This document shows positions 1 through 64,000 of a stretch of 64,000 bases of DNA, piece after piece. The notes beneath the pieces are model-generated. The model saw only the letters and a list, made by a program, of their open reading frames with translations. It was not told the DNA's origin and searched no databases. Source of the stretch: Pelagibacteraceae bacterium AG-430-I06 (GTDB lineage: Bacteria; Pseudomonadota; Alphaproteobacteria; Pelagibacterales; Pelagibacteraceae). Every line of letters begins with the position of its first letter. Position 1 is the first letter of the stretch. The translations under genes and the position numbers were made by a program. The stretch is from NCBI GenBank assembly GCA_003209895.1, contig QCOH01000005.1:1-64000 (forward strand), in the 5' to 3' direction.

Positions 1-548
1 GTCAATTATTTTCATTAAATCATTTAAGTTATAAAATAAATTGGTTAAAAAATATTAAAGGTCTAGATTCTTCCGATGAATTTGGATTATTTTTTTCATC
101 TCCAATCATATCTAAAGACAACTCTATTTACTTGAGTACATCCCAGGCCACTATGTCAATTGATACTTCTGGAGGAAATACTAATTGGGAAGTTCCGTAT
201 GGTACTAAAATAAGACCTATAATTTCAAATAATTTTATATTTTTGGTTACTAAAAATGGATTTATCATAAATCTAGAATTGAACAGTGGTAAAATTGTAT
301 GGTCAAAAAAACTTTTTAAATCTGTAAAAGTAGATTTAGCTAAAGCTGGTGAAATAACATCAATATTTTTAATATCTGATCAGCTTTTTATAACTACAAA
401 AAAAGGTTTTTTCTTTTTTTTAAATTTCAAAAATGGAGAGGTAGTTAATTATGCAAAAGTTTCAAAAGGATTTTATTCGAAGCCTATAGTGGCTAACGAA
501 AAGATTTATATAATTGATAAAAATATGTCAATCTTGGTTTTTGATTAA
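1..548 (+). CDS. BamB-like PQQ-repeat beta-propeller protein, C-terminal part
   Basis: The reading frame is open from base 3, so the gene begins before the window; about 181 residues of its C-terminal end are present. The sequence is a run of short beta strands with repeated blade-like units of the type 'dG.ii.lel.sGkivW', typical of PQQ-like propellers. In the family, BamB is an outer-membrane lipoprotein that helps BamA fold beta-barrel proteins. The signal and lipobox would be upstream and cannot be seen, so BamB is the best guess, with another PQQ-repeat protein possible. An internal ATG at 132 is not the start, because the propeller pattern continues upstream of it. It converges on purF with one base between the stop codons. 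Confidence 0.6.
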   Translation, partial: QLFSLNHLSYKINWLKNIKGLDSSDEFGLFFSSPIISKDNSIYLSTSQATMSIDTSGGNTNWEVPYGTKIRPIISNNFIFLVTKNGFIINLELNSGKIVWSKKLFKSVKVDLAKAGEITSIFLISDQLFITTKKGFFFFLNFKNGEVVNYAKVSKGFYSKPIVANEKIYIIDKNMSILVFD

Positions 549-549
549 A

Positions 550-1986
550 CTAATTATTTGATTTTCCACTTAATAATGATAATTGACTTACAATTTTATT
601 TTCATTTTCATCAATTCTTTTTATCGGATATTCTCCAGTAAAATAATGATCAGTAAACTGAGGATATAATTTATTTCTCTGCTCTGCACATAAAGCTTTA
701 TACAGCCCATTTAAACTTAAGAATTTTAATGAGTCAGAACCAATAAATTTTTGCATTTCTTTTAAGCTTTTGTTAGCGGCTAATAACTCTTTTTTTGATG
801 GCATATCAATTCCATAAAAATCTGGAAACTTTATCTCAGGACATGCTATTCTTACATGCACTTCTTTGGCTCCAGCCTCATAAAGCATTTTTACAATTTT
901 ATGACATGTTGTGCCCCTAACCAATGAATCATCAATTAAAATAATCGATTTATTTTCAATTGATGAATTATTTGCACTTAGTTTTAGTTTTACGCCTAAA
1001 CTTCTAATATTTTGTGTTGGCTCAATAAAAGTTCTACCAACATAATGGTTTCTAATTAAACCAAGCTCGAAATTCTTTTTTTTATTTTGAGCATAGCCTA
1101 AAGCAGCCGGTACTCCTGAGTCAGGTACTGGCACAACAATATCTCCAATATTTTCATTTTCATTAGCTAACTCGTTTCCAAGCTGTTTTCGGTATTCATA
1201 TGCAGTTTTATTTTTTAATAAGCTATCAGGCCTTGAGAAATAAATATATTCGAATACACATGGCCTACTTTTTTTATTAGGAAAAGGTTTTATACTCTTT
1301 ATTGTATCCTTTTCAATTACTACAATTTCACCATTTTCAACTTCTCGAATAAATTTTGCACCAATAATATCTAGAGCGCAAGTTTCGGAAGCCATTACAT
1401 AAGAACTTTTAATTTTTCCTAAAACTAAAGGCCTTATTCCAAATGGATCTCTGACTCCGATAAGTTTTTTATTAGTAATCATTGCTAAAGCATATCCGCC
1501 CTGGATTTGAAAAAGCGCATCAATTATCTTATCAATAATTTTTGTTCTTTTTGATCTTGCTATTAATTGTACGATGGTTTCGGTGTCACTGGTAGTTCTA
1601 AAAATTGCTCCATTCTTAACTAAATTTTCTCTTAAAAAAAGTGCATTTGTTAAGTTTCCATTATGAGAAATTGCAATTCCTCCACCATGAAGGTCTGCAA
1701 AGAAGGGCTGTATATTTCTTAAAGATGTTTCACCAGTAGTTGAATACCGGTTATGTCCAACAGCATATCTACCAGGCAATTTTTTTAATACATCTTTTTT
1801 TGTAAAATTATCACCAACTAATCCCTGCCTTTTTTCTGAATGAAAATTTTTACCATCAAATGAAACTATCCCACATCCTTCTTGGCCTCTATGTTGAAGC
1901 GCGTGTAGACCCAAAGCCGTTAATGCAGACGCGTCATCTGCATTATAAACTCCAAAAATTCCGCACTTTTCTTTAATTTTTTTCAT
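550..1986 (-). CDS. purF: amidophosphoribosyltransferase
   Basis: First committed step of purine synthesis: PRPP plus glutamine gives 5-phosphoribosylamine. The 478-residue protein has the N-terminal Ntn-hydrolase glutaminase domain with nucleophile Cys8 after a seven-residue leader that must be removed, and a C-terminal phosphoribosyltransferase domain with the PRPP loop at about 351-360 (IDDSLVRGTT). In B. subtilis-type PurF, four cysteines bind a 4Fe-4S cluster. Here only the first (Cys243) is kept; the other positions read Asp389, Thr445 and Tyr448, so a cluster is unlikely. The gene follows cvpA on the same strand, one base away, as in many proteobacteria. Function is certain; the cofactor state is an inference. 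Confidence 0.96.
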   Translation of the reverse strand: MKKIKEKCGIFGVYNADDASALTALGLHALQHRGQEGCGIVSFDGKNFHSEKRQGLVGDNFTKKDVLKKLPGRYAVGHNRYSTTGETSLRNIQPFFADLHGGGIAISHNGNLTNALFLRENLVKNGAIFRTTSDTETIVQLIARSKRTKIIDKIIDALFQIQGGYALAMITNKKLIGVRDPFGIRPLVLGKIKSSYVMASETCALDIIGAKFIREVENGEIVVIEKDTIKSIKPFPNKKSRPCVFEYIYFSRPDSLLKNKTAYEYRKQLGNELANENENIGDIVVPVPDSGVPAALGYAQNKKKNFELGLIRNHYVGRTFIEPTQNIRSLGVKLKLSANNSSIENKSIILIDDSLVRGTTCHKIVKMLYEAGAKEVHVRIACPEIKFPDFYGIDMPSKKELLAANKSLKEMQKFIGSDSLKFLSLNGLYKALCAEQRNKLYPQFTDHYFTGEYPIKRIDENENKIVSQLSLLSGKSNN

Positions 1987-1987
1987 T

Positions 1988-2539
1988 TTAAATTTTTTCT
2001 AACTCTTCCTTGGTATCCTTAAAATCTTGATTATTTGGGAATTCCTGTATAAGCAATGTACTCCCTTTATCAACTATTGGAAAAAAATAAGATTTATTTA
2101 ATGACATATTCCAATTTTGATGTGGATAAAACCAGTTAAAAATTGAAAAAATACATACAAAAAACACATAACCTTTAAAAATGCCAAAAAACAAACCAAA
2201 AACTTTATCTACAGACCCCATACCTGTATAAGCAAATAGTCTTGCCAGAGATCTTCCAATTATTATTAAAGTGAAAAGTATTAAAATGTATATAAATAGC
2301 CCTAAGCCAATTCCAGAAATATACTTATTTTTGATAAAGTTAGAAATATAGGGTTCAATTTTTGGGACTATAATAATTGTAATAATTAACGCTAATACCC
2401 ATTTTATAAATGACATTAAGCTCATCACAAACCCCTTTGCAAAACATTGAACGCAAAAATAAATAAGGAAAATTATAAATAATAAATCAAACAATATAAT
2501 ATTTTCTCTTATTATATTTACCAAATCACTCATTTCCAA
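1988..2539 (-). CDS. cvpA: CvpA family membrane protein
   Basis: A 183-residue protein with about four hydrophobic helices in its first 140 residues, including a glycine-rich 'AKGFVMSL' segment after the first helix and a 'VDKVFGLFFGIFKGY' stretch, both typical of the CvpA/colicin V production family. The family's biochemical role is not settled; it has been linked to envelope homeostasis. Placement directly before purF is the classic cvpA-purF arrangement. The start overlaps the end of the upstream RND exporter gene by 14 bases; a second ATG two codons later (2533) is equally possible. Confidence 0.85.
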   Translation of the reverse strand: MEMSDLVNIIRENIILFDLLFIIFLIYFCVQCFAKGFVMSLMSFIKWVLALIITIIIVPKIEPYISNFIKNKYISGIGLGLFIYILILFTLIIIGRSLARLFAYTGMGSVDKVFGLFFGIFKGYVFFVCIFSIFNWFYPHQNWNMSLNKSYFFPIVDKGSTLLIQEFPNNQDFKDTKEELEKI

Positions 2540-5018
2540 ATGGCTTAATAGTTAAAATTAATTTCGGTAAGAGCGTTAAGACTGAAATCATAGCTAAAAG
2601 CATTGCAATTCCAGTAAAAATACCAAAATATATTGTAGGAATAAAATTTGATAGAACTAATATTGAGAAACCAAAAACTATTGTTATAGAGGTGTTCAAT
2701 ATTGCAACACCCACTGTATCATGACACTTTTTTAAAGTTTTGTTATAATCTTTTAGTTTACCAAACTCTTCCTTAAATCTATAAATATAATGGATGCTAT
2801 TATCTACAGCTATACCAATTGTAATAGCTGCAATAGTAATAGTCATCATATCCAAAGGTATTCCCAATAATCCAATGATACCAAGAATCAAGAATGCGGC
2901 CATAAAATTAGGCACTACCCCAATAAAAGAGAGAGTTATATTTCTAAACAAAATTAAAAACATTAAAGTTATGCCGGCCATTACAACTCCGAGAGTCAAA
3001 ATCTGAGATTTAAATAGACTTTGTAAAAGGTTATTAAACAAAATCAAAACACCAGCTAGTTTAAATTCATCTTTTTTAAAACCTAATTTTTTTTCTATAT
3101 CATTATTAATTTGAGTAATTAACTCATTTCTTCTTAAATTTTCTTTAGAATCTAATATTCTTAAACTAATCCTAGCTTCATTATTTTTTATTGATATATA
3201 AGGGTCAATTATTTCCTTTTTAATTGCATCTGGAAGTTTAGAATACAAAACACCCATCTCTAAACCTTGTAATTTTTTTCCATCGTTTAAATCTTCAGCA
3301 ACTCTTACCATAGATGCGAAAGATATAACTTTACCGACCGAGTCTATATTGTCTACATAATCGTGTACTTGCATAATTTTATCTATTTTATTTCTTGTAA
3401 ACCAATATTTTTCATCATCTTGTTCATCCTCCCCCCAGTCATCCTCAGCTTCATCTTCCTTATTTTTCTTTGGAAAATTAATAACAATATCCAGAGGAGT
3501 TGTTCCTCCAAGTTCTTCATCGATTAATTTCATCCCCTTATAAATTTCCGTATTTTTGTCAAAATAATTTATGAAACTATTTTCTACTTCGAGCTTAGTT
3601 ATTCCGAAAATGCTTATGAAAATTACTAAAAATGATGTACCAAAAATTATCTTGGTATTTTTTTGAGCAACTTTAGATAAAAAAGAGGTAATTCTTGATT
3701 TTTTTTCCTCAGCAATATTTATATTTTTTTTACTTAAGATATTTAAAGCAACCGGCAATAAAGTAAATGTTGTAAACATTGAAACCAAAAGACCTACCGT
3801 CATCATCCAACCAAAATCTATAATTGGTTTTATGCCACTAAAAATTAAAGATAAAAAAGCACAAATAGTTGTAAGCACGGTATAAAGTATCGGCCAAAAC
3901 ATTTTTTTTGAAGTCCAAAGTATTGCTTCATTATTAGAAATTTCTGTATTTTCTTTCCTAAACTGTAAATATCTAACACTCATATGAATATTCATAGCCA
4001 TTGTAAGAATTAACATTAATGCAATAAAATTTGAGGATATAACTGTAACTTTCCAACCAACCAAACCTAAAAAGCCAATCATAGTAAGAACTGAAAAAAA
4101 ACAACTTAATAATGGGATTGCCACCCAGATTAAACTTTTAAATATAAACCATAGAGTTGCTATAATAAAAACAAAAACTCCAGCTCCAAAAACAATTATG
4201 TCATTTTTTATAAAGGTCATCATATCATCTGCAATCATAGGTATTCCACCTAGGTGTATAACTGGGTAAATCTGTGCAGAATTATTTTTAGCTTCCCCTG
4301 GTGCAGGATGATTATTTATAACTTTTCTAATTTCAGTAATATTCTGATGATTTTTTTTATTATATATTTTTCGATAAAAGTCGTATTCTTTTAAAAATAA
4401 TTTATACTTCTTTTGATCCTCCTCAGATAAAGTTTTATTATTTCTCTTATCAAGATAATAATTTTTTGTTTGAATAAATTCACTTAATTTCTTATCTTGT
4501 TTTATATAAACAATTATACCACTGGTTTTTCCATCATCACTTATTACAAAATTTTTATAAATCGGACTATTAATTATTTCATCAAAACCTCTTTCTAAAT
4601 TCACATCTCGACTAGATAATGTTTTAAAGTTTTTGATTCTATCGGCAAGTGGTTCGTCATTATTTTTAAGCAATGGAACATCAAGAATTGTTATAACCCT
4701 ATCTACCCATTTTAAATTTTCTAGAGAATTTTTTAATAAAGTAAGATTTTTAATTGTACTTTTGGATGTAAAATTATATGAGTCGCTAGGTTTATGCGTA
4801 TAAGTTAGTACTAGAAAATCTTTTGATCCGTATTTTTTATTAACCTCTCTTAAATATTTCAAATCTGGATCATTTTCCAACAAAAGTGTATCAGACGATG
4901 CATCTAATTGAAAATTTTTCGAAAAAAAGCCAAAAGTTAAAAGCAAAGCTATTAAGATTAATAACGTAGATTTTGGTTTTTTAATTATAGTTTGATTGTA
5001 TAAATTAAAAAAAGTCAC
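2526..5018 (-). CDS. RND superfamily exporter (MMPL/SSD type)
   Basis: An 830-residue single-chain RND protein: one N-terminal helix, a large periplasmic loop (about 35-265), five or six helices (about 270-425), then a second copy of the same plan with one helix, a loop (about 470-660) and a terminal helix bundle. The helices 'FIALMLILTMAMNIHMSV' and 'TITIAAITIGIAVDNSIHY' carry the polar residues of the sterol-sensing-like domain. Family members export lipids or hopanoid-like compounds; the substrate here cannot be told. Residues about 515-535 in the second loop form a strongly acidic insertion rich in Asp and Glu. It is probably cotranscribed with cvpA and purF. Confidence 0.85.
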   Translation of the reverse strand: MTFFNLYNQTIIKKPKSTLLILIALLLTFGFFSKNFQLDASSDTLLLENDPDLKYLREVNKKYGSKDFLVLTYTHKPSDSYNFTSKSTIKNLTLLKNSLENLKWVDRVITILDVPLLKNNDEPLADRIKNFKTLSSRDVNLERGFDEIINSPIYKNFVISDDGKTSGIIVYIKQDKKLSEFIQTKNYYLDKRNNKTLSEEDQKKYKLFLKEYDFYRKIYNKKNHQNITEIRKVINNHPAPGEAKNNSAQIYPVIHLGGIPMIADDMMTFIKNDIIVFGAGVFVFIIATLWFIFKSLIWVAIPLLSCFFSVLTMIGFLGLVGWKVTVISSNFIALMLILTMAMNIHMSVRYLQFRKENTEISNNEAILWTSKKMFWPILYTVLTTICAFLSLIFSGIKPIIDFGWMMTVGLLVSMFTTFTLLPVALNILSKKNINIAEEKKSRITSFLSKVAQKNTKIIFGTSFLVIFISIFGITKLEVENSFINYFDKNTEIYKGMKLIDEELGGTTPLDIVINFPKKNKEDEAEDDWGEDEQDDEKYWFTRNKIDKIMQVHDYVDNIDSVGKVISFASMVRVAEDLNDGKKLQGLEMGVLYSKLPDAIKKEIIDPYISIKNNEARISLRILDSKENLRRNELITQINNDIEKKLGFKKDEFKLAGVLILFNNLLQSLFKSQILTLGVVMAGITLMFLILFRNITLSFIGVVPNFMAAFLILGIIGLLGIPLDMMTITIAAITIGIAVDNSIHYIYRFKEEFGKLKDYNKTLKKCHDTVGVAILNTSITIVFGFSILVLSNFIPTIYFGIFTGIAMLLAMISVLTLLPKLILTIKPFGNE

Positions 5019-5059
5019 TTTTAGAAGATATAACTTAAATGAGGGTAATTTAAAATTAC

Positions 5060-6493
5060 TTATTTTTGCTCTGTTTTTGAGGCATCTTTAAACTTAGTAT
5101 ACATACCTTCAAATTCAACCTTGATATTACCAGTTGAGCCATGTCTTTGTTTACCAATTATTATGTCCGCATCCCCAATAATTTCATTCATTTTTGATTG
5201 CCATTCCGCATGTTCTATTGTGCCTAATTTAGGCTCTTTACTCATAAGATAATATTCTTCCCTAAAAACAAACATAACAACATCTGCATCTTGCTCTATA
5301 GAACCAGACTCTCTTAAGTCTGAAAGCTGAGGTTTTTTGTCATCTCTTTGCTCAACTGCCCTAGATAATTGTGATAGTGCAAGCACAGGAACGCTCAATT
5401 CTTTTGCCAAGGCTTTCAAACCTTGCGTTATTTCGGATATTTCTTGAACTCTTCCATCGTATCTTTTATTTCCAGTAGTCATCAACTGAATATAATCGAC
5501 AACTATTAAGTTTAAACCAAATAGTCTCTTAATTCTTCTCGCTCTGTTAGACAAAGTAGCAATTGTTATAGCTGGAGTTTCATCTATTATTAAAGGTAAT
5601 TCATGAATATTTCTTGATGTCTCTATTAATCTATTAAACTCCTCCTCTGTAATTTTACCTCTTCTAATGTCATTTGATTTTATCCTAGACTGTTCTGATA
5701 TGATTCTAGTTGAAAGTTGTTCGGAAGACATCTCTAATGAAAAAAAAGCCACTGAGGTCTTTTCGTTATTATCAAGTATTTTTTTAGATGCATGATAAGC
5801 AATATTTGTTGCTAAAGCTGTTTTTCCCATAGAAGGTCTACCTGCGATTATTACCAAATCAGACTTGTGTAACCCCCCTAATCTTTCATCAAGATCTTTT
5901 AATCCAGTGGCTATCCCAACAATCCCTTGGTCACTTTTCATAGCGTTGGTGGCCATTTCGATTGTTTGATCAAGAGCTTGATCAAATTTTAAAAAAGATT
6001 GATTGAATGTGCCTCTTTCAGCTAGATCGAAAAGAACTTTTTCAGTATCTTGAATTATATCTTCACCGCTTTTCTCCAGTTTTTCGTCAACAGCATCTTC
6101 TGAAAGATTATCGGATATTTTTACCAATTCCCTTTTTACAAACTTTTCGTGAATGATTTTTGCATAATCTATCGACTGTTTAATTGAGGATGATAGTCGA
6201 GTAAGTTTTACCAAGTACTCTGTGCCGCCAACATCTGAGAGACTATCATTTTTTTCAAAAGGTGTTTTTAAAGTAATTGGATTTGCAATCATTCCTTTAT
6301 TATGCAGTTTTTCTATCATAGAATATATTTTGCTATGTATTGGATCGTAAAATTCGTTAGAATTTATTATATTTGCAACCTCATCTATAATATCGTTATT
6401 TACTAGTACGGATCCAATCAAAGCTTGTTCAGCATCTATATTTGAGGGTAATTTTCTTTCTCGGGTTAATTTATCTATTCTAAGACTTTCCAT
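5060..6493 (-). CDS. dnaB: replicative DNA helicase DnaB
   Basis: Hexameric helicase that unwinds DNA ahead of the replisome. The 477-residue protein has the N-terminal primase-interacting domain (about 15-120), a linker, and a RecA-like motor domain with Walker A GRPSMGKTA at 218-226, a Walker B followed by 'DYIQLM', and the DnaB motif 'SQLSRAVEQRDDKKPQLSDL'. Length matches the family. It lies downstream of the rpsF-rpsR-rplI operon on the same strand, the common rplI-dnaB order, but 83 bases of AT-rich sequence separate them, so it may have its own promoter. Confidence 0.97.
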   Translation of the reverse strand: MESLRIDKLTRERKLPSNIDAEQALIGSVLVNNDIIDEVANIINSNEFYDPIHSKIYSMIEKLHNKGMIANPITLKTPFEKNDSLSDVGGTEYLVKLTRLSSSIKQSIDYAKIIHEKFVKRELVKISDNLSEDAVDEKLEKSGEDIIQDTEKVLFDLAERGTFNQSFLKFDQALDQTIEMATNAMKSDQGIVGIATGLKDLDERLGGLHKSDLVIIAGRPSMGKTALATNIAYHASKKILDNNEKTSVAFFSLEMSSEQLSTRIISEQSRIKSNDIRRGKITEEEFNRLIETSRNIHELPLIIDETPAITIATLSNRARRIKRLFGLNLIVVDYIQLMTTGNKRYDGRVQEISEITQGLKALAKELSVPVLALSQLSRAVEQRDDKKPQLSDLRESGSIEQDADVVMFVFREEYYLMSKEPKLGTIEHAEWQSKMNEIIGDADIIIGKQRHGSTGNIKVEFEGMYTKFKDASKTEQK

Positions 6494-6535
6494 ATGAAAG
6501 AATGTTTTATCTTAACAATCGCAGATTTAATAAAT

Positions 6536-6552
6536 AAAAGTTATTAACTTTT
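6536..6552 (-). terminator. possible AT-rich hairpin terminator after rplI
   Basis: A 17-base palindrome (AAAAGTTA-T-TAACTTTT on the plus strand) lies 25 bases beyond the rplI stop. Read on the minus strand, the right arm runs into a T-rich stretch. It could end the ribosomal protein transcript or only reflect AT-rich DNA; stem stability is low because each arm holds only one G-C pair. Confidence 0.28.
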
Positions 6553-6576
6553 TTTCAAGGCTGTGGAAAAAATGAT

Positions 6577-7032
6577 TTATTTGTTTTCTCTCTTTTCAAC
6601 TATAACCTGCAATTCAGTGACTATTTCTGGATGTAAATTTACAGCTATAGGATATTTACCAACTTTGTTAATTTCTTTTTTAATATCTAATTGAGAAGGA
6701 TGTATCGTTTCTTTGAATATTTCTAAAAAAAAAGCAGAAATTTCTTTAGGTTTTATAGACGCAAATAGGTCTCCATTCTCTTTAGTTTCTTTTTTAAAAT
6801 TAAGCTTTCTATTTTTGATTTTATCATATATTTTTTTTGCACTTTTTTTTTGCTCCAAATTCTTTTTAATTATTTCATCTTTCTTTTTTTTAAAAATTAT
6901 CTTGTTCTCCTCGTCCGCTCTTAATGCTTTACCTTTTCTTAGCAAGAAATTTCTGCCGTAACCATCTTTGACTTTCACGATGTCGCCAGTTTTACCCAAG
7001 CTTCTAATATTTTCTAATAAAATTACGTCCAT
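6577..7032 (-). CDS. rplI: 50S ribosomal protein L9
   Basis: Two-domain 23S rRNA-binding protein. The first 40 residues match the L9 N-terminal signature (MDVILLENIRSLGKTGDIV, then 'KDGYGRNFLLRKGKA'), followed by a long lysine-rich helix (about 50-80) and a C-terminal domain. At 151 residues it is family-sized. It is the third gene of the rpsF-rpsR-rplI operon and starts directly after the rpsR stop. Confidence 0.97.
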   Translation of the reverse strand: MDVILLENIRSLGKTGDIVKVKDGYGRNFLLRKGKALRADEENKIIFKKKKDEIIKKNLEQKKSAKKIYDKIKNRKLNFKKETKENGDLFASIKPKEISAFFLEIFKETIHPSQLDIKKEINKVGKYPIAVNLHPEIVTELQVIVEKRENK

Positions 7033-7305
7033 TTAAATCAACCCTAAAAATTGTGCTCTTTTTATTGCTACAGATAATTTTCTCTGTTTATTTTGACTAA
7101 CTGCAGTTATTCTAGAAGGTAAGATTTTTCCAGTATCTGAAACATATCTTCTCAAAAGTTTAAGGTTTTTATAGTCAATTTCAGGAGCACCTTTTGCAGA
7201 TAGAGGACATCCTTTTTTAAATCGTACCTCAGGTCGTTTAAATAGGCTCAGCTTATTTTGTGTGCCAAATCTGTCTCCCTTTCTCTTTTTTTTATCTCTT
7301 CTCAT
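7033..7305 (-). CDS. rpsR: 30S ribosomal protein S18
   Basis: A 90-residue basic protein with the S18 core '[28 protein letters not shown]' in pieces, ending '.[18 protein letters not shown]', the family signature. S18 binds S6 on the platform of the small subunit. Its start overlaps the rpsF stop by one base, which fits translational coupling of the S6-S18 pair. A cysteine at about residue 33 in '[11 protein letters not shown]' is common in bacterial S18. Confidence 0.97.
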
Positions 7306-7631
7306 TAGTCTTTTTTATTTTCCTCAAAATAATTTTTATTCAGATCAAGTTTATCATATTTCACAGTTAAAAATCTGATTACTTTATTTTCCATTAATAG
7401 ATTCTTTTCAATCTCTCTGACTATTTCACTACCTGACTCAAATTTAATATGTACAAACATACCTTTTCTATTTTTTTTAATTTTGCTGGCTAGGTTTAAA
7501 AGTCCCCATTTTTCGGTTTTTAACAATTTACCAGATTTTCCGATTATTTTTTCGCAGGAAGTAATTATATTATCAACATCCTTATTAGAGATGTCTTGTT
7601 TTCCAACAAATGTATGTTCATAAAAACTCAT
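7305..7631 (-). CDS. rpsF: 30S ribosomal protein S6
   Basis: A 108-residue protein beginning [15 protein letters not shown], with '[29 protein letters not shown]', the usual S6 beta-alpha-beta fold. First gene of the rpsF-rpsR-rplI operon. A convincing promoter lies about 27 bases upstream of the ATG, so the 5' leader would be only about 20 bases. That leaves no room for the S6:S18 autoregulatory leader element known in other bacteria. Confidence 0.97.
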
Positions 7632-7657
7632 TTTAGATATTATTTTTCAAGTTGCGT

Positions 7658-7686
7658 TTTATACTATTTAAATTTTGTTTACACAA
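7658..7686 (-). promoter_or_regulatory. sigma70-type promoter of rpsF operon
   Basis: On the minus strand TTGTGT (7686-7681), a 17-base spacer and TATAAA (7663-7658). Position and spacing fit housekeeping sigma recognition and leave a leader of roughly 20 bases before the rpsF ATG. Confidence 0.6.
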
Positions 7687-7719
7687 TAGTAATAATTATG
7701 TTTAATTTATAAAGTTAAA

Positions 7720-8646
7720 ATGAAAGCATTATTATTTCCAGGACAAGGCTCACAATTTGTTGGAATGGGCAAAGACCTTTACGATAATTTTAATATAGTA
7801 AAAAAAATTTTTAAACAAGCTGACGATAAGCTAAATTTTAAACTTTCAAAAATTATTCTTGAGGGCCCAGACAACGAATTAAAACTAACAAAAAATACAC
7901 AACCCGCTATTTTAACAATCAGCCACTCAATTTATAAACTTATTAAAGAGGAGTTTAATATTGAAATAAAAGATATTAAATTTTTTGCTGGCCACTCACT
8001 TGGGGAATACAGTGCCCTTGTTTCATCCGAAGCCTTAAACTTTCTTGACTCAATATATCTTTTGCACGAGAGAGGGAAACATATGCAAGAAGCAGTACCG
8101 GAAGGCACTGGAGCGATGTTGGCTGTTATGGGATTAAAAATAAATGATTTAGAAAAACTAATTCTTAAGATAGATAATAATTTAGGTATTTGTGAAATTG
8201 CTAATGATAATTCAGAAAACCAAATTATTTTAAGTGGCCATACCAAAGCTATTAATGAAATAAGTAGAATTTTAAAAAGTATGAAAAAAAGATCAATATT
8301 ATTACCAGTAAGTGCCCCTTTTCATTGTTCGTTAATGAAGCATGCTTCTGAAAAAATGGAAATAAAAATAAAAAATACTACTTTTAAAAATCCAAAAACA
8401 AGTTTAGTTGCGAATGTTACTGCCAGAGAAGTTAATAACTCAGATGAAATTAAAAATCTTCTAATAAAACAGATCGTATCCAAAGTTAGGTGGAGAGAAA
8501 GCATTTTATATATGATAGATAAAGGAGTAAATGATTTCATTGAAATTGGGCCAGGAAAAGTGCTATCAAGTTTAGTAAAAAGGATTAATGACAAAGTTTC
8601 GTCTAAAAGTATTAATACAATTCAAGAAATAAAAAGTTTAAAATGA
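7720..8646 (+). CDS. fabD: malonyl-CoA:ACP transacylase
   Basis: Moves malonyl groups from CoA to acyl carrier protein for fatty acid synthesis. The 308-residue protein starts MKALLFPGQGSQ, carries the nucleophile Ser93 in GHSLGEYSAL and catalytic His202 in 'SAPFHCSLM'. First gene of fabD-fabG-acpP, divergent from rpsF across 88 bases; the fabG start overlaps its stop by four bases (ATGA). Confidence 0.97.
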   Translation: MKALLFPGQGSQFVGMGKDLYDNFNIVKKIFKQADDKLNFKLSKIILEGPDNELKLTKNTQPAILTISHSIYKLIKEEFNIEIKDIKFFAGHSLGEYSALVSSEALNFLDSIYLLHERGKHMQEAVPEGTGAMLAVMGLKINDLEKLILKIDNNLGICEIANDNSENQIILSGHTKAINEISRILKSMKKRSILLPVSAPFHCSLMKHASEKMEIKIKNTTFKNPKTSLVANVTAREVNNSDEIKNLLIKQIVSKVRWRESILYMIDKGVNDFIEIGPGKVLSSLVKRINDKVSSKSINTIQEIKSLK

Positions 8647-9377
8647 TAAATTTAAAGAATAAAAAGGTTCTCATAACTGGCGCGAGCGGAGGTATAGGAA
8701 AATCTTTAGTCAAAAAATTCATATCTTTAAATGCTGAAGTATTAGGAACAGGAACTAAAGATGAAAAATTAAATAATTTAAGAAAAGAAAATTCCTCTTT
8801 GAAAACTATAAAATTTGATATATCTCAACATTCAAAAATAGAAAAATTTATTGAGGAAGTTTATTCTGAATTAGGTGGAATTGATATTTTAATTAACAAT
8901 GCTGGTGTTAATGTTGATACACTCTCTTTAAGAATGAAAGAAGACGAGTGGAAAAAAGTAATTGATGTAAATTTAACCTCTACATTTTTATTATCAAAAC
9001 ACTGTATAAAAAAAATGTTAAAAAATAAATTTGGAAGAATTGTTAATATTACGTCAGTAGTTGGTCATAGCGGTAATTTTGGACAGACAAATTATGCTGC
9101 ATCTAAAGCCGGTATAATAGGAATGTCAAAAAGTTTAGCACTAGAATACGCCAAGAAGAATATAACGATAAATTGTGTTTCACCTGGTTTCATAACTTCT
9201 GATATGACAATGAATATAGAAGAAAAAATGAGGCAGAATTTAATATCAAGAATTCCTATGGAAAAACTAGGTACAGGTGAAGACGTATCAGGCTGTGTTG
9301 CCTTTTTGTCTTCCGATTTAGCATCATACATTACCGGTGAAACAATTCATGTTAATGGCGGAATGTATATGTCTTGA
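8643..9377 (+). CDS. fabG: 3-oxoacyl-ACP reductase
   Basis: NADPH-dependent reduction of 3-ketoacyl-ACP in fatty acid elongation. A 244-residue classical short-chain dehydrogenase: cofactor motif TGASGGIG near residue 13, NNAG at about 85-88, catalytic Ser138, Tyr151 and Lys155 (YAASKAG), and the C-terminal '[15 protein letters not shown]' ending of true FabG. The final codons overlap a consensus -35 hexamer for the next gene. Confidence 0.96.
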
Positions 9378-9402
9378 CAAAAAAATAAAATTCTTTAATA
9401 AC
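9374..9402 (+). promoter_or_regulatory. promoter of acpP inside the fabG stop
   Basis: A perfect TTGACA (9374-9379) contains the fabG stop codon TGA. AATAAC lies 17 bases downstream, and TTTAAT is an alternative with a short spacer. This would give acpP its own transcript, with AAGGAA as ribosome binding site at 9421-9426. The -35 is strong, the -10 weak. Confidence 0.45.
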
Positions 9403-9432
9403 AATTTTGAGACAATCTTTAAGGAAAAATTA

Positions 9433-9672
9433 ATGACAAAAAATGTAAATGCTACAGTAAAAAAAATCGTTGCAGATCATCTTGGAATAGACGAGCAAAA
9501 AGTTACTGAGGAGTCAAGCTTCATAGACGATCTTGGGGCAGACAGTCTAGATACAGTTGAACTAGTTATGGCTTTCGAGGAAGAGTTTGGTTCAGAAATT
9601 TCAGATAGTGAAGCAGAAAAAATTTTAACTGTGGGAGACGCTATTAAGTTTATCGAGAGCAAAAGTAACTAA
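9433..9672 (+). CDS. acpP: acyl carrier protein
   Basis: A 79-residue acidic protein with the phosphopantetheine attachment Ser38 in [11 protein letters not shown] and the usual four-helix pattern. The ATG at 9433 is chosen because the family begins here and AAGGAA sits six bases upstream; upstream in-frame codons encode unrelated sequence. In many proteobacteria fabF and mltG follow acpP. Here gmk follows after 16 bases, so fabF must be elsewhere in the genome. Confidence 0.97.
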
Positions 9673-9688
9673 GAAAATTTTTTAGTTA

Positions 9689-10270
9689 ATGGATAATAGT
9701 AATAAGCCTCTCATGCTTGTGCTTTCCTCGCCATCTGGAGCCGGGAAAACAACACTCACGAAAAAAATTCAAGAATCAGATAGCACTTTTAGAGTTTCTA
9801 TTTCTCATACCACCCGCAAAGCACGTGCCAACGAGGTAGATGGAGTAGATTATCATTTTGTTAAAAAAGCCGAATTTGAAAAATTAATAAAAGACAAAGC
9901 ATTTTATGAGCATGCGAAAATTTTTGAAAATTTATATGGGACATCAAAATCTTCAATAAAAAAAATTACTGAAAAAGGGTACAATGTTTTATTTGATATT
10001 GATTGGCAAGGTGCAGAACAATTGTCGAGACATAAGGAGTTAAATTTGTTAAAAATATTTATACTCCCACCAAGTTTAGATGAACTTAAAAAGAGATTAG
10101 TATCAAGAAATCAAGATGATAAAGAAGCAATAAAAAGAAGGCTAAATGCATATTCAATTGATGTTACTAAGTCAAAAAATTATGATTATGTGTTAGTAAA
10201 TGACAAAGTCGATAATTGCTTTAATGAAATTAAAAAAATTATTGTGAAATTTCAAAATCAAAAAAATTAA
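9689..10270 (+). CDS. gmk: guanylate kinase
   Basis: ATP-dependent phosphorylation of GMP to GDP. The 193-residue protein has the P-loop SSPSGAGKTT (13-22), the GMP-binding 'SHTTRKAR..EVDGVDYHFV' segment and the 'FDIDWQGAEQL' strand. It is last in the fabD-fabG-acpP-gmk run and converges on rsmA with one base between the stops. Confidence 0.96.
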   Translation: MDNSNKPLMLVLSSPSGAGKTTLTKKIQESDSTFRVSISHTTRKARANEVDGVDYHFVKKAEFEKLIKDKAFYEHAKIFENLYGTSKSSIKKITEKGYNVLFDIDWQGAEQLSRHKELNLLKIFILPPSLDELKKRLVSRNQDDKEAIKRRLNAYSIDVTKSKNYDYVLVNDKVDNCFNEIKKIIVKFQNQKN

Positions 10271-10271
10271 T

Positions 10272-11063
10272 TTATTTATTAAACTCAAAATATTCAGTTA
10301 ATTTATAATAAGTTTCTGCAGATAATTCAGACGGTCTACAAGTGAGATCGATATTAAGTTTTTCAGCTATTTTTTCATGATTATTAAAAAGTTTCATGAG
10401 TGTTTTATTTATCATTTTTCTCCTATTAGAAAAAAAAGCATGTGTAATTTTTTCGAGATTTTCAATATTATTTATTTTAAAATTTGTTTTTTGTTTGGGT
10501 TTAAAAACAATTATTTTAGAGTCAACTTTTGGAATTGGAAAGAAACACTTTTTTGATATTTTGAAACTTTTAACTACTTCTAATCTGAAATTAGCTAGCA
10601 CTGAAATTCTGCCAAAATTTTTAGTATTAGTTTTTGCTAATATTCTGTCAGCGACTTCATTTTGAAACATAAATATAATTTTTTTATAAAAAGGTGGCCA
10701 AGAATTTAATTTAATAAACTTAGCTAAAATTTGTGTCGAAATATTATAAGGAAGATTTCCGAATACTATAATATTACGTCCATCATAATTATTTAAATTA
10801 TAACTAAGTATATCATCATTGAATATTTTAAAATTATTAAATAATCTATATTTTTGATTTAAAATATCAAAGAATCTTTTGTCTTTCTCAATCAAAAACA
10901 ACGACTTTGGCTTTTTATTCGAAATTAAATTTGTTAAATTACCCAATCCAGGTCCTATCTCAAAAATATTTTCATCCTTAATTGGCTCTAAATTTACAAT
11001 TTTTTTAATGATATTTTTATCAACTAAGAAATTTTGACCTAAAGACTTTTTAAGTTTAAGCAT
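10272..11063 (-). CDS. rsmA: 16S rRNA dimethyladenosine transferase
   Basis: Dimethylates two adjacent adenines near the 3' end of 16S rRNA. The 263-residue protein has the opening KKSLGQNFLVD, the AdoMet site 'IFEIGPGLGNLT' and the catalytic NLPYNIS motif near residue 108. Last gene of the minus-strand lptF-lptG-lptD-surA-pdxA-rsmA operon; its start overlaps pdxA by eight bases. Confidence 0.96.
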   Translation of the reverse strand: MLKLKKSLGQNFLVDKNIIKKIVNLEPIKDENIFEIGPGLGNLTNLISNKKPKSLFLIEKDKRFFDILNQKYRLFNNFKIFNDDILSYNLNNYDGRNIIVFGNLPYNISTQILAKFIKLNSWPPFYKKIIFMFQNEVADRILAKTNTKNFGRISVLANFRLEVVKSFKISKKCFFPIPKVDSKIIVFKPKQKTNFKINNIENLEKITHAFFSNRRKMINKTLMKLFNNHEKIAEKLNIDLTCRPSELSAETYYKLTEYFEFNK

Positions 11064-12027
11064 TAATTGATTTAAAAAAATTTATAGAGTCTAATAAACT
11101 ACTTGGATTAGCTTTATTTTTTTTTATTATATCTATTCCTACTCCGTGATCTGGAGATACTCTTACAAAAGGGAGGCCAGCAGTTACATTTATTGCATTA
11201 AATTTAAATATTGCTTTAAAAGGTGTCAAAACCTGATCATGATACATTCCTACTAAAACATTTATTCCCTTATTTTTATAGTTAATAAAAGCAGTGTCAG
11301 GTGAAATTGGCCCATAGACAAGAACCCCCCTTTTTTTTAGTAACTTAATTGCCGGTATAATTATTTTTTTCTCTTCTGAATTATTTTTTAATTCATCATT
11401 GTGAGGATTTAGACCTAACACTCCAATCTTGGCTGTTTTTTTTAACTTCTTTTTAAAAAAATTATTTATTGAAGTTATTTTATAGACTATTTTCTTTTTT
11501 GAAATTTTATTAGCAACAGATTTTAATTTAATGTGCGTCGTGACAGGAGAAACAGATAATGAGTTATTGTATATAATCATAGCTTCTTTACCATAAATAC
11601 CTTTTTTTTTAGCCAAAAATTCGGTTATACCATAAAATTTTTCTTTTTTTTGAAAATCGTTTTTATTTATAGCGCAATTAATTAAACCAATAATTTTTTT
11701 TCTATCAATTAAATCCAATCCTATTTCAAAAGAATTTTTAATATAATCAACTTTATTAACTCTTGAAACAGAGAATGGATCTTTAAATTTAAGAGGAACA
11801 TCAAATATATTAAGTTTATTTTTAAAGTTTATTTTATTTATCCCGTTCATTTTATGCAATGGAAAGTTATATCCCATTTTTGTAAATTGTTTTTTTAGTA
11901 AAAGAAAATTTCCAATTATTAAAATATTTAATCCAGCAAAACTTCTTTTTTTTTTCCAGACTTTTGCAATTATCTCAGAGTTAATACTGTTAGGATCTGC
12001 GCTTATAATTCCAATAATTTTTTTCAT
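11056..12027 (-). CDS. pdxA: 4-hydroxythreonine-4-phosphate dehydrogenase
   Basis: Oxidises 4-phosphohydroxy-threonine in the DXP-dependent pyridoxal phosphate pathway. At 323 residues it is family-sized. Likely metal-ligand histidines appear in 'PVTTHIKLKSV', 'GMYHDQVLTPFK' and 'SPDHGVGIDI', all PdxA signatures. The N-terminus MKKIIGIISADPNSINSE fits the family, although the usual 'GDPAGIGPE' loop is diverged. Four-base overlap with surA upstream. Confidence 0.92.
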   Translation of the reverse strand: MKKIIGIISADPNSINSEIIAKVWKKKRSFAGLNILIIGNFLLLKKQFTKMGYNFPLHKMNGINKINFKNKLNIFDVPLKFKDPFSVSRVNKVDYIKNSFEIGLDLIDRKKIIGLINCAINKNDFQKKEKFYGITEFLAKKKGIYGKEAMIIYNNSLSVSPVTTHIKLKSVANKISKKKIVYKITSINNFFKKKLKKTAKIGVLGLNPHNDELKNNSEEKKIIIPAIKLLKKRGVLVYGPISPDTAFINYKNKGINVLVGMYHDQVLTPFKAIFKFNAINVTAGLPFVRVSPDHGVGIDIIKKNKANPSSLLDSINFFKSINA

Positions 12028-12956
12028 AAAAATTTAACCTTTGTTCTCTTTTCTAAATCTGAGTAATGTGAATTTGAAAACATTTCTAATTTCTTCATTT
12101 TTTCCTCGTTTACTATGTTCTTTTTAATGACCTCTAAATTATAAGCAACATTTCTTTCATCAATTATTTTAATAAAGATAAGAATTCCGTCCATTGAAAT
12201 AGGATTACTTATTTCTCCCTTTTTTAACGTATTGATATTCTGATAAATTTGTTTTGAAATTTTATTTTCATTGATCCAGCCTAATCTTCCACCATTGGCT
12301 GCAGAACTCGAAATACTTAATTCATTTGCAGTTTTATCAAATCCAATTTCTTTAATTTTTTTTAAAACTTTATTAGAGGTATATTCTAAGCCTTCACTAG
12401 AAATATTTACCTGTATTTCTGCTAAAAGAAGAGACTTATTTTCTTTTAATTTTTCTACCTCAGTATTTATTTTATTTTCAATTTCAATCGTATTTAGTGA
12501 AATTTTATTTTTATATAATTTAAAGATAGCCGTATTCCATTTTAAATCAGTTTCAAAGTTTTTAATAAGATCTTCAAAGTTAAGATTTTTTTGTTTTAAG
12601 AATATTTTAAAATTTTCTCTTGTCAAATTTAAATTGTTATAAATTCTTGAAATTTGTTTTTCTAAATCTGCTGCGTTATATTCTGTAATCTTTAATCTCT
12701 CTATTTCATTGCTTTTAATAGCTCTACGGACTAAAGATTGAATAGCTAAATTTTTGATTTTTTCATTATTACTCTCATTTATCTCTATATTAGAAAAAAT
12801 ACTTATATATTTTATTTCTTTAATCAAATCATGCCTTGTTATTGGTTGATTACCTACAGTTATGATTATTGAATTTTTTACTTCAGCTATTAAATTTTCT
12901 GAATAAAAAAAAAGAAAAAAAATAATAAATACTTTTTTTATTAAATTATTTTTCAT
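12024..12956 (-). CDS. surA: SurA-like periplasmic chaperone / peptidyl-prolyl isomerase
   Basis: A 310-residue protein with an N-terminal signal peptide (hydrophobic core about 8-22), a SurA N-terminal-like helical region beginning 'ITVGNQPITRHDLIKE', and a single parvulin PPIase domain at about 170-270 ('LLLAEIQVNI...GGRLGWI'). E. coli SurA has 428 residues and two PPIase domains; this is a one-domain form. Between lptD and pdxA, as in E. coli, it probably helps outer-membrane proteins including LptD to fold. Confidence 0.88.
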   Translation of the reverse strand: MKNNLIKKVFIIFFLFFYSENLIAEVKNSIIITVGNQPITRHDLIKEIKYISIFSNIEINESNNEKIKNLAIQSLVRRAIKSNEIERLKITEYNAADLEKQISRIYNNLNLTRENFKIFLKQKNLNFEDLIKNFETDLKWNTAIFKLYKNKISLNTIEIENKINTEVEKLKENKSLLLAEIQVNISSEGLEYTSNKVLKKIKEIGFDKTANELSISSSAANGGRLGWINENKISKQIYQNINTLKKGEISNPISMDGILIFIKIIDERNVAYNLEVIKKNIVNEEKMKKLEMFSNSHYSDLEKRTKVKFL

Positions 12957-15301
12957 CTATCTATGGTTGGCAAATTAACTTTTCCAAATGGGAACAATGA
13001 AATATTAAACATTAAAGTATCAGATGATTCCACATCTCTATCTGTATAAAATTCTCTACGATAGACAAGGCCTGCCCTTAAACAATCGTTTACGTAATTA
13101 TAAGCAAAGTTATAGAATTCTGTAGAATCTGTTTCTAGATTTTTCTTTAGATCAAAACTAAGATTATTATATTTATTAATCTCAAGTTTAAGGTCAGATT
13201 TTAAGTATGAGCTATTTCCAACATGGTTATTTTCTTCAAGATAACCTAAATTAAATTTTGCATTACCTAAAAGAAAACTTGCTTTTAAATCATTGTAATT
13301 AATATCGTTAAAATTATGGTCAAGAGCAAATTCATTTTTAAGAGAAAAATTCTCGTTAAATTTTATTGATGCTTTTCCAACTAAGTCAGAAACCCTCTGA
13401 TCTAAAGAACTTTGAGATGGCATATCGAAGTTACTTTCTAAATTATATACTTGCCCAATAAACAAAGAATAATTCTCCTCTCCAGTTTTATTATTTGAGA
13501 AATCTAAATTAGAAAGTTCTAAACCTATAGCAGCGCTTGTGCCACTATCAATAACGTCCAACTGCGAGTTTTTATTTATCTCAAAAAGATTCGAATAGTT
13601 CAATCTTAGGTCTTCATCGCTGATATTTCTCATATGTCCCGGAGCATATCTAACTGAAAATTTTGGAGTTAAAAGATTAATTTTATTTTTATCCTCTATG
13701 TTTTTAAACATTGGCAAGCTAGTATTGTAAGAAATTGCGCCAAACGTTTCTGCCTGGAATCCATCGGTTTTATAATTATCAGCATTTTCTGCTTCGTAAG
13801 TAACTACTTTCAGCAAACCCTCAAAATTTGATTGTAAGCCCGAAGCATTTCCAAATGATTTTGATTTCCAACCAATGTTGTTGACTAAAAACTTAGTTGT
13901 TTGATTCACCTTAAAGTTTTTAGCAATCGCGTTTGTATAAAGATCAATTATACCAACTTTATCGTTACTTATTAAATTTCTCTCATAAACTAAATTTGGC
14001 AGAACGTATTCATATTTGGAATTATCTATTTTATTTAAATCTTCATAAGCAGTTGCCATTAATCCAAAATATTCCTCGTTATCTTGATATTGAAATTTAA
14101 CTTCATTTGTTAAAATATCCTGGTCAGAACTAACCAGCTCTGTGTCTATATCGTGAACTTTTAAATAAGTATCATTTGACACGTGTTGTAAATTAATTTC
14201 TATATCACTATATATATTATCTTCCTCTAAAAAATTATGTCTAAAATTACCAAAGATATGGTTTCTGGAACCTGAGGTTTTTTTAGTTGTAGTTTTTTCA
14301 TATCCTTCGGTATAGCTAGTATCAACAATAAGAAATGAATTTTGGAATGCCTGTCTATATTCATTTTTGACCAAAATATTTTCACCAGTATAAATCTTTG
14401 GTGTTATCGTCATGTCTTTGTCATCAGAAATTGCCCAATAATAAGGTATTGAGGTTGAAAATCCTACCGAGGAATTATCTGTAAAACGTGGCATCAAAAA
14501 ACCAGATTGTCTTTTAACTGTAGGATCAGGATGAAAAAATTTTGGAAAATAAAATATCGGAAAATCATAAATTTTTAAAACCGCACTGTCATAAAAAATT
14601 GTTTTTCTTGCTGCGTTGTGTTTTATTTCTTTAGCCCTTATCATCCATGGAGGGCATTTGTCATCTTCTCGATTTTTACATGCAGTAAATACTGCTTTAT
14701 TAAAAATAGTTTCATCTTTACTAATAATAGCAGAATTAGCAAAAAATCTCGGCTCATTTCTTGGATCATATTTAAAACTTCCGTCGTTTAAAAACGCTTT
14801 AATATCAGTACCGACTATTTTTCTTTTTTTCTCATCGATATAAATTTCAGTAAAATAATATTCATTATTTTTTTTATCGGTTATTTTTATCTCTCCACTG
14901 GACACAAACATATTTTTTTCTAAAATATAATTAAACATTGTGACAGATATTATGTTTCCGTCCTTATCAATAATTCGTGTTTGATTATTTGAAGATACTA
15001 TTTTTTTATTATTATCGTAAATAATATTTTCAGACTCAACTTTAAAATTTTCAGAAGTCAATATTTCAGTTTTACCAAATGTATTAAGTATATTTTTTTC
15101 TTTATTGTATTTTATTTTATCCGATACAATCATATTATTTTTTATATCTGATACTAAAACATTTCCTTCTGCAGTGATTATTCTATTATCTTTATCTACC
15201 TCTAAAGATTTAGCTTTGATATCTAATTCATCAGCTGACACTAAACTTGAAAAACAAACAAAAATAATTGTTCCTATTAAAATATTTAGTTTATTTATCA
15301 T
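12953..15301 (-). CDS. lptD: LPS-assembly protein LptD
   Basis: Outer-membrane barrel that inserts lipopolysaccharide into the outer leaflet. The 782-residue protein has a signal peptide (about 1-23), an OstA/LptA-like N-terminal domain with repeated 'a.gnV.v.d..n.i.s' strands (about 25-180), then the LptD motif 'PPWMIRAKEIKHN' and 'FPIFYFPKFFHPDP.VKRQSGFLMP', and a long beta-rich barrel. The cysteine pair at about 208-216 and one near the C-terminus could form the known stabilising disulfides. Shows that the cell makes an LPS-bearing outer membrane. Confidence 0.95.
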   Translation of the reverse strand: MINKLNILIGTIIFVCFSSLVSADELDIKAKSLEVDKDNRIITAEGNVLVSDIKNNMIVSDKIKYNKEKNILNTFGKTEILTSENFKVESENIIYDNNKKIVSSNNQTRIIDKDGNIISVTMFNYILEKNMFVSSGEIKITDKKNNEYYFTEIYIDEKKRKIVGTDIKAFLNDGSFKYDPRNEPRFFANSAIISKDETIFNKAVFTACKNREDDKCPPWMIRAKEIKHNAARKTIFYDSAVLKIYDFPIFYFPKFFHPDPTVKRQSGFLMPRFTDNSSVGFSTSIPYYWAISDDKDMTITPKIYTGENILVKNEYRQAFQNSFLIVDTSYTEGYEKTTTKKTSGSRNHIFGNFRHNFLEEDNIYSDIEINLQHVSNDTYLKVHDIDTELVSSDQDILTNEVKFQYQDNEEYFGLMATAYEDLNKIDNSKYEYVLPNLVYERNLISNDKVGIIDLYTNAIAKNFKVNQTTKFLVNNIGWKSKSFGNASGLQSNFEGLLKVVTYEAENADNYKTDGFQAETFGAISYNTSLPMFKNIEDKNKINLLTPKFSVRYAPGHMRNISDEDLRLNYSNLFEINKNSQLDVIDSGTSAAIGLELSNLDFSNNKTGEENYSLFIGQVYNLESNFDMPSQSSLDQRVSDLVGKASIKFNENFSLKNEFALDHNFNDINYNDLKASFLLGNAKFNLGYLEENNHVGNSSYLKSDLKLEINKYNNLSFDLKKNLETDSTEFYNFAYNYVNDCLRAGLVYRREFYTDRDVESSDTLMFNISLFPFGKVNLPTIDR

Positions 15302-16379
15302 AAATTTGTAATACTCCTACAGAGCAAAAAATACTCAATATAAAAACTGGAGCCCAAACCGAAACCAACAGAGGTATCCGTTCTGTTATTCCAAGTGCGG
15401 CAGAAAAATTTTTTAAATAAAATACGAATACACATACTATTATTGATAGCAATATATAATAAGTATTCTGTTTTCTTTCATTACTTCCAAGAGTAAAGGT
15501 GCCCGCAAGCAAAACCATCAACATTAAAAAAAATGGAAGAGATAAATAAAAATGTTTTTTTTCTTTAAGAAGTGAAGGATTATAACCTTTACTTATAAGT
15601 TCATCTGTATTCCTTAATAACCTATAAAATGATATAGTATCTAAATTTGAGTAGATAGAATTAAGTTTTTCTTTATCATAATTTGAGTTTATCACTAAAG
15701 AGTCAAATTTTTCTTTTGAATTCTCTCTGCCAAATTTGTAAACAACAACATCTTTTGCTATCCAATTTGAATTTGAGATATCTGATTTTTTTGCATTTAT
15801 TCTTTCAAAGATAATATTATCTTCATCAAATTTATATATAGTTACGTTAATTAGTTCTTCTAAACTGAGAGACTCTGCTTTGATTATATGTGTTGACAAT
15901 CCCATTTTTTCCTTAATCCATATTCCATTTGATGTAATTGACGCTAAATGATTTTTGTAAATATCATATTTTCCTTTGATATCCACATAGGATTTCACAA
16001 TAACAGAAGTTAATGGATTTATTACTACTAAAGTGAATATACCCAAAACAAAAGCAGTAGTGGAAAAAATTTTTAAGAATTTAAAATTCGAATATCCCAA
16101 TATTTTAATTGAAATGAGATCTCTATTATTTTTTAATTTAATAAAAACCAGCATAGATGTTAAAAAAATAATAAATGGCAATATTTCAACTAACATACTT
16201 GGAATGACCATAAAAGATAATCCAATTGGAATTGAAATATTTACATCAAATTTTCTGAAAAAATTTATCTCCTCAAATAAATTCATTATTAAACCTAGGG
16301 CGATAAAAACTAAAATTACATTTAAAAAACTTTTTAAAAATTGATTAATAAGGTATGTGTTAAGAACAAAATTTTTCAT
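15291..16379 (-). CDS. lptG: LPS export ABC transporter permease LptG
   Basis: A 362-residue YjgP/YjgQ permease: three helices in the first 120 residues, a beta-jellyroll periplasmic domain (about 140-265), and three C-terminal helices. With LptF and LptB it extracts LPS from the inner membrane. Called LptG from its position second in the operon, directly before lptD; 11-base overlap with lptD. Confidence 0.93.
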   Translation of the reverse strand: MKNFVLNTYLINQFLKSFLNVILVFIALGLIMNLFEEINFFRKFDVNISIPIGLSFMVIPSMLVEILPFIIFLTSMLVFIKLKNNRDLISIKILGYSNFKFLKIFSTTAFVLGIFTLVVINPLTSVIVKSYVDIKGKYDIYKNHLASITSNGIWIKEKMGLSTHIIKAESLSLEELINVTIYKFDEDNIIFERINAKKSDISNSNWIAKDVVVYKFGRENSKEKFDSLVINSNYDKEKLNSIYSNLDTISFYRLLRNTDELISKGYNPSLLKEKKHFYLSLPFFLMLMVLLAGTFTLGSNERKQNTYYILLSIIVCVFVFYLKNFSAALGITERIPLLVSVWAPVFILSIFCSVGVLQIYDK

Positions 16380-16381
16380 AA

Positions 16382-17527
16382 TTATCCTTTTAAATTTTCA
16401 AATTTAAATTTTCTTATAATCTCTAAATATAAAAGAGGGATAAATAATAACGGAAATATGTAATAAACTAAACTATAGTAATAAGATAATCCTGAATACC
16501 TTACTAGTATTTCAGCCATCACCAAAGTTACAAAAGCTATTCCACTATATAGATATTTGTAAAAACCTCCAAATTTATTTTCCTCTCTATTTATAAGAAG
16601 GAATGAACAGAGAAGAGCTACGAAAGGAACATAAAGGGGCATTCCAAATCTTCTATTTATTTCTGCCAATACTTCAATTTTTTCTTCAGAAGGACAATTT
16701 AATAATTCTTCCTTGTTTGAGTTATGCAACATACATTTTACCAATGTCATCGAACTAGTTTCTTGAACTTTTGCTTGTATAATTGATTTAGCTCTCATTC
16801 CAGATAACCCAAGTCTAGTTCTTTTAAAATCTACTGACTGAATTTTTCCCTCATCATTCTGAGATTGAATAGTCCCATCCTCAAGAATCAAAATACTTTC
16901 ATTACCATCAACAAGTTTTGCTTTCTTCGCAAAAATTGTCAGGTCTGAAGTATTTTTACTATTATCTAAACTTTTAAAAATCTTACTCTCATCTCTTATA
17001 AATATATTTTTGAAATCTCCATTTTTATTTTTTTCGTCAACGAAAATTGTTAGACCTTCAACCGTATCATTAAATTGATTTGTCTTTATTGTGCTAGATA
17101 CAAAATTTATATCTGATGCTTTAATCAAACTTCTAGAGTAGTTTAACAATATCGGATTTAATATACAGGCTAAAAATAATTGTAAAATTGTTACTAATAG
17201 AGAAACTTTAAAAAAAAAGTTAATTACTTTTATTTTACTTAAACCTGCAGTCCAAAGAGCAATTAATTCATTTTCATTATCAAACTTTTCTATAGTTATC
17301 ATTAAAGATATCAAGAATGACAATGGGATGAATTTTGTTAAAATTTTCACTATGTTTAAAGAAGAATATGCTAGATAGAGGCCAACAGAGTGTCCGTCCT
17401 CTACAATTAAATCTAAGAAATTTACTGATTGAACTGCCCATACTACCGCAGATAAGGCGAACAATACGATAAAAAAGTGCTTGCTTAGTTCTGAAAAGAA
17501 GTGCCTATAAATTTTATCACTAAACAT
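16382..17527 (-). CDS. lptF: LPS export ABC transporter permease LptF
   Basis: A 381-residue permease of the same family as its neighbour: N-terminal helices (about 15-115), periplasmic domain (about 130-270) containing 'TIFVDEKNKNGDFKNIFIRDES', then three helices. First gene of the lptF-lptG-lptD-surA-pdxA-rsmA operon, two bases from lptG. The two cysteines in the loop ('KCMLHNS', 'LNCPSE') are not a general family feature. Confidence 0.93.
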   Translation of the reverse strand: MFSDKIYRHFFSELSKHFFIVLFALSAVVWAVQSVNFLDLIVEDGHSVGLYLAYSSLNIVKILTKFIPLSFLISLMITIEKFDNENELIALWTAGLSKIKVINFFFKVSLLVTILQLFLACILNPILLNYSRSLIKASDINFVSSTIKTNQFNDTVEGLTIFVDEKNKNGDFKNIFIRDESKIFKSLDNSKNTSDLTIFAKKAKLVDGNESILILEDGTIQSQNDEGKIQSVDFKRTRLGLSGMRAKSIIQAKVQETSSMTLVKCMLHNSNKEELLNCPSEEKIEVLAEINRRFGMPLYVPFVALLCSFLLINREENKFGGFYKYLYSGIAFVTLVMAEILVRYSGLSYYYSLVYYIFPLLFIPLLYLEIIRKFKFENLKG

Positions 17528-17602
17528 TTTTGTATAATTGTATATACTTAAATCAACATAGAATTAATTTCAATCTATGGTTTAACTATGACCAATAATT
17601 CA

Positions 17603-17631
17603 TTGAAATCTGATATATTTGGACTTATATA
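17603..17631 (+). promoter_or_regulatory. sigma70-type promoter of pepA
   Basis: TTGAAA (17603-17608), a 17-base spacer and TATATA (17626-17631), followed by about 34 bases to the pepA ATG. It lies in the 138-base divergent gap between lptF and pepA, the only sizeable gap nearby. Confidence 0.5.
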
Positions 17632-17665
17632 CCTGTCAGTTTTACTTAATCTATTTTAAAAACTT

Positions 17666-19123
17666 ATGACTATAAAATTAAATTATTTAAAAAAAACAAG
17701 CAGTAAATTATCGACAAATCTGGTCCTTTTTTGTAATGAGAAATTTAGCATTAGCACCTTAAAAAAATACCTAATCAACACTGAATTTACATATATAAAT
17801 GATTTATTAAAAAAATTCGATCTTAAAAAGAATTTATTTATTTTTGAGGTAAATTCTAAAAAAAAGATAGTACTGGTATCAATTAAAAATAATTTAAAAA
17901 ATTCTGATGTAGAAAATTTAGGGGCTGAATTTTATAAAATAGTAAACCACGGAAAAAATAGTGAGTACCTTATAATTTCTGATAGTATAGTTGGAGAACA
18001 TGATAATTTTTTAGGTCACTTTCTTCATGGCATAAAATTAAAATCTTATGAATTTAAAAAATATAAAACTAAAAAAAATACAAGGCTCATTTCAATTAAT
18101 ATAACAGGTAATAAAAATAAACCTTCAGTTCAAAGCCAAATTAAATTTAAGGCTTTGGAAGAAGGAACTTTTTTTGCGAGAGATTTAGTATCAGAGCCTG
18201 GAAATATTTTGCATCCAGATGAATATGCAAAAAGATTGAATTCTCTGAAAAAAGATGGATTAAAGGTAAATATATATGATGAAAAAAAATTAAAAAAACT
18301 CGGTATGCACGCATTACTCGGTGTAGGTCAGGGGAGTGTAAGAGGATCCTATCTCGTAACATTAGAATGGAATGGAGTAAAAAATAATTCTAAACCATTA
18401 GCATTTGTTGGAAAAGGAGTTTGTTTTGATACTGGAGGATATTCACTTAAACCAGCAAAATTTATGGAAGACATGACCTATGACATGGCAGGATCAGCTA
18501 CTGTAGTAGGTTTAATGAAAAACTTTGCTTTAAGAAAAGCAAAAATTAACGCTGTGGGCGTCGTAGGCCTTGTAGAGAATATGGTTAGTGGAAATGCACA
18601 AAGACCTGGAGATATAGTTAAATCTTACAGCGGCAAAACTATAGAAATACTGAATACAGATGCAGAGGGTAGATTAGTTTTAGCTGATGCATTAACATTT
18701 ACAGAGAAAAAATTTAAACCAAAATTCATAGTTGATTTAGCAACCTTAACGGGCGCTATCATAGTTTGTTTGGGTTCAGAGTATGCAGGACTTTTTTCAA
18801 ATGACGATAAATTATCTAAACAGATTTTTAATGCAGGAGAAAAAGTTGAAGAAAAAGTATGGAGAATGCCTCTTCATAAAAATTATGATAAACTTATGAA
18901 CTCTAAAAATGCTGATGTGCAAAATATAAATTATGTTGGAGGAGCTGGTTCAACAACAGCAGCTCAATTTTTACAAAGATTTATTTTAAATAACACTCCA
19001 TGGGCACATTTAGATATTGCTGGTATGGCTTTTTCAAAATATGGCGGAGCATTAAATTCAGGTGGCGCAACAGGATTTGGAGTAAGGTTATTGAATAAAC
19101 TTGTTGAAGAAAACTATGAGTAG
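17666..19123 (+). CDS. pepA: leucyl aminopeptidase (M17)
   Basis: Metal-dependent exopeptidase releasing N-terminal residues. The 485-residue protein has a variable N-terminal domain and a conserved C-terminal catalytic domain with 'GKGVCFDTGGYSLKPA', 'YDMAGSATV' and the signature NTDAEGRLVLADAL carrying metal ligands. Placed divergently from lptF, as in many proteobacteria. The final codons contain the start of ndk. Confidence 0.96.
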   Translation: MTIKLNYLKKTSSKLSTNLVLFCNEKFSISTLKKYLINTEFTYINDLLKKFDLKKNLFIFEVNSKKKIVLVSIKNNLKNSDVENLGAEFYKIVNHGKNSEYLIISDSIVGEHDNFLGHFLHGIKLKSYEFKKYKTKKNTRLISINITGNKNKPSVQSQIKFKALEEGTFFARDLVSEPGNILHPDEYAKRLNSLKKDGLKVNIYDEKKLKKLGMHALLGVGQGSVRGSYLVTLEWNGVKNNSKPLAFVGKGVCFDTGGYSLKPAKFMEDMTYDMAGSATVVGLMKNFALRKAKINAVGVVGLVENMVSGNAQRPGDIVKSYSGKTIEILNTDAEGRLVLADALTFTEKKFKPKFIVDLATLTGAIIVCLGSEYAGLFSNDDKLSKQIFNAGEKVEEKVWRMPLHKNYDKLMNSKNADVQNINYVGGAGSTTAAQFLQRFILNNTPWAHLDIAGMAFSKYGGALNSGGATGFGVRLLNKLVEENYE

Positions 19124-19532
19124 TAAAGAACAAACTCTCTCGATCATCAAACCAGATGCCGTTGAAAGAAACTTAGTTGATACAATCCAAAAAAAATTTA
19201 TAGACGAAAAACTAAAAATAGTTAAAGCTAAAAAAATTCAAATCTCAAAAGACGAGGCATCTGAATTTTACAAAGTTCATCAAACAAAACCTTTTTTTGA
19301 TAGATTATGTTCTTATCTATCTTCCGGACCAATTGTGGTAATGATCCTCGAAGGAAATAATGCTATTGCACAAAATAGACTTATAATGGGTTCTACCGAT
19401 CCTAAAAACGCTGATGATGGCACATTAAGGAAAATGTATGGGCTATCAATTGATAAAAACACGGTCCACGGATCAGACTCGATAGAGAACGCAAAGAAAG
19501 AGATAGATTTTTTCTTTAAAGACAATATTTAA
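19116..19532 (+). CDS. ndk: nucleoside diphosphate kinase
   Basis: Exchanges the gamma-phosphate among nucleoside tri- and diphosphates. The 138-residue protein begins MSSKEQTLSIIKPDAV, the universal NDK opening, and carries the phosphohistidine His118 in 'NTVHGSDS'. The ATG at 19116 is preferred to an upstream TTG because it matches the family and overlaps the pepA end by eight bases. It converges on purN with a four-base overlap (TTAA) that serves as stop on both strands. Confidence 0.97.
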   Translation: MSSKEQTLSIIKPDAVERNLVDTIQKKFIDEKLKIVKAKKIQISKDEASEFYKVHQTKPFFDRLCSYLSSGPIVVMILEGNNAIAQNRLIMGSTDPKNADDGTLRKMYGLSIDKNTVHGSDSIENAKKEIDFFFKDNI

Positions 19533-20086
19533 ATATAAATTTTTCTTATAGCCATCGAATAAATCCTGTGTTCTTCATTTTGAACTTTCTTCTTTAAAAT
19601 TTGCTCATTTTCACTATTGTAAATTTTTACTCTTTTTTTTAAAATAATCCTGCCGTTATCTAATTTTTCATCTACAAAATGCACTGTACAGCCAGTATAT
19701 CTTTCGTTATTTTTTAAGACTCTTTTAAAGGTATTTAATCCTTTATATTTCGGCAGAAGAGAAGGATGAATGTTTATAATTTTTCCATCGAAGTTTCGTA
19801 TAAAATTTTTACTTAAGATTTTCATAAAACCAGCTAAGCAAATTAATTTGATTTTTTTTCCAATAACTTCTCTTAAAGCTATACGTTCAAATTTCTTATT
19901 GCTGTATTCTAAAACTTTAAAGGGGATTGAAAATTTTTTTGCATATTTTATTCCTTTCGCATCTTTATTGTTAGTCAAAACTAAATTTATTTTGATAGGA
20001 AAATTCGGGTCTCTTGAGTGATTTATTATTGATTTAAGATTCGAACCGGTACCTGAAATAAAAATACATGTCCTTTGTTTTACCAT
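19529..20086 (-). CDS. purN: phosphoribosylglycinamide formyltransferase
   Basis: Third step of purine synthesis, using 10-formyl-tetrahydrofolate. The 185-residue protein starts 'RTCIFISGTGSNLKSII' and has the catalytic region 'INIHPSLLPKYKGLNTFKRVL' with the His, plus 'GCTVHFVDEKLDNGRII'. Follows purM on the same strand with a seven-base overlap, the standard purMN pair. Confidence 0.96.
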   Translation of the reverse strand: MVKQRTCIFISGTGSNLKSIINHSRDPNFPIKINLVLTNNKDAKGIKYAKKFSIPFKVLEYSNKKFERIALREVIGKKIKLICLAGFMKILSKNFIRNFDGKIINIHPSLLPKYKGLNTFKRVLKNNERYTGCTVHFVDEKLDNGRIILKKRVKIYNSENEQILKKKVQNEEHRIYSMAIRKIYI

Positions 20087-21105
20087 TTTATTTTATTAAG
20101 CAATTTTAATTTGTTTGATGATTTAGAAATATAACCTATTTCGTATGGTTTAAATCCTGCCTCAAAATATTTTTTTATTTTATTTATATTTTTTCTTTTA
20201 GCAATTAAACAAAAACCAACGCCACAATTGAAGGTGCTCAGCATTTCTTTTTCAGATAAATTTTTACCTTTAATCCATTTAAATATTTTACTAACTTTTA
20301 TTTTTGATAAATCAATATTTGCTGTTAGATGATCAGGTATAGATCTAATTATATTTCCAACTATTCCACCACCAGTTATATTTGCCGCTGAGTGAATTAA
20401 ATTTTTATCACAAATTTTAAGTATGTTTTTTGTATAAATTTTGGTCGGTCTTAAAAGTTCTTTTTTTAAAAAACCATTTATTTTATTTTTTTTTAAAATA
20501 TGTCTTACCAAAGAAAAACCATTTGAATGAAGACCGCTCGAGGGGACAGCTAATATCACATCTTTGTTTTCAACATTCTTTTTATGTAAAAGTTTTTTTT
20601 TAGATACAACTCCGACAGCAAAACCTGCTAAATCAAATTTATTTTTTTCATAAGTTCCAGGCATTTCTGCTGTCTCTCCACCAACTAGAATACAGTCAGA
20701 TATCTTACAGCCCTTAATAATTCCTTTCATAATGAATTTTACTTTTTTAAGTTTTATTCTTTGAATAGAAATATAGTCTAAAAAAAACAAAGGCCTTGCT
20801 CCTTGGACTATTAAGTCGTTTATACACATTGCCACAAGATCAATACCAATCGTATCAAATTTATTTAATTTGTTGGCTATTTCCAGTTTTGTGCCGACCC
20901 CGTCAGTGCTTGAAATAAGTAAAGGATTCTTAACTTGATGTTTATAGAAATTGTATACAGATCCAAATCCTCCTATACCCTCATAAAGAAATTTTTGTTT
21001 CTTTTTAAAGGCTTGTTTTGAAAATCTGCCTATATATTTTGCAAATTTATCAGCAGTTTCAATATTTACACCACTTTTTTTATAACTATTTTTTGTTTTT
21101 TTCAT
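20080..21105 (-). CDS. purM: phosphoribosylformylglycinamidine cyclo-ligase
   Basis: Closes the imidazole ring to form AIR. The 341-residue protein has the PurM/ThiL fold signatures 'YKKSGVNIETADKF', 'LLISSTDGVGTKLEIA', 'GGETAEMPGTY' and 'SAANITGGGIVGNI'. First gene of purM-purN. Its ATG is only 17 bases from the ATG of the divergent DUF2066 gene, so its promoter elements must overlap that gene's coding sequence. Confidence 0.97.
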   Translation of the reverse strand: MKKTKNSYKKSGVNIETADKFAKYIGRFSKQAFKKKQKFLYEGIGGFGSVYNFYKHQVKNPLLISSTDGVGTKLEIANKLNKFDTIGIDLVAMCINDLIVQGARPLFFLDYISIQRIKLKKVKFIMKGIIKGCKISDCILVGGETAEMPGTYEKNKFDLAGFAVGVVSKKKLLHKKNVENKDVILAVPSSGLHSNGFSLVRHILKKNKINGFLKKELLRPTKIYTKNILKICDKNLIHSAANITGGGIVGNIIRSIPDHLTANIDLSKIKVSKIFKWIKGKNLSEKEMLSTFNCGVGFCLIAKRKNINKIKKYFEAGFKPYEIGYISKSSNKLKLLNKIKW

Positions 21106-21122
21106 TTATAAATAGATAATTT

Positions 21123-22178
21123 ATGAAAAAAGTTATTTTTCTATCTTTAATAATATTATTTTTCATTAAAACTCAAAATATTTCTGCGAATCAGAACACC
21201 TTTGCTGTTGATAATATTTTGGTGAAAGGTCAATCTTATGAACAGAACAATAATAGTAGAGAAAAGTATCTTAATATTGCATTTAAAACAGGTTTCAAAA
21301 ATTTAGTACTAACTTTGTTGAAAAAAGAAGATCAAAAAAAGATACTGAGTACAGATTTAGTAAAAATTAAATCTTTAATAGAAAATTATAGCATAGAAGA
21401 AGAAAACTTTATTGGAAAAGATTATATGTTAAAATTATCGATTCAATTTGATAAAAATAAAACAAAAAATTTTTTTTATGAACGAAATATTCCATACTCA
21501 GAGTCACAGAATTTAGATTTATTAGTTTATCCCATTATGATTTTAGAAAAAGACTTACAGGTTTTTTCAAAAAATAAGTTTTTTGAGGAATGGAATGATA
21601 ACAAAGAATTTGAACAAATTAACTTCCTTTTACCGGTTGAAAATATTGAAGATATTAATTTTATAAGGCAAAACGAAAAAGTTTTAGAAGAAATAGATCT
21701 CGAAAGACTCACAAATAATTATCAGATTAAAAATAACGCAGTTTTAATATTCAGATATAATAATAAAAAATTAAATGTTTTTATTAAATCCAACCTAAAC
21801 GGGGTTAAAAAAAATAATAATGTAAATTTTACTATAGATAACTTAGACAACAAAGAGGTTAGATCATCATTAGTTAAAAGTTTAAAATCTTATATAAATG
21901 AATTATGGAAAGAAGAAAATTTAATTAATATTTCCACACCAGCATCTTTAACCGTCACTACAAAAATCAAAAATTCCGGTACAATTGAAAAAATTAAATC
22001 TAAATTAAATAATATTAATTTTATAGAGAGTTATTCTATCCAAGAAATTGGTAAAGATTTAGCCAAAATTAAAATTAGATATATTGGCAAAATTAAAAGT
22101 ATCCAGGATAGTTTTGTAAGAAATGGTTTTGATTTTCAAATCATCAATAATGAATGGATTTTGAACTTATCTAGCTAA
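21123..22178 (+). CDS. DUF2066-type periplasmic protein
   Basis: A 351-residue protein with an N-terminal signal peptide (hydrophobic about 4-17, likely cleavage after 'NISAN') and the opening 'FAVDNILVKGQS' followed by 'AFKTGFKNLVLTLL', the pattern of DUF2066 proteins in Alphaproteobacteria. No catalytic motif is visible and the function is unknown. It lies in the conserved purM / DUF2066 / hda neighbourhood and may share a transcript with hda and aspS (gaps of one base each). Confidence 0.7.
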   Translation: MKKVIFLSLIILFFIKTQNISANQNTFAVDNILVKGQSYEQNNNSREKYLNIAFKTGFKNLVLTLLKKEDQKKILSTDLVKIKSLIENYSIEEENFIGKDYMLKLSIQFDKNKTKNFFYERNIPYSESQNLDLLVYPIMILEKDLQVFSKNKFFEEWNDNKEFEQINFLLPVENIEDINFIRQNEKVLEEIDLERLTNNYQIKNNAVLIFRYNNKKLNVFIKSNLNGVKKNNNVNFTIDNLDNKEVRSSLVKSLKSYINELWKEENLINISTPASLTVTTKIKNSGTIEKIKSKLNNINFIESYSIQEIGKDLAKIKIRYIGKIKSIQDSFVRNGFDFQIINNEWILNLSS

Positions 22179-22179
22179 A

Positions 22180-22845
22180 ATGTCCGAACAACTATTTTTA
22201 AAATTTCCATTTAAGCGAAGTTATTTAAGCCAAGACTTCTATGTTTCTGAAAATAACATCAATGCGTATAAGCTAATTGAAAGTTGGCCAAATTGGTCAA
22301 GCAGATTTATAAATATTTTCGGTCCTAGAGGTTGTGGCAAAACTCATCTAATAAATATTTTAAAAAATAAAATTAACTCTACTATTTTATCAGCCTCAGA
22401 AGTTGATACAAATGTCCTATCAAAATATAAAATAAAGGAGTGTTTAATAATAGATGATTTTACAAATCAAATTGAAGAAAAATTACTCTATACAATAACA
22501 AATATGGGGTATCTAGATAACAAGTACTTAATAATTTCATCATTAGTTCCTCTTAAAACTATCGAGGTTGAGTTAAAAGATTTGAGTTCTAGATTTACAA
22601 GCTTTGTCGAAGTTGGTATTGATTTACCTACGGATGATTTATTAAAAGTTGTATTAACGAAACATTTTTCTGACAAGCAAATTGGAATTAGTAAGAAAAA
22701 TATTGATTATATTTTAAAAAATATAGACAGATCTTATGAAAAAGTTAATCTATTTGTAAATTTAGTTGATAATCTGTCACTAACAAAAGGAAAACCAATT
22801 AATTTGAGTCTAATAAAAAAAGTTTTTAAAGAGTTAAAATTTTAA
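22180..22845 (+). CDS. hdaA: DnaA-related regulatory ATPase Hda/HdaA
   Basis: A 221-residue AAA+ protein resembling DnaA domain III: opening '[11 protein letters not shown]', Walker [11 protein letters not shown] (48-57), sensor-like 'ELKDLSSRF'. It lacks the DnaA N-terminal domain and the DNA-binding domain IV, as expected for Hda, which with the sliding clamp stimulates ATP hydrolysis by DnaA. The N-terminal 'QLFLKF' resembles a clamp-binding motif. Position after the DUF2066 gene agrees. Confidence 0.88.
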
Positions 22846-22846
22846 A

Positions 22847-24637
22847 ATGAATAAATACAGAACACATAACTGCTCAGAATTAAATAAAAATAATATAGGC
22901 AGCAAAATAAAATTATCTGGATGGATTCATAGAAAAAGAGATCATGGAAATTTACTTTTTATAGATTTAAGAGATCACTTTGGTATAACTCAATGTGTTA
23001 TAGAAAACAAATCCAAAGATTTTAAAATTCTAGAAAAAGTAAAACCAGAGTCTGTCATTATGATTGAAGGTAATGTAGTCAGCAGATCAAAAGAAACAGA
23101 AAATAAGGATTTGAAAACTGGTCTCATAGAAGTAAAAATTATTAGCGCAAAAGTTTTATCGGAGTCAAAAGAGCTTCCGCTACCTGTTTTTGGCGAACAA
23201 GATTATCCCGAAGAAATAAGACTAAAATATAGATTTATTGATCTTAGAAGAAACGAGATGCACGATAATATTAAATTGAGATCGGAGATTTTGTCATTTT
23301 TGAGGACTAAAATGAACAAAAATAATTTTTTAGAATTTCAAACCCCTATTCTTACCGCATCGAGTCCTGAAGGTGCCCGTGACTTTTTAGTTCCAAGCAG
23401 GCTTCATCCTGGAAAATTTTATGCCCTACCACAAGCACCACAACAATTTAAACAAATGATTATGATCTCAGGTTTTGACCGATACTTTCAAATTGCCCCA
23501 TGTTTTAGAGATGAAGATGGTAGAGCTGATAGAAGTCCAGGAGAACATTATCAACTTGATATTGAAATGTCTTTTGTTGAGCAAGAAGATGTACTAAAAG
23601 TTATTGAACCTATATTTTATGACTTATTTATTAAATTTGGAAATGGCAAAAAAATAAATAAAATACCTTTCCCAAGAATTAAATACAAAGACTCCCTAGA
23701 AAGATTTGGTACTGATAAACCAGATCTAAGAAACCCAATAGAGTTATTGAACGTTACAGATATATTTAAATCTGAAAATGTTAAATTAAAAATTTTTAAA
23801 GATATAATTGCTAAAGGCGGTATAGTTAAAGCTATCCCGGTTAGTAATACGTCTTCCAAACCTAGAAGTTTCTTCGATGGACTAAATAATTGGGCTATTA
23901 GTGAGGGTGCGAGCGGTTTAGCCTATATGACCTTTGAAAAGAAAGAAAATAAAATTGTTGGAAAAGGTCCAATATCTAAATTCTTTTCTGAAAAATCAAT
24001 ATTAGAACTTATTAAAACATGCAAATTAAATGAAACCGACTCAGTTTTTTTTGTATGTAATAAAGAAAAAGAGGCAAACAAATTTTCTGGAGTAGTAAGA
24101 CAAAAAATTGCTGAAGATATGAAACTTATAGACGAGAAAAGTTTTAAATTTTGTTGGATTACTGATTACCCTATGTATGAGTATGATGATAAAGAAAAAA
24201 AAATAGATTTTAGTCATAATCCATTTTCAATGCCTCAAGTTGACATGAAGGATTTTGACAAAACTGATCCTTTAAAAATTCTAGCTTACCAATACGATTT
24301 AGTATGTAACGGATATGAATTATCGTCTGGCGCTATAAGAAACCATATTCCAGAATATTTGTTTAAAGTTTTTCATAAAGTTGGTTATTCAAAAAGTATG
24401 GTAGAAAAGAATTTTTCAGGAATGATAAAAGCACTTTCATACGGTGCACCGCCTCATGGAGGTATGGCACCTGGGATTGATAGAATAGTAATGTTATTAG
24501 CAAATCAGAAAAATATAAGAGAGGTAACTTTATTCCCTTTAAACCAAAATGCCGAGGATTTATTGATGGAGGCGCCATCCGAGGCTTCAGAAAAACAACT
24601 AAAAGAATTAAATATTAAGACTATTAAAAAAGATTAG
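22847..24637 (+). CDS. aspS: aspartyl-tRNA synthetase, probably non-discriminating
   Basis: A 596-residue bacterial-type class II synthetase: OB-fold anticodon domain (about 1-105), catalytic core with motif 2 '[19 protein letters not shown]', the bacterial GAD insertion (about 290-410) and motif 3 '[13 protein letters not shown]'. In the anticodon domain '[10 protein letters not shown]' carries His33 where discriminating E. coli AspRS has Leu; His there is associated with enzymes that also charge tRNA-Asn, later amidated by GatCAB. Converges on the next gene with a four-base overlap. Confidence 0.96.
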
Positions 24638-25461
24638 TTTTTACTTTTTAAATTCAATCTAACATCGCTCAAATCGACTAGTTTTTCCTCATAATTGCTT
24701 CTAACAAAGCCTTTGCTAGTTATATTTTTAACAATTTTTAAAAATTGATCATCTTTTTCTTTTGTTTCATCTTTATCTAGTCTGCTAATTCCAGGGGTAT
24801 GAGCCAAATCTTCTCTACCAAGATAGGAAATTGCAAGTTCTCTAAAAATATAATCCAATATTGAAGTAGCACTTAAAATTCTATCATTACCATAAACTTT
24901 TCCAGAAGGTTCAAATTTTGTGCTTAAAAAAGCATCAACAAACTCCTCCAATGGAACTCCATATTGAAGACCTAATGATATTGCGATTGCAAAATTATTT
25001 GTTAAAGATTTAACCAGCTCACCTTCTTTATTTGTATCAATAAAAATTTCACCAATTTTACCATCATCATATTCACCTGTATGTAAGTATATCTTGTGAT
25101 CTCCTACAGTAGCTTTTTGAATGTAACCTTTTCTTCTATCTGGCATTTGAAACCTTTTTTCAGAATGAGAATATTTATTTTTTTCATTTGAGACTTTATT
25201 TAAAATCTTATCAATTTCTTTTTTTGGTGCTTTGCTTTTGTCTGTATGAGAAATTTTTACATCATTTAATTCAGTTTTATTTTCAACTTTTTTTCCATCT
25301 GATTTCTTAGTTTTTCTATTATTTATAGTAACATCGATTATTTCAACTTTTCCGTCTTTTCTATTGTCTATTTCAGAAAGTTGCTTTTCATTAAGTTCAT
25401 TCAATTCATGTATGATTTTAAATGTACAGGTATAATAGGTTTCTACCAAAAATTTTGTCAT
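24634..25461 (-). CDS. orphan NrdJ-type C-terminal (TSCPD) domain protein
   Basis: A 275-residue protein whose second half (about 115-235: '[25 protein letters not shown]', '[29 protein letters not shown]', '[18 protein letters not shown]') closely resembles the C-terminal region of B12-dependent class II ribonucleotide reductase, the TSCPD family. The first 110 residues are lysine- and asparagine-rich and unrelated to a reductase barrel. There is no glycyl, cysteine or cobalamin active site, so it cannot be a reductase alone. The window encodes class I NrdAB instead. Function unknown; an accessory or regulatory role is speculative. Confidence 0.75.
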
Positions 25462-25577
25462 TATTTTTCCTTATTTTGTTGAAAGTATTTAGACTAAAGA
25501 TATATACAATATTTGTTTGCTGTCTACGTTATTATGATACAATTTAAAATTGTGTGGACTTTTAAAATTTTAAAAAA

Positions 25578-25934
25578 ATGATAAAACAAATTTTTACATG
25601 GTGGAACTCTCAAACATTTGGGACATTTTTATACACTATTTTTTTTGGTGAATTTGTTGGAAAAGACGAGTTTGGAAATAAGTATTATAAAAATAAGAAT
25701 GATAAAAGATGGGTTATTTACAATGGAGAAATAAATGCCTCAAAAATTACATCAGATTGGTATTCTTGGATACACCATATATCTAACCATTTGCCGTCTG
25801 ATATAGATCAAAAAAAATTTGATTGGCAAAAACCGCATAAAGATAACAAAACTGGCACCAAAGAGTCTTTTAGGCCAAATAAAATAACGAAATTAAATAA
25901 AAAGTTTAAAAAATATGAAAGCTGGAAACCTTAA
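25578..25934 (+). CDS. NDUFA12 family complex I accessory subunit
   Basis: A 118-residue protein with the family pattern 'FTWWNSQTFGTFLYT.FFGEFVGKDEFGNKYY', then 'KRWVIYNGEINASKI.SDWYSWIHH'. NDUFA12 proteins are supernumerary subunits of NADH:ubiquinone oxidoreductase in mitochondria and Alphaproteobacteria. The gene is followed by the DUF2155 gene with a 20-base overlap, the common alphaproteobacterial arrangement. Confidence 0.92.
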   Translation: MIKQIFTWWNSQTFGTFLYTIFFGEFVGKDEFGNKYYKNKNDKRWVIYNGEINASKITSDWYSWIHHISNHLPSDIDQKKFDWQKPHKDNKTGTKESFRPNKITKLNKKFKKYESWKP

Positions 25935-26409
25935 ATTTTTAAAATACTTGATCCCAATTTTAGCAATATCTGCAGATTTATATGCAGAAGAAAAGATTAA
26001 TTTGCAAATAATACAACCCACCTTTGAAGAGGAACAAGAAATACTAGAAGATCAGAACACCAATGCATACAAGTTAAAATCTAAAAAAAAGTTGGAAATT
26101 TCGAGCAGCGACTCGTTTGTTAAAATAAGAGCGTTAGATAAAATTACTGCAAAAACCAAAGATATGAATATTACTATTGGAAAAAAACAAAGGTTCGGCT
26201 ATTTAGAAATTTTTCCTAGAAAATGTAATAAAATCCAGGACCAGAATAATAGTGGAGTTGCAGCGTACATTCAGGTCAAAGATTTGTCTGACAAAAAAGA
26301 AGATAAAGTTTTTGTTTTCAATGGTTGGGCATTCTCAACTAGTACGAATCTAAAAACTTTTGATCATCCAATCTATGATTTATGGGTCACAGGTTGTGAA
26401 AACATTTAA
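25915..26409 (+). CDS. DUF2155 family secreted protein
   Basis: A 164-residue protein with a signal peptide (hydrophobic about 8-20, cleavage near 'LYAEE') and the conserved DUF2155 half 'RFGYLEIFPRKC...AAYIQVKDL...VFNGWAFSTS...HPIYDLWVTGC', including two cysteines that could pair in the periplasm. Function unknown; regularly found next to NDUFA12. Confidence 0.82.
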   Translation: MKAGNLKFLKYLIPILAISADLYAEEKINLQIIQPTFEEEQEILEDQNTNAYKLKSKKKLEISSSDSFVKIRALDKITAKTKDMNITIGKKQRFGYLEIFPRKCNKIQDQNNSGVAAYIQVKDLSDKKEDKVFVFNGWAFSTSTNLKTFDHPIYDLWVTGCENI

Positions 26410-27585
26410 ATGAAATATTCAGACATTACAAAACTTAAACATTTAGCTCAGGACAAAATCTCGAGGACCGCAAACCCTGCTGTAGTCAGGAATTCTACAG
26501 TTTTTTTTAAAAATGTGCAGGAACTTCTTAAACATGAAGATTTAGTTAAGAAAGGATCAAAAGTAAATTTTTACGAATATGGAAGAGCAGGTAGCCAAAC
26601 AACCATTGCTCTTGAAAATTTTATTTCTGAATTAGAAAGTGCACATAAAACCTTTTTAACATCCACAGGTTTTGGTGCGGTTGCTTTAGCAATCATGAGT
26701 ATTTGCCGACCAGGAGATGAAATTGTAGTAACAGATGCTGTATATGGACCAACCAGAGTCATTACGTCAAAATTGTTGAAAGAGTTCAAAATTAAAACTC
26801 ATTTTTATAATCCAGAAAGTATAAAAAATTTACAGAGTAAAATTAATAAAAGAACCAGAATGATATTTGTAGAAAATCCTGGAAGTAATACCTTTGAATT
26901 TCAAGATTTATCTAAAATAATTAAAATTGCAAAAAAAAGAAAAATTGTTACTGCAATTGATAATACATGGGGAACTCCTTTTTTTATTAAACCATTAAAA
27001 ATTGGCTTTGATATGTCAATTTCTTCAGGAACAAAGTATCTTTCAGGGCACTCGGATGTAATGCTTGGAAGCTTAGCCGTTAACAAAAAGATTTATGAAA
27101 AAGTAAAATTTTGTAATAAACTTTTTGGTTATAGGGCGTCCCCAGACGATGCTTATTTAGTACTAAGAGGTTTAAGAACTCTAGATGTCAGACTTAAAAA
27201 ACACGAGGAAAGCACAAAAAAAATTGTGAGTTTTTTAAAAAAAGAAAAAAAAATAAATGAAATTCTCTATCCGCATAAAAAAGGTAGTGAAAATTATGAA
27301 AATTGGAAAAAATACTATTCTGGATCTACCGGTTTATTTTCAGTTATTATTAAAAGCAAAAACAGAAATTCAATTTATAAGTTTATAAATTCACTTAAAC
27401 TTTTTGGAATAGGACAGAGCTGGGGTGGTTTTGAAAGCTTAGTTTTATATCAATCTCATGTAATTCAGAGAACATATAAAAAGTACATCAAAAAAAATCA
27501 TCATATAGTAAGGTTTCATATAGGTTTAGAGGACCCAAAAGATTTGATTGAAGATTTAAGAAAAGCGATTAAAAAGATTAGATGA
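26410..27585 (+). CDS. metC: cystathionine beta-lyase-like PLP enzyme
   Basis: A 391-residue Cys/Met-metabolism fold-type I enzyme: PLP phosphate-binding 'STGFGAVALA', Asp184 in 'AIDNTWGTP', the PLP lysine Lys209 in 'SSGTKYLSGHSD', and C-terminal 'SWGGFESL'. The family splits cystathionine to homocysteine, pyruvate and ammonia; cysteine or methionine gamma-lyase activity cannot be excluded. It begins directly after the DUF2155 stop, leaving no space for a riboswitch, and overlaps the MFS gene by four bases. Confidence 0.85.
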   Translation: MKYSDITKLKHLAQDKISRTANPAVVRNSTVFFKNVQELLKHEDLVKKGSKVNFYEYGRAGSQTTIALENFISELESAHKTFLTSTGFGAVALAIMSICRPGDEIVVTDAVYGPTRVITSKLLKEFKIKTHFYNPESIKNLQSKINKRTRMIFVENPGSNTFEFQDLSKIIKIAKKRKIVTAIDNTWGTPFFIKPLKIGFDMSISSGTKYLSGHSDVMLGSLAVNKKIYEKVKFCNKLFGYRASPDDAYLVLRGLRTLDVRLKKHEESTKKIVSFLKKEKKINEILYPHKKGSENYENWKKYYSGSTGLFSVIIKSKNRNSIYKFINSLKLFGIGQSWGGFESLVLYQSHVIQRTYKKYIKKNHHIVRFHIGLEDPKDLIEDLRKAIKKIR

Positions 27586-28814
27586 CATCAAAATTTTTCC
27601 CAAATAAAACAGCATTAATTACTTTAGTTGCAGCATGCTTTGTTGTTAACGTTACAATGGGTGTTAGACAAACATTTGGATTGTTTTCTGGTGATTTTGA
27701 AATTGATTGTGGAATTTCTAATACAGAGTTTGGTCTTGCTATAGCATTACATGCTTTAATCTGGGGAATTGTTACACCCATTTTTGGAAGATTTGCCGAT
27801 AAACATGGTGGAAGCAAAATGGTTATATTTACCTTAATTGTTTACGGCGTTGGAGTTTTAGCTTTAGGAAATAATTTTAATACTGGCACCTGGTTTCAAA
27901 TAAATCTTGGTTTACTTGTCGGTATTGGTTTGGGTGGGGCAGCAGGAACAATTTTAGCGCCTGTCGTAACAAAGCATTTTCCAAATCACAGCAGAGGTAA
28001 AGCCGCAGGTTACGTAACTGCTTTTGGTGGATTAGGAATGTTTATATTTCCTATTTTAACCAAATATTTAATGGTCGAGACGGGATGGCAAAATACTTTT
28101 ACTGTATTTGCTGTAATTTTATTTTTAATGTGTATACCAGGTTTTTTTTTAAAAAAACCTGAAAGTGATACACAAAACGATAACTTAAAAATACAAAAAG
28201 AAAAGCCTGATAATGTTATTAAGGTTTTAAAAGAGTCTTTTGCACACAAAGGTTTTAGATTGCTTGTTCTGGGTTTCTTTGTATGCGGTTTTCAAATTAC
28301 ATTAGTAGCAACGCATGTTCCTAGATATGTTCAAGACAGAGGCCTAGATGACTGGACTGGTTTTGCAATTTTATCTTTAATAGGTCTATTCAATATTATT
28401 GGTGTTTTAATCATGGGATATTTAAGCGATAAATACAGTAAAAAAATGCTTTTAAGCGGTTTATATTTTTTTAGAGCTATATCTATAGCCCTTTTTATAT
28501 TTTTACCCCCATCAAATATTTCGGCTATAGCATTTGGAATAACATTTGGACTTTTATGGCTCGCAACCGTTCCAGCAACAAATGGAATTGTCGCACAAAT
28601 TTTTGGAGCAAAAAATTTATCTATGTTATTTGGAATAGTTTTCCTTAATCATCAAATCGGATCTTTTTTAGGGGCGTATTTAGGTGGTGTGTTTTACGAT
28701 ATTTTTGGAAATTTTGACTACGCTTGGTATCTAGCTATTGTACTATCCATTGTTGCGACCTTACTACACCTGCCGATTGACGAGAAACCAATCAGGCAAG
28801 AAGCGACAATCTAA
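27582..28814 (+). CDS. major facilitator superfamily transporter
   Basis: A 410-residue protein with twelve hydrophobic segments in two halves. The loop between helices 2 and 3 has the MFS signature-like 'GRFADKHGGSKMV', and the second half repeats it as 'GYLSDKYSKKML'. It resembles the monocarboxylate/oxalate-formate branch. Translationally coupled to the upstream lyase (ATGA overlap), so its substrate may relate to sulfur amino acid or keto acid metabolism; that is inference only. Confidence 0.85.
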   Translation: MTSKFFPNKTALITLVAACFVVNVTMGVRQTFGLFSGDFEIDCGISNTEFGLAIALHALIWGIVTPIFGRFADKHGGSKMVIFTLIVYGVGVLALGNNFNTGTWFQINLGLLVGIGLGGAAGTILAPVVTKHFPNHSRGKAAGYVTAFGGLGMFIFPILTKYLMVETGWQNTFTVFAVILFLMCIPGFFLKKPESDTQNDNLKIQKEKPDNVIKVLKESFAHKGFRLLVLGFFVCGFQITLVATHVPRYVQDRGLDDWTGFAILSLIGLFNIIGVLIMGYLSDKYSKKMLLSGLYFFRAISIALFIFLPPSNISAIAFGITFGLLWLATVPATNGIVAQIFGAKNLSMLFGIVFLNHQIGSFLGAYLGGVFYDIFGNFDYAWYLAIVLSIVATLLHLPIDEKPIRQEATI

Positions 28815-28834
28815 AGTTGTAGTATTTTTTTCAT

Positions 28835-28863
28835 TTGTTAATTCTAATAGTTTTTAATAGTAT
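28835..28863 (+). promoter_or_regulatory. promoter of the CADD-type gene
   Basis: TTGTTA (28835-28840), 17 bases, TAGTAT (28858-28863); an overlapping TATAAT (28861-28866) is an alternative -10. Either gives a start within about ten bases of the Shine-Dalgarno sequence, so the leader is very short. Confidence 0.45.
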
Positions 28864-28881
28864 AATCATATGGAGGAAATT

Positions 28882-29547
28882 ATGTTTTCAAAAGAACTAA
28901 ATAAAAAATTAGATAAATATCATTTATTAAATCATCCTTTTTATAAAGCATGGAACGAAGGAAAGCTAACTAGAGAAGTCATAAAAGATTATGCTGAACA
29001 ATATTATCAACATGTTAAAGCATTTCCGAGATATATTAGTGCAACACATTCTCTTTGTGAAGAAATTGAGAAAAGAAAAATTCTTCTAGAAAACTTACAA
29101 GACGAGGAGAATAAAGATGGAGACCATCCAAAATTATGGAAAAATTTTGCACTGGCAATGGGCGCGGATTCAAAAGAAATTGAAAATGTGAAGCTTGATT
29201 GGTTTACAAAAGATATGATTGATAACTTTTTTAAACAAGCTAGGTTGTCATATGCAGAAGGTCTTGCTTCCCTATACACTTATGAGAGACAAATACCTGA
29301 AATTGCAGAGACGAAAATTAGAGGACTTAAAAAATTTTATGGTGTTAATACCAAAAAAGGCTTAGAATTTTTTGAAGCTCATAAAGCTGCAGATGTTATT
29401 CATAGAAAAGAATGTGAAAAGCTGTTAGATGGTCTTTCTGTAGAGGAAAAATCAAAAGCAGAAATAGCTTCTTTGTATACAGCGAGATATCTTTGGAACT
29501 TCTTAAGCGGTATGGTTTCCAAACATAAGTTGCAAGTTGCTGCGTAA
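28882..29547 (+). CDS. CADD-type self-sacrificing p-aminobenzoate synthase
   Basis: A 221-residue helical protein of the TenA/PqqC-like fold. It fits the Chlamydia CADD family, which makes p-aminobenzoate for folate from its own tyrosine and lysine side chains with a dimetal site. CADD ligands Glu81, His88, Glu142, His174, Asp178 and His181 correspond to Glu75, His82, Glu135, His167, Asp171 and His174 here. The sacrificial Lys152 corresponds to Lys145, and Tyr27/Tyr43 to Tyr21/Tyr37. The ATG at 28882 is chosen over 28870 because GGAGGA (28872-28877) sits at Shine-Dalgarno distance. Residue mapping is by eye and memory of the family. Confidence 0.83.
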   Translation: MFSKELNKKLDKYHLLNHPFYKAWNEGKLTREVIKDYAEQYYQHVKAFPRYISATHSLCEEIEKRKILLENLQDEENKDGDHPKLWKNFALAMGADSKEIENVKLDWFTKDMIDNFFKQARLSYAEGLASLYTYERQIPEIAETKIRGLKKFYGVNTKKGLEFFEAHKAADVIHRKECEKLLDGLSVEEKSKAEIASLYTARYLWNFLSGMVSKHKLQVAA

Positions 29548-29548
29548 T

Positions 29549-30346
29549 CTATTTTAAATTTAAAACTGTCATGGGATCCAAACGGGTCCCAAACCAGTTT
29601 AATCGTACATCAAGATGTGGACCGGTCGATCTACCAGTTGATCCAACTGTTCCAATCACTTGTCCTTGTTTAATTTCCTCACCTTTTTTTATATATATTT
29701 TTTCCATATGCATATAGAGCGTTGAGATTCCATGTCCGTGATCAAATATTAAAGTTCCTCCAGTATAAAATAAATCGGGTTCAACCATAGTGGCTCTTCC
29801 ATCTAGCATAGCTCTAATTTCTGTACCTTTTTTTGCAGCAAAATCTATTCCATAATGTGGCCATTTAGGTTTTCCATTTAAAATTCTTTGACTTCCATAC
29901 ACTCCTGTAATTATTGAATTCTCAAGAGGAGATATAAATTTTTTTTTAAAAAAAGTTAAATCGCTATCGATTTTTCTAGCATTAACAATGATTCTGTTTT
30001 CCCGCTGAATTCTATCGTATAACTCTTTTGGAGGAGTAACCTTTTTTTCAGGCAGACCATCAATTTTTTGTATATTATATTTTCTTTTTTGAATTTTTTT
30101 AACTATTTTTTCTGTTTGTTTATTAAGTTTTTTTGTGATTGTAACATCATAGTTTCTATCTCTTCCAATACCGAAGGCAAAATAACCGTCTTTCGTAACC
30201 TTAACTTTCTTTTTATCTATCCAAATAAGAGATTCTGGTTCAGTTTTTCCAATTATAAAATGGCCTTGAATAAATTTTCCCTCAAATTCTATTGCTAAGC
30301 AATTTGAACTAATTAGTAAGAAAATAGCTAAAAATTTTTTAAACAT
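29549..30346 (-). CDS. M23 family metallopeptidase (LytM type)
   Basis: Exported protein of about 265 residues with a signal peptide (MFKKFLAIFLLISSNCLA) when started at 30346. A beta-rich N-terminal region is followed by the peptidase M23 domain: 'HYGIDFAAKKGTEIRA' with the His and Asp ligands, 'GGTLIFDHGHGISTLYMHM', and 'GSTGRSTGPHLDVRLNW' with the last zinc ligand. Family members cut peptidoglycan crosslinks. An in-frame ATG at 30391 would bury the signal peptide and overlap the divergent gene's ATG, so 30346 is preferred. Confidence 0.88.
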   Translation of the reverse strand: MFKKFLAIFLLISSNCLAIEFEGKFIQGHFIIGKTEPESLIWIDKKKVKVTKDGYFAFGIGRDRNYDVTITKKLNKQTEKIVKKIQKRKYNIQKIDGLPEKKVTPPKELYDRIQRENRIIVNARKIDSDLTFFKKKFISPLENSIITGVYGSQRILNGKPKWPHYGIDFAAKKGTEIRAMLDGRATMVEPDLFYTGGTLIFDHGHGISTLYMHMEKIYIKKGEEIKQGQVIGTVGSTGRSTGPHLDVRLNWFGTRLDPMTVLNLK

Positions 30347-30390
30347 TTGGTTATGAAAAACCAATTTGATACTGTATTTTATTAAAGTCA

Positions 30391-31098
30391 ATGAAAAATC
30401 TTCTATTAGGAAATATAATAACTTATAAACTTTATTTATATTACGACATATATCTAAGAAATTTTTATAAAAAGAAAACGGGTTTTTATTCTCAATGGGG
30501 AGAGGATAAATATATAGATGAATTTTTTAAATATAAAAGCGGAGGCTTTTATTTTGATATTGGAGCTTTTCACCCAATAAAGTATAGTAATACTTGTCTT
30601 TTACACAAAAAAGGGTGGAAAGGTGTTAATATAGATGCAAACAAGACATCAATTGATTTATTTAATATTGCTAGACCTAAAGATTTAAATATATGTGCAG
30701 CTATATCTGACAATAATAGTAATATTGATTTTTTCATAGATCATAAATTGGCACCAATAAATACTCTAGATAAATCAATGCAAAAAAAAATGAGCAGTGT
30801 TTTTTTTAAAAATATGAAAATACAGAAAGTAAAAACACAAACACTAAAAGATCTTGATAAAAACTTATTTTTATTAAATAAAACTGATTTTTTAAATATC
30901 GATGTTGAAGGTTTCGATTATAAGGTTTTAAAACAAATAAATTTAAAAGAATCAAAAATTAAACTCGCCTCTATAGAGACACATTACCCAGATGGAGCTA
31001 AAAATAATGATTCAGAAGCAATATTTAACTACCTGGACGATAATAAGTATGAGATTTACAAAAGAATTGGACCAACAACTTTATTCAAAAAAAAATAA
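30391..31098 (+). CDS. FkbM family methyltransferase
   Basis: A 235-residue AdoMet-dependent enzyme: 'GEDKYIDEFF', the cofactor strand 'GGFYFDIGAFHPIKYSNT', the acidic end of strand 2 'GVNIDAN', and the FkbM motif 'DFLNIDVEGFDYKVL'. Members O-methylate sugars or other metabolites. The 44 bases between its ATG and the peptidase start hold both promoters or the genes start nearly leaderless. Confidence 0.83.
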   Translation: MKNLLLGNIITYKLYLYYDIYLRNFYKKKTGFYSQWGEDKYIDEFFKYKSGGFYFDIGAFHPIKYSNTCLLHKKGWKGVNIDANKTSIDLFNIARPKDLNICAAISDNNSNIDFFIDHKLAPINTLDKSMQKKMSSVFFKNMKIQKVKTQTLKDLDKNLFLLNKTDFLNIDVEGFDYKVLKQINLKESKIKLASIETHYPDGAKNNDSEAIFNYLDDNKYEIYKRIGPTTLFKKK

Positions 31099-31153
31099 AA
31101 AAACTCTGGTTATTACAAAATAAATCTGCAATAATAATTTTTAAGGAGATAAA

Positions 31154-31477
31154 ATGGCTAAATTTTATACAATGGGTTGTTATACAGCTAAAGGATTAGC
31201 TGGTTTTGTAAATAATCCTTCAACGAACAGAAAGACAGCAACACAAGCTCTTGTCGAGGCCGGTGGTGCAAAAATGACAGACTACTCTCTTTTAAGAGGT
31301 GCATTTGATTTCATTGCTGTTTTAGATGGCACTTTTGAACAAATGGCTGCTGCAAAGATGGTAGCTGTATCAAGTGGAACTGTTGAAAATTTTACTATAC
31401 TTGAGTCCGCAGATCTAAATAAAATAGCTGATACTGCAAAAAAAATGTCTTCAACTTATAAAGCGCCAGGAAAGTAA
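31154..31477 (+). CDS. GYD domain protein
   Basis: A 107-residue small alpha/beta protein resembling GYD-domain (dimeric alpha-beta barrel) proteins: 'KFYTMGCYTAKGLAGFVNNPSTNRK', then 'AGGAKMTDYSLLRGAFDFIAVLDG'. Function of the family is unknown. It has one of the best ribosome binding sites in the window (AAGGAG at 31143-31148) and lies six bases before an aminotransferase gene, so the two are probably cotranscribed. Confidence 0.75.
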   Translation: MAKFYTMGCYTAKGLAGFVNNPSTNRKTATQALVEAGGAKMTDYSLLRGAFDFIAVLDGTFEQMAAAKMVAVSSGTVENFTILESADLNKIADTAKKMSSTYKAPGK

Positions 31478-31483
31478 ACATTA

Positions 31484-32824
31484 ATGGCAAGCGAAAATAG
31501 AGCTGGTATACCAAACTCATTACATGAGCATTGGATGCCATTCACTTCAAATAAAAACTTTAAAAAAGATCCAAGGCTTATAACTGAGGCAAAGGGAGTA
31601 TATTTAAAAGATCATAAAGGTAGAACCCAGATTGATGCAAGCTCTGGTCTATTTTGTAATCCTTTAGGTCATGGAAGAAAAGAGATTATAGACGCTATTA
31701 CAAAACAGCTTCAGACTTTAGATTATGTCCAACCATTCCAACAAGGTTTTGGTGGTTCTTTTGAATTAGCAACAAGAATAGCAAAACATACCCCGGGGAA
31801 TTTAAATCAAATATTTTATACGATATGTGGTTCTACAGCTGTTGAAACCGCACTTAAAATTTGTATTGCTTATCATAAGGCCCGTGGTCATGGACAAAGA
31901 TTTAGATTTATTGGACGTGAGAGGGCATACCATGGCATGAATATCGGGGCTACTTCAGTTGGTGGAATGATTAATAATGTTAAAACATTTGCAAGTATAT
32001 TAATGCCGGGAGTTGTACATATGAGGCATACTCATTTACCAGAGCATAAGTTTGTGAAAGGTCAGCCAGATACTGGAGCCGAGTTAGCAGATGATCTTGA
32101 GAGGATAGCTATGAATTTTGGTTCAGAAAATATTGCCGCTTGTATAGTTGAGCCAATTTCGGGATCTACTGGCACTCTAGTTCCTCCAAAAGGATATTTA
32201 AATAGACTTAGAGAAATTTGCGACAAACATGAAATCCTTTTAATTTTTGACGAAGTAATTACTGGTTGGGGAAGAACCGGATCATCATTTGCTTCAAAAG
32301 AATATGGCGTAACACCCGATGTAATCACTATGGCAAAAGCAACAACAAATGGCATTGTTCCAATGGGTGTAGTAGCGGTTAGAGAAGAAATTTATGATAC
32401 CATAGTAAATGCATCACCAGAAGGAGTGATTGAGTTATTTCACGGATATACTTATTCTGGAATTCCTGTGGCTGTGGCAGCAGCATTAGCAGTTCAAGAT
32501 ATTTTTGAAAAAGAAGATATTTTTAATAGAGCCAAAAATCTTTCGCCTTATTTTTTGGATGGACTGTTTTCGCTAAAAGACATTGATTGCGTTGAAAATA
32601 TTCGAGGTTATGGTTTGATGGGAGGTATAGATATTAAAAAATCTGATAGACCTGGGAAAGCTGGATTTTTAACATATAAACATTGTTATGAAGCAGGAGT
32701 AAATTTTAAAGCAACCGGAGATTGTTTAATTATTGCACCACCTTTTGTTTCTGAAAAAAAACATATCGATGAGATGATTGAAAAATTGAGAAAAGGAATT
32801 ACTGCTTACGCAAAACAAAGGTAG
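31484..32824 (+). CDS. omega-amino acid:pyruvate aminotransferase (class III)
   Basis: A 446-residue class III PLP aminotransferase. The opening 'LHEHWMPFTSNKNFKKDPRLI' and 'SSGLFCNPLGHGRKEI' resemble beta-alanine:pyruvate aminotransferases. 'ERAYHGMNIGATSVGG', Asp256 in 'LIFDEVITGWGRTG' and the PLP lysine Lys285 in 'TMAKATTNGIVPMG' are all present. Likely substrates are beta-alanine, taurine-like or polyamine-derived omega-amines with pyruvate as acceptor; the exact amine cannot be told. Follows the GYD gene. Confidence 0.85.
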   Translation: MASENRAGIPNSLHEHWMPFTSNKNFKKDPRLITEAKGVYLKDHKGRTQIDASSGLFCNPLGHGRKEIIDAITKQLQTLDYVQPFQQGFGGSFELATRIAKHTPGNLNQIFYTICGSTAVETALKICIAYHKARGHGQRFRFIGRERAYHGMNIGATSVGGMINNVKTFASILMPGVVHMRHTHLPEHKFVKGQPDTGAELADDLERIAMNFGSENIAACIVEPISGSTGTLVPPKGYLNRLREICDKHEILLIFDEVITGWGRTGSSFASKEYGVTPDVITMAKATTNGIVPMGVVAVREEIYDTIVNASPEGVIELFHGYTYSGIPVAVAAALAVQDIFEKEDIFNRAKNLSPYFLDGLFSLKDIDCVENIRGYGLMGGIDIKKSDRPGKAGFLTYKHCYEAGVNFKATGDCLIIAPPFVSEKKHIDEMIEKLRKGITAYAKQR

Positions 32825-32950
32825 TCTTCACGTTGCCAAATCTAAAAAGGGCAACAACATAATAAAACAAAGCAAGTTTAAAATACCCATTTTGAGCATA
32901 TACATCAAAATTTAACTTAATTTTTTTAATGAAAAAGTTAAGATAATTTT

Positions 32951-33130
32951 ATGGGAGTAAATAAATTAGAAAGTCAAATTGACGACAACAAATCTTCAGC
33001 GAAAGTTGATCTTAATCGTTTAATGCAAAGAGTTAAGATAGAGCAAAAAAAGAGCAAAAGAAGTAATATGGTTGTCTCTGCCGCAGCGATTTCTGCTGTC
33101 GCAGTTTTTGGAATAATCCTTACTCTTTAA
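32951..33130 (+). CDS. 59-residue tail-anchored small protein
   Basis: A short complete reading frame, ATG to TAA: a charged, lysine-rich N-terminal 39 residues with a helical 'VDLNRLMQRVKIEQKKSK' stretch, then a C-terminal hydrophobic helix (residues 40-59, MVVSAAAISAVAVFGIILTL) ending the protein, the layout of a tail-anchored membrane protein. It is preceded by 126 bases that could hold a promoter and converges on the winged-helix regulator gene 12 bases away. Amphipathic codon structure and the clean membrane anchor argue for a real gene. Function unknown. Confidence 0.65.
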   Translation: MGVNKLESQIDDNKSSAKVDLNRLMQRVKIEQKKSKRSNMVVSAAAISAVAVFGIILTL

Positions 33131-33142
33131 TTGATATTTTTT

Positions 33143-34117
33143 TTAATAAATCGACTTTAGGATAGTAGAAGAAAATTTACTAAATATTGATATGGATCTT
33201 TTCATTCCCTCTGTTGCAGGAATAGATGGATTTGTATTTAGTTGATTTAGTAAAAGAAAATATCTTTTTGAAAATTTATCTTTATCTAAAAATTTCATTT
33301 TTACAAACCTTTCTAATTTTCTTATACATGTTGCTCTAGGTATACCAGTGATTTCAGATATCGAAGTTGCGCTTATGTTAGCATCTTTTATATTTATACT
33401 TTTTGGTACTTTATTTAAAAAGAAAAAATCAAAATCTCCAGAAGTTTTTTTTCTTAAAAAATGCAAAGTTTGTATTTGAGTTTGCAAGCCAATTAAGAGC
33501 ATTTCTAAATCTCTAAGTTGTTCTTGCCAGTATCTGATGTAATCTAGCTGAAAAGTTAGATAGTGATACCAAAAAAAAGAGTAATTTTCTTTTATTTCCC
33601 TGTATATTTTTGAATAAGATAAATTTAATTCAAGAAATCTACCTTGTTCATAAATAAATTTAGACAAAGAACTAATTTGTTCCTCAATAATTTTAATATA
33701 ACTTTCTTTAAACTCTGATGCAGGTTCCCAAAAAAGTTTATTCTTATCCCCCTTTTTAATATGTTTTTTCTTTACTAAAGAAATTAGTTTTCTTCTTGTT
33801 GTTTCTTTGGCTAAACCAGTTTGTTCTGAAATATAAATTATTTTCTTTTTTTCTTGTTCGACATCTTTATGATTATTCCAAAAGTTATCTAGCGATAAAT
33901 TAAAATTTAAATCATTTTCTCTCTTTCTTAAAATCTCAAGATGAAGATCTCGAGCAAAAAAAATTACAATATTGCCGCCTTCTAAATCGCCGTATCTTTT
34001 GTAAATTCCAGATAAAAATGTACTTTGCATTTCATAAAATGTTGGCATTAACTTAACAAAGTTATCATTTAAAACTTTTTCAATATTTGTTTTATCCAAC
34101 TTAACGTTTCGATCCAT
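33143..34117 (-). CDS. regulator with two winged-helix repeats
   Basis: A 324-residue cytosolic protein not matching a family I recognise. Two segments, about 93-121 and 250-279, align with each other (ISEqTGlakeTtrRKLisLVKkK against ISEiTGiprATciRKLerFVKmK) and each looks like a helix-turn-helix plus wing. The middle (about 140-220) is aromatic-rich and helical. This suggests an internally duplicated MarR- or IclR-like DNA-binding protein with an unknown ligand or partner. Its promoter contains a perfect inverted repeat, which suggests autoregulation. DNA-binding is inferred from pattern only. Confidence 0.7.
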   Translation of the reverse strand: MDRNVKLDKTNIEKVLNDNFVKLMPTFYEMQSTFLSGIYKRYGDLEGGNIVIFFARDLHLEILRKRENDLNFNLSLDNFWNNHKDVEQEKKKIIYISEQTGLAKETTRRKLISLVKKKHIKKGDKNKLFWEPASEFKESYIKIIEEQISSLSKFIYEQGRFLELNLSYSKIYREIKENYSFFWYHYLTFQLDYIRYWQEQLRDLEMLLIGLQTQIQTLHFLRKKTSGDFDFFFLNKVPKSINIKDANISATSISEITGIPRATCIRKLERFVKMKFLDKDKFSKRYFLLLNQLNTNPSIPATEGMKRSISIFSKFSSTILKSIY

Positions 34118-34151
34118 AATTTCGCCAATTTACAATGTTCATTTTGGGTTA

Positions 34152-34180
34152 ATTAGAACAACTTTGACAAATAAAGTCAA
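34152..34180 (-). promoter_or_regulatory. promoter and inverted repeat upstream of the winged-helix gene
   Basis: On the minus strand TTGACT (34180-34175), 17 bases, TCTAAT (34157-34152). The perfect inverted repeat TTGAC-N7-GTCAA (34164-34180) covers the -35 and part of the spacer, a typical place for a repressor operator. The TTGACA on the opposite strand (34164-34169) could serve the divergent glycosyltransferase gene, though no good -10 follows at standard spacing. Confidence 0.55.
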
Positions 34181-34234
34181 TATTGAAAATATCGTAAAAT
34201 TTATATAAAGAAAAAGAATTGATTGTGAGGTTAA

Positions 34235-35149
34235 GTGAACTTAAAAAAAATATGGTTAAAATTAACCAATAAGAAAAATTATCTTCAATATAAATTCGAT
34301 AAAGCAAAAATCGCTAAGCAAGATCTATTTGAAAATAAAATTAAGAATTTTATATATGAAGTTGATAAAAAATTAAAATCGAAAGATGAAATATCTTTTT
34401 TACACTCAGGTCACGCAGGTGATTTAGTTAACTCCTTACCTTTAGTAAAAGAAATTTCAAAAACAAAAAAATGTAATTTTTATGTAGAGTCTGAAAAAAA
34501 ATTACCAAGTTATATTAACGACAATTCTCATCCTTATGGAAATTTTTATTTAACAAAAAAAACTGTAAAAATGATCTTGCCATTGTTACAGAGTCAGAGT
34601 TATATAAGTGTATCAGAAGAATTTAAAGATCAAGAAATAGATATAAATTTAAATTTTTTTAGGGAACTTCCTGTAAATTTTAATATTGATATAATTAGAT
34701 TGTATTCTCATCTTACAGGAATTCATCCTGATTTACAGAAACCTTATATCGAGACTAATGACCATAAATCATTGCAAAATAAGATTGTAATAATTAGAAG
34801 TTTAAGAAGACAAAGTCCTTTTATAAATTATAAATTTTTAAAGAATTATAAAGATATATTTTTTGTAGGTCTAAGAAATGAATTTTTAGATCTCAAGAAA
34901 GATATTCCGAATTTAAATTTTTATGATTGTAAAGATTTTTTAGAAATGGCTGAAATCATTAAAAGTTGTAAAATTTTTATTGGAAATCTTTCGCTCGGAT
35001 ATCATCTTGCAGAAGGGCTTAAAGTTCCAAGACTTTTAGAAACAAATCCAGAATTTCCTTTAGTTTATCCTAATGGTGGAAAGGGATATGACTTTTATTT
35101 TCAAATTCATTTTGAAAAGATATTTCAACAACTTATATCAAGGGAGTAG
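34235..35149 (+). CDS. GT9-like glycosyltransferase
   Basis: A 304-residue protein. 'SFLHSGHAGDLVNSLPLVKEI' resembles the N-terminal glycine loop of heptosyltransferase-like (GT9/GT-B) enzymes, and the C-terminal 'IFIGNLSLGYHLAEGLKVPRLLE' occupies the place of the family's nucleotide-sugar site ('SNDTGP.H.A..L..P'). The match is distant, so heptose specificity should not be assumed. GTG start with GAGG upstream. First gene of the polysaccharide island; converges on the next gene with four bases between stops. Confidence 0.6.
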   Translation: MNLKKIWLKLTNKKNYLQYKFDKAKIAKQDLFENKIKNFIYEVDKKLKSKDEISFLHSGHAGDLVNSLPLVKEISKTKKCNFYVESEKKLPSYINDNSHPYGNFYLTKKTVKMILPLLQSQSYISVSEEFKDQEIDINLNFFRELPVNFNIDIIRLYSHLTGIHPDLQKPYIETNDHKSLQNKIVIIRSLRRQSPFINYKFLKNYKDIFFVGLRNEFLDLKKDIPNLNFYDCKDFLEMAEIIKSCKIFIGNLSLGYHLAEGLKVPRLLETNPEFPLVYPNGGKGYDFYFQIHFEKIFQQLISRE

Positions 35150-35153
35150 TATT

Positions 35154-36743
35154 TTACTCTTTTCTTACAATTTTAGAAATTACCAAATCTCTAGCCTTAA
35201 TCTTGATAATATCAACTCCTTGAAATTTTTGAAAACATGTCTTAATTCTCGTTAAGTCTTTTTCTTGATCAAACGGTACTCGATTATTCATTATAATAAA
35301 GTCGTAATCATCAGAATTCTTAACCATTTTAAAATTCAAACTTTTAACTTTTTTTAAATAGGTTATTTGCGCTTTTTCCTCAATACCACAAGTAGCAAAT
35401 TTAACTGGTATATTATTAAATTCCGCTAAGTTTTTTTCAATTTTTGAAATTAATTTTTTAGTTGAAACTCCCCAATAATCATTTTCAAATTTTAAAGAGT
35501 GATATGTTGTTTTTCCCGCAAAAGTATTTAAGTAAACATAATGATAAGGTGTCAAATAAAAAAAATTAAATAAAGCAAGAAATGTAAAAAATAGTAATGA
35601 AGAAAAAATCAATTTATTAAAAAAAGATTTTAAGTTTTTTAAAATAAAAAAAAATAATATTGCTGGGATAATACTAATATAAGGTATTAAATATAAAAAA
35701 AACCTAACACCATCGTAAGGACTATATGGACTTAATAAAAGAAGGAAATTAGGAAATAAAATAACAAAAAAAATAAGAAAAATTTTATTATAAAAATCAC
35801 CAAACAAAGAATTAAATTGTTCAGATATTTTTTTGAATAAAAATAAAAAGATCAAATAACTCAGAATAATAAATTCAGGTGTTTTAAAAAATAAATTTTT
35901 AAATAAATAATTTTTTGGAAATTCATTTGTCAAAAAAAATTCTCCATTAAGCATTATAAAAGGAACTCCAAAACCATAACTAAGCCCCTCTAAAGCTAAC
36001 TGAAAAGGTATTACAAAAATATTTGAATGTGTATGTGGCCAGAACAATACCATAAATAAATATGCTATTAAAAAAACTTTAAGAGTATCTAAAACAAATT
36101 TTTTTAAAGAGAAATTTTTAATAAATAGTGACTTTGAAAAAAACGAATTAATAGCAACAAAAATTAAAATTGGAAAAATTGTAACCAAAAAACTACTTCT
36201 TACCCCAAGACCAAGACCCAAACAAATACCCGATAAAAATATATATTTATTTTGTTTATATCCATTATTTTGTTTTTTAAAATATTTTAGCAATAAATAA
36301 AAAAACCAAATGTTTGCGAAAGACACAATTGTATCATTATGATTCATGGCCATATGACCAAAAAAAATAGGGTTAAAAAAGCAAATTAAAAAAGTAATTC
36401 TACCTATCTCTTTGTTAAAAAGATATTTAGAAATTTTGTAAATACCCACAACTGTTAAAAAAGAAAATATAAGGTTGAAAAAATATAAAGCTTCTACAAT
36501 GAATGCTTTTGGAAAGAACTGAATGAAAAAAGCAGATATAGTGCTATAAGCTCCTGGCAGATATTTTCCATGTGGAATTTTTTTAAAAGATTCGTCATTG
36601 CCTAATGTCAAAAGGTAATCTAAACGATCTTTTCCAAGTTCGTAGTAAAAAAAAGTATCCCAAGTTACACCAAGCTGCAATGCACAAAATATGGAGTATA
36701 GAAATAAAAGAAATAAAAATAGTGATGAATTTTTTTTAATCAT
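35154..36743 (-). CDS. GT39-like membrane glycosyltransferase (GT-C)
   Basis: A 529-residue integral membrane protein with about ten to twelve hydrophobic helices and a C-terminal soluble part (about 430-529). The first external loop 'GVTWDTFFYYELGKDRLDY' holds acidic residues at the place of the catalytic Asp of GT-C enzymes such as protein O-mannosyl- and ArnT-type transferases. These use polyprenyl-phosphate sugars on the outer side of the inner membrane. Substrate unknown. Context points to surface glycan assembly. Confidence 0.65.
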   Translation of the reverse strand: MIKKNSSLFLFLLFLYSIFCALQLGVTWDTFFYYELGKDRLDYLLTLGNDESFKKIPHGKYLPGAYSTISAFFIQFFPKAFIVEALYFFNLIFSFLTVVGIYKISKYLFNKEIGRITFLICFFNPIFFGHMAMNHNDTIVSFANIWFFYLLLKYFKKQNNGYKQNKYIFLSGICLGLGLGVRSSFLVTIFPILIFVAINSFFSKSLFIKNFSLKKFVLDTLKVFLIAYLFMVLFWPHTHSNIFVIPFQLALEGLSYGFGVPFIMLNGEFFLTNEFPKNYLFKNLFFKTPEFIILSYLIFLFLFKKISEQFNSLFGDFYNKIFLIFFVILFPNFLLLLSPYSPYDGVRFFLYLIPYISIIPAILFFFILKNLKSFFNKLIFSSLLFFTFLALFNFFYLTPYHYVYLNTFAGKTTYHSLKFENDYWGVSTKKLISKIEKNLAEFNNIPVKFATCGIEEKAQITYLKKVKSLNFKMVKNSDDYDFIIMNNRVPFDQEKDLTRIKTCFQKFQGVDIIKIKARDLVISKIVRKE

Positions 36744-36762
36744 TAAAAAAATATTTTAAACT

Positions 36763-37065
36763 TTATTCTTTTATATCTTTAAACTCTAATTTGATTTTAT
36801 TATAAAGTTTGTAAATCAATATTTTATCTTCTTTATTAATAAGGTTATCTTTTTCCAATAAGCCTTGAAGATCCTGTCTGATTTGGTTGCCTAGTTCCCT
36901 TCTATTTTCTAACTCATCTAGGGACAACAAAATCTCCAAATGTTTTATTTTATCAGATATAATTAAATTAAATAGAACGTTTATTATAATTATTAATGCT
37001 ATTGAAATTGAAAAAAGTTTTATAAAAAAAATTTTCAAATTATTTTTATTTGTATTTTTTTCCAT
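36763..37065 (-). CDS. small single-helix membrane protein, unknown
   Basis: A 100-residue protein: basic, asparagine-rich N-terminus, one transmembrane helix (about 11-33), then a charged helical region (about 38-100) with heptad-like spacing that could form a coiled coil. No family recognised. It sits between the SGNH hydrolase and the GT39-like gene on the same strand (18- and 19-base gaps) and may be part of their complex; that is inference. Confidence 0.55.
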   Translation of the reverse strand: MEKNTNKNNLKIFFIKLFSISIALIIIINVLFNLIISDKIKHLEILLSLDELENRRELGNQIRQDLQGLLEKDNLINKEDKILIYKLYNKIKLEFKDIKE

Positions 37066-37083
37066 AATTTACTTTCTATATTA

Positions 37084-38187
37084 TTATTTAGATTTGTACA
37101 ATTTTAAAAATTTTTTTGCTAAGATCTTGTTACCCTCTTCATTGAAATGAATATCATCATTAATGTACATTTTTTTATAGACTGACACAAAAGATTCTTT
37201 TCTTGATAAAGTAAAAAAAGGCTCCATTAAATTATAAAAATTTTTACAATTAGAGACGCAAAAATTTTTCCATATATTCAGCTGTTTATTATTTTTATTA
37301 TCATTTTTTAAAGTGCCGGGCCAAGGATACACAGCTAAACTTAAATCTATATTATTTTCTTTTAAAAGCACGGACAATAAGCTCATATTTTCAATAGAAA
37401 TTTTTACAGCATCGTCTAAACTCAAGTTATTGAAGTCTTTCCTTCTAAAATCATAGGTCCATCTTGCTCTTGGATTATCTACAACACTTCCTGGTGGACT
37501 ATAGTCAATTATTTTAAATTCAATTAATTGTTCGTTCAAAAGCCTTAAGAATTCAGATGAAAGCCTCAATCTTTTTTCTAATTTATCAAATAAATCTTTA
37601 TTATTTTTAAAACATGAGTAATTGGAACCTCTTCTTTTGACAACACTATTTTCTAACTTATAACAAACCGCGTCATCTTGAATATCTGAGAGATCTAAAA
37701 AAACTATTATTTCATTAAAACTATAACCATTTTGAAGTAGATAATTTATCTTTGAAAAATAAATTGCTGGGCTATAAGAAGAAGCTGCAAGATTCGCAAT
37801 TTTTTTATTTTTTAAATCTGAAGCAATAATTCCAACAAAAGTTTCCTCAAAATTTATACCAACTCCTTCTGTAAATGAGTCTCCTATAAAAGCCAGATCG
37901 AAATTTTTATTTTTCAAGAATTGATTTTTACAATCACTTCTAAAGGCATTTGGGTCCGTACAAAAATTATATCTAATCTCACCCCACCCAGCGTTTTGAG
38001 TTTTATAACTTTTAACGAAACCATGATCAAAAATATCATCTTTTTTACCAAAAGATATATCTTGGTCAACAAATGATGTTCTAATAAATTTTTTATAAAT
38101 AAAATTTCCTAAAGTAATGTCTAAAAATATAAATAATAAAAAAGTTAATAAAAATATTTTTATAAAATTTGATTTGAATATGCCCAT
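37084..38187 (-). CDS. membrane-anchored SGNH/GDSL hydrolase-like protein
   Basis: A 367-residue protein with one N-terminal membrane helix (about 8-30) and an SGNH fold: Gly102-Asp103-Ser104 in 'LAFIGDSFTEGVGINFEET', the following 'NLAASSYSPAIYF' block, and the C-terminal 'NDDIHFNEEGNKILAKKF' with the Asp and His of the catalytic set. Such proteins O-acetylate or deacetylate exported polysaccharides. It is the first gene of the minus-strand trio in the island. Confidence 0.72.
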   Translation of the reverse strand: MGIFKSNFIKIFLLTFLLFIFLDITLGNFIYKKFIRTSFVDQDISFGKKDDIFDHGFVKSYKTQNAGWGEIRYNFCTDPNAFRSDCKNQFLKNKNFDLAFIGDSFTEGVGINFEETFVGIIASDLKNKKIANLAASSYSPAIYFSKINYLLQNGYSFNEIIVFLDLSDIQDDAVCYKLENSVVKRRGSNYSCFKNNKDLFDKLEKRLRLSSEFLRLLNEQLIEFKIIDYSPPGSVVDNPRARWTYDFRRKDFNNLSLDDAVKISIENMSLLSVLLKENNIDLSLAVYPWPGTLKNDNKNNKQLNIWKNFCVSNCKNFYNLMEPFFTLSRKESFVSVYKKMYINDDIHFNEEGNKILAKKFLKLYKSK

Positions 38188-38328
38188 TTATTTCAAACTA
38201 TCAAAAGATCAGTATAATCAATTTTTTTTGCGACAGACTGAATGATCCTATAATATCTTTTTTGTAAATATTTCATTTTTATTTTTTTTTACTAATATAT
38301 GGTTTTGTATCACTTTTTTATTAAAACT

Positions 38329-38357
38329 TTGACCTATAATTATTGCTTTGATATAAC
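38329..38357 (+). promoter_or_regulatory. strong promoter of tRNA(CAT)
   Basis: TTGACC (38329-38334), 17 bases, TATAAC (38352-38357); predicted start about 38364, eight bases before the tRNA. The best-matching promoter in the window. It should also drive the glycosyltransferase gene that follows the tRNA by six bases. Confidence 0.7.
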
Positions 38358-38371
38358 TTTTTTTTATGAAA

Positions 38372-38448
38372 GGCGGGGTAGCTCAGTTGGTTAGAGCACA
38401 GGACTCATAAGCCTGGGGTCGGTGGTTCGAATCCACTCCCCGCTACCA
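38372..38448 (+). tRNA. tRNA with CAT anticodon (Met, possibly Ile2)
   Basis: A 77-base cloverleaf with encoded CCA: acceptor GGCGGGG/CCCCGCT (G1-U72 wobble), D arm GCTC/GAGC, anticodon stem CAGGA/GCCTG with loop CTCATAA, T arm GGTGG-TTCGAAT-CCACT. The anticodon is CAT. The acceptor and GCTACCA end resemble alphaproteobacterial elongator tRNA-Met, but a lysidine-modified tRNA-Ile2 also reads CAT and cannot be excluded by eye. The anticodon stem's closing pair (A31-G39) is a mismatch. Confidence 0.93.
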
Positions 38449-38454
38449 AAAATA

Positions 38455-39567
38455 ATGTCATTAAAAAAAAATTTACAGAACTATTTTAAAAATATTGGGT
38501 ATTTTCTATTTAAAATTTTGTATGGAAAAATTAAATATTTAATAAACGATGATTACAAACAAGACGTAATTATTACAAAAGTAAAAAAACAGGACAAATT
38601 TTTATATAATGTTTTTAAAATTAAAAATGGAAGACTTTATACTGACAGAGTAAACGATACTGCTATAATTAAAAATAATCAAATTATAGGTGGTCCCTCT
38701 TTTCAATTTAGAACAATTGATAATAATATAATTAATGCAAATGTTAAAGATAATCTTGTTCTAAAAAATGGAACTCCAAGATTTAAAAAAAAATTGGATG
38801 GAAAAGTTCTATCTCTTCTAACTGGAGGAGGTGGTAATGAAAATTATTGGCACTGGATGTTCGATGTATTACCAAGATTAAGTTTATGCGAAAGCGTTAT
38901 CAAACTCGATTTGATAAATTTTTTCTTGTTACCTGACAACAAAAAAAGATTTCAGATTGAAACTTTAGATATTCTGGGTATCCCCAAAAAAAAACAAATC
39001 ACAAGTATAAGATTTAGACATATATCATCACAAGATCTTTACGTAACATCTCACCCTGTTGTTTTGTCCGATAATGCCACAAAAGATATTAAAAATATTC
39101 CTGATTGGATATTAAGTTGGTTAAAAGAAAAATTTATAAAAAATAATCCAAAACCTAAAAAAAATTACTCAAAAAGAATTTATTTAGATAGATCTGACTC
39201 AACCTCAAACGTCAAAAATCTTAGATCAATCATTAATGAGCATGAAGTTAAAAATTATTTAGCTAAAAAAGGTTTCCAAAGTATTAAACTAACAGATCTT
39301 CACTTTGAAGATCAAGTGCACACGTTTTATAATGCCGATACTATTATTGGTCTTCACGGAGCAGGATTTGCAAATGTAACATTTTGCAAACCAAACACTA
39401 AAATAGTTGAAATTAAAGCTAATCCTCTAGATGATGTAATTAAAAGTTTGGCTATCAAAAATAATTTAAACCACTGTTCAATTAGTTGTAAGATAGATGA
39501 GATAGATAAAAATGACCAATTTGGCCATATAAATGTTTCATTACAAGATCTAGATGGAGTTTTATAA
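38455..39567 (+). CDS. GT61 (DUF563) family glycosyltransferase
   Basis: A 370-residue protein with the GT61 hallmarks 'ENYWHWMFDVLPRLSL' and 'DTIIGLHGAGFANVTFCKP', plus a conserved 'KRIYLDRSDST' loop. Family members add sugars to exported polysaccharides. Start at 38455 is chosen because upstream in-frame codons lie within the tRNA. The ATG is only six bases after the tRNA CCA with no Shine-Dalgarno, so after tRNA processing the mRNA would be almost leaderless. The next gene overlaps or abuts its stop. Confidence 0.85.
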   Translation: MSLKKNLQNYFKNIGYFLFKILYGKIKYLINDDYKQDVIITKVKKQDKFLYNVFKIKNGRLYTDRVNDTAIIKNNQIIGGPSFQFRTIDNNIINANVKDNLVLKNGTPRFKKKLDGKVLSLLTGGGGNENYWHWMFDVLPRLSLCESVIKLDLINFFLLPDNKKRFQIETLDILGIPKKKQITSIRFRHISSQDLYVTSHPVVLSDNATKDIKNIPDWILSWLKEKFIKNNPKPKKNYSKRIYLDRSDSTSNVKNLRSIINEHEVKNYLAKKGFQSIKLTDLHFEDQVHTFYNADTIIGLHGAGFANVTFCKPNTKIVEIKANPLDDVIKSLAIKNNLNHCSISCKIDEIDKNDQFGHINVSLQDLDGVL

Positions 39568-39574
39568 AAATATA

Positions 39575-40399
39575 ATGAAAAATTTAACAATGTTTTCCCT
39601 TACTCTAGAGCCATCACACTTAGATTTTATTAAAGGGTTAGATTATGCACCCGTTGGTTTAGGCGATAAAAATTTTTCAAATGAATGGTTTAGTGACAAA
39701 ATAGGTAAAAATATTTCTCACAAAAATAAAAATTATGGGGAATATACTTTTCATTATTGGTTATGGAAAAATTATATTGAAAAAATAAATAGTAAGTGGA
39801 TTGGTTTTTCTCAATACAGAAAGTTTTGGACAATTGATAATTTTGATAACAGCAATTTAAGTATGAAGAAAATAAATTCAATCGCATTAAGAGAGGTGCC
39901 ATCTGAGTTTGACGATTGTGACGTAATTTTAGGAAAACCATTTTTTGTCAATCAAAAAAGAACATCGAAATTTATAAAAAAAGGATTTAAACTAATTTTA
40001 AAAAAACCTAGTTTGCTTTTTAATAAAAATTCAAGAAATTTAAAATTTCATTTTGATTTAATGCACGGAGAAAATAATTTGAAAAAAGCTGTTGATCTTT
40101 TAGATGAAAAAAACAAAAGTTTTTTTGAAGATTATATGAATAAAAATTTCTATTTTCATCCACATAATATGCTTATATGTAAATCCAAGTCTCTTTTAAC
40201 AAATTATTATGAAACAATTTTCCCGTGGCTAGAAAAATGTGAGCATATATTTGGGTTTAAAAACTTAAAAGGTTTTGGTCTTATGAGGATTTACGGGTTT
40301 TTAGCTGAAAGATTTATGTCATATTGGTTTACCAAAAATGCAAAATTCAAAACAATGAATATAACTTTTTATGATATTAATAATGAATTAAATAATTAA
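39575..40399 (+). CDS. DUF4422-type glycosyltransferase-like protein
   Basis: About 274 residues. 'YGEYTFHYWLWKNY' and 'KWIGFSQYRKFW' followed by 'DCDVILGKP' match the DUF4422 pattern, found in capsule and LPS clusters and thought to be glycosyltransferases. The ATG at 39575 follows the GT61 stop; another in-frame ATG at 39554 would overlap GT61 by 14 bases, and neither has a clear ribosome binding site. Converges on the RmlD-like gene with a four-base gap. Confidence 0.7.
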   Translation: MKNLTMFSLTLEPSHLDFIKGLDYAPVGLGDKNFSNEWFSDKIGKNISHKNKNYGEYTFHYWLWKNYIEKINSKWIGFSQYRKFWTIDNFDNSNLSMKKINSIALREVPSEFDDCDVILGKPFFVNQKRTSKFIKKGFKLILKKPSLLFNKNSRNLKFHFDLMHGENNLKKAVDLLDEKNKSFFEDYMNKNFYFHPHNMLICKSKSLLTNYYETIFPWLEKCEHIFGFKNLKGFGLMRIYGFLAERFMSYWFTKNAKFKTMNITFYDINNELNN

Positions 40400-40403
40400 A
40401 ATT

Positions 40404-41114
40404 TTATAAATATTTTTTAAGTTTAGAGAGATTCATTGAGGAATTAATAGGCATCAGACTTTTAGTATTTTTTAAATATTTTTTCCGAATATCTTTATTA
40501 TTTTTTTTTACAAAATCATAAACAGAATTAGTAGGTCCTCCTACATTTATTATTCCTTTTTTATTTATTAATTTTATGAAAATTTTTAAAAACTCATCAT
40601 GATAAATAAAATTTGTAAAAACATTTGCAAATGCTTTTTTATGTACAAAAGGTTTTTCCGTCATACTAGCTCTAACTATTAAACTATTTTTATACATTTG
40701 AACCGCTGACTCACCGCCTAACTTAGACCATGCATAATTGCTTGCGGGTAGCAATGGATCAGTTTCTTTATAGTTTCCTTTTTTTCCAGGGTATACATAG
40801 CTTGTTGAAAAATATATTAGCTTTGTATTAAATAGTTTACACGCTCTTACCATGTTGGCTGTTCCTATTATATTAAGCTCAATACTTTTTGAAATTTCTT
40901 TTTCGTGTATTTTCATCGGCCTCGAAAGACCCGCTAAATGTATTACACAATGAGGTCTATTTTTAGCTAGATATTTTTTAATTGAGTTAAACTTTGTTAT
41001 ATTTAGTTTATTTTTTTTTGGGTAAAGTATGTGATAATTTAATTTACTCTTTTTTAACACAGATCCAAATCTCCCAGATCCTCCCGTAACAACTATTTTT
41101 TTTTTATTTTTCAT
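40404..41114 (-). CDS. NAD(P)-dependent sugar reductase/epimerase, RmlD-like
   Basis: A 236-residue extended short-chain dehydrogenase: cofactor loop 'VVTGGSGRFGSVL', 'VIHLAGLSRP', and the active-site 'STSYVYPG' plus 'NYAWSKLGGE' (Tyr-x3-Lys). Small size and position after rfbB and rfbC suggest dTDP-4-dehydrorhamnose reductase or a related 4-ketoreductase. The usual rfbA nucleotidyltransferase is not in the window. Confidence 0.7.
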   Translation of the reverse strand: MKNKKKIVVTGGSGRFGSVLKKSKLNYHILYPKKNKLNITKFNSIKKYLAKNRPHCVIHLAGLSRPMKIHEKEISKSIELNIIGTANMVRACKLFNTKLIYFSTSYVYPGKKGNYKETDPLLPASNYAWSKLGGESAVQMYKNSLIVRASMTEKPFVHKKAFANVFTNFIYHDEFLKIFIKLINKKGIINVGGPTNSVYDFVKKNNKDIRKKYLKNTKSLMPINSSMNLSKLKKYL

Positions 41115-41116
41115 AC

Positions 41117-41653
41117 TTAATATCTTTTATTTTTTTTACAAAATTCCATAAATGTTAAATTTTTTCTGTCCTTTGGCGATACCAGAGGTTTTTTTATAGG
41201 CCATTTAATTTTAAGATTTTTGTCATTCCAAAGTATTCCTGTTTCATTTTTTTTCGACCTATAATTTGAATTTGCATAAACAACAATATTCTCTTTTTCC
41301 ATTCCCATAAATCCGTGGGCGAAACCCTTTGGTATATAAAGTGATTTAGAATTTTTATCACTTAAAATAATTTTATAACATTTTCCAAAAGTTTTGGATT
41401 TTTTTCTTAGATCCAAAACTACATCAAAAACTTTACCTTTTATAACTGAAATATATTTTGCTTGATTATTTTTTTTTTGGATATGCAATCCTCTTACAAC
41501 ATTTTTTTTGGATTTAGAAACGCACCAAAAAATTCCATTAAAACCTTTCATTTTATTTTTTAGAAAAATTTCTCTAAATGCACCTCTCTTATCTAAGTGG
41601 TTTTCTCCCTGAATGATTTTTAAATCTTTAAATTTTGTATTTTTTATTTTCAC
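41117..41653 (-). CDS. rfbC: dTDP-4-dehydrorhamnose 3,5-epimerase
   Basis: A 178-residue cupin epimerase: 'DKRGAFREIFLKN', the active-site 'VVRGLHIQKKNNQAKYISVIKG' with His, and 'LYIPKGFAHGFMGM' and 'YANSNYRSKKNETGILWND'. It converts dTDP-4-keto-6-deoxyglucose to the rhamnose-configured ketosugar. Four-base overlap with rfbB. Very lysine-rich. Confidence 0.88.
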   Translation of the reverse strand: MKIKNTKFKDLKIIQGENHLDKRGAFREIFLKNKMKGFNGIFWCVSKSKKNVVRGLHIQKKNNQAKYISVIKGKVFDVVLDLRKKSKTFGKCYKIILSDKNSKSLYIPKGFAHGFMGMEKENIVVYANSNYRSKKNETGILWNDKNLKIKWPIKKPLVSPKDRKNLTFMEFCKKNKRY

Positions 41654-42681
41654 AGTTTTAGACCAAGTCTTGTGGTTATATTTTTTTTTGATATTTTTTT
41701 AAAATAACCAAAATTATTTTTATACCATATAAATGTATTTTCTAGACCTTTATTAGATGATGTCTTATTTTTCCACTTTAATTTTTTTCTTATTTTATTT
41801 GAATTTAATGCGTATCTAAAGTCATGGCCCGGTCTATCTTTAACATAAATAATTTTAGTCTTTTTTCCGATTTTAATTTTATTTTTCTTAGCTATTTTAA
41901 AAATTTTTTTAATTATATCTATATTTTTTAATTTAATTCCTGACCCAATATTATAATTCTCACCAATTTTACCTTTTTCGAATACTTTCAAAATTGCTTC
42001 GCAGCTATCTTTAACATATATCCATTCTCTAGTATTTTTACCTTTTCCATATACAGGCAAAGGTTTGTTATTTAATAAATTAAAAATCATTTTCGGAATA
42101 AATTTTTCTGGAAACTGATTGGGTCCATAGTTATTACATGGATTTGCGATTAATGTCTTAATATCATAAGTTCTTCCGTAAGCTTTAATTAGCTGATCTG
42201 CACTTGCCTTAGATGCTGAATAAGGTGAACTAGGTTTATAATTATTGTTTTCACTTGCAAGTTTATTTTCAGGAATGTCTCCGTAAACTTCGTCAGTTGA
42301 AATTTGTAAAAGTTTCATTTTATTTTTTGTAATTTTTTTCAGTTTCCTGAAAATCTCCAGTAAGTTATATACACCGCCAATATTGGTTTTAATAAATTTT
42401 TCTGCACTATCAATAGATCTATCTACATGTGTTTCAGCTGCTAAATTAATTATTCCTAAAGGTTTGTACTTTTTGATAATTTTTATAATTTTTGTTCTTT
42501 GATTAATATCTAGCTTAAAGAAAAAGTAATTTTTGTTTTTTTTGAATTCTTTCACATTATATGGATTTGCAGAATAAGCGGATTTATCAATATTGATCAC
42601 TTTATATTTCTTCTTTAACAATAGTTGTATTAGGTTACTTCCTATAAAACCCGATCCTCCAGTAATAATTATTTTTTTCAT
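41650..42681 (-). CDS. rfbB: dTDP-glucose 4,6-dehydratase
   Basis: A 343-residue extended SDR: cofactor motif TGGSGFIGSN, 'AAETHVDRSID', active-site 'STDEVYGDIPE' (Thr-Asp-Glu) and 'YSASKASADQLIKAYGRTY', 'RTNYGPNQFPEK'-like 'NPCNNYGPNQFPEKFIP', and 'VKDSCEAI'. First gene of the minus-strand dTDP-sugar block, with 75 bases to the divergent GT2 gene. Confidence 0.93.
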   Translation of the reverse strand: MKKIIITGGSGFIGSNLIQLLLKKKYKVINIDKSAYSANPYNVKEFKKNKNYFFFKLDINQRTKIIKIIKKYKPLGIINLAAETHVDRSIDSAEKFIKTNIGGVYNLLEIFRKLKKITKNKMKLLQISTDEVYGDIPENKLASENNNYKPSSPYSASKASADQLIKAYGRTYDIKTLIANPCNNYGPNQFPEKFIPKMIFNLLNNKPLPVYGKGKNTREWIYVKDSCEAILKVFEKGKIGENYNIGSGIKLKNIDIIKKIFKIAKKNKIKIGKKTKIIYVKDRPGHDFRYALNSNKIRKKLKWKNKTSSNKGLENTFIWYKNNFGYFKKISKKNITTRLGLKL

Positions 42682-42756
42682 ATTAATTTTACAAACAAGG
42701 CATGATCTATTAAATTATTAAAATAATTAGAGTATAAAATCAATTATGTTTAAATA

Positions 42757-43587
42757 ATGTCAATTAAAGATATAACCATAATAATTACCTCATTTAAAAG
42801 CGAAAAAAAAATTAGAAATTGTCTAAATTCAATTGATAGCCAATGTGATGTTTTAAATATAGAAAATTCAAATAATCAAGAGCATAAGTCAAGCATAGAG
42901 GGGGAGTTTAAAAATGTTAAATGCATTTTATCTGGAGAAAATCTTGGTTATGGAAAAGGAAACAATATTGGGTTAAAAAAAGTAAAAACTAAATATGCTT
43001 TAATACTTAATCCTGATGTTGAACTTTTTCCAGAAACTTTAAATAAGTTTTTAAAAATAGCAAAAGAAAAACCCGATTTTGCTATAATAGGACCTGGAAT
43101 AACAGAAGATAAAAAAAATTCTTTGAACGGAGATATTGAGTCAGTAAAATCTGTAAAAGGGTTTGCCATGTTTTTTAATTTAAAAGAATTTGAAAATACC
43201 GGTTTTTTTGATGAGAATTTTTTCTTCTTTCTTGAGGAAATAGATTTATGCAAAAGGTTAATAAATAAAAATAAAAAAATTTATTACTGTCCCAGTATAC
43301 CAATTTTTCATGAGGGTGGCCACTCGCATGATAGTACTTTTAATTATGAAATGGAATTATCTAGAAATTGGCACTGGATGTGGTCTACTTTTTATTATAA
43401 TAAAAAATATAAGGGATTCTTAATTTCAATATTAATTATTTCTCCAAAACTTTTTTCTTCTATTTTAAAATTTTTCCTTTTTTTATTATTAAGAAATAAA
43501 CAAAAAAAGGAAATCTATTTTCAGAGATATTCCGGACTTATTAACTCAATTGCTGGAAAATCATCTTGGTATAGACCTAAAGTTTGA
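42757..43587 (+). CDS. GT2 family glycosyltransferase, rhamnosyltransferase-like
   Basis: A 276-residue GT-A enzyme: 'ITIIITSFKSEKKIRNCLNSI', 'GYGKGNNIGLKKV', the DxD-like 'ILNPDVEL', and 'FFLEEIDLCKRL', all as in WbbL-type rhamnosyltransferases. A C-terminal hydrophobic stretch (about 225-245) may attach it to the membrane. A rhamnosyltransferase role fits the divergent dTDP-sugar genes but is inferred. Confidence 0.82.
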   Translation: MSIKDITIIITSFKSEKKIRNCLNSIDSQCDVLNIENSNNQEHKSSIEGEFKNVKCILSGENLGYGKGNNIGLKKVKTKYALILNPDVELFPETLNKFLKIAKEKPDFAIIGPGITEDKKNSLNGDIESVKSVKGFAMFFNLKEFENTGFFDENFFFFLEEIDLCKRLINKNKKIYYCPSIPIFHEGGHSHDSTFNYEMELSRNWHWMWSTFYYNKKYKGFLISILIISPKLFSSILKFFLFLLLRNKQKKEIYFQRYSGLINSIAGKSSWYRPKV

Positions 43588-43632
43588 TTAATTATTGATT
43601 TGTTTAATTTTTAAATATAAAAGTTGATCCCA

Positions 43633-44643
43633 ATGGATAATAATAAAGTTTTAGTTACAGGTGCAGCAGGATTTCTTGGCTCTCATTTAGCAGAAAAATT
43701 AGCTAAAATGGGTAATACAGTTGTAGGAGTAGATAATATGTTGGGTGGGTACGCCGATAACGTTCCAAATAATATTAAATTTCATAAATTTGATTGTTGT
43801 GATTTAAAAAAAATGAATGAGATTATGAAAGGAATAGATATAGTTTATCATTGTGCCGCTACTGCGCACGAAGGCCTATCAGTTTTTTCACCTTATGAAA
43901 TTGGAAAAAATAATTACTTAGCTTCAGTATCAGTTTTTTCTGCAGCAATATCTCAGAAAGTTAAAAGAATAATATTTTGTTCATCTATGGCTAGATATGG
44001 ATCTCAAAAATTTCCATTTACAGAAGATATGAAACCAAACCCGGTAGATCCTTATGCGATCTCAAAAGTTGCTGCTGAGCAAACACTGATAAATTTGTGC
44101 GAACTTAATAAAATCGAATGGGTTATTGCAGTGCCTCATAACATTATTGGACCAAAACAAAAATATGACGATCCCTTCAGAAATGTTGTATCCATAATGC
44201 TCAATAGAATGTTACAAAATAAAGCGCCTATTATTTATGGAGATGGAGAACAAAAGCGTTGTTTTTCTTATATAGATGATTGCTTATCTTGCTTAGTTCC
44301 GATGAAGGACCAAAAAAATTTAAATAAACAGATTATTAATATTGGCCCAGATGAAGAATTTGTTACTATCAATAAAGTTGCAGAAATTTGCTCAAATATA
44401 ACTGGTATAAATCTAAAGCCTATTTATAAACCTGATAGACCAAAAGAAGTAAAACATGCAAGTTGCTCTGCAGATAAGGCAAGGAAATTACTTAATTATA
44501 AAACAACAATTGATCTAAATACTGGAATTTTAAATACCTTTGAATATATTAAAGCTAGAGGCCCAAAACCATTTGATTATCACATTAATGTAGAAATCTT
44601 AAATGAACTTACACCGTCAACCTGGGTTAAAAAAGAAATCTAA
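43633..44643 (+). CDS. NAD-dependent nucleotide-sugar epimerase/dehydratase
   Basis: A 336-residue extended SDR: 'KVLVTGAAGFLGSHLAEKL', 'CSSMARYGSQKFPF', active-site 'DPYAISKVAAEQ' (Tyr-x3-Lys), 'CFSYIDDCLSCL'. Resembles UDP-glucose 4-epimerase-like enzymes acting on NDP-sugars. The ATG at 43633 gives the canonical short N-terminus; an upstream TTG is unlikely. Last gene of the polysaccharide island; one base from the apt stop. Confidence 0.8.
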   Translation: MDNNKVLVTGAAGFLGSHLAEKLAKMGNTVVGVDNMLGGYADNVPNNIKFHKFDCCDLKKMNEIMKGIDIVYHCAATAHEGLSVFSPYEIGKNNYLASVSVFSAAISQKVKRIIFCSSMARYGSQKFPFTEDMKPNPVDPYAISKVAAEQTLINLCELNKIEWVIAVPHNIIGPKQKYDDPFRNVVSIMLNRMLQNKAPIIYGDGEQKRCFSYIDDCLSCLVPMKDQKNLNKQIINIGPDEEFVTINKVAEICSNITGINLKPIYKPDRPKEVKHASCSADKARKLLNYKTTIDLNTGILNTFEYIKARGPKPFDYHINVEILNELTPSTWVKKEI

Positions 44644-44644
44644 T

Positions 44645-45172
44645 TTAGTGTCCGGGGAACTCTAAAAGACTTTCGGTAAAATAAGATTTGTTTTTTAAAT
44701 TTTGATCTCCACCAAGATCAAAAAGGTTGATAATAAAAATAAATCCTGCGACTTGTCCTTTAGAAATTTCTACTAATTTTGCTGCTGCTTCAGCCGTTCC
44801 TCCCGTTGCTATTAAATCATCAATAATCAAAACTTTCTCGTCTTTACTTATCGAGTCTTTGTGTACTTCTATTGTTGCCTTTCCATATTCTAATTCAAAG
44901 TCTACCGAATATCTTTCTGCTGGTAATTTGTTTTTTTTTCTCATCATCACCAGGGGTTTTTTCAACTTATAAGATACAGCTGAAGCAAAAACAAAACCCC
45001 TTGATTCTATTGCAGATATTTTATCAAACTTAATTTTTTTTGATATTTCTACAATTTTATCAATACTAAAATTAAATGCATCGGGATTTTTAATTAACGT
45101 GGTTATATCTCTAAATAAAATGCCTTTTTTAGGATAATCCGGGATTGATCTAATATATTTTTTTAAATTCAT
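44645..45172 (-). CDS. apt: adenine phosphoribosyltransferase
   Basis: Salvages adenine to AMP with PRPP. The 175-residue protein has 'IPDYPKKGILFRDIT', 'AIESRGFVFASAVSYKL' and the PRPP loop 'VLIIDDLIATGGTAEAA'. It is divergent from mtnP with 43 bases between start codons; MtnP releases adenine, so the pairing makes metabolic sense. Confidence 0.95.
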   Translation of the reverse strand: MNLKKYIRSIPDYPKKGILFRDITTLIKNPDAFNFSIDKIVEISKKIKFDKISAIESRGFVFASAVSYKLKKPLVMMRKKNKLPAERYSVDFELEYGKATIEVHKDSISKDEKVLIIDDLIATGGTAEAAAKLVEISKGQVAGFIFIINLFDLGGDQNLKNKSYFTESLLEFPGH

Positions 45173-45215
45173 ATTTTACTTCATTATCTAACAAAAAAAG
45201 ATTAATAATTAAATC

Positions 45216-46088
45216 ATGAAAAGCAGAAAGATTGGGATAATTGGTGGCAGTGGACTTTATAAAATGGAGGGTTTTGAAAAAACAAAGTGGAATAAAGTTA
45301 AAACTGCTTGGGGTCAACCCTCAGATGATGTCATGATAGCTACCTATAAAGGTATTGATGTTTTTTTTATTCCAAGACATTCTAGGGGCCACAAAATAAA
45401 CCCATCTAATATAAATTTTAGAGCTAATATTGATGCATTAAAACAATTAGGTGTTACAGATATTATATCTGTTTCAGCAGTTGGATCTTTAAAGGAAGAG
45501 CTTAGTCCTGGAACATTTGTAATAGTTAACCAATTTATTGACAGAACTTTTTTAAGAAACAAAACCTTCTTTGACCAAGAAATAGTTGCCCACGTTTCTA
45601 TGGCAAAACCAACGAGTGAAGGTCTGGGAAAATGTTGTGAAGCTGCATTAAAAAAATTAAATATTAATTATCAGATGGGAGGGACCTATGTCGTAATGGA
45701 AGGACCACAGTTTTCAACTTTAGCAGAGTCAAATTTATATAGATCGTGGAAAGCAGATGTAATAGGCATGACTAATATGCCAGAAGCAAAATTAGCAAGA
45801 GAAGCTGAAATACGATATTGCACAGTTGCAATGGTTACCGATTATGATTGCTGGCATTCCGAACACGATGAAGTCGATGTTGCAATGGTTATAAAAACTT
45901 TACAAAAAAATGCTGCAAATGCCCAAAATATGGTAAAGGAAGTCATAAAAACCTTTAAAGATTTTTCAGTTGATAAGGATCCTGCAAATAAATGTTTAGA
46001 TACATCAATAATTACTGACCCAAAACTTAGAACAAAAAAAACTATTAAAAAATTACAATACATCGCAGGAAGAGTCTTAAAAAAATAA
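45216..46088 (+). CDS. mtnP: S-methyl-5'-thioadenosine phosphorylase
   Basis: Splits methylthioadenosine with phosphate to adenine and methylthioribose-1-phosphate. The 290-residue protein has 'IGIIGGSGLYKMEGF', 'RHSRGHKINPSNINFRAN', 'VSAVGSL', 'YVVMEGPQFSTLAES' and 'IGMTNMPEAKLAREAEI', all PNP/MTAP-family II motifs. First gene of mtnP-mtnA-aldolase-speDE; its stop overlaps the mtnA start by one base. Confidence 0.95.
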   Translation: MKSRKIGIIGGSGLYKMEGFEKTKWNKVKTAWGQPSDDVMIATYKGIDVFFIPRHSRGHKINPSNINFRANIDALKQLGVTDIISVSAVGSLKEELSPGTFVIVNQFIDRTFLRNKTFFDQEIVAHVSMAKPTSEGLGKCCEAALKKLNINYQMGGTYVVMEGPQFSTLAESNLYRSWKADVIGMTNMPEAKLAREAEIRYCTVAMVTDYDCWHSEHDEVDVAMVIKTLQKNAANAQNMVKEVIKTFKDFSVDKDPANKCLDTSIITDPKLRTKKTIKKLQYIAGRVLKK

Positions 46089-47158
46089 TGCATATAAACG
46101 GTAAAGAACTAAGAACAATTTGGTTTGAAAATAGTACTGTCAAAATAATTGATCAAACAAAACTTCCTCATCAATTCATTATTAAAAATTTAAAAACTAT
46201 TGAAGATGCAATTAATGCTATTAAAACCATGGAAGTTCGAGGTGCACCATTAATAGGTGCCACAGCTGCTTATGGATTAGTACTATCTATAATTGAAAAG
46301 AATGATCAGTCGTTTCTTAAAAAAGCTAGCCAAGATTTAATTAAATCAAGACCAACTGCTATAAATTTAAAATGGGCAGTAGATAGAATGATGAAAAAAT
46401 TATCGGGAGTAAATAGTAAAGAAATTTTAAAAATAGCAATTGATGAAGCAAATAGTATTTGCGAAGAAGATATTAGTTTTTGTAAAAATATCGGTCTGAA
46501 TGGATTAAAAATAATTGAAGAAATTTATATGAAAAAAAAAGATACAGTAAACATTTTAACCCATTGTAATGCTGGATGGCTCGCTACAATCGATTGGGGT
46601 ACCGCTACCTCTCCAATCTATCATGCCCATCAAAAAGGAATTAAAGTTCATGTTTGGGTTGACGAAACAAGGCCACGAAATCAGGGTGCTAACTTAACAT
46701 CATACGAACTAAACGAGGAAGGTATATCAAATACCATAATTGCTGATAATACTGGAGGAATTTTAATGCAAAGAGGTGAAGTAGATATGTGTATTACTGG
46801 TACAGATAGAACTTTATCGACAGGCGATGTTGCAAATAAAGTTGGAACTTACCTTAAAGCTTTAGCAGCCTATGATAATAAAGTCCCTTTTTACGTTGCC
46901 TTACCAAGTTCAACAATCGATTGGAATTTAAAAAATTTTAAAGATATTCCCATAGAAGAAAGAAATTCAGAAGAGCTATCATATATAGAAGGCTTAGACA
47001 AAAATAACAAATTAACAAAAGTTCTAATTTATCCAAAAAAAAGCAAAGCTATGAACTTGGCGTTCGATATCACACCCGCTAAATATGTTACAGGGTTAAT
47101 AACTGAAAAAGGAGTTTGCGAGGCATCAAGTGAAGGATTAAAAAATTTATTTAAATGA
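46088..47158 (+). CDS. mtnA: methylthioribose-1-phosphate isomerase
   Basis: Converts methylthioribose-1-phosphate to methylthioribulose-1-phosphate. The 356-residue protein has 'MEVRGAPLIGATAAYG', catalytic Cys160 in 'LTHCNAGWLAT' and Asp240 in 'ITGTDRTLSTGDVANKVGTY', the same numbers as in the B. subtilis enzyme. Overlaps the aldolase gene by four bases. Confidence 0.95.
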   Translation: MHINGKELRTIWFENSTVKIIDQTKLPHQFIIKNLKTIEDAINAIKTMEVRGAPLIGATAAYGLVLSIIEKNDQSFLKKASQDLIKSRPTAINLKWAVDRMMKKLSGVNSKEILKIAIDEANSICEEDISFCKNIGLNGLKIIEEIYMKKKDTVNILTHCNAGWLATIDWGTATSPIYHAHQKGIKVHVWVDETRPRNQGANLTSYELNEEGISNTIIADNTGGILMQRGEVDMCITGTDRTLSTGDVANKVGTYLKALAAYDNKVPFYVALPSSTIDWNLKNFKDIPIEERNSEELSYIEGLDKNNKLTKVLIYPKKSKAMNLAFDITPAKYVTGLITEKGVCEASSEGLKNLFK

Positions 47159-47799
47159 AAAAATTAAGAATTCAAGTTATAAAATTTGCAAAAAAACTTA
47201 ATATTACTAATCTTTCAACTTTAAGATCAGGAAACGTTTCCGTAAGAGTAAAAGAAAAAAATATTAATGGATTTTACATTACTCCCTCTGGGGCAAAATA
47301 TTCATCATTAAAACCTAAAGATATCATTTTTGTTTCTCTAAAAGGTCGATTCGATAAAAATAAAGGAAAGCCTTCATCAGAATGGCGTTTCCATCAAGAT
47401 ATTTATGTGAATAAAAAAGATGCAAAAGCAATTGTTCATGCACACTCTACGTGTGCTACTGCAGTATCCACTCACAATATATCTGTTCCGGCTTTTCATT
47501 ACATGGTTGGAGTAGCAGGAGGAAATGACATAAAGTGCGCTAAATACGCTACTTTTGGTACAAGAAATTTATCGAAAAACATTATATCAGCTCTTAAAAA
47601 TAGATCTGCTTGTTTAATTTCAAACCATGGACAATTAGCTTTTGGAAAAAATTTAGATAGTGCTTTTGAGCTTGCCCAAGAGGTCGAAAATATTTGCCAT
47701 CAATATATAAATGCAATAAGAATTGGAATACCTAAAATACTTTCAAAAAAAGAAATGAAAATTGTTTTAGATAAAATGAAAAATTATAAAAGGGATTAA
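47155..47799 (+). CDS. class II aldolase, probable methylthioribulose-1-phosphate aldolase
   Basis: A 214-residue class II aldolase/adducin protein with Glu76 in 'PSSEWRFHQDIY', His95 and His97 in 'IVHAHST' and His158 in 'ISNHGQLAFG', matching the FucA zinc set (Glu73, His92, His94, His155) with a constant offset of three. Coupled to mtnA, it is either MtnB (dehydratase of the methionine salvage pathway) or the aldolase of the DHAP shunt, yielding dihydroxyacetone phosphate and methylthioacetaldehyde. No mtnC, mtnD or mtnE genes are nearby, which favours the aldolase. Confidence 0.8.
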   Translation: MKKLRIQVIKFAKKLNITNLSTLRSGNVSVRVKEKNINGFYITPSGAKYSSLKPKDIIFVSLKGRFDKNKGKPSSEWRFHQDIYVNKKDAKAIVHAHSTCATAVSTHNISVPAFHYMVGVAGGNDIKCAKYATFGTRNLSKNIISALKNRSACLISNHGQLAFGKNLDSAFELAQEVENICHQYINAIRIGIPKILSKKEMKIVLDKMKNYKRD

Positions 47800-47805
47800 T
47801 TTTTT

Positions 47806-48849
47806 ATGATAAAAGTTGGCGAACATATCACTTTAGACTTTTTAGGTGTAAGCAAAGATTATACACCTGAATTTTATGAAAAAATTTTTTATAAAATATC
47901 CAAGAAAGCAAAAGTAGAACTTTTGAAGATTTCCAGTCATCGTTTTGAACCACAAGGATTCACATCGGTAGCACTACTGTCAGAAAGTCACATGAGTTTT
48001 CATACTTTTCCGGAAAGAGGAGTGGTCAGTTTTGATTTCTTCACATGTGGTAAAATTTCACCTCGAGTAGCATTAGGAATATTAAAAAAAGAAATCGATC
48101 ATAAAAGAATAGTTGTAAATAGTTTTGACAGAAGTAGCGTTGCTCTAAAAGATGATATTTATAGTACACCGGGCCAAAAAAAATATTATGTGGTAAACGA
48201 TATTCTTGAGAAACTTGTATCAAAAGTAGGACAAAAGTTAGAAATTTTAAATTTAGAAGAATATGGAAATGCTCTTTTTATAGATAATGAGCTTCAAGTC
48301 GCAGAGAAGGATGAAAAACTTTATAGCTCTACATTTGTTAAATCAGGAATGGAATTATGCAAAAGAAGAGGTAACGCAGCAGTTATTGGAGGAGGAGATG
48401 GCGGAGTTGTTAGAGAATGTCTCCAAAATAATTTTAATTATATAGATTGGTTTGAACTTGACCCACAAGTTGTAGAAATTAGTTACAAACATCTTCCTAA
48501 AATAACTTCCCGAGTAAGAAAAAGTAATAAAGTAAATACATATTGGGGAGACGCTTTTAAAAGTATTAAAACAGTAGAGATATCTAAATACGACCAAATT
48601 TTTGTCGATCTAAACGACGATCAATATTGTATTGATCTAGCCAAAAGAAACATGAAAGGACTTAAACGAATTTTAAAGAAAGGTGGAGTAATTACAGCTC
48701 AAGTTGGATGTCGAGATAAAAAACCAACACAAGTGAAAAATTGGATGAAAGTTTTAAGTGATAGTTTTGGAAATGTTAAAATTCATGATATTTTTATACC
48801 AAGTTTTGATTGTAGATGGAACTTTGCATCTTCATTACACAAACAATAA
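47806..48849 (+). CDS. fused AdoMet decarboxylase and aminopropyltransferase (SpeD-SpeE)
   Basis: A 347-residue fusion. Residues about 1-115 are a class 1B AdoMet decarboxylase: self-cleavage and pyruvoyl site Glu60-Ser61 in 'SESHMSFHTFPE', with His66 and Cys81 ('FFTCG'), equivalent to Ser63, His68 and Cys83 of the Thermotoga enzyme. Residues about 140-347 are a spermidine-synthase-like domain with the AdoMet loop GGGDGG (195-200), 'FELDPQVVEI' and catalytic-type Asp268 in 'IFVDLNDD'. The usual YHE motif of spermidine synthases is 'LYSSTF' here. The chain could convert a diamine to a triamine; its methylthioadenosine product feeds the mtnP gene upstream. Confidence 0.88.
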   Translation: MIKVGEHITLDFLGVSKDYTPEFYEKIFYKISKKAKVELLKISSHRFEPQGFTSVALLSESHMSFHTFPERGVVSFDFFTCGKISPRVALGILKKEIDHKRIVVNSFDRSSVALKDDIYSTPGQKKYYVVNDILEKLVSKVGQKLEILNLEEYGNALFIDNELQVAEKDEKLYSSTFVKSGMELCKRRGNAAVIGGGDGGVVRECLQNNFNYIDWFELDPQVVEISYKHLPKITSRVRKSNKVNTYWGDAFKSIKTVEISKYDQIFVDLNDDQYCIDLAKRNMKGLKRILKKGGVITAQVGCRDKKPTQVKNWMKVLSDSFGNVKIHDIFIPSFDCRWNFASSLHKQ

Positions 48850-48860
48850 AGCCCAATAAA

Positions 48861-49250
48861 TCAGTATTTGGAATATTGTTTTATTTCTTTTATACTAGAT
48901 CCAGTAAGATGGTTTATCTTTGATTTAAGTTTTGATCTATTATCGTTAAGTTTGTAAACACTTCTTGCTAGCTCAATAAACTTTTCATTAAAAATTTTAT
49001 TTTTTTCAGCAAGTCTTATTTCATCCTCAACCTCCCATAATTTTAGATTAACTTCCTTTAAATTGTTCCACAAATTTTCGATTTCACTATTAATTTTTAA
49101 ATTTTCTTTAGCGGTCTGTTTTAAAAGTGTATATTCTTTATCTACAATTTCTAAACTTTTAGAGTCTGAAATTTTCTCTCTTTTGATTTCTAGAATCGTA
49201 ATTTTGTCAATTAATTCACCTGCTGAAGTTTGAATAAGAATTTTACTCAT
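48861..49250 (-). CDS. DUF6165-type coiled-coil protein
   Basis: A 129-residue mostly helical protein with the opening 'IQTSAGELIDKITILEIKREKI', which I associate with the DUF6165 family found near LPS glycosyltransferase genes, followed by heptad-rich helices. Function unknown. Divergent from a GT9 gene with 62 bases between the starts, consistent with a glycan role. Confidence 0.65.
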   Translation of the reverse strand: MSKILIQTSAGELIDKITILEIKREKISDSKSLEIVDKEYTLLKQTAKENLKINSEIENLWNNLKEVNLKLWEVEDEIRLAEKNKIFNEKFIELARSVYKLNDNRSKLKSKINHLTGSSIKEIKQYSKY

Positions 49251-49312
49251 TTTGCCTTTTTTTTAACAAATCACTTTACTATTAAAAAAATATATGCAGT
49301 TAAATTAAATCA

Positions 49313-50248
49313 ATGTCAAATATATTGATAATTAAACATGGGTCCCTTGGAGATTTAATCCAAGCAAATGGCGCAATTAAGGACATTAAAAAAAACTTTG
49401 CACATGACAGAGTTTTTTTGTTAACCATGCCTCATTATGCTTCTTTCATGTCTTCTTGTCCTTATTTAGACGGAGTGTTGATAGACAAAAGATTGCCAAG
49501 ATGGAATTTATTTTATTTGAAAAAACTGAAAAAAACATTTGAAAGGTTTTCATTTACAAAAGTTTTTGATTTACAAAATTCAGGAAGAACAAAATTTTAT
49601 AGAAGATTTTTATTTGACAAAAAAATTTTTTGGTCTAATAGCAAATCTTTTTCAAATAAAGATGATTTAATACAAGAAGAAAAACTTCCCGTTCTAGATA
49701 GGATTGAAAAACAACTGATTAAAGCAGGTATCAAAAATATCTTTTATACTAAAAGACCAGACTTATCTTGGGCAACGACAAACATAAAAAACCTAATTAA
49801 CCAAAATTTTGAAGGTAATTTTATTTTAATTTTTCCTTTCTGTTCCCCTAAATTAGTGAAAAAAAAATGGCCGTATTATCAAGATTTAGTAAAATTACTT
49901 AATAGAGAATATGGTTTAAAATATAATTTAGCTATTGCTCCAGGTCCAAACGAGATTGATGAAGCAAAAAAATTTAAAACAAATATAATTTTAAATAATT
50001 CAAATCCACTAAATATTCAGGAATTAATTAGTCTTATTAAAAGTTCTAGCTATGTAATATCGAATGATACTGGTCCAGCACATATATGTACACATTTGAA
50101 TGTTAAGGGTTTAGCATTGTTTGGAAGCCACACAAGTCCTGAAAAAGTAAGTATCGAGTCAGAAAACTTTAAATTTATAAAAGTTGATGATTTAAAAAAA
50201 CTCACCGTTTCAGAGGTTTTTGAAAAAGTTAAAGAAAATTTAAATTAA
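49313..50248 (+). CDS. GT9 family glycosyltransferase (heptosyltransferase-like)
   Basis: A 311-residue GT-B enzyme: 'NILIIKHGSLGDLIQANGAIKDIKKNF', 'VFDLQNSGRTKFY', and the donor-site 'YVISNDTGPAHICTHLNVKGLALFGSH'. These are good GT9 signatures, so it probably adds a heptose-type or other sugar to the LPS core. It converges on a GT4 gene with a nine-base overlap. Confidence 0.85.
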   Translation: MSNILIIKHGSLGDLIQANGAIKDIKKNFAHDRVFLLTMPHYASFMSSCPYLDGVLIDKRLPRWNLFYLKKLKKTFERFSFTKVFDLQNSGRTKFYRRFLFDKKIFWSNSKSFSNKDDLIQEEKLPVLDRIEKQLIKAGIKNIFYTKRPDLSWATTNIKNLINQNFEGNFILIFPFCSPKLVKKKWPYYQDLVKLLNREYGLKYNLAIAPGPNEIDEAKKFKTNIILNNSNPLNIQELISLIKSSSYVISNDTGPAHICTHLNVKGLALFGSHTSPEKVSIESENFKFIKVDDLKKLTVSEVFEKVKENLN

Positions 50249-51334
50249 ATTTAAATATTCCTTTACTATTTTGTTCCAACTAAATTTTTTTGAAAAATCT
50301 AAGGCATTATATCCAAATTTCTTGTAATTCTCATTTTCAAAAAATTTTAAAATACATTCGTAAATTGAATTAATGTCCTCTCCGTCACAAATAAGACCTG
50401 TCTTTTTGTTATCTATAGCATCACTAGCCCCTCCATCTTTTCCCCCTATAGATCCAATTCCATAACTAGCCGCTTCAATGAATGATATCCCAAAACCTTC
50501 TACAGACTTTTTATAAATTTTAGATGGCATTAAAAACAAATTTGAATTTTTAATTAATGCAGCTTTTAATCTTTGATCAGTTTGTTCAAGTAAAATAACT
50601 TCATTCTCGATTTTAAGTTCTTTTATTAATGTAAAAAGTGTTTTTTTTTGATCACCATTTCCAATGCTTACATATTTAATTTTTGGGAACTTTTCCTTTA
50701 AATTTCGTATACACATTAAAATACTTTGATGATTTTTTCTTTTATCAAGTCTTGCAACTGTTAATATTTTTGGAAATGAGTCCTTAAAAATATTTTCTGC
50801 TTGTTTTTGAAATTCACTCTTTATTTCTATTGGTTCATCACATCCTGGATGAATTATATGAATTTTATTTTCAGGTATACCAATATTTATTGCTAACTTT
50901 TTAGTAAAGTTTGAATTGGAAATAACGTATTTTACTTTTTTGATTGAATTAAGAACTCTTTTATTGAGGCTAGAATCTTTTGAATGATTTATTTCTTTAG
51001 AATGTATTAAACAAAAAGTTGGCAGACTCTCTATTATTTCTAAATTAATTTTTTCAACACTTTTCCAATGGTCAAAAAAAATAGATCTTACATTTTTATT
51101 TTCTTTAATATACTCCGCAATACGGTTTGCTTTTCTGTATTTCCTAAATAATTTTATTCCTCCAAATCTTTCTACATCAGCCTTTGAGTGTTTATCAAAA
51201 GATTCAAAATCTTCAGATTTATCAGCAAAAACTTTTACAGGACCATGGTTAACTAAAGCATTAGCTAAACCGCCCATTAAATTTTGCATCCCTCCAACCT
51301 CAGGGGGAAAATTTCTTGTTGATATAATAAACAT
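50240..51334 (-). CDS. GT4 family glycosyltransferase
   Basis: A 364-residue GT-B enzyme: N-terminal 'NFPPEVGGMQNLMGGLANAL', donor-domain 'ILTVARLDKRKNHQSIL', and the GT4 'SVEGFGISFIEAASYGIGSIGGKDGGASDAI' with the E-x7-E type motif. Uses NDP- or GDP-sugars. The start codon shares one base with the redoxin stop upstream. Confidence 0.87.
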   Translation of the reverse strand: MFIISTRNFPPEVGGMQNLMGGLANALVNHGPVKVFADKSEDFESFDKHSKADVERFGGIKLFRKYRKANRIAEYIKENKNVRSIFFDHWKSVEKINLEIIESLPTFCLIHSKEINHSKDSSLNKRVLNSIKKVKYVISNSNFTKKLAINIGIPENKIHIIHPGCDEPIEIKSEFQKQAENIFKDSFPKILTVARLDKRKNHQSILMCIRNLKEKFPKIKYVSIGNGDQKKTLFTLIKELKIENEVILLEQTDQRLKAALIKNSNLFLMPSKIYKKSVEGFGISFIEAASYGIGSIGGKDGGASDAIDNKKTGLICDGEDINSIYECILKFFENENYKKFGYNALDFSKKFSWNKIVKEYLNLI

Positions 51335-51888
51335 TATTTAAACCACTTGATGTTACATCCCATACTCGGAATTTGATTTTTAGGTCCTTTACCAGTTTTT
51401 ACAATCATCATCATTGCTTTAAGTAAATCACTTTCGTCAGAGTTTATAGGTTTTAGATTTTTCAATTCTTTGATGCGTCCTCTATATTGAAGCTCGAGAT
51501 TACTATTGTAACCAAAAAAATCTGGCGTACATACTGCACCAAATTTTTTTGCCACTTCTTGTTTTTCGTCAAATAAGTATGGAAATTTAAATTTGTTAAT
51601 TTCAGAAAATTGTATCATTTTATCAAATGAATCATCGGGATAATTTTTGGTATCATTAGACATTATAGCCACAGTTTTTACTCCGTGTTCATTTAACCTG
51701 TTCGTGTCATCGACAATATCTTTAATAACTGCTTTAACGTAAGGACAATGATTACATATAAACATTATCAATGTTCCATTTTCTCCCACACAATCATCAA
51801 ATTTATACAATTTGTTATCTACATTTTTAAGCTTAAAAGAGTGTGGCTTCTCACCGAAATTGCAAATTGGGGTTTTTGTTAGAACCAT
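51334..51888 (-). CDS. thioredoxin-fold redoxin
   Basis: A 184-residue AhpC/TSA-Redoxin family protein with a Cys45-x-x-Cys48 active site ('FICNHCPYVKAV'), 'NDTKNYPDDSFDKM' and 'FGAVCTPDFFGYN' with the conserved cis-Pro region. No signal peptide. Likely a cytosolic thiol reductase or peroxidase; substrate unknown. Its ATG is 20 bases from the divergent carbonic anhydrase ATG. Confidence 0.82.
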   Translation of the reverse strand: MVLTKTPICNFGEKPHSFKLKNVDNKLYKFDDCVGENGTLIMFICNHCPYVKAVIKDIVDDTNRLNEHGVKTVAIMSNDTKNYPDDSFDKMIQFSEINKFKFPYLFDEKQEVAKKFGAVCTPDFFGYNSNLELQYRGRIKELKNLKPINSDESDLLKAMMMIVKTGKGPKNQIPSMGCNIKWFK

Positions 51889-51908
51889 AATATATTATAA
51901 TTATAATA
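51889..51908. promoter_or_regulatory. bidirectional TATAAT cluster between divergent start codons
   Basis: Only 20 bases separate two divergent ATGs. They contain TATAAT on the plus strand (51896-51901, 51902-51907) and on the minus strand (51899-51894, 51905-51900). If used as -10 elements, transcription would begin at or next to each start codon, giving leaderless mRNAs. No good -35 is visible, so this is tentative. Confidence 0.4.
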
Positions 51909-52412
51909 ATGATTTATGATTTCAACAATATAAGTCCAAAGTTTGACAAAGATAGTTGGTTTGCACCAAATTCAGTTTTAATTGGTGATGTGACTTTAAA
52001 AAAAGATGCAAACATTTGGTTTAATGCAACCTTGAGAGGAGATGTTGAGCCTATAACAATAGGTGAGGGGTCAAACATTCAAGATGGAAGTGTGGTTCAT
52101 ACAGATCCAGGTTGCCCAACAATAATAGGAAAAAATGTTACTGTAGGACACTTAGTAATGTTACATGGTTGCGTGATAGAAGATGATTGTTTAATCGGAA
52201 TTGGAAGCACAATTTTAAACAAAGCAAAAATAGGAAGATATTCGATTATTGGAGCTAATGCATTAGTAACAGAAAATAAAGTTATCCCAGAAAGATCTTT
52301 AGTACTTGGCAGTCCAGGAAAAATAGTTAGACAAGTAACTGATGAGGAGATTAAGCATATAAAAGAAAATGCAAAGCATTACGTTGATAATTATAAAAAA
52401 TATAAAAAATAG
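51909..52412 (+). CDS. gamma-type carbonic anhydrase family protein
   Basis: A 167-residue left-handed beta-helix protein with hexapeptide repeats and the three zinc histidines His64, His81 and His86 ('SVVHTDPG', 'TVGHLVMLHGC'). Resembles the YrdA/PaaY branch, in which carbonic anhydrase activity has been shown for only some members. Followed 17 bases later by the amidohydrolase gene. Confidence 0.88.
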   Translation: MIYDFNNISPKFDKDSWFAPNSVLIGDVTLKKDANIWFNATLRGDVEPITIGEGSNIQDGSVVHTDPGCPTIIGKNVTVGHLVMLHGCVIEDDCLIGIGSTILNKAKIGRYSIIGANALVTENKVIPERSLVLGSPGKIVRQVTDEEIKHIKENAKHYVDNYKKYKK

Positions 52413-52429
52413 ACCTAAATAAATTATTA

Positions 52430-53422
52430 ATGAAAAAATTTATTATTTTTATCTTAGCCTTACCTTTTTTTAGTTTAAACAGTTTTTCTTCAGAAAAAAT
52501 TTATAAAGGAACGTTAATAGATGCCCATAGTCAGGTTGGTATTCTAATTAGCAATAAAGAAGTTTCTGAGAGAATAAATAATACAGATGTTGACTTAACT
52601 CTATTGTCTATGAGAGGAAAATATGAAAATGCTACGAAAAGATTTAAGTCAATTCAAAAATTAACAAACGGAAAGGTCCAGTATTTAATTCCAACAAAAT
52701 TAAAAGGTTTCGCAAGAAAGAAAAGAAACGCTAATGAAGCAATCAATGGTATTAAGGATTTAAAAAAACAAGCGATTAAAAATAAAATTAATTATGTTGG
52801 TTTTGGGGAAATAATAGTGCAGCATGCCCCTCACGACCATGAAAAGCTTAAATACGAGGGTATAAATCTTGATTTAAATTCTTACAGAATTAAGAAAGCC
52901 ATTGATATTATTCTTAAGGATGAAGCACCTATAATTTTACACGTTGAACTAAATGACTATGAAGAGGATTCAAAAAAAATATTAAGCCAATTAGTCGAAA
53001 TTGGTAAAAAATACCCTAACAAAAATTTTCTTTTGATGCATATGGCTCAAATTGAGATTGAAGAGGCAGAGATTATTTTAAAAGAAACAAAAAATGTTCA
53101 TTTTATTACCTCGCATTCTGATCCTTATAGAGCAAAGAATGAGAAACGTAAAAGATTGGGTAAAGCGCAAACAGGATGGATAACCTTATTTAATAAAAAA
53201 AATAATTTAAAAAAAAAATGGAAAAACTTAATGAATGAAAATCCTCATCGCTTTGTATTTGCCCTAGATAATGTCTTTGATCATCATTGGAAGAAAAAAT
53301 ACAAAGATAGGGTATATTTTTGGCGTAAAGCTCTTGCGTCTTTAAACCAAAATACATCATCTCTCATAGCATGTGGAAACGCGAATACTTATTTCAAACT
53401 CGAATTAAAATGTATACCTTAA
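52430..53422 (+). CDS. secreted amidohydrolase-like TIM-barrel protein
   Basis: A 330-residue protein with a signal peptide (about 1-20, 'FSLNSFSS') and a barrel resembling amidohydrolase-2 proteins: 'LIDAHSQVG' in place of the usual metal-binding H-x-H, 'VGFGEIIVQHAPHDHE', 'PIILHVELND', 'NFLLMHMAQ' and 'FALDNVFDHH'. The first metal motif is not canonical, so activity is uncertain. Periplasmic location is inferred from the signal peptide. Confidence 0.65.
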   Translation: MKKFIIFILALPFFSLNSFSSEKIYKGTLIDAHSQVGILISNKEVSERINNTDVDLTLLSMRGKYENATKRFKSIQKLTNGKVQYLIPTKLKGFARKKRNANEAINGIKDLKKQAIKNKINYVGFGEIIVQHAPHDHEKLKYEGINLDLNSYRIKKAIDIILKDEAPIILHVELNDYEEDSKKILSQLVEIGKKYPNKNFLLMHMAQIEIEEAEIILKETKNVHFITSHSDPYRAKNEKRKRLGKAQTGWITLFNKKNNLKKKWKNLMNENPHRFVFALDNVFDHHWKKKYKDRVYFWRKALASLNQNTSSLIACGNANTYFKLELKCIP

Positions 53423-53431
53423 TTACTACTT

Positions 53432-54040
53432 TTAAGGAACTAACCAGGTAAATTTTTTTGACCCATTAAAATCTATAAGGGCTCTACGATGGCCTTTGGC
53501 TGCTAAATAAAGCCACTCAATACTTCTTATTTTACACTTTATTACGCAAAAGTTTTTATACCCTGCTTCACTTTCTTCTTTTGTAAAATTAAAATTATCA
53601 AATTTATTATCTAATCCTGAGGTTGGAATATCAGATTTTGTTCCTGGACCATTCGTAACTAAGTAGCATTTTCGACTAATGTGACCAGTTTTTTCCCAAG
53701 ATTTTTTAGTTAATTCATTATTGTAATTGACTTCACAATCAGCTTTTACTCTCAACTGTATTTTTTCTTCTTTTCCATAAAACAATATTGAAGATTTTGG
53801 ATTCTTTTTAATTTTTTCAATTTTTGATGATCTGATATCACTATGATACTGAATAAAATTATTTTCTTGGTCAGCCTTTCTTAAAACAACAACTCTTCCA
53901 TCGAGATCTTTTTCATTACCACAAATAAATACAGGAGTTCTAAATTCAGACGATCTATCTGTGACTGCATTAGTCAAAAGACTCCAAATTTTTTTTTCTA
54001 TCTCTATTGAATTTTCGTAGTAACTAACTATTTCTGACAC
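53432..54040 (-). CDS. pyridoxamine 5'-phosphate oxidase-like flavoprotein
   Basis: A 202-residue split-barrel FMN-binding protein: 'RTPVFICGNEKDLDGRVVVLRKAD', 'IQYHSDIRSSKIEKIKKNPKSSILFY', and the C-terminal 'IEWLYLAAKGHRRALIDF'. It looks like the PNPOx-like family rather than canonical PdxH, whose substrate motifs near the C-terminus are incomplete. With pdxA in the window a role in PLP synthesis is possible, not proven. Four bases separate it from the GarR-like gene. Confidence 0.72.
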   Translation of the reverse strand: MSEIVSYYENSIEIEKKIWSLLTNAVTDRSSEFRTPVFICGNEKDLDGRVVVLRKADQENNFIQYHSDIRSSKIEKIKKNPKSSILFYGKEEKIQLRVKADCEVNYNNELTKKSWEKTGHISRKCYLVTNGPGTKSDIPTSGLDNKFDNFNFTKEESEAGYKNFCVIKCKIRSIEWLYLAAKGHRRALIDFNGSKKFTWLVP

Positions 54041-54043
54041 AAT

Positions 54044-54910
54044 TTATTTTCTAAATCTTTTAATTAAGCTTGAAGTATCCCATCTTTGACCACCCATTTT
54101 TTGAACTTCAGCATAATATTCATCAATTATTTTTGTTATAGGTAAAGGTGAGTTATTTTTCTTTGACTCTTCCATTGCAATTTTAAGATCTTTCCTCATC
54201 CAATCAACAGCAAAACCATAATCAAACTTATCCTCAATCATTGTTTTGTGCCTGTTCTCCATTTGCCAAGATTGAGCAGCCCCTTTTGATATAACCTCAA
54301 TAACATCTATCATATTTAATCCTGCATTCATCCCAAAATTAATTGCTTCGGATAAACCCTGCACAACACCAGCAATACAAATTTGATTTACCATTTTAGT
54401 TAACTGGCCGCTGCCTGATGGTCCGAGTAATTTTATTTTCTTACTGTAACTATCAATTATAGGCTCAGCTTTTTTATATGGTGTTTCGTCTCCACCAACC
54501 ATTACAGTTAGAGTCCCGCCCTCTGCTCCAGCTTGACCCCCAGATATTGGAGCATCTAAAAAATCGAAACCTTTCGATTGAGCTTCTTTGTAAAGCTCTC
54601 TTGCAATGTTTGCCGATGCTGTAGTGTTATCTATATATATTGAGCCTTTTTTTGCAGATTTATATAAACCATTGTCTCCTAAAGTAACTTCTCTAAGATC
54701 ATTATCGTTTCCTACACAAGTGAAAATAAAATCACTATCTTTTGCAGCTTCCATGGGGGTGTCTGCTAATTTACCTTTGTGTTCTTTTGCCCATTTCTCC
54801 GCTTTACTTTTTGTTCGATTATAAACAGTTACATCGTGACCTGCTTTTGATATATAACCAGCCATGGGGAAACCCATTACACCTAAACCAATGAAAGAAA
54901 CTTTACTCAT
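54044..54910 (-). CDS. 2-hydroxy-3-oxopropionate reductase / 3-hydroxyisobutyrate dehydrogenase family
   Basis: A 288-residue beta-hydroxyacid dehydrogenase: Rossmann start 'VSFIGLGVMGFPMAGYISKAG', NADP-type 'VYNRTKSKAEKW', substrate loop 'LDAPISGGQAGAEGGTLTVMVGG', and the catalytic lysine in 'GSGQLTKMVNQI'. Tartronate-semialdehyde reductase (GarR/GlxR) is most likely from the loop. The Rossmann strand begins at residue 3, fixing the start; the ATG is two bases from the divergent MFS gene. Confidence 0.87.
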   Translation of the reverse strand: MSKVSFIGLGVMGFPMAGYISKAGHDVTVYNRTKSKAEKWAKEHKGKLADTPMEAAKDSDFIFTCVGNDNDLREVTLGDNGLYKSAKKGSIYIDNTTASANIARELYKEAQSKGFDFLDAPISGGQAGAEGGTLTVMVGGDETPYKKAEPIIDSYSKKIKLLGPSGSGQLTKMVNQICIAGVVQGLSEAINFGMNAGLNMIDVIEVISKGAAQSWQMENRHKTMIEDKFDYGFAVDWMRKDLKIAMEESKKNNSPLPITKIIDEYYAEVQKMGGQRWDTSSLIKRFRK

Positions 54911-54912
54911 AA

Positions 54913-56142
54913 ATGATTAACCTAAGTTTAAATAAAAAAGTTTTATTATTTGGTTTTATATTTACATTTTTTTCAAGTTTTGGACAGAGTTTTTTTTTAG
55001 GATTATTTAATCCCAGTATAAGAAACGAATTAAATATTACTCACGGACAATTTGGCACAATTTATGCTGGGGCCACAATATGCTCGAGTTTGCTTCTAAT
55101 TTGGTTTGGAAAAAAAATAGATGATATAAAGCTTTTTAAATATTCATTAATCGTAATAGGTATTTTATTTTTTTCTTCTATTTTTTTTTCATTTATTACA
55201 AATATTTATCTTTTGATTATAGCAATTTTTTTAATGAGATTTTCCGGTCAAGGTTTAATGTCCCATACATCGTCAACAACTATATCTAGATACTTTAATA
55301 AAAGGAGAGGGCGTGCTTTAAGTGGTATTTGGTTTGGACTTTCTTCAGCAGAATTTGTTTTACCGATTTTGATTGTTTTTCTTTTAACTATTTTTTCTTG
55401 GAGGACAATCTGGCATTTTATATCTGTTATAATACTTATTATTTTACCTTTGGTAGTCTTTTATACAATAAGAAATATCACTTTTGAGTCTCGTGAAGGT
55501 CTAGGTATTCAACAAAACAAATTAAAAATAAAGGAAATTAAAAGCTGGAGAAGATCAGAGGTACTTAGGGATTTCAAATTTTATATAATCTCTCTCAATA
55601 TGTTAGCAATGCCATGGATTGTTACTGGAGTCTTTATTTACCAATCTTTTATATCAGAATCAAAACTTTGGAGTTCTTATGTTATTCCGCAATCATTCAT
55701 GATTTACTCTATAACATCAATCTTGACACTAGTATCTTCAGGATTTTTAGTTGATAAATTTACGAGTAGAAAATTAATACCATTTATGAATATTCCTTTA
55801 TTGATTGGTCTATTAATTTTAAGCTTATTTGATTTCAAATTTTCTGCGTACTTATTTTTTGGCCTGCTGGGTATTTCCAATGGTTTAGCAAATGTATTAG
55901 GATCTTCAACTTGGGCTGAAATTTATGGAGTGAGATATCTAGGAAGTATAAGAGCCCTAACAACTGCATTTATGGTTTTTGCAACTGCTTTTGGAACAGC
56001 GATATTTGGAATTCTTATAGACAATGCATTTACCATAGAGTTTATCGCTATTGTTAGCATTACATATATAAGTATTTCATTGTTAGCTTTATTATCAATA
56101 AAAAATAGGATCGAACCCATAATTTTAAGAAAAAAAACTTGA
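54913..56142 (+). CDS. major facilitator superfamily transporter
   Basis: A 409-residue protein with twelve hydrophobic helices and MFS loop motifs 'IWFGKKIDDIKLFKY' and 'GFLVDKFTSRKLI'. Substrate unknown; 'RFSGQGLMSHTSSTTISRYFNKRRGRALSG' is the family's conserved helix 4-5 region. The start cannot be moved far downstream without losing helix 1, so the two-base divergence with the reductase gene is real. Confidence 0.82.
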   Translation: MINLSLNKKVLLFGFIFTFFSSFGQSFFLGLFNPSIRNELNITHGQFGTIYAGATICSSLLLIWFGKKIDDIKLFKYSLIVIGILFFSSIFFSFITNIYLLIIAIFLMRFSGQGLMSHTSSTTISRYFNKRRGRALSGIWFGLSSAEFVLPILIVFLLTIFSWRTIWHFISVIILIILPLVVFYTIRNITFESREGLGIQQNKLKIKEIKSWRRSEVLRDFKFYIISLNMLAMPWIVTGVFIYQSFISESKLWSSYVIPQSFMIYSITSILTLVSSGFLVDKFTSRKLIPFMNIPLLIGLLILSLFDFKFSAYLFFGLLGISNGLANVLGSSTWAEIYGVRYLGSIRALTTAFMVFATAFGTAIFGILIDNAFTIEFIAIVSITYISISLLALLSIKNRIEPIILRKKT

Positions 56143-56179
56143 TTTTATTTAAGCTTTTCATTAATTATTGCACATCCTT

Positions 56180-56629
56180 ATGGCACGTATCACTGTAGAA
56201 GATTGTTTAGACAAAGTTGATAATCAGTATGATTTAGTACTTTTAGCAAAAGAGAGAACATCTCAAATTAATTCTGGGTCAGAATTACTTGTAAAAGAAG
56301 ACAATGATAAAAGCACAGTTGTTGCACTGAGAGAGATAGCGGGTGGTAAAGTCGATACTAAAAATTTAAGAGAAAATGCAATATTAAGATTGAGAAAAGA
56401 GCCTGACGAAGTTGTTGGCGAAGAAGAACAAGAAGAAATCACAAACGATGATTTTGAAACACAATATAAAGGGGAAGTTTCAAAAAGTGGTGTAGCGATA
56501 TTACCATCAAAAAGAGCCAGAAAGGTCCCCACACAATCACAAGTCTCTGAAAAAAAAGAGAGCTTAGAAGAAACTAAATCTCCAGAACCATTAGAATTAG
56601 TTGAAGAAGTTCAAGAAGAAAAAAAATAA
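56180..56629 (+). CDS. rpoZ: RNA polymerase omega subunit with long acidic tail
   Basis: The first 60 residues match omega: 'MARITVEDCLDKVDNQYDLVLLAKERTSQI', then 'DKSTVVALREIAGGKV'. Omega helps assemble beta' into RNA polymerase. At 149 residues it is longer than the 91-residue E. coli protein; the extra C-terminal part (about 80-149) is rich in Glu and Lys and probably disordered. ATG at 56180 is chosen over the upstream ATG four codons earlier because it matches the family. Confidence 0.92.
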   Translation: MARITVEDCLDKVDNQYDLVLLAKERTSQINSGSELLVKEDNDKSTVVALREIAGGKVDTKNLRENAILRLRKEPDEVVGEEEQEEITNDDFETQYKGEVSKSGVAILPSKRARKVPTQSQVSEKKESLEETKSPEPLELVEEVQEEKK

Positions 56630-57622
56630 TTGAAAATAAATAGAAAAATTTGTGTTGCTCCAATGATGGATTGTACGGATCGACATGAAAGATATTTTTT
56701 AAGACTTTTAAGTAAGCATGTAATGCTTTACACAGAAATGGTTGCTACAAAGTCAGCAATACATGGTGATAGAAAAAAAATTCTAGGCTTTAATGAATTT
56801 GAAAAACCTCTGGCACTACAAGTTGGCGGATCGAATAAAGATGAATTGTCGGAAGTTTGTAAAATCGCAGAAGACCTAGGCTATGATGAAATAAATCTAA
56901 ATTTAGGATGCCCAAGTAAAAAGGTTCAAAAAAATAAATTTGGAGCATGTTTAATAAAAGAACCTGACTTAGTAGCAGAATGTATTAGTAAAATGATAAA
57001 TTCATGTAAAATTCCAATAACAGCAAAAACAAGAATTGGATTCGATAATGTAGAAAATTTTAATTACCTTAACTCTTTTGTAAGTAAAATAGCTAACGCA
57101 GGATGTAAAACTATAATATTGCACGCTAGAAAAGCAGTTTTAAAAGGACTTACTCCAAAAGAAAATTTGAAAATACCAAAGCTTAACTATCCTTTAGTTT
57201 ATGAAATTAAAAAAAATAATAAAAATTTAGAGATAATTATTAACGGAGGAATCACTGATTCAAAACAAATCATTGAGCATTTAAAAAATTGTGATGGTGT
57301 TATGATTGGAAGGGCAATTTATCAAAACCCATATTTTTTAGCAGATATCGAAAATAAATTTTTTGATAATAAAACGGTTCCCTCAAGATCAGAAATTGCA
57401 GAAAAACTCGTTGAATATGTTAAAGAAGAAGTAAAAAAAGGTACTAGGGTAAATCAGATTATGAGACACACTGTGGGTTTGTATCACGGCCAAAAAGGAG
57501 CAAATAAATGGAAAAGATTTCTAAGTGATAATATGATGGCAAGAAACTCAGATTTTCAAAAAGTCGATCATATAATGAAGGTTGTACAAAATAACGAAAA
57601 AGCTAATCAAGCTTCCACATGA
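56630..57622 (+). CDS. dusA: tRNA-dihydrouridine synthase A
   Basis: Reduces uridine to dihydrouridine in the tRNA D loop using FMN. The 330-residue protein has the DusA opening 'VAPMMDCTDRHERYFLRLLSKHVMLYTEMV', catalytic Cys94 in 'NLNLGCPSKKVQKNKFGACL', 'ITAKTRIG' and 'DGVMIGRAIYQNP'. TTG start directly after the rpoZ stop, implying translational coupling; no upstream ATG is available in frame. Confidence 0.94.
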   Translation: MKINRKICVAPMMDCTDRHERYFLRLLSKHVMLYTEMVATKSAIHGDRKKILGFNEFEKPLALQVGGSNKDELSEVCKIAEDLGYDEINLNLGCPSKKVQKNKFGACLIKEPDLVAECISKMINSCKIPITAKTRIGFDNVENFNYLNSFVSKIANAGCKTIILHARKAVLKGLTPKENLKIPKLNYPLVYEIKKNNKNLEIIINGGITDSKQIIEHLKNCDGVMIGRAIYQNPYFLADIENKFFDNKTVPSRSEIAEKLVEYVKEEVKKGTRVNQIMRHTVGLYHGQKGANKWKRFLSDNMMARNSDFQKVDHIMKVVQNNEKANQAST

Positions 57623-58449
57623 TTGAAACTTTTGGAACAAATCAAATTTTAATTTTTTTATTTATTATGAGTGTAACGGCTATTTTTGCTGGCTTCTTTG
57701 CAGGTTTTTTTGGAATTGGTGGCGGCATAATTACTGTTCCTTGTTTATTTTATATTTTTGGTTCAGCTGGAATAGATAAATCGTTCATAATGCATTTAGC
57801 TGTCGGAACTTCTTTTGCAATAATTGTTCCAACAGCAATGATGTCAGTTTTTACACACTATAAACACGAAGCAGTTGATTTTGGCATTGTTAAAACTTAC
57901 GGAATATTTGTTGTTATCGGAGTAATTATTGGAAGTTTTTTTGCAGCGACCATGCAAACAAAATCTTTAATTCTTTTTTTTAGTATTATTATTTACTTAT
58001 TAGCCCTTAATTTAATTTTCCTCAAAGACAAAACAAAAATTAAACTTAAATTTACCTTATTACAGAGAACAATTTTTGGTTTTCTAGTTGGTTTTGTATC
58101 TTCATTAATGGGCATAGGGGGCGCGATAATGAATGTCCCAATATTAAAACTTGTCGGATATTCAATAAATAAGGCTATAGGAAGTGCTGCCTCAATTGGG
58201 TTTTTAATATCAATATTTGGATGTCTAGGCTTTTTATTTTCGGGTTTAATAATAAAAACTGATATACCCTTAAGTATAGGCTTTATAAATATACCTGCTT
58301 TTTTGATATTTATACCAATTACAATTTTTATGGCTAAAATTGGCGCAACAACAGTTCATAAAATTCAAAAAGAAATTATAGCAAAATTATTTGGTTTGTT
58401 TTTAATTTTTATTGCGAGCAGATTTTTATATGATTATTTTAATTTTTAG
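57619..58449 (+). CDS. TauE/SafE family sulfite-type exporter
   Basis: A 276-residue protein with about eight helices and two copies of the family motif: 'GFFAGFFGIGGGIITVPCLFYI' and 'GFVSSLMGIGGAIMNVPILKL'. Family members export sulfoacetate, sulfite or other organosulfur anions. Substrate not deducible. Its stop overlaps the convergent mutase stop by four bases (TTAG). Confidence 0.88.
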   Translation: MIETFGTNQILIFLFIMSVTAIFAGFFAGFFGIGGGIITVPCLFYIFGSAGIDKSFIMHLAVGTSFAIIVPTAMMSVFTHYKHEAVDFGIVKTYGIFVVIGVIIGSFFAATMQTKSLILFFSIIIYLLALNLIFLKDKTKIKLKFTLLQRTIFGFLVGFVSSLMGIGGAIMNVPILKLVGYSINKAIGSAASIGFLISIFGCLGFLFSGLIIKTDIPLSIGFINIPAFLIFIPITIFMAKIGATTVHKIQKEIIAKLFGLFLIFIASRFLYDYFNF

Positions 58450-59888
58450 ATCTTTTGATCGTAATTTCCAATTTTTCCTGTTTTTTGTAATAAATCATCT
58501 ATAAAATTAAAAATATTTTTCTTTCTTGCATCGGATACGGGACTTTCAGTAACGATCACTAAAGATGGTTTATTAGATGAGGCCCTTACTAAACCCCAAG
58601 ATCCATCTTCTAATGTAAATCTAATACCATTTATTGTCATAATATCTACTATTTTTTGATTATCAATTTTGTTTTTCTTATTTTTAAAATCCTGAATTTT
58701 TTCAAAAATTTCATTTACAACAATATATTTTTCTTCATCTTTGCAGAAAGGAGACATGGTTGGTGTTTGAAAAGTTTTTGGAAGATCTTGGACCAGGTCA
58801 TACATTTTTTTTCTTTGACCAATTAGAAGATGACATACTTGTATAGCGGAGTTGATTCCATCGTCATATCCTAAACCTAATGGTTTATTGAAGAAAAAGT
58901 GTCCACTTTTTTCAAAACCCGCCAGAGCTTTTTCTAAACTTACTTTTCTTTTTATGTGGGAGTGCCCTGTTTTCCAATAGATAGTTTTGCATTGATTTTC
59001 CTTTAGGATTTTATCTTTCGAATACAATCCTGTTGATTTAACATCAACAATAAACTTAGATTTCTTATATTTACTAGAAAGATTTCTAGCAATTAGTAAG
59101 CCTATCTTATCTGAAAAAATTTCGTTTCCCTTATTATCTATCACCCCACATCTGTCTCCGTCTCCATCGAAACCAAAACCTATATCTGCTTTATTATGTT
59201 TTACGACTTTTGAAATAGCATTAAGCATCTTTAAATCTTCGGGATTAGGATTATATTTGGGGAAAGACCAATTTAAGTTACAATCAAGCTCAATTACCTC
59301 ACATCCAATTCCTCTTAAAATTTGTGGCGCAAAAATACCGGCGGTGCCATTACCACAGGCCACTACAACTTTAATTTTTTTATTAATTTTATTTTTTTTT
59401 ATTAAATCCTCTATATAAACTTTTTTAAAATTATCTATATTTTTAACCGAACCTTTTCCTTTAATAAATTTTTTATTTAAAGTTATAACTTTTAATTCTG
59501 ACATCTCCTCTGGAGCGTGGGTTAGGCCCTTTTTGATACCCATTTTTACTCCGGTCCAACCGTTTTCATTATGGCTAGCAGTAACCATGGCAATTGCATC
59601 AGAATTTAATTTAAATTGTGCAAAATAAACCATAGGGGACAGAGACAAGCCTACATCTTCAACATTACACCCGGTCGACATTAAACCTTGAATCAATGCT
59701 TTTTTAATTTTTTCACTATATGAACGATAGTCGTGTCCTACAATTATTCTTGGATTGACTTTTTTTAAATGATTTACTATTTGAGTTCCTAGACCTTTGC
59801 CCAAATCAACTATTCCGTCAATATCAATGTCTTCCTCAAACAACCACCTCGCGTCATACTCTCTAAAGCCATTTGGATTGATTTTCAT
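58446..59888 (-). CDS. phosphomannomutase/phosphoglucomutase
   Basis: A 480-residue alpha-D-phosphohexomutase: phosphoserine Ser105 in 'TASHNENGWTGVKMG', metal loop 'GFGFDGDGDRCGVID', and sugar-binding 'GFEKSGHFFF'. It resembles AlgC/ManB-type enzymes, which supply mannose-1-P or glucose-1-P for surface polysaccharides; the specificity (Man or Glc) cannot be set by eye. Divergent from nrdA across the 186-base regulatory gap. Confidence 0.9.
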   Translation of the reverse strand: MKINPNGFREYDARWLFEEDIDIDGIVDLGKGLGTQIVNHLKKVNPRIIVGHDYRSYSEKIKKALIQGLMSTGCNVEDVGLSLSPMVYFAQFKLNSDAIAMVTASHNENGWTGVKMGIKKGLTHAPEEMSELKVITLNKKFIKGKGSVKNIDNFKKVYIEDLIKKNKINKKIKVVVACGNGTAGIFAPQILRGIGCEVIELDCNLNWSFPKYNPNPEDLKMLNAISKVVKHNKADIGFGFDGDGDRCGVIDNKGNEIFSDKIGLLIARNLSSKYKKSKFIVDVKSTGLYSKDKILKENQCKTIYWKTGHSHIKRKVSLEKALAGFEKSGHFFFNKPLGLGYDDGINSAIQVCHLLIGQRKKMYDLVQDLPKTFQTPTMSPFCKDEEKYIVVNEIFEKIQDFKNKKNKIDNQKIVDIMTINGIRFTLEDGSWGLVRASSNKPSLVIVTESPVSDARKKNIFNFIDDLLQKTGKIGNYDQKI

Positions 59889-59951
59889 TAAATATAAATA
59901 CTAAAGAATTTAACTATTTGTTATTAAATGTTTATTAACAAAACTTTATAC

Positions 59952-59980
59952 TTGCAAAAATATTTAAATGTTCCTATAAT
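59952..59980 (+). promoter_or_regulatory. sigma70 promoter of nrdAB
   Basis: TTGCAA (59952-59957), a 17-base spacer and a perfect TATAAT (59975-59980). Predicted start about 59987, giving an 88-base leader that contains two NrdR-like boxes. Confidence 0.6.
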
Positions 59981-59993
59981 GTTCTATTGATTT

Positions 59994-60040
59994 TACTGTT
60001 ATATAGTATATTCATACAATTGTAACACAACATGTAGTTG
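59994..60040 (+). promoter_or_regulatory. pair of NrdR-box-like sites
   Basis: ACACAACATGTAGTTG (60025-60040) fits the palindromic NrdR consensus at most positions. TACTGTTATATAGTAT (59994-60009) matches mainly in its right half. The two 16-base sites are exactly 31 bases apart, about three helical turns, the arrangement typical of NrdR operators. NrdR represses ribonucleotide reductase genes in response to (d)ATP. The match is by eye against a remembered consensus. Confidence 0.5.
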
Positions 60041-60074
60041 TTTTACTCTAAAATTCAGGTAAAATAAGGTAATT

Positions 60075-62024
60075 ATGAATAAAAACGTATCTTTGGCAAT
60101 AGAAAAAGCTGTCTCAAATTTAGATAAAATAGAAAATAACAATTTAAAGGATCTGAATGATAAAAAACCAGATTTATTTTCACTAAATCAACAAACCGAG
60201 CTATTTCAAAACGACAAAGGCATCACAATAAAAATTGATAGATCAAGAGATCAAAATTTAACAGATTTTGGAAGAGCAACTTTAAGTGACAGATACTTGG
60301 GTCAAAATGAAACTTACCAGGATTTATTTGCAAGAGTTGCAAGCACATATGCTGATAACAATCTTCATGCTCAAAGACTTTACAACTATATTAGTAATCT
60401 TTGGTTTATGCCTGCTACTCCAGTTCTCTCAAACGGAGGTACCGAAAGAGGATTGCCTATATCATGTTTTTTAAATGAAGCTGGTGACAGTCTTGAGGGT
60501 ATATTAGATCTATGGAGTGAAAATGTATGGTTAGCTGCCAGGGGAGGTGGAATCGGAAGTTATTGGGGCAACTTAAGATCAATAGGAGAAAAAATTGGAA
60601 AAGTTGGCAAAACTTCAGGAATTATACCTTTTATAAAAGTTATGGACTCGCTCACACTTGCAATTAGCCAGGGTTCACTAAGAAGAGGTTCCGCAGCCTG
60701 TTACCTTCCAATTGATCACCCCGAAATCGAAGAGTTCATCGAAATGAGAAGACCCACTGGTGGAGACACTAACAGAAGATCTTTAAATTTACATCATGGT
60801 GTTTTAGTTTCGGATGCTTTTATGAGAGCAGTCGAGACAGATGATCAGTGGGCACTAAGAAGTCCGAAAGATGGATCGATACAAGGATCCCTTTCAGCTA
60901 GAAATTTATGGATAAGACTTTTAACAGCTAGAGTGGAAACTGGAGAGCCATATATTATTTATATTGATACTGTTAATCGTCAAATTCCCCAACATCATAA
61001 GTTAGCAGGATTAACAGTTAAGACTTCAAATCTTTGTAGTGAAATTACGCTTCCTACCGGAAAAGACAGGGATGGCAAAGAAAGAACAGCAGTATGTTGT
61101 TTGTCATCTTTAAACATAGAAAAATATGATGAGTGGAAGGAAGATAAAAATTTTGTAGAGGATGTCATGAGATTCTTAGATAACGTTCTTGAGGATTTTA
61201 TCAATAAAGCTCCAGATAGCTTTGCGAATGCTAAATATGCTGCTGCTAGAGAAAGAAGTGTTGGCCTAGGTGTAATGGGACTACATTCATATTTTCAGCA
61301 AAAAGGTATTCCCTTTGGATCAGTAATGAGCAAAGTTTGGAATAAAAAAATATTTAAAAATATACATGACAAAGTTGATAAAGCCTCTAAAGATTTAGCT
61401 GATGAAAGAGGAGCTTGTCCAGATGCTGAAGAATTCGGAATCAATGAAAGATTTTCAAATAAAACAGCAATTGCTCCGACAGCATCAATATCAATAATTT
61501 GTGGTGGCGCGTCCCCTGGTATCGAGCCAATAGCTGCAAATAGCTATACTCACAAAACATTATCAGGCTCTTACAATGTTAGAAACAAATATTTGTCAAA
61601 AGTTTTAGAAAAATATAAAAAAAATACTGACGAAGTTTGGTCTACTATTACAACAAACCAAGGCTCTGTATCTCATTTGGACTTTCTAACAAAAGAGGAA
61701 AAAGAGACTTTTAAAACTGCATTCGAAATTGACCAAAGATGGATAGTCGATCTTGGTGCAGATAGAACACCACATGTATCTCAAGCACAATCCGTTAACG
61801 TTTTTGTGCCAGCAGATGTTCATAAAAAAGATCTACACCAGCTTCACTTCCAAGCTTGGAAAAAAGGGTTAAAAAGCCTTTATTATTGTAGATCCAAATC
61901 AATTCAAAGGGCAGAAAATATTAATTCAGGCTCATCCACAGATGTGACAAAGAATGTTTATTCAAACAAAAAAGAATCTAGTAATGAGGAAAATAAATAT
62001 GAGGAGTGTTTATCATGTCAGTAG
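60075..62024 (+). CDS. nrdA: class I ribonucleotide reductase alpha subunit
   Basis: Reduces ribonucleoside diphosphates to deoxy forms. The 649-residue protein carries Cys131 ('PISCFLNE'), Asn319/Cys321/Glu323 ('TSNLCSEI'), Cys341 ('AVCCLSSL') and the C-terminal redox pair Cys645/Cys648 ('ECLSCQ'). The N-terminus has no recognisable ATP-cone (the first 60 residues are polar and lack the cone pattern), so overall activity control by dATP through that domain is absent. Coupled to nrdB by a ten-base overlap. Confidence 0.95.
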   Translation: MNKNVSLAIEKAVSNLDKIENNNLKDLNDKKPDLFSLNQQTELFQNDKGITIKIDRSRDQNLTDFGRATLSDRYLGQNETYQDLFARVASTYADNNLHAQRLYNYISNLWFMPATPVLSNGGTERGLPISCFLNEAGDSLEGILDLWSENVWLAARGGGIGSYWGNLRSIGEKIGKVGKTSGIIPFIKVMDSLTLAISQGSLRRGSAACYLPIDHPEIEEFIEMRRPTGGDTNRRSLNLHHGVLVSDAFMRAVETDDQWALRSPKDGSIQGSLSARNLWIRLLTARVETGEPYIIYIDTVNRQIPQHHKLAGLTVKTSNLCSEITLPTGKDRDGKERTAVCCLSSLNIEKYDEWKEDKNFVEDVMRFLDNVLEDFINKAPDSFANAKYAAARERSVGLGVMGLHSYFQQKGIPFGSVMSKVWNKKIFKNIHDKVDKASKDLADERGACPDAEEFGINERFSNKTAIAPTASISIICGGASPGIEPIAANSYTHKTLSGSYNVRNKYLSKVLEKYKKNTDEVWSTITTNQGSVSHLDFLTKEEKETFKTAFEIDQRWIVDLGADRTPHVSQAQSVNVFVPADVHKKDLHQLHFQAWKKGLKSLYYCRSKSIQRAENINSGSSTDVTKNVYSNKKESSNEENKYEECLSCQ

Positions 62025-63016
62025 TTAAACTAAAAAATGATAAAGAAGTTTTTAAAGGAGGATTATTAGTAGAAAATCCTGTTTATAAACCTTTCAGGTA
62101 TCCTTGGTGTTACGATGCGTGGTTGACACAACAAAGAATACATTGGCTGCCAGAAGAAGTTCCACTTGGTGACGATGTAAGAGACTGGCAAAAAAATTTA
62201 TCTCAAGAAGAAAAAAATCTATTAACTCAAATTTTTAGATTTTTTACTCAAGCCGATGTTGAAGTTAACAACTGTTATTTAAGGCACTACACAACAGTTT
62301 TTAAACCAACCGAAGTTTTAATGATGATGACAGCTTTTGCAGCAATGGAGACAGTTCATATTGCAGCATATTCGCACCTGTTAGATACAATTGGAATGCC
62401 AGAGTCCGAATACTCTGCTTTTATGAAGTATAAAGAAATGAAAGACAAATATGATTACATGCAAGGATTTAATGTAAATTCAAAAGCAGATATAGCAAAG
62501 ACTGTGGCAGTATTCAGTGCGTTTACTGAAGGTCTTCAACTCTTTGCTAGTTTCGCAATACTCTTAAATTTTCCACGACACAATAAAATGAAAGGTATGG
62601 GCCAGATAGTTACTTGGTCAGTAAGAGACGAAACACTTCATTGTAACTCTATGATCCGACTTTTTAGGGCTTTCATTAAAGAGAACCCAGAAATCTGGAC
62701 TGAAAAATTACAAAATGAACTTTACGATGCATGTAAAACTATTATTGCTCACGAGGATGCATTTATAGACTTAGCTTTCAAGATGGGACCTATACAAGGC
62801 CTAACTGCCGATCAAGTTAAAAAGTATATTAGATGGATTGGCGACAGAAGATTGATTCAGCTTGGACTGAAACCAATTTATAAAGTTAAAGAAAACCCAT
62901 TAACATGGCTTGACACGATGCTAAACGCTGTTGAACATATGAATTTCTTTGAAGGTAGAGCAACCGAATATTCTAAAGCCTCTACAAAAGGATCGTGGGC
63001 AGAAGCTTTTTCATAA
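62015..63016 (+). CDS. nrdB: class I ribonucleotide reductase beta subunit
   Basis: Holds the dimetal-tyrosyl radical cofactor. The 333-residue protein has metal ligands Asp81, Glu112, His115, Glu172, Glu206 and His209, and the radical Tyr119 in 'METVHIAAYSHLLD', matching E. coli Asp84, Glu115, His118, Glu204, Glu238, His241 and Tyr122. ATG at 62015 is chosen because GAGGAG (62001-62006) lies at Shine-Dalgarno distance and the residues upstream do not belong to the family. No ATP-cone at either end. Confidence 0.95.
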   Translation: MSVVKLKNDKEVFKGGLLVENPVYKPFRYPWCYDAWLTQQRIHWLPEEVPLGDDVRDWQKNLSQEEKNLLTQIFRFFTQADVEVNNCYLRHYTTVFKPTEVLMMMTAFAAMETVHIAAYSHLLDTIGMPESEYSAFMKYKEMKDKYDYMQGFNVNSKADIAKTVAVFSAFTEGLQLFASFAILLNFPRHNKMKGMGQIVTWSVRDETLHCNSMIRLFRAFIKENPEIWTEKLQNELYDACKTIIAHEDAFIDLAFKMGPIQGLTADQVKKYIRWIGDRRLIQLGLKPIYKVKENPLTWLDTMLNAVEHMNFFEGRATEYSKASTKGSWAEAFS

Positions 63017-63019
63017 TAT

Positions 63020-63664
63020 TTGAAAATCAAATACAAAACTTATTGGCGAAAATCTGGTTTAAAAAAAAACTGGGGGAATATATTTTTAAATATAGTAAAT
63101 CAGCATAAGCCAAATAACTTTTTAGAGGTTGGTGTTTTTTGTGGAGTAACTGCAAGAAATGTTTGTGAACTTCTAGAGACATTACACAAAGATAATTTTA
63201 AATACATAGGCATAGATCTTTTTGGTGGAAAAATATCAGAAAAAGAAAATACACCCAATTATTTAAAAAAACAAAAATTTTCTAATCCTTTCAAAAGTCT
63301 GTATTACAATTTTATTTTAAACGAGAATTTAAATTCTATTGAAAGCGTAAGAAAATTTTTAAAAAAGTTTTCAAAAAAAGTTGAATTAATTCAAGGAAAT
63401 TCCAACTCTGTTTTAAAAAATTTAGATTTAGAAAATATTGACTTCATATTTTTAGATGGAGGGCATAGTTTTGAAACAGTCTATGAGGATTTAAATTTAA
63501 TTTTTAAAAAAATTTCAAAAAAGAAAGGCTTAATAATTCTTTGTGACGATTATCTCGATGCTGCATATATTACAGGTGTAAAAAAAGCAGTTGATACTTT
63601 CGTCAATAAAAATAGCTTGAAACTTGAACTAGTTGAAAGAAGATTTGCTAAAATAATAATTTGA
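63020..63664 (+). CDS. class I AdoMet methyltransferase (Methyltransf_24-like)
   Basis: A 214-residue Rossmann-type methyltransferase: motif I 'NFLEVGVFCGVTARNV', strand 2 'YIGIDLFG', and 'IDFIFLDGGHSFETVYEDL', as in Methyltransf_24 proteins. Substrate unknown. TTG start three bases after the nrdB stop; it may simply ride on the nrdAB transcript. Stops are adjacent to the convergent citrate synthase stop. Confidence 0.78.
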   Translation: MKIKYKTYWRKSGLKKNWGNIFLNIVNQHKPNNFLEVGVFCGVTARNVCELLETLHKDNFKYIGIDLFGGKISEKENTPNYLKKQKFSNPFKSLYYNFILNENLNSIESVRKFLKKFSKKVELIQGNSNSVLKNLDLENIDFIFLDGGHSFETVYEDLNLIFKKISKKKGLIILCDDYLDAAYITGVKKAVDTFVNKNSLKLELVERRFAKIII

Positions 63665-64000
63665 TTATCTAATATTTAGTTCAAGAACTTTTCTATGATC
63701 GTTACCTTTATATTTTGATAATGGTCTTATTAACTTATTAGCAGTATGTTGTTCCATTATATGTGCTGACCATCCAGTTATTCGCGCCATAACAAATATC
63801 GGTGTAAAAAAATCTGTATCTATTCCCATTAAATGATAAGTCGGTCCACAGGGATAATCTACATTTGGGTGAATATTTTTTCTATTAAGCATAACCTTTT
63901 CTAAAATTTGGTATATTTTTGGATATTTGGTGTTCTTTGTTATCTGTGCAACCTTTAAAAAATATTTTTTCATGGTGGGGACTCTTGAGTCTCCGCTTCT
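63665..64000 (-). CDS. citrate / 2-methylcitrate synthase, C-terminal part
   Basis: The frame stays open to the window edge, so about 111 C-terminal residues are seen. 'NIHPNVDYPCGPTYHLMGIDTDFFTPIFVMARITGWSAHIMEQ' in pieces, with the catalytic-type Asp in 'GIDTDFF' and a terminal 'LIRPLSKYKG', are the C-terminal signatures of the citrate synthase family. The 'GDSRVPTMKKYF' stretch just upstream fits 2-methylcitrate synthase (PrpC) or dual enzymes, which would place it in propionate metabolism; the distinction needs the full protein. Confidence 0.82.
   Translation of the reverse strand, partial: RSGDSRVPTMKKYFLKVAQITKNTKYPKIYQILEKVMLNRKNIHPNVDYPCGPTYHLMGIDTDFFTPIFVMARITGWSAHIMEQHTANKLIRPLSKYKGNDHRKVLELNIR

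Follow-up and report, generated by a model that had tools for sequence, protein, structure and literature searches.

The open reading frame at positions 47806..48849 (+) of the window, as we call the whole stretch of 64,000 nucleotides analysed here, very probably encodes a self-cleaving SAR11 fusion of AdoMet decarboxylase and aminopropyltransferase (speD-speE, in the following speDE), which makes spermidine and is joined to its own route for the disposal of methylthioadenosine (MTA). The window stems from a member of SAR11 (Pelagibacteraceae) with a genome of 0.92 Mb, estimated to be 78% complete, and the 80 loci closest to it all belong to SAR11, nearly all of them being titled Pelagibacteraceae or Pelagibacter. 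speDE starts with ATG at 47806 and its stop codon ends at 48849; judged by Pfam and NCBIfam matches, family copies and an AlphaFold model, its product of 347 residues is a SAR11 (Pelagibacteraceae) SpeD-SpeE fusion with both domains in one frame, exactly where an earlier note on this DNA had placed such a single chain. The same note had counted it among fusions known from bacteria, and indeed a Pelagibacter fusion was described by Green et al. (2011; cited in PMC8437039) and such fusions have since been assayed (PMC11107197). The window fusion is an ordinary, already characterised SAR11 enzyme and adds one more sequence to a known family. What the earlier note overlooked is the linkage of the fusion to MTA-disposal genes, for which no paper was found in the literature searched; a search for Pelagibacter and the DHAP shunt together also found none.

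The N-terminal half was assigned as class 1B AdoMet decarboxylase domain (residues 7-109; 47824..48132, +) by Pfam AdoMet_dc (PF02675, E 3e-25) and by the NCBIfam class 1B decarboxylase model TIGR03330, which scored 90.7 bits at a cut-off of 75.65. Ser61, His66 and Cys81, from which the earlier note had read a complete class 1B decarboxylase, stand at the positions it gave and do not vary in any of the 110 aligned rows, which comprise 109 loci and the window itself, some loci sharing a genome. Given this conserved Ser/His/Cys set, the proenzyme should cleave itself at Ser61: cleavage predicted between Glu60 and Ser61 would leave a beta chain of 60 residues and an alpha chain of 287 residues, the N-terminal pyruvoyl group of which would decarboxylate AdoMet, an activity present in orthologues. 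As the earlier note had suggested, decarboxylated AdoMet may be handed on directly from this site to that of the transferase.

In the AlphaFold model (mean pLDDT 82.7, pTM 0.65) both domains fold, the weak stretches being residues 1-4 and 107-112. The rows of the structure alignment (VIA-align) cover mostly residues 106-347, and for the decarboxylase half we relied on its sequence and on the full-length match to human spermine synthase. This enzyme was the top Foldseek match and aligned over both domains (residues 5-347), with a high rmsd of 6.2-6.5, and therefore the relative placement of the two domains differs in the model. Animal spermine synthase (human 3c6k, 3c6m) has the same two-domain layout, with 18% identity over the aligned model, and is thought to be derived from a bacterial fusion of this kind, the decarboxylase half of which was later inactivated (PMC12803844). 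Whereas the N-terminal domain of the animal enzyme is without decarboxylase activity (PMC12803844), the window protein keeps Ser61, His66 and Cys81.

The transferase half (residues 119-341; 48160..48828, +) comprises the tetramerisation domain Spermine_synt_N (PF17284, residues 119-167, E 9e-6) and Spermine_synth (PF01564, residues 170-339, E 2e-22), both above cut-off, and Foldseek related the model to solved spermidine synthases with E of about 1e-20. Matches to the speE equivalog models (E 1e-34 to 1e-29) lie far under the cut-offs (TIGR00417 102.6 bits vs. 249.55; NF002010 119.2 vs. 260), and therefore the transferase half is divergent. Tyr173, Ser174, Asp198, Glu217, Asp249, Asp268, Asp271 and Phe334 are invariant. 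The atypical active site described in the earlier note, with LYSSTF in place of YHE, was borne out, since Y173-S174 occurs in all 110 rows, position 175 being Ser in 93 and Gly in 15. In the alignment to spermidine synthase (SpdS) of P. falciparum, Tyr173 corresponds to Tyr102, Ser174 to His103, Asp198 to Asp127, Asp268 to Asp196, Asp271 to Asp199 and Phe334 to Tyr264. Crystal structures of the P. falciparum enzyme show that His103, Asp127 and Asp196 hold the donor aminopropyl group, and that the near amine of putrescine is held by Tyr102 and Asp196 and its far amine by Asp199 (PMC4356361); in the human spermidine synthase, the role of base falls to the equivalent residue Asp173, and the amine is positioned by Tyr79 and Tyr241 (PMC12812037). 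All three putrescine contacts are kept as Tyr173, Asp268 and Asp271, and by alignment Asp268 would act as base and Asp271 would hold the far amine. Mapped in this way, the loss of YHE is a donor-side change, Ser174 standing where the His of the P. falciparum enzyme contacts the donor, decarboxylated AdoMet, while the acceptor-side changes are the invariant Phe334 and the altered gatekeeper loop, in which DDQYC (invariant or nearly so) replaces DPxGP.

Free-standing spermidine synthases (B. subtilis 1iy9, P. falciparum 2hte, human 2o05) have the fold and the catalytic Asp residues in common with the window protein, but in the latter both YHE and the DPxGP segment of the gatekeeper have given way to other residues, and a decarboxylase is fused. 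Among the closest folds were thermospermine synthase 6bq6 (Z 27.7) and the archaeal aminopropyltransferase 7xif of Pyrobaculum calidifontis (Z 28.9), which has DL-D and IPSF--NF segments in common with the window protein; motif 2 reads GGGDGG in the window protein as compared to GGGEGA given for thermospermine synthases (PMC11107197). Furthermore, single frames in two other Pseudomonadota (G250:C1:1227666-1228592 and G418:C1:2367436-2368365) align with the fusion over residues 37-341 or 45-341 at 23-27% identity and are possible independent fusions.

From the loss of YHE, the earlier note had supposed that the acceptor is perhaps not putrescine. It is unlikely that the transferase mainly uses another amine, be it 1,3-diaminopropane, spermidine or cadaverine, although its divergence from all speE equivalog models, the invariant Y-S, Phe334 in place of the amine-positioning Tyr and the altered gatekeeper loop would be in line with this, as would the norspermidine and tetraamines made by orthologues (PMC11107197). 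The supposition lost its ground in that the changed His is a donor contact, the putrescine contacts are retained and orthologues make spermidine in E. coli (PMC11107197). Moreover, the His of motif 1 was described as uninformative for specificity (PMC11107197). The fusions of Ca. Pelagibacter ubique HTCC1062 and Ca. Pelagibacter sp. HTCC7211, expressed in E. coli in 2024, gave spermidine in a speD deletion, their decarboxylase thus being active, as well as both spermine and thermospermine when speE was deleted, and converted 1,3-diaminopropane to norspermidine and putrescine to spermidine (PMC11107197). Both stem from the same family of bacteria as the window protein, with the same domain order and class 1B decarboxylase, and likewise are encoded by the single aminopropyltransferase gene of their genomes; no functional difference is known. 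The family-wide identity of 58-89% and the one copy per genome argue for orthology of the window protein to them. By analogy with the products measured in these orthologues, the specificity of the fusion transferase is probably broad and not shifted from putrescine; the changes at Phe334 and in the gatekeeper loop would be compatible with such a range. Spermidine synthesis remains our preferred reading: the aminopropyl group of decarboxylated AdoMet would be moved to putrescine and, going by the product range of the orthologues, further to spermidine. speDE is the sole aminopropyltransferase above cut-off in its own genome, where, at 78% completeness, a second one was not found, and a lysine/ornithine decarboxylase homologue encoded there would supply the diamine.

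Every aminopropyl transfer would release MTA, and the genes upstream of speDE are those for its disposal. Divergently from mtnP lies apt (44645..45172, -; TIGR01090 206 bits, above the cut-off of 185.85) for adenine phosphoribosyltransferase, and mtnP (S-methyl-5'-thioadenosine phosphorylase; 45216..46088, +; TIGR01694 319 bits, above 274.85) is followed by mtnA (S-methyl-5-thioribose-1-phosphate isomerase; 46088..47158, +; TIGR00512 412 bits, above 279) and by a gene for a FucA-like class II aldolase (47155..47799, +; PF00596), predicted from solved relatives and cluster position to be a 5-methylthioribulose-1-phosphate aldolase. mtnA and the aldolase gene overlap by 4 bp and the fusion starts 6 bp past the aldolase stop. 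The same gene order was found in most of the 80 closest loci, and nearly every locus has MTA genes next to the fusion. MtnP, MtnA and the aldolase would turn MTA into adenine, DHAP and methylthioacetaldehyde, and Apt would recover the adenine. Phosphorylase, isomerase and class II aldolase genes are clustered as in the mtnP/mtnA/ald2 form of the DHAP shunt (Rhodospirillum rubrum; E. coli form, PMC10986504), with the difference that the window cluster is joined to an MTA-making polyamine enzyme and that the role of its aldolase is predicted. Among solved structures, the aldolase is most closely related to FucA 1fua, followed by 6btd/6btg, which were deposited as fuculose phosphate aldolase; it reaches none of the NCBIfam equivalog cut-offs, and its substrate could be another sugar phosphate. 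On the other side of the fusion lie a gene for a DUF6165 protein (48861-49250, -), absent or unmatched in several close loci (e.g., L003-L007), and then glycosyltransferase genes. An RNA regulator near the locus was not found with Rfam, which yielded one tRNA only (38372-38445).

The slot beside the fusion is filled in three ways. Form A is the window arrangement of mtnP, mtnA, FucA-like class II aldolase and fusion, while in form B the FucA-like aldolase gives way to a divergent protein of the PRK08324 family, an aldolase-short-chain dehydrogenase (679 aa; L081 1503-3539 and L077 3882-5918, both -, beside the fusion). In form N, a small gene for a nucleosidase-like protein stands between apt and the fusion (L130 2269-2802, +; L131 3323-3844, -; L132 3241-3825, -, the last as open reading frame only), and the stretch read is without mtnP, mtnA and aldolase; the proteins of L130 and L131 match PF01048, below the cut-offs for MTA/SAH nucleosidase. 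In a set of 73 family genomes the fusion occurs in 59, and among these 30 have form A only, 24 form B only, one both and four neither, so that the two forms are almost mutually exclusive in fusion-bearing genomes. An A or B aldolase was found in 55/59 fusion genomes as compared to 2/14 fusion-less ones, all these counts ignoring relatedness. A tree of 29 fusion proteins has at least six changes of form, as compared to a mean of 11.2 after shuffling; slot form is clustered on the tree, yet repeatedly switched. That a class II aldolase stands beside mtnP and mtnA in two different arrangements speaks for its assignment as putative methylthioribulose-1-phosphate aldolase. Both aldolase types are beside the fusion in L002 and L083 (G001), a possible intermediate. 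In L122 (G002), L123 (G021) and L124 (G028), the aldolase is 90-93% like that of the window and the adjoining fusion only 66-68%, a mismatch which suggests recombination between the aldolase and fusion genes. Outside the family, apt, mtnP, mtnA and the aldolase-dehydrogenase gene stand in a row in genome G094 (locus L140), and the 8.5 kb read there contain no fusion. On balance, we lean towards the view that SAR11 encodes its polyamine enzyme together with MTA disposal and that lineages swapped the module (FucA-like aldolase, aldolase-dehydrogenase fusion or nucleosidase) while the speDE fusion was kept.

These neighbours bear on the direction of the reaction. According to the proposal of Noell et al., SAR11 SpeE would also run backwards, breaking down spermidine (PMC8437039). 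It is quite improbable that the enzyme largely runs in reverse in the cell and degrades spermidine and norspermidine taken up from outside, a proposal made for HTCC7211, even though HTCC7211 cells gained putrescine when fed with spermidine and the canonical spermidine-degrading genes were not found (PMC8437039). Reverse transfer uses up MTA, but the adjoining genes remove it, and across the family three unlike MTA-removing modules fill the slot; moreover, the authors themselves point out that bi-directional action of SpeE is not known from other cells (PMC8437039). Synthesis is preferred as the main direction because MTA is the product of the forward reaction and the substrate of the reverse one, and the MTA-removing neighbours weigh against the reverse reaction of Noell et al.

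The fusion was found in 71 of 90 Pelagibacteraceae genomes and is unbroken over nearly its full length in 68, the window's own included; it is interrupted in G071 and only partially matched in G086 and G089. No aminopropyltransferase match was obtained in three family genomes of genus g5 (G034, G047 and G055, 94-99% complete). Some other alphaproteobacteria have separate speD and speE, and in G143 the pair is adjacent on the same strand, which fits an origin of the fusion by joining of neighbouring genes. That the fusion is a product of misassembly or of accidental readthrough between two genes, with separate halves in close relatives as the earlier note had considered, has practically no chance of being correct: the existence of two separate adjacent genes in other alphaproteobacteria (G143) apart, no support for it was found, and there are 68 unbroken copies, many of which come from single-cell assemblies made independently, their residues staying invariant across a range of 58-89% identity. 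A viral origin was also rejected, as viral contigs were without match to the tested patterns and phage matches stayed below 60% identity, none reaching 80% query cover; the phage matches listed were decarboxylase-side ones in cyanophages.

Taken together, the neighbourhood of speDE offers a testable fate of MTA in one of the most abundant bacteria of the ocean. Its conserved MTA-removing genes bear on the claim that SAR11 reverses spermidine synthase, which would need MTA. If the linkage holds true, SAR11 would link polyamine synthesis to a DHAP shunt that runs aerobically, by which adenine and DHAP would be recovered and methylthioacetaldehyde would be lost or redirected.
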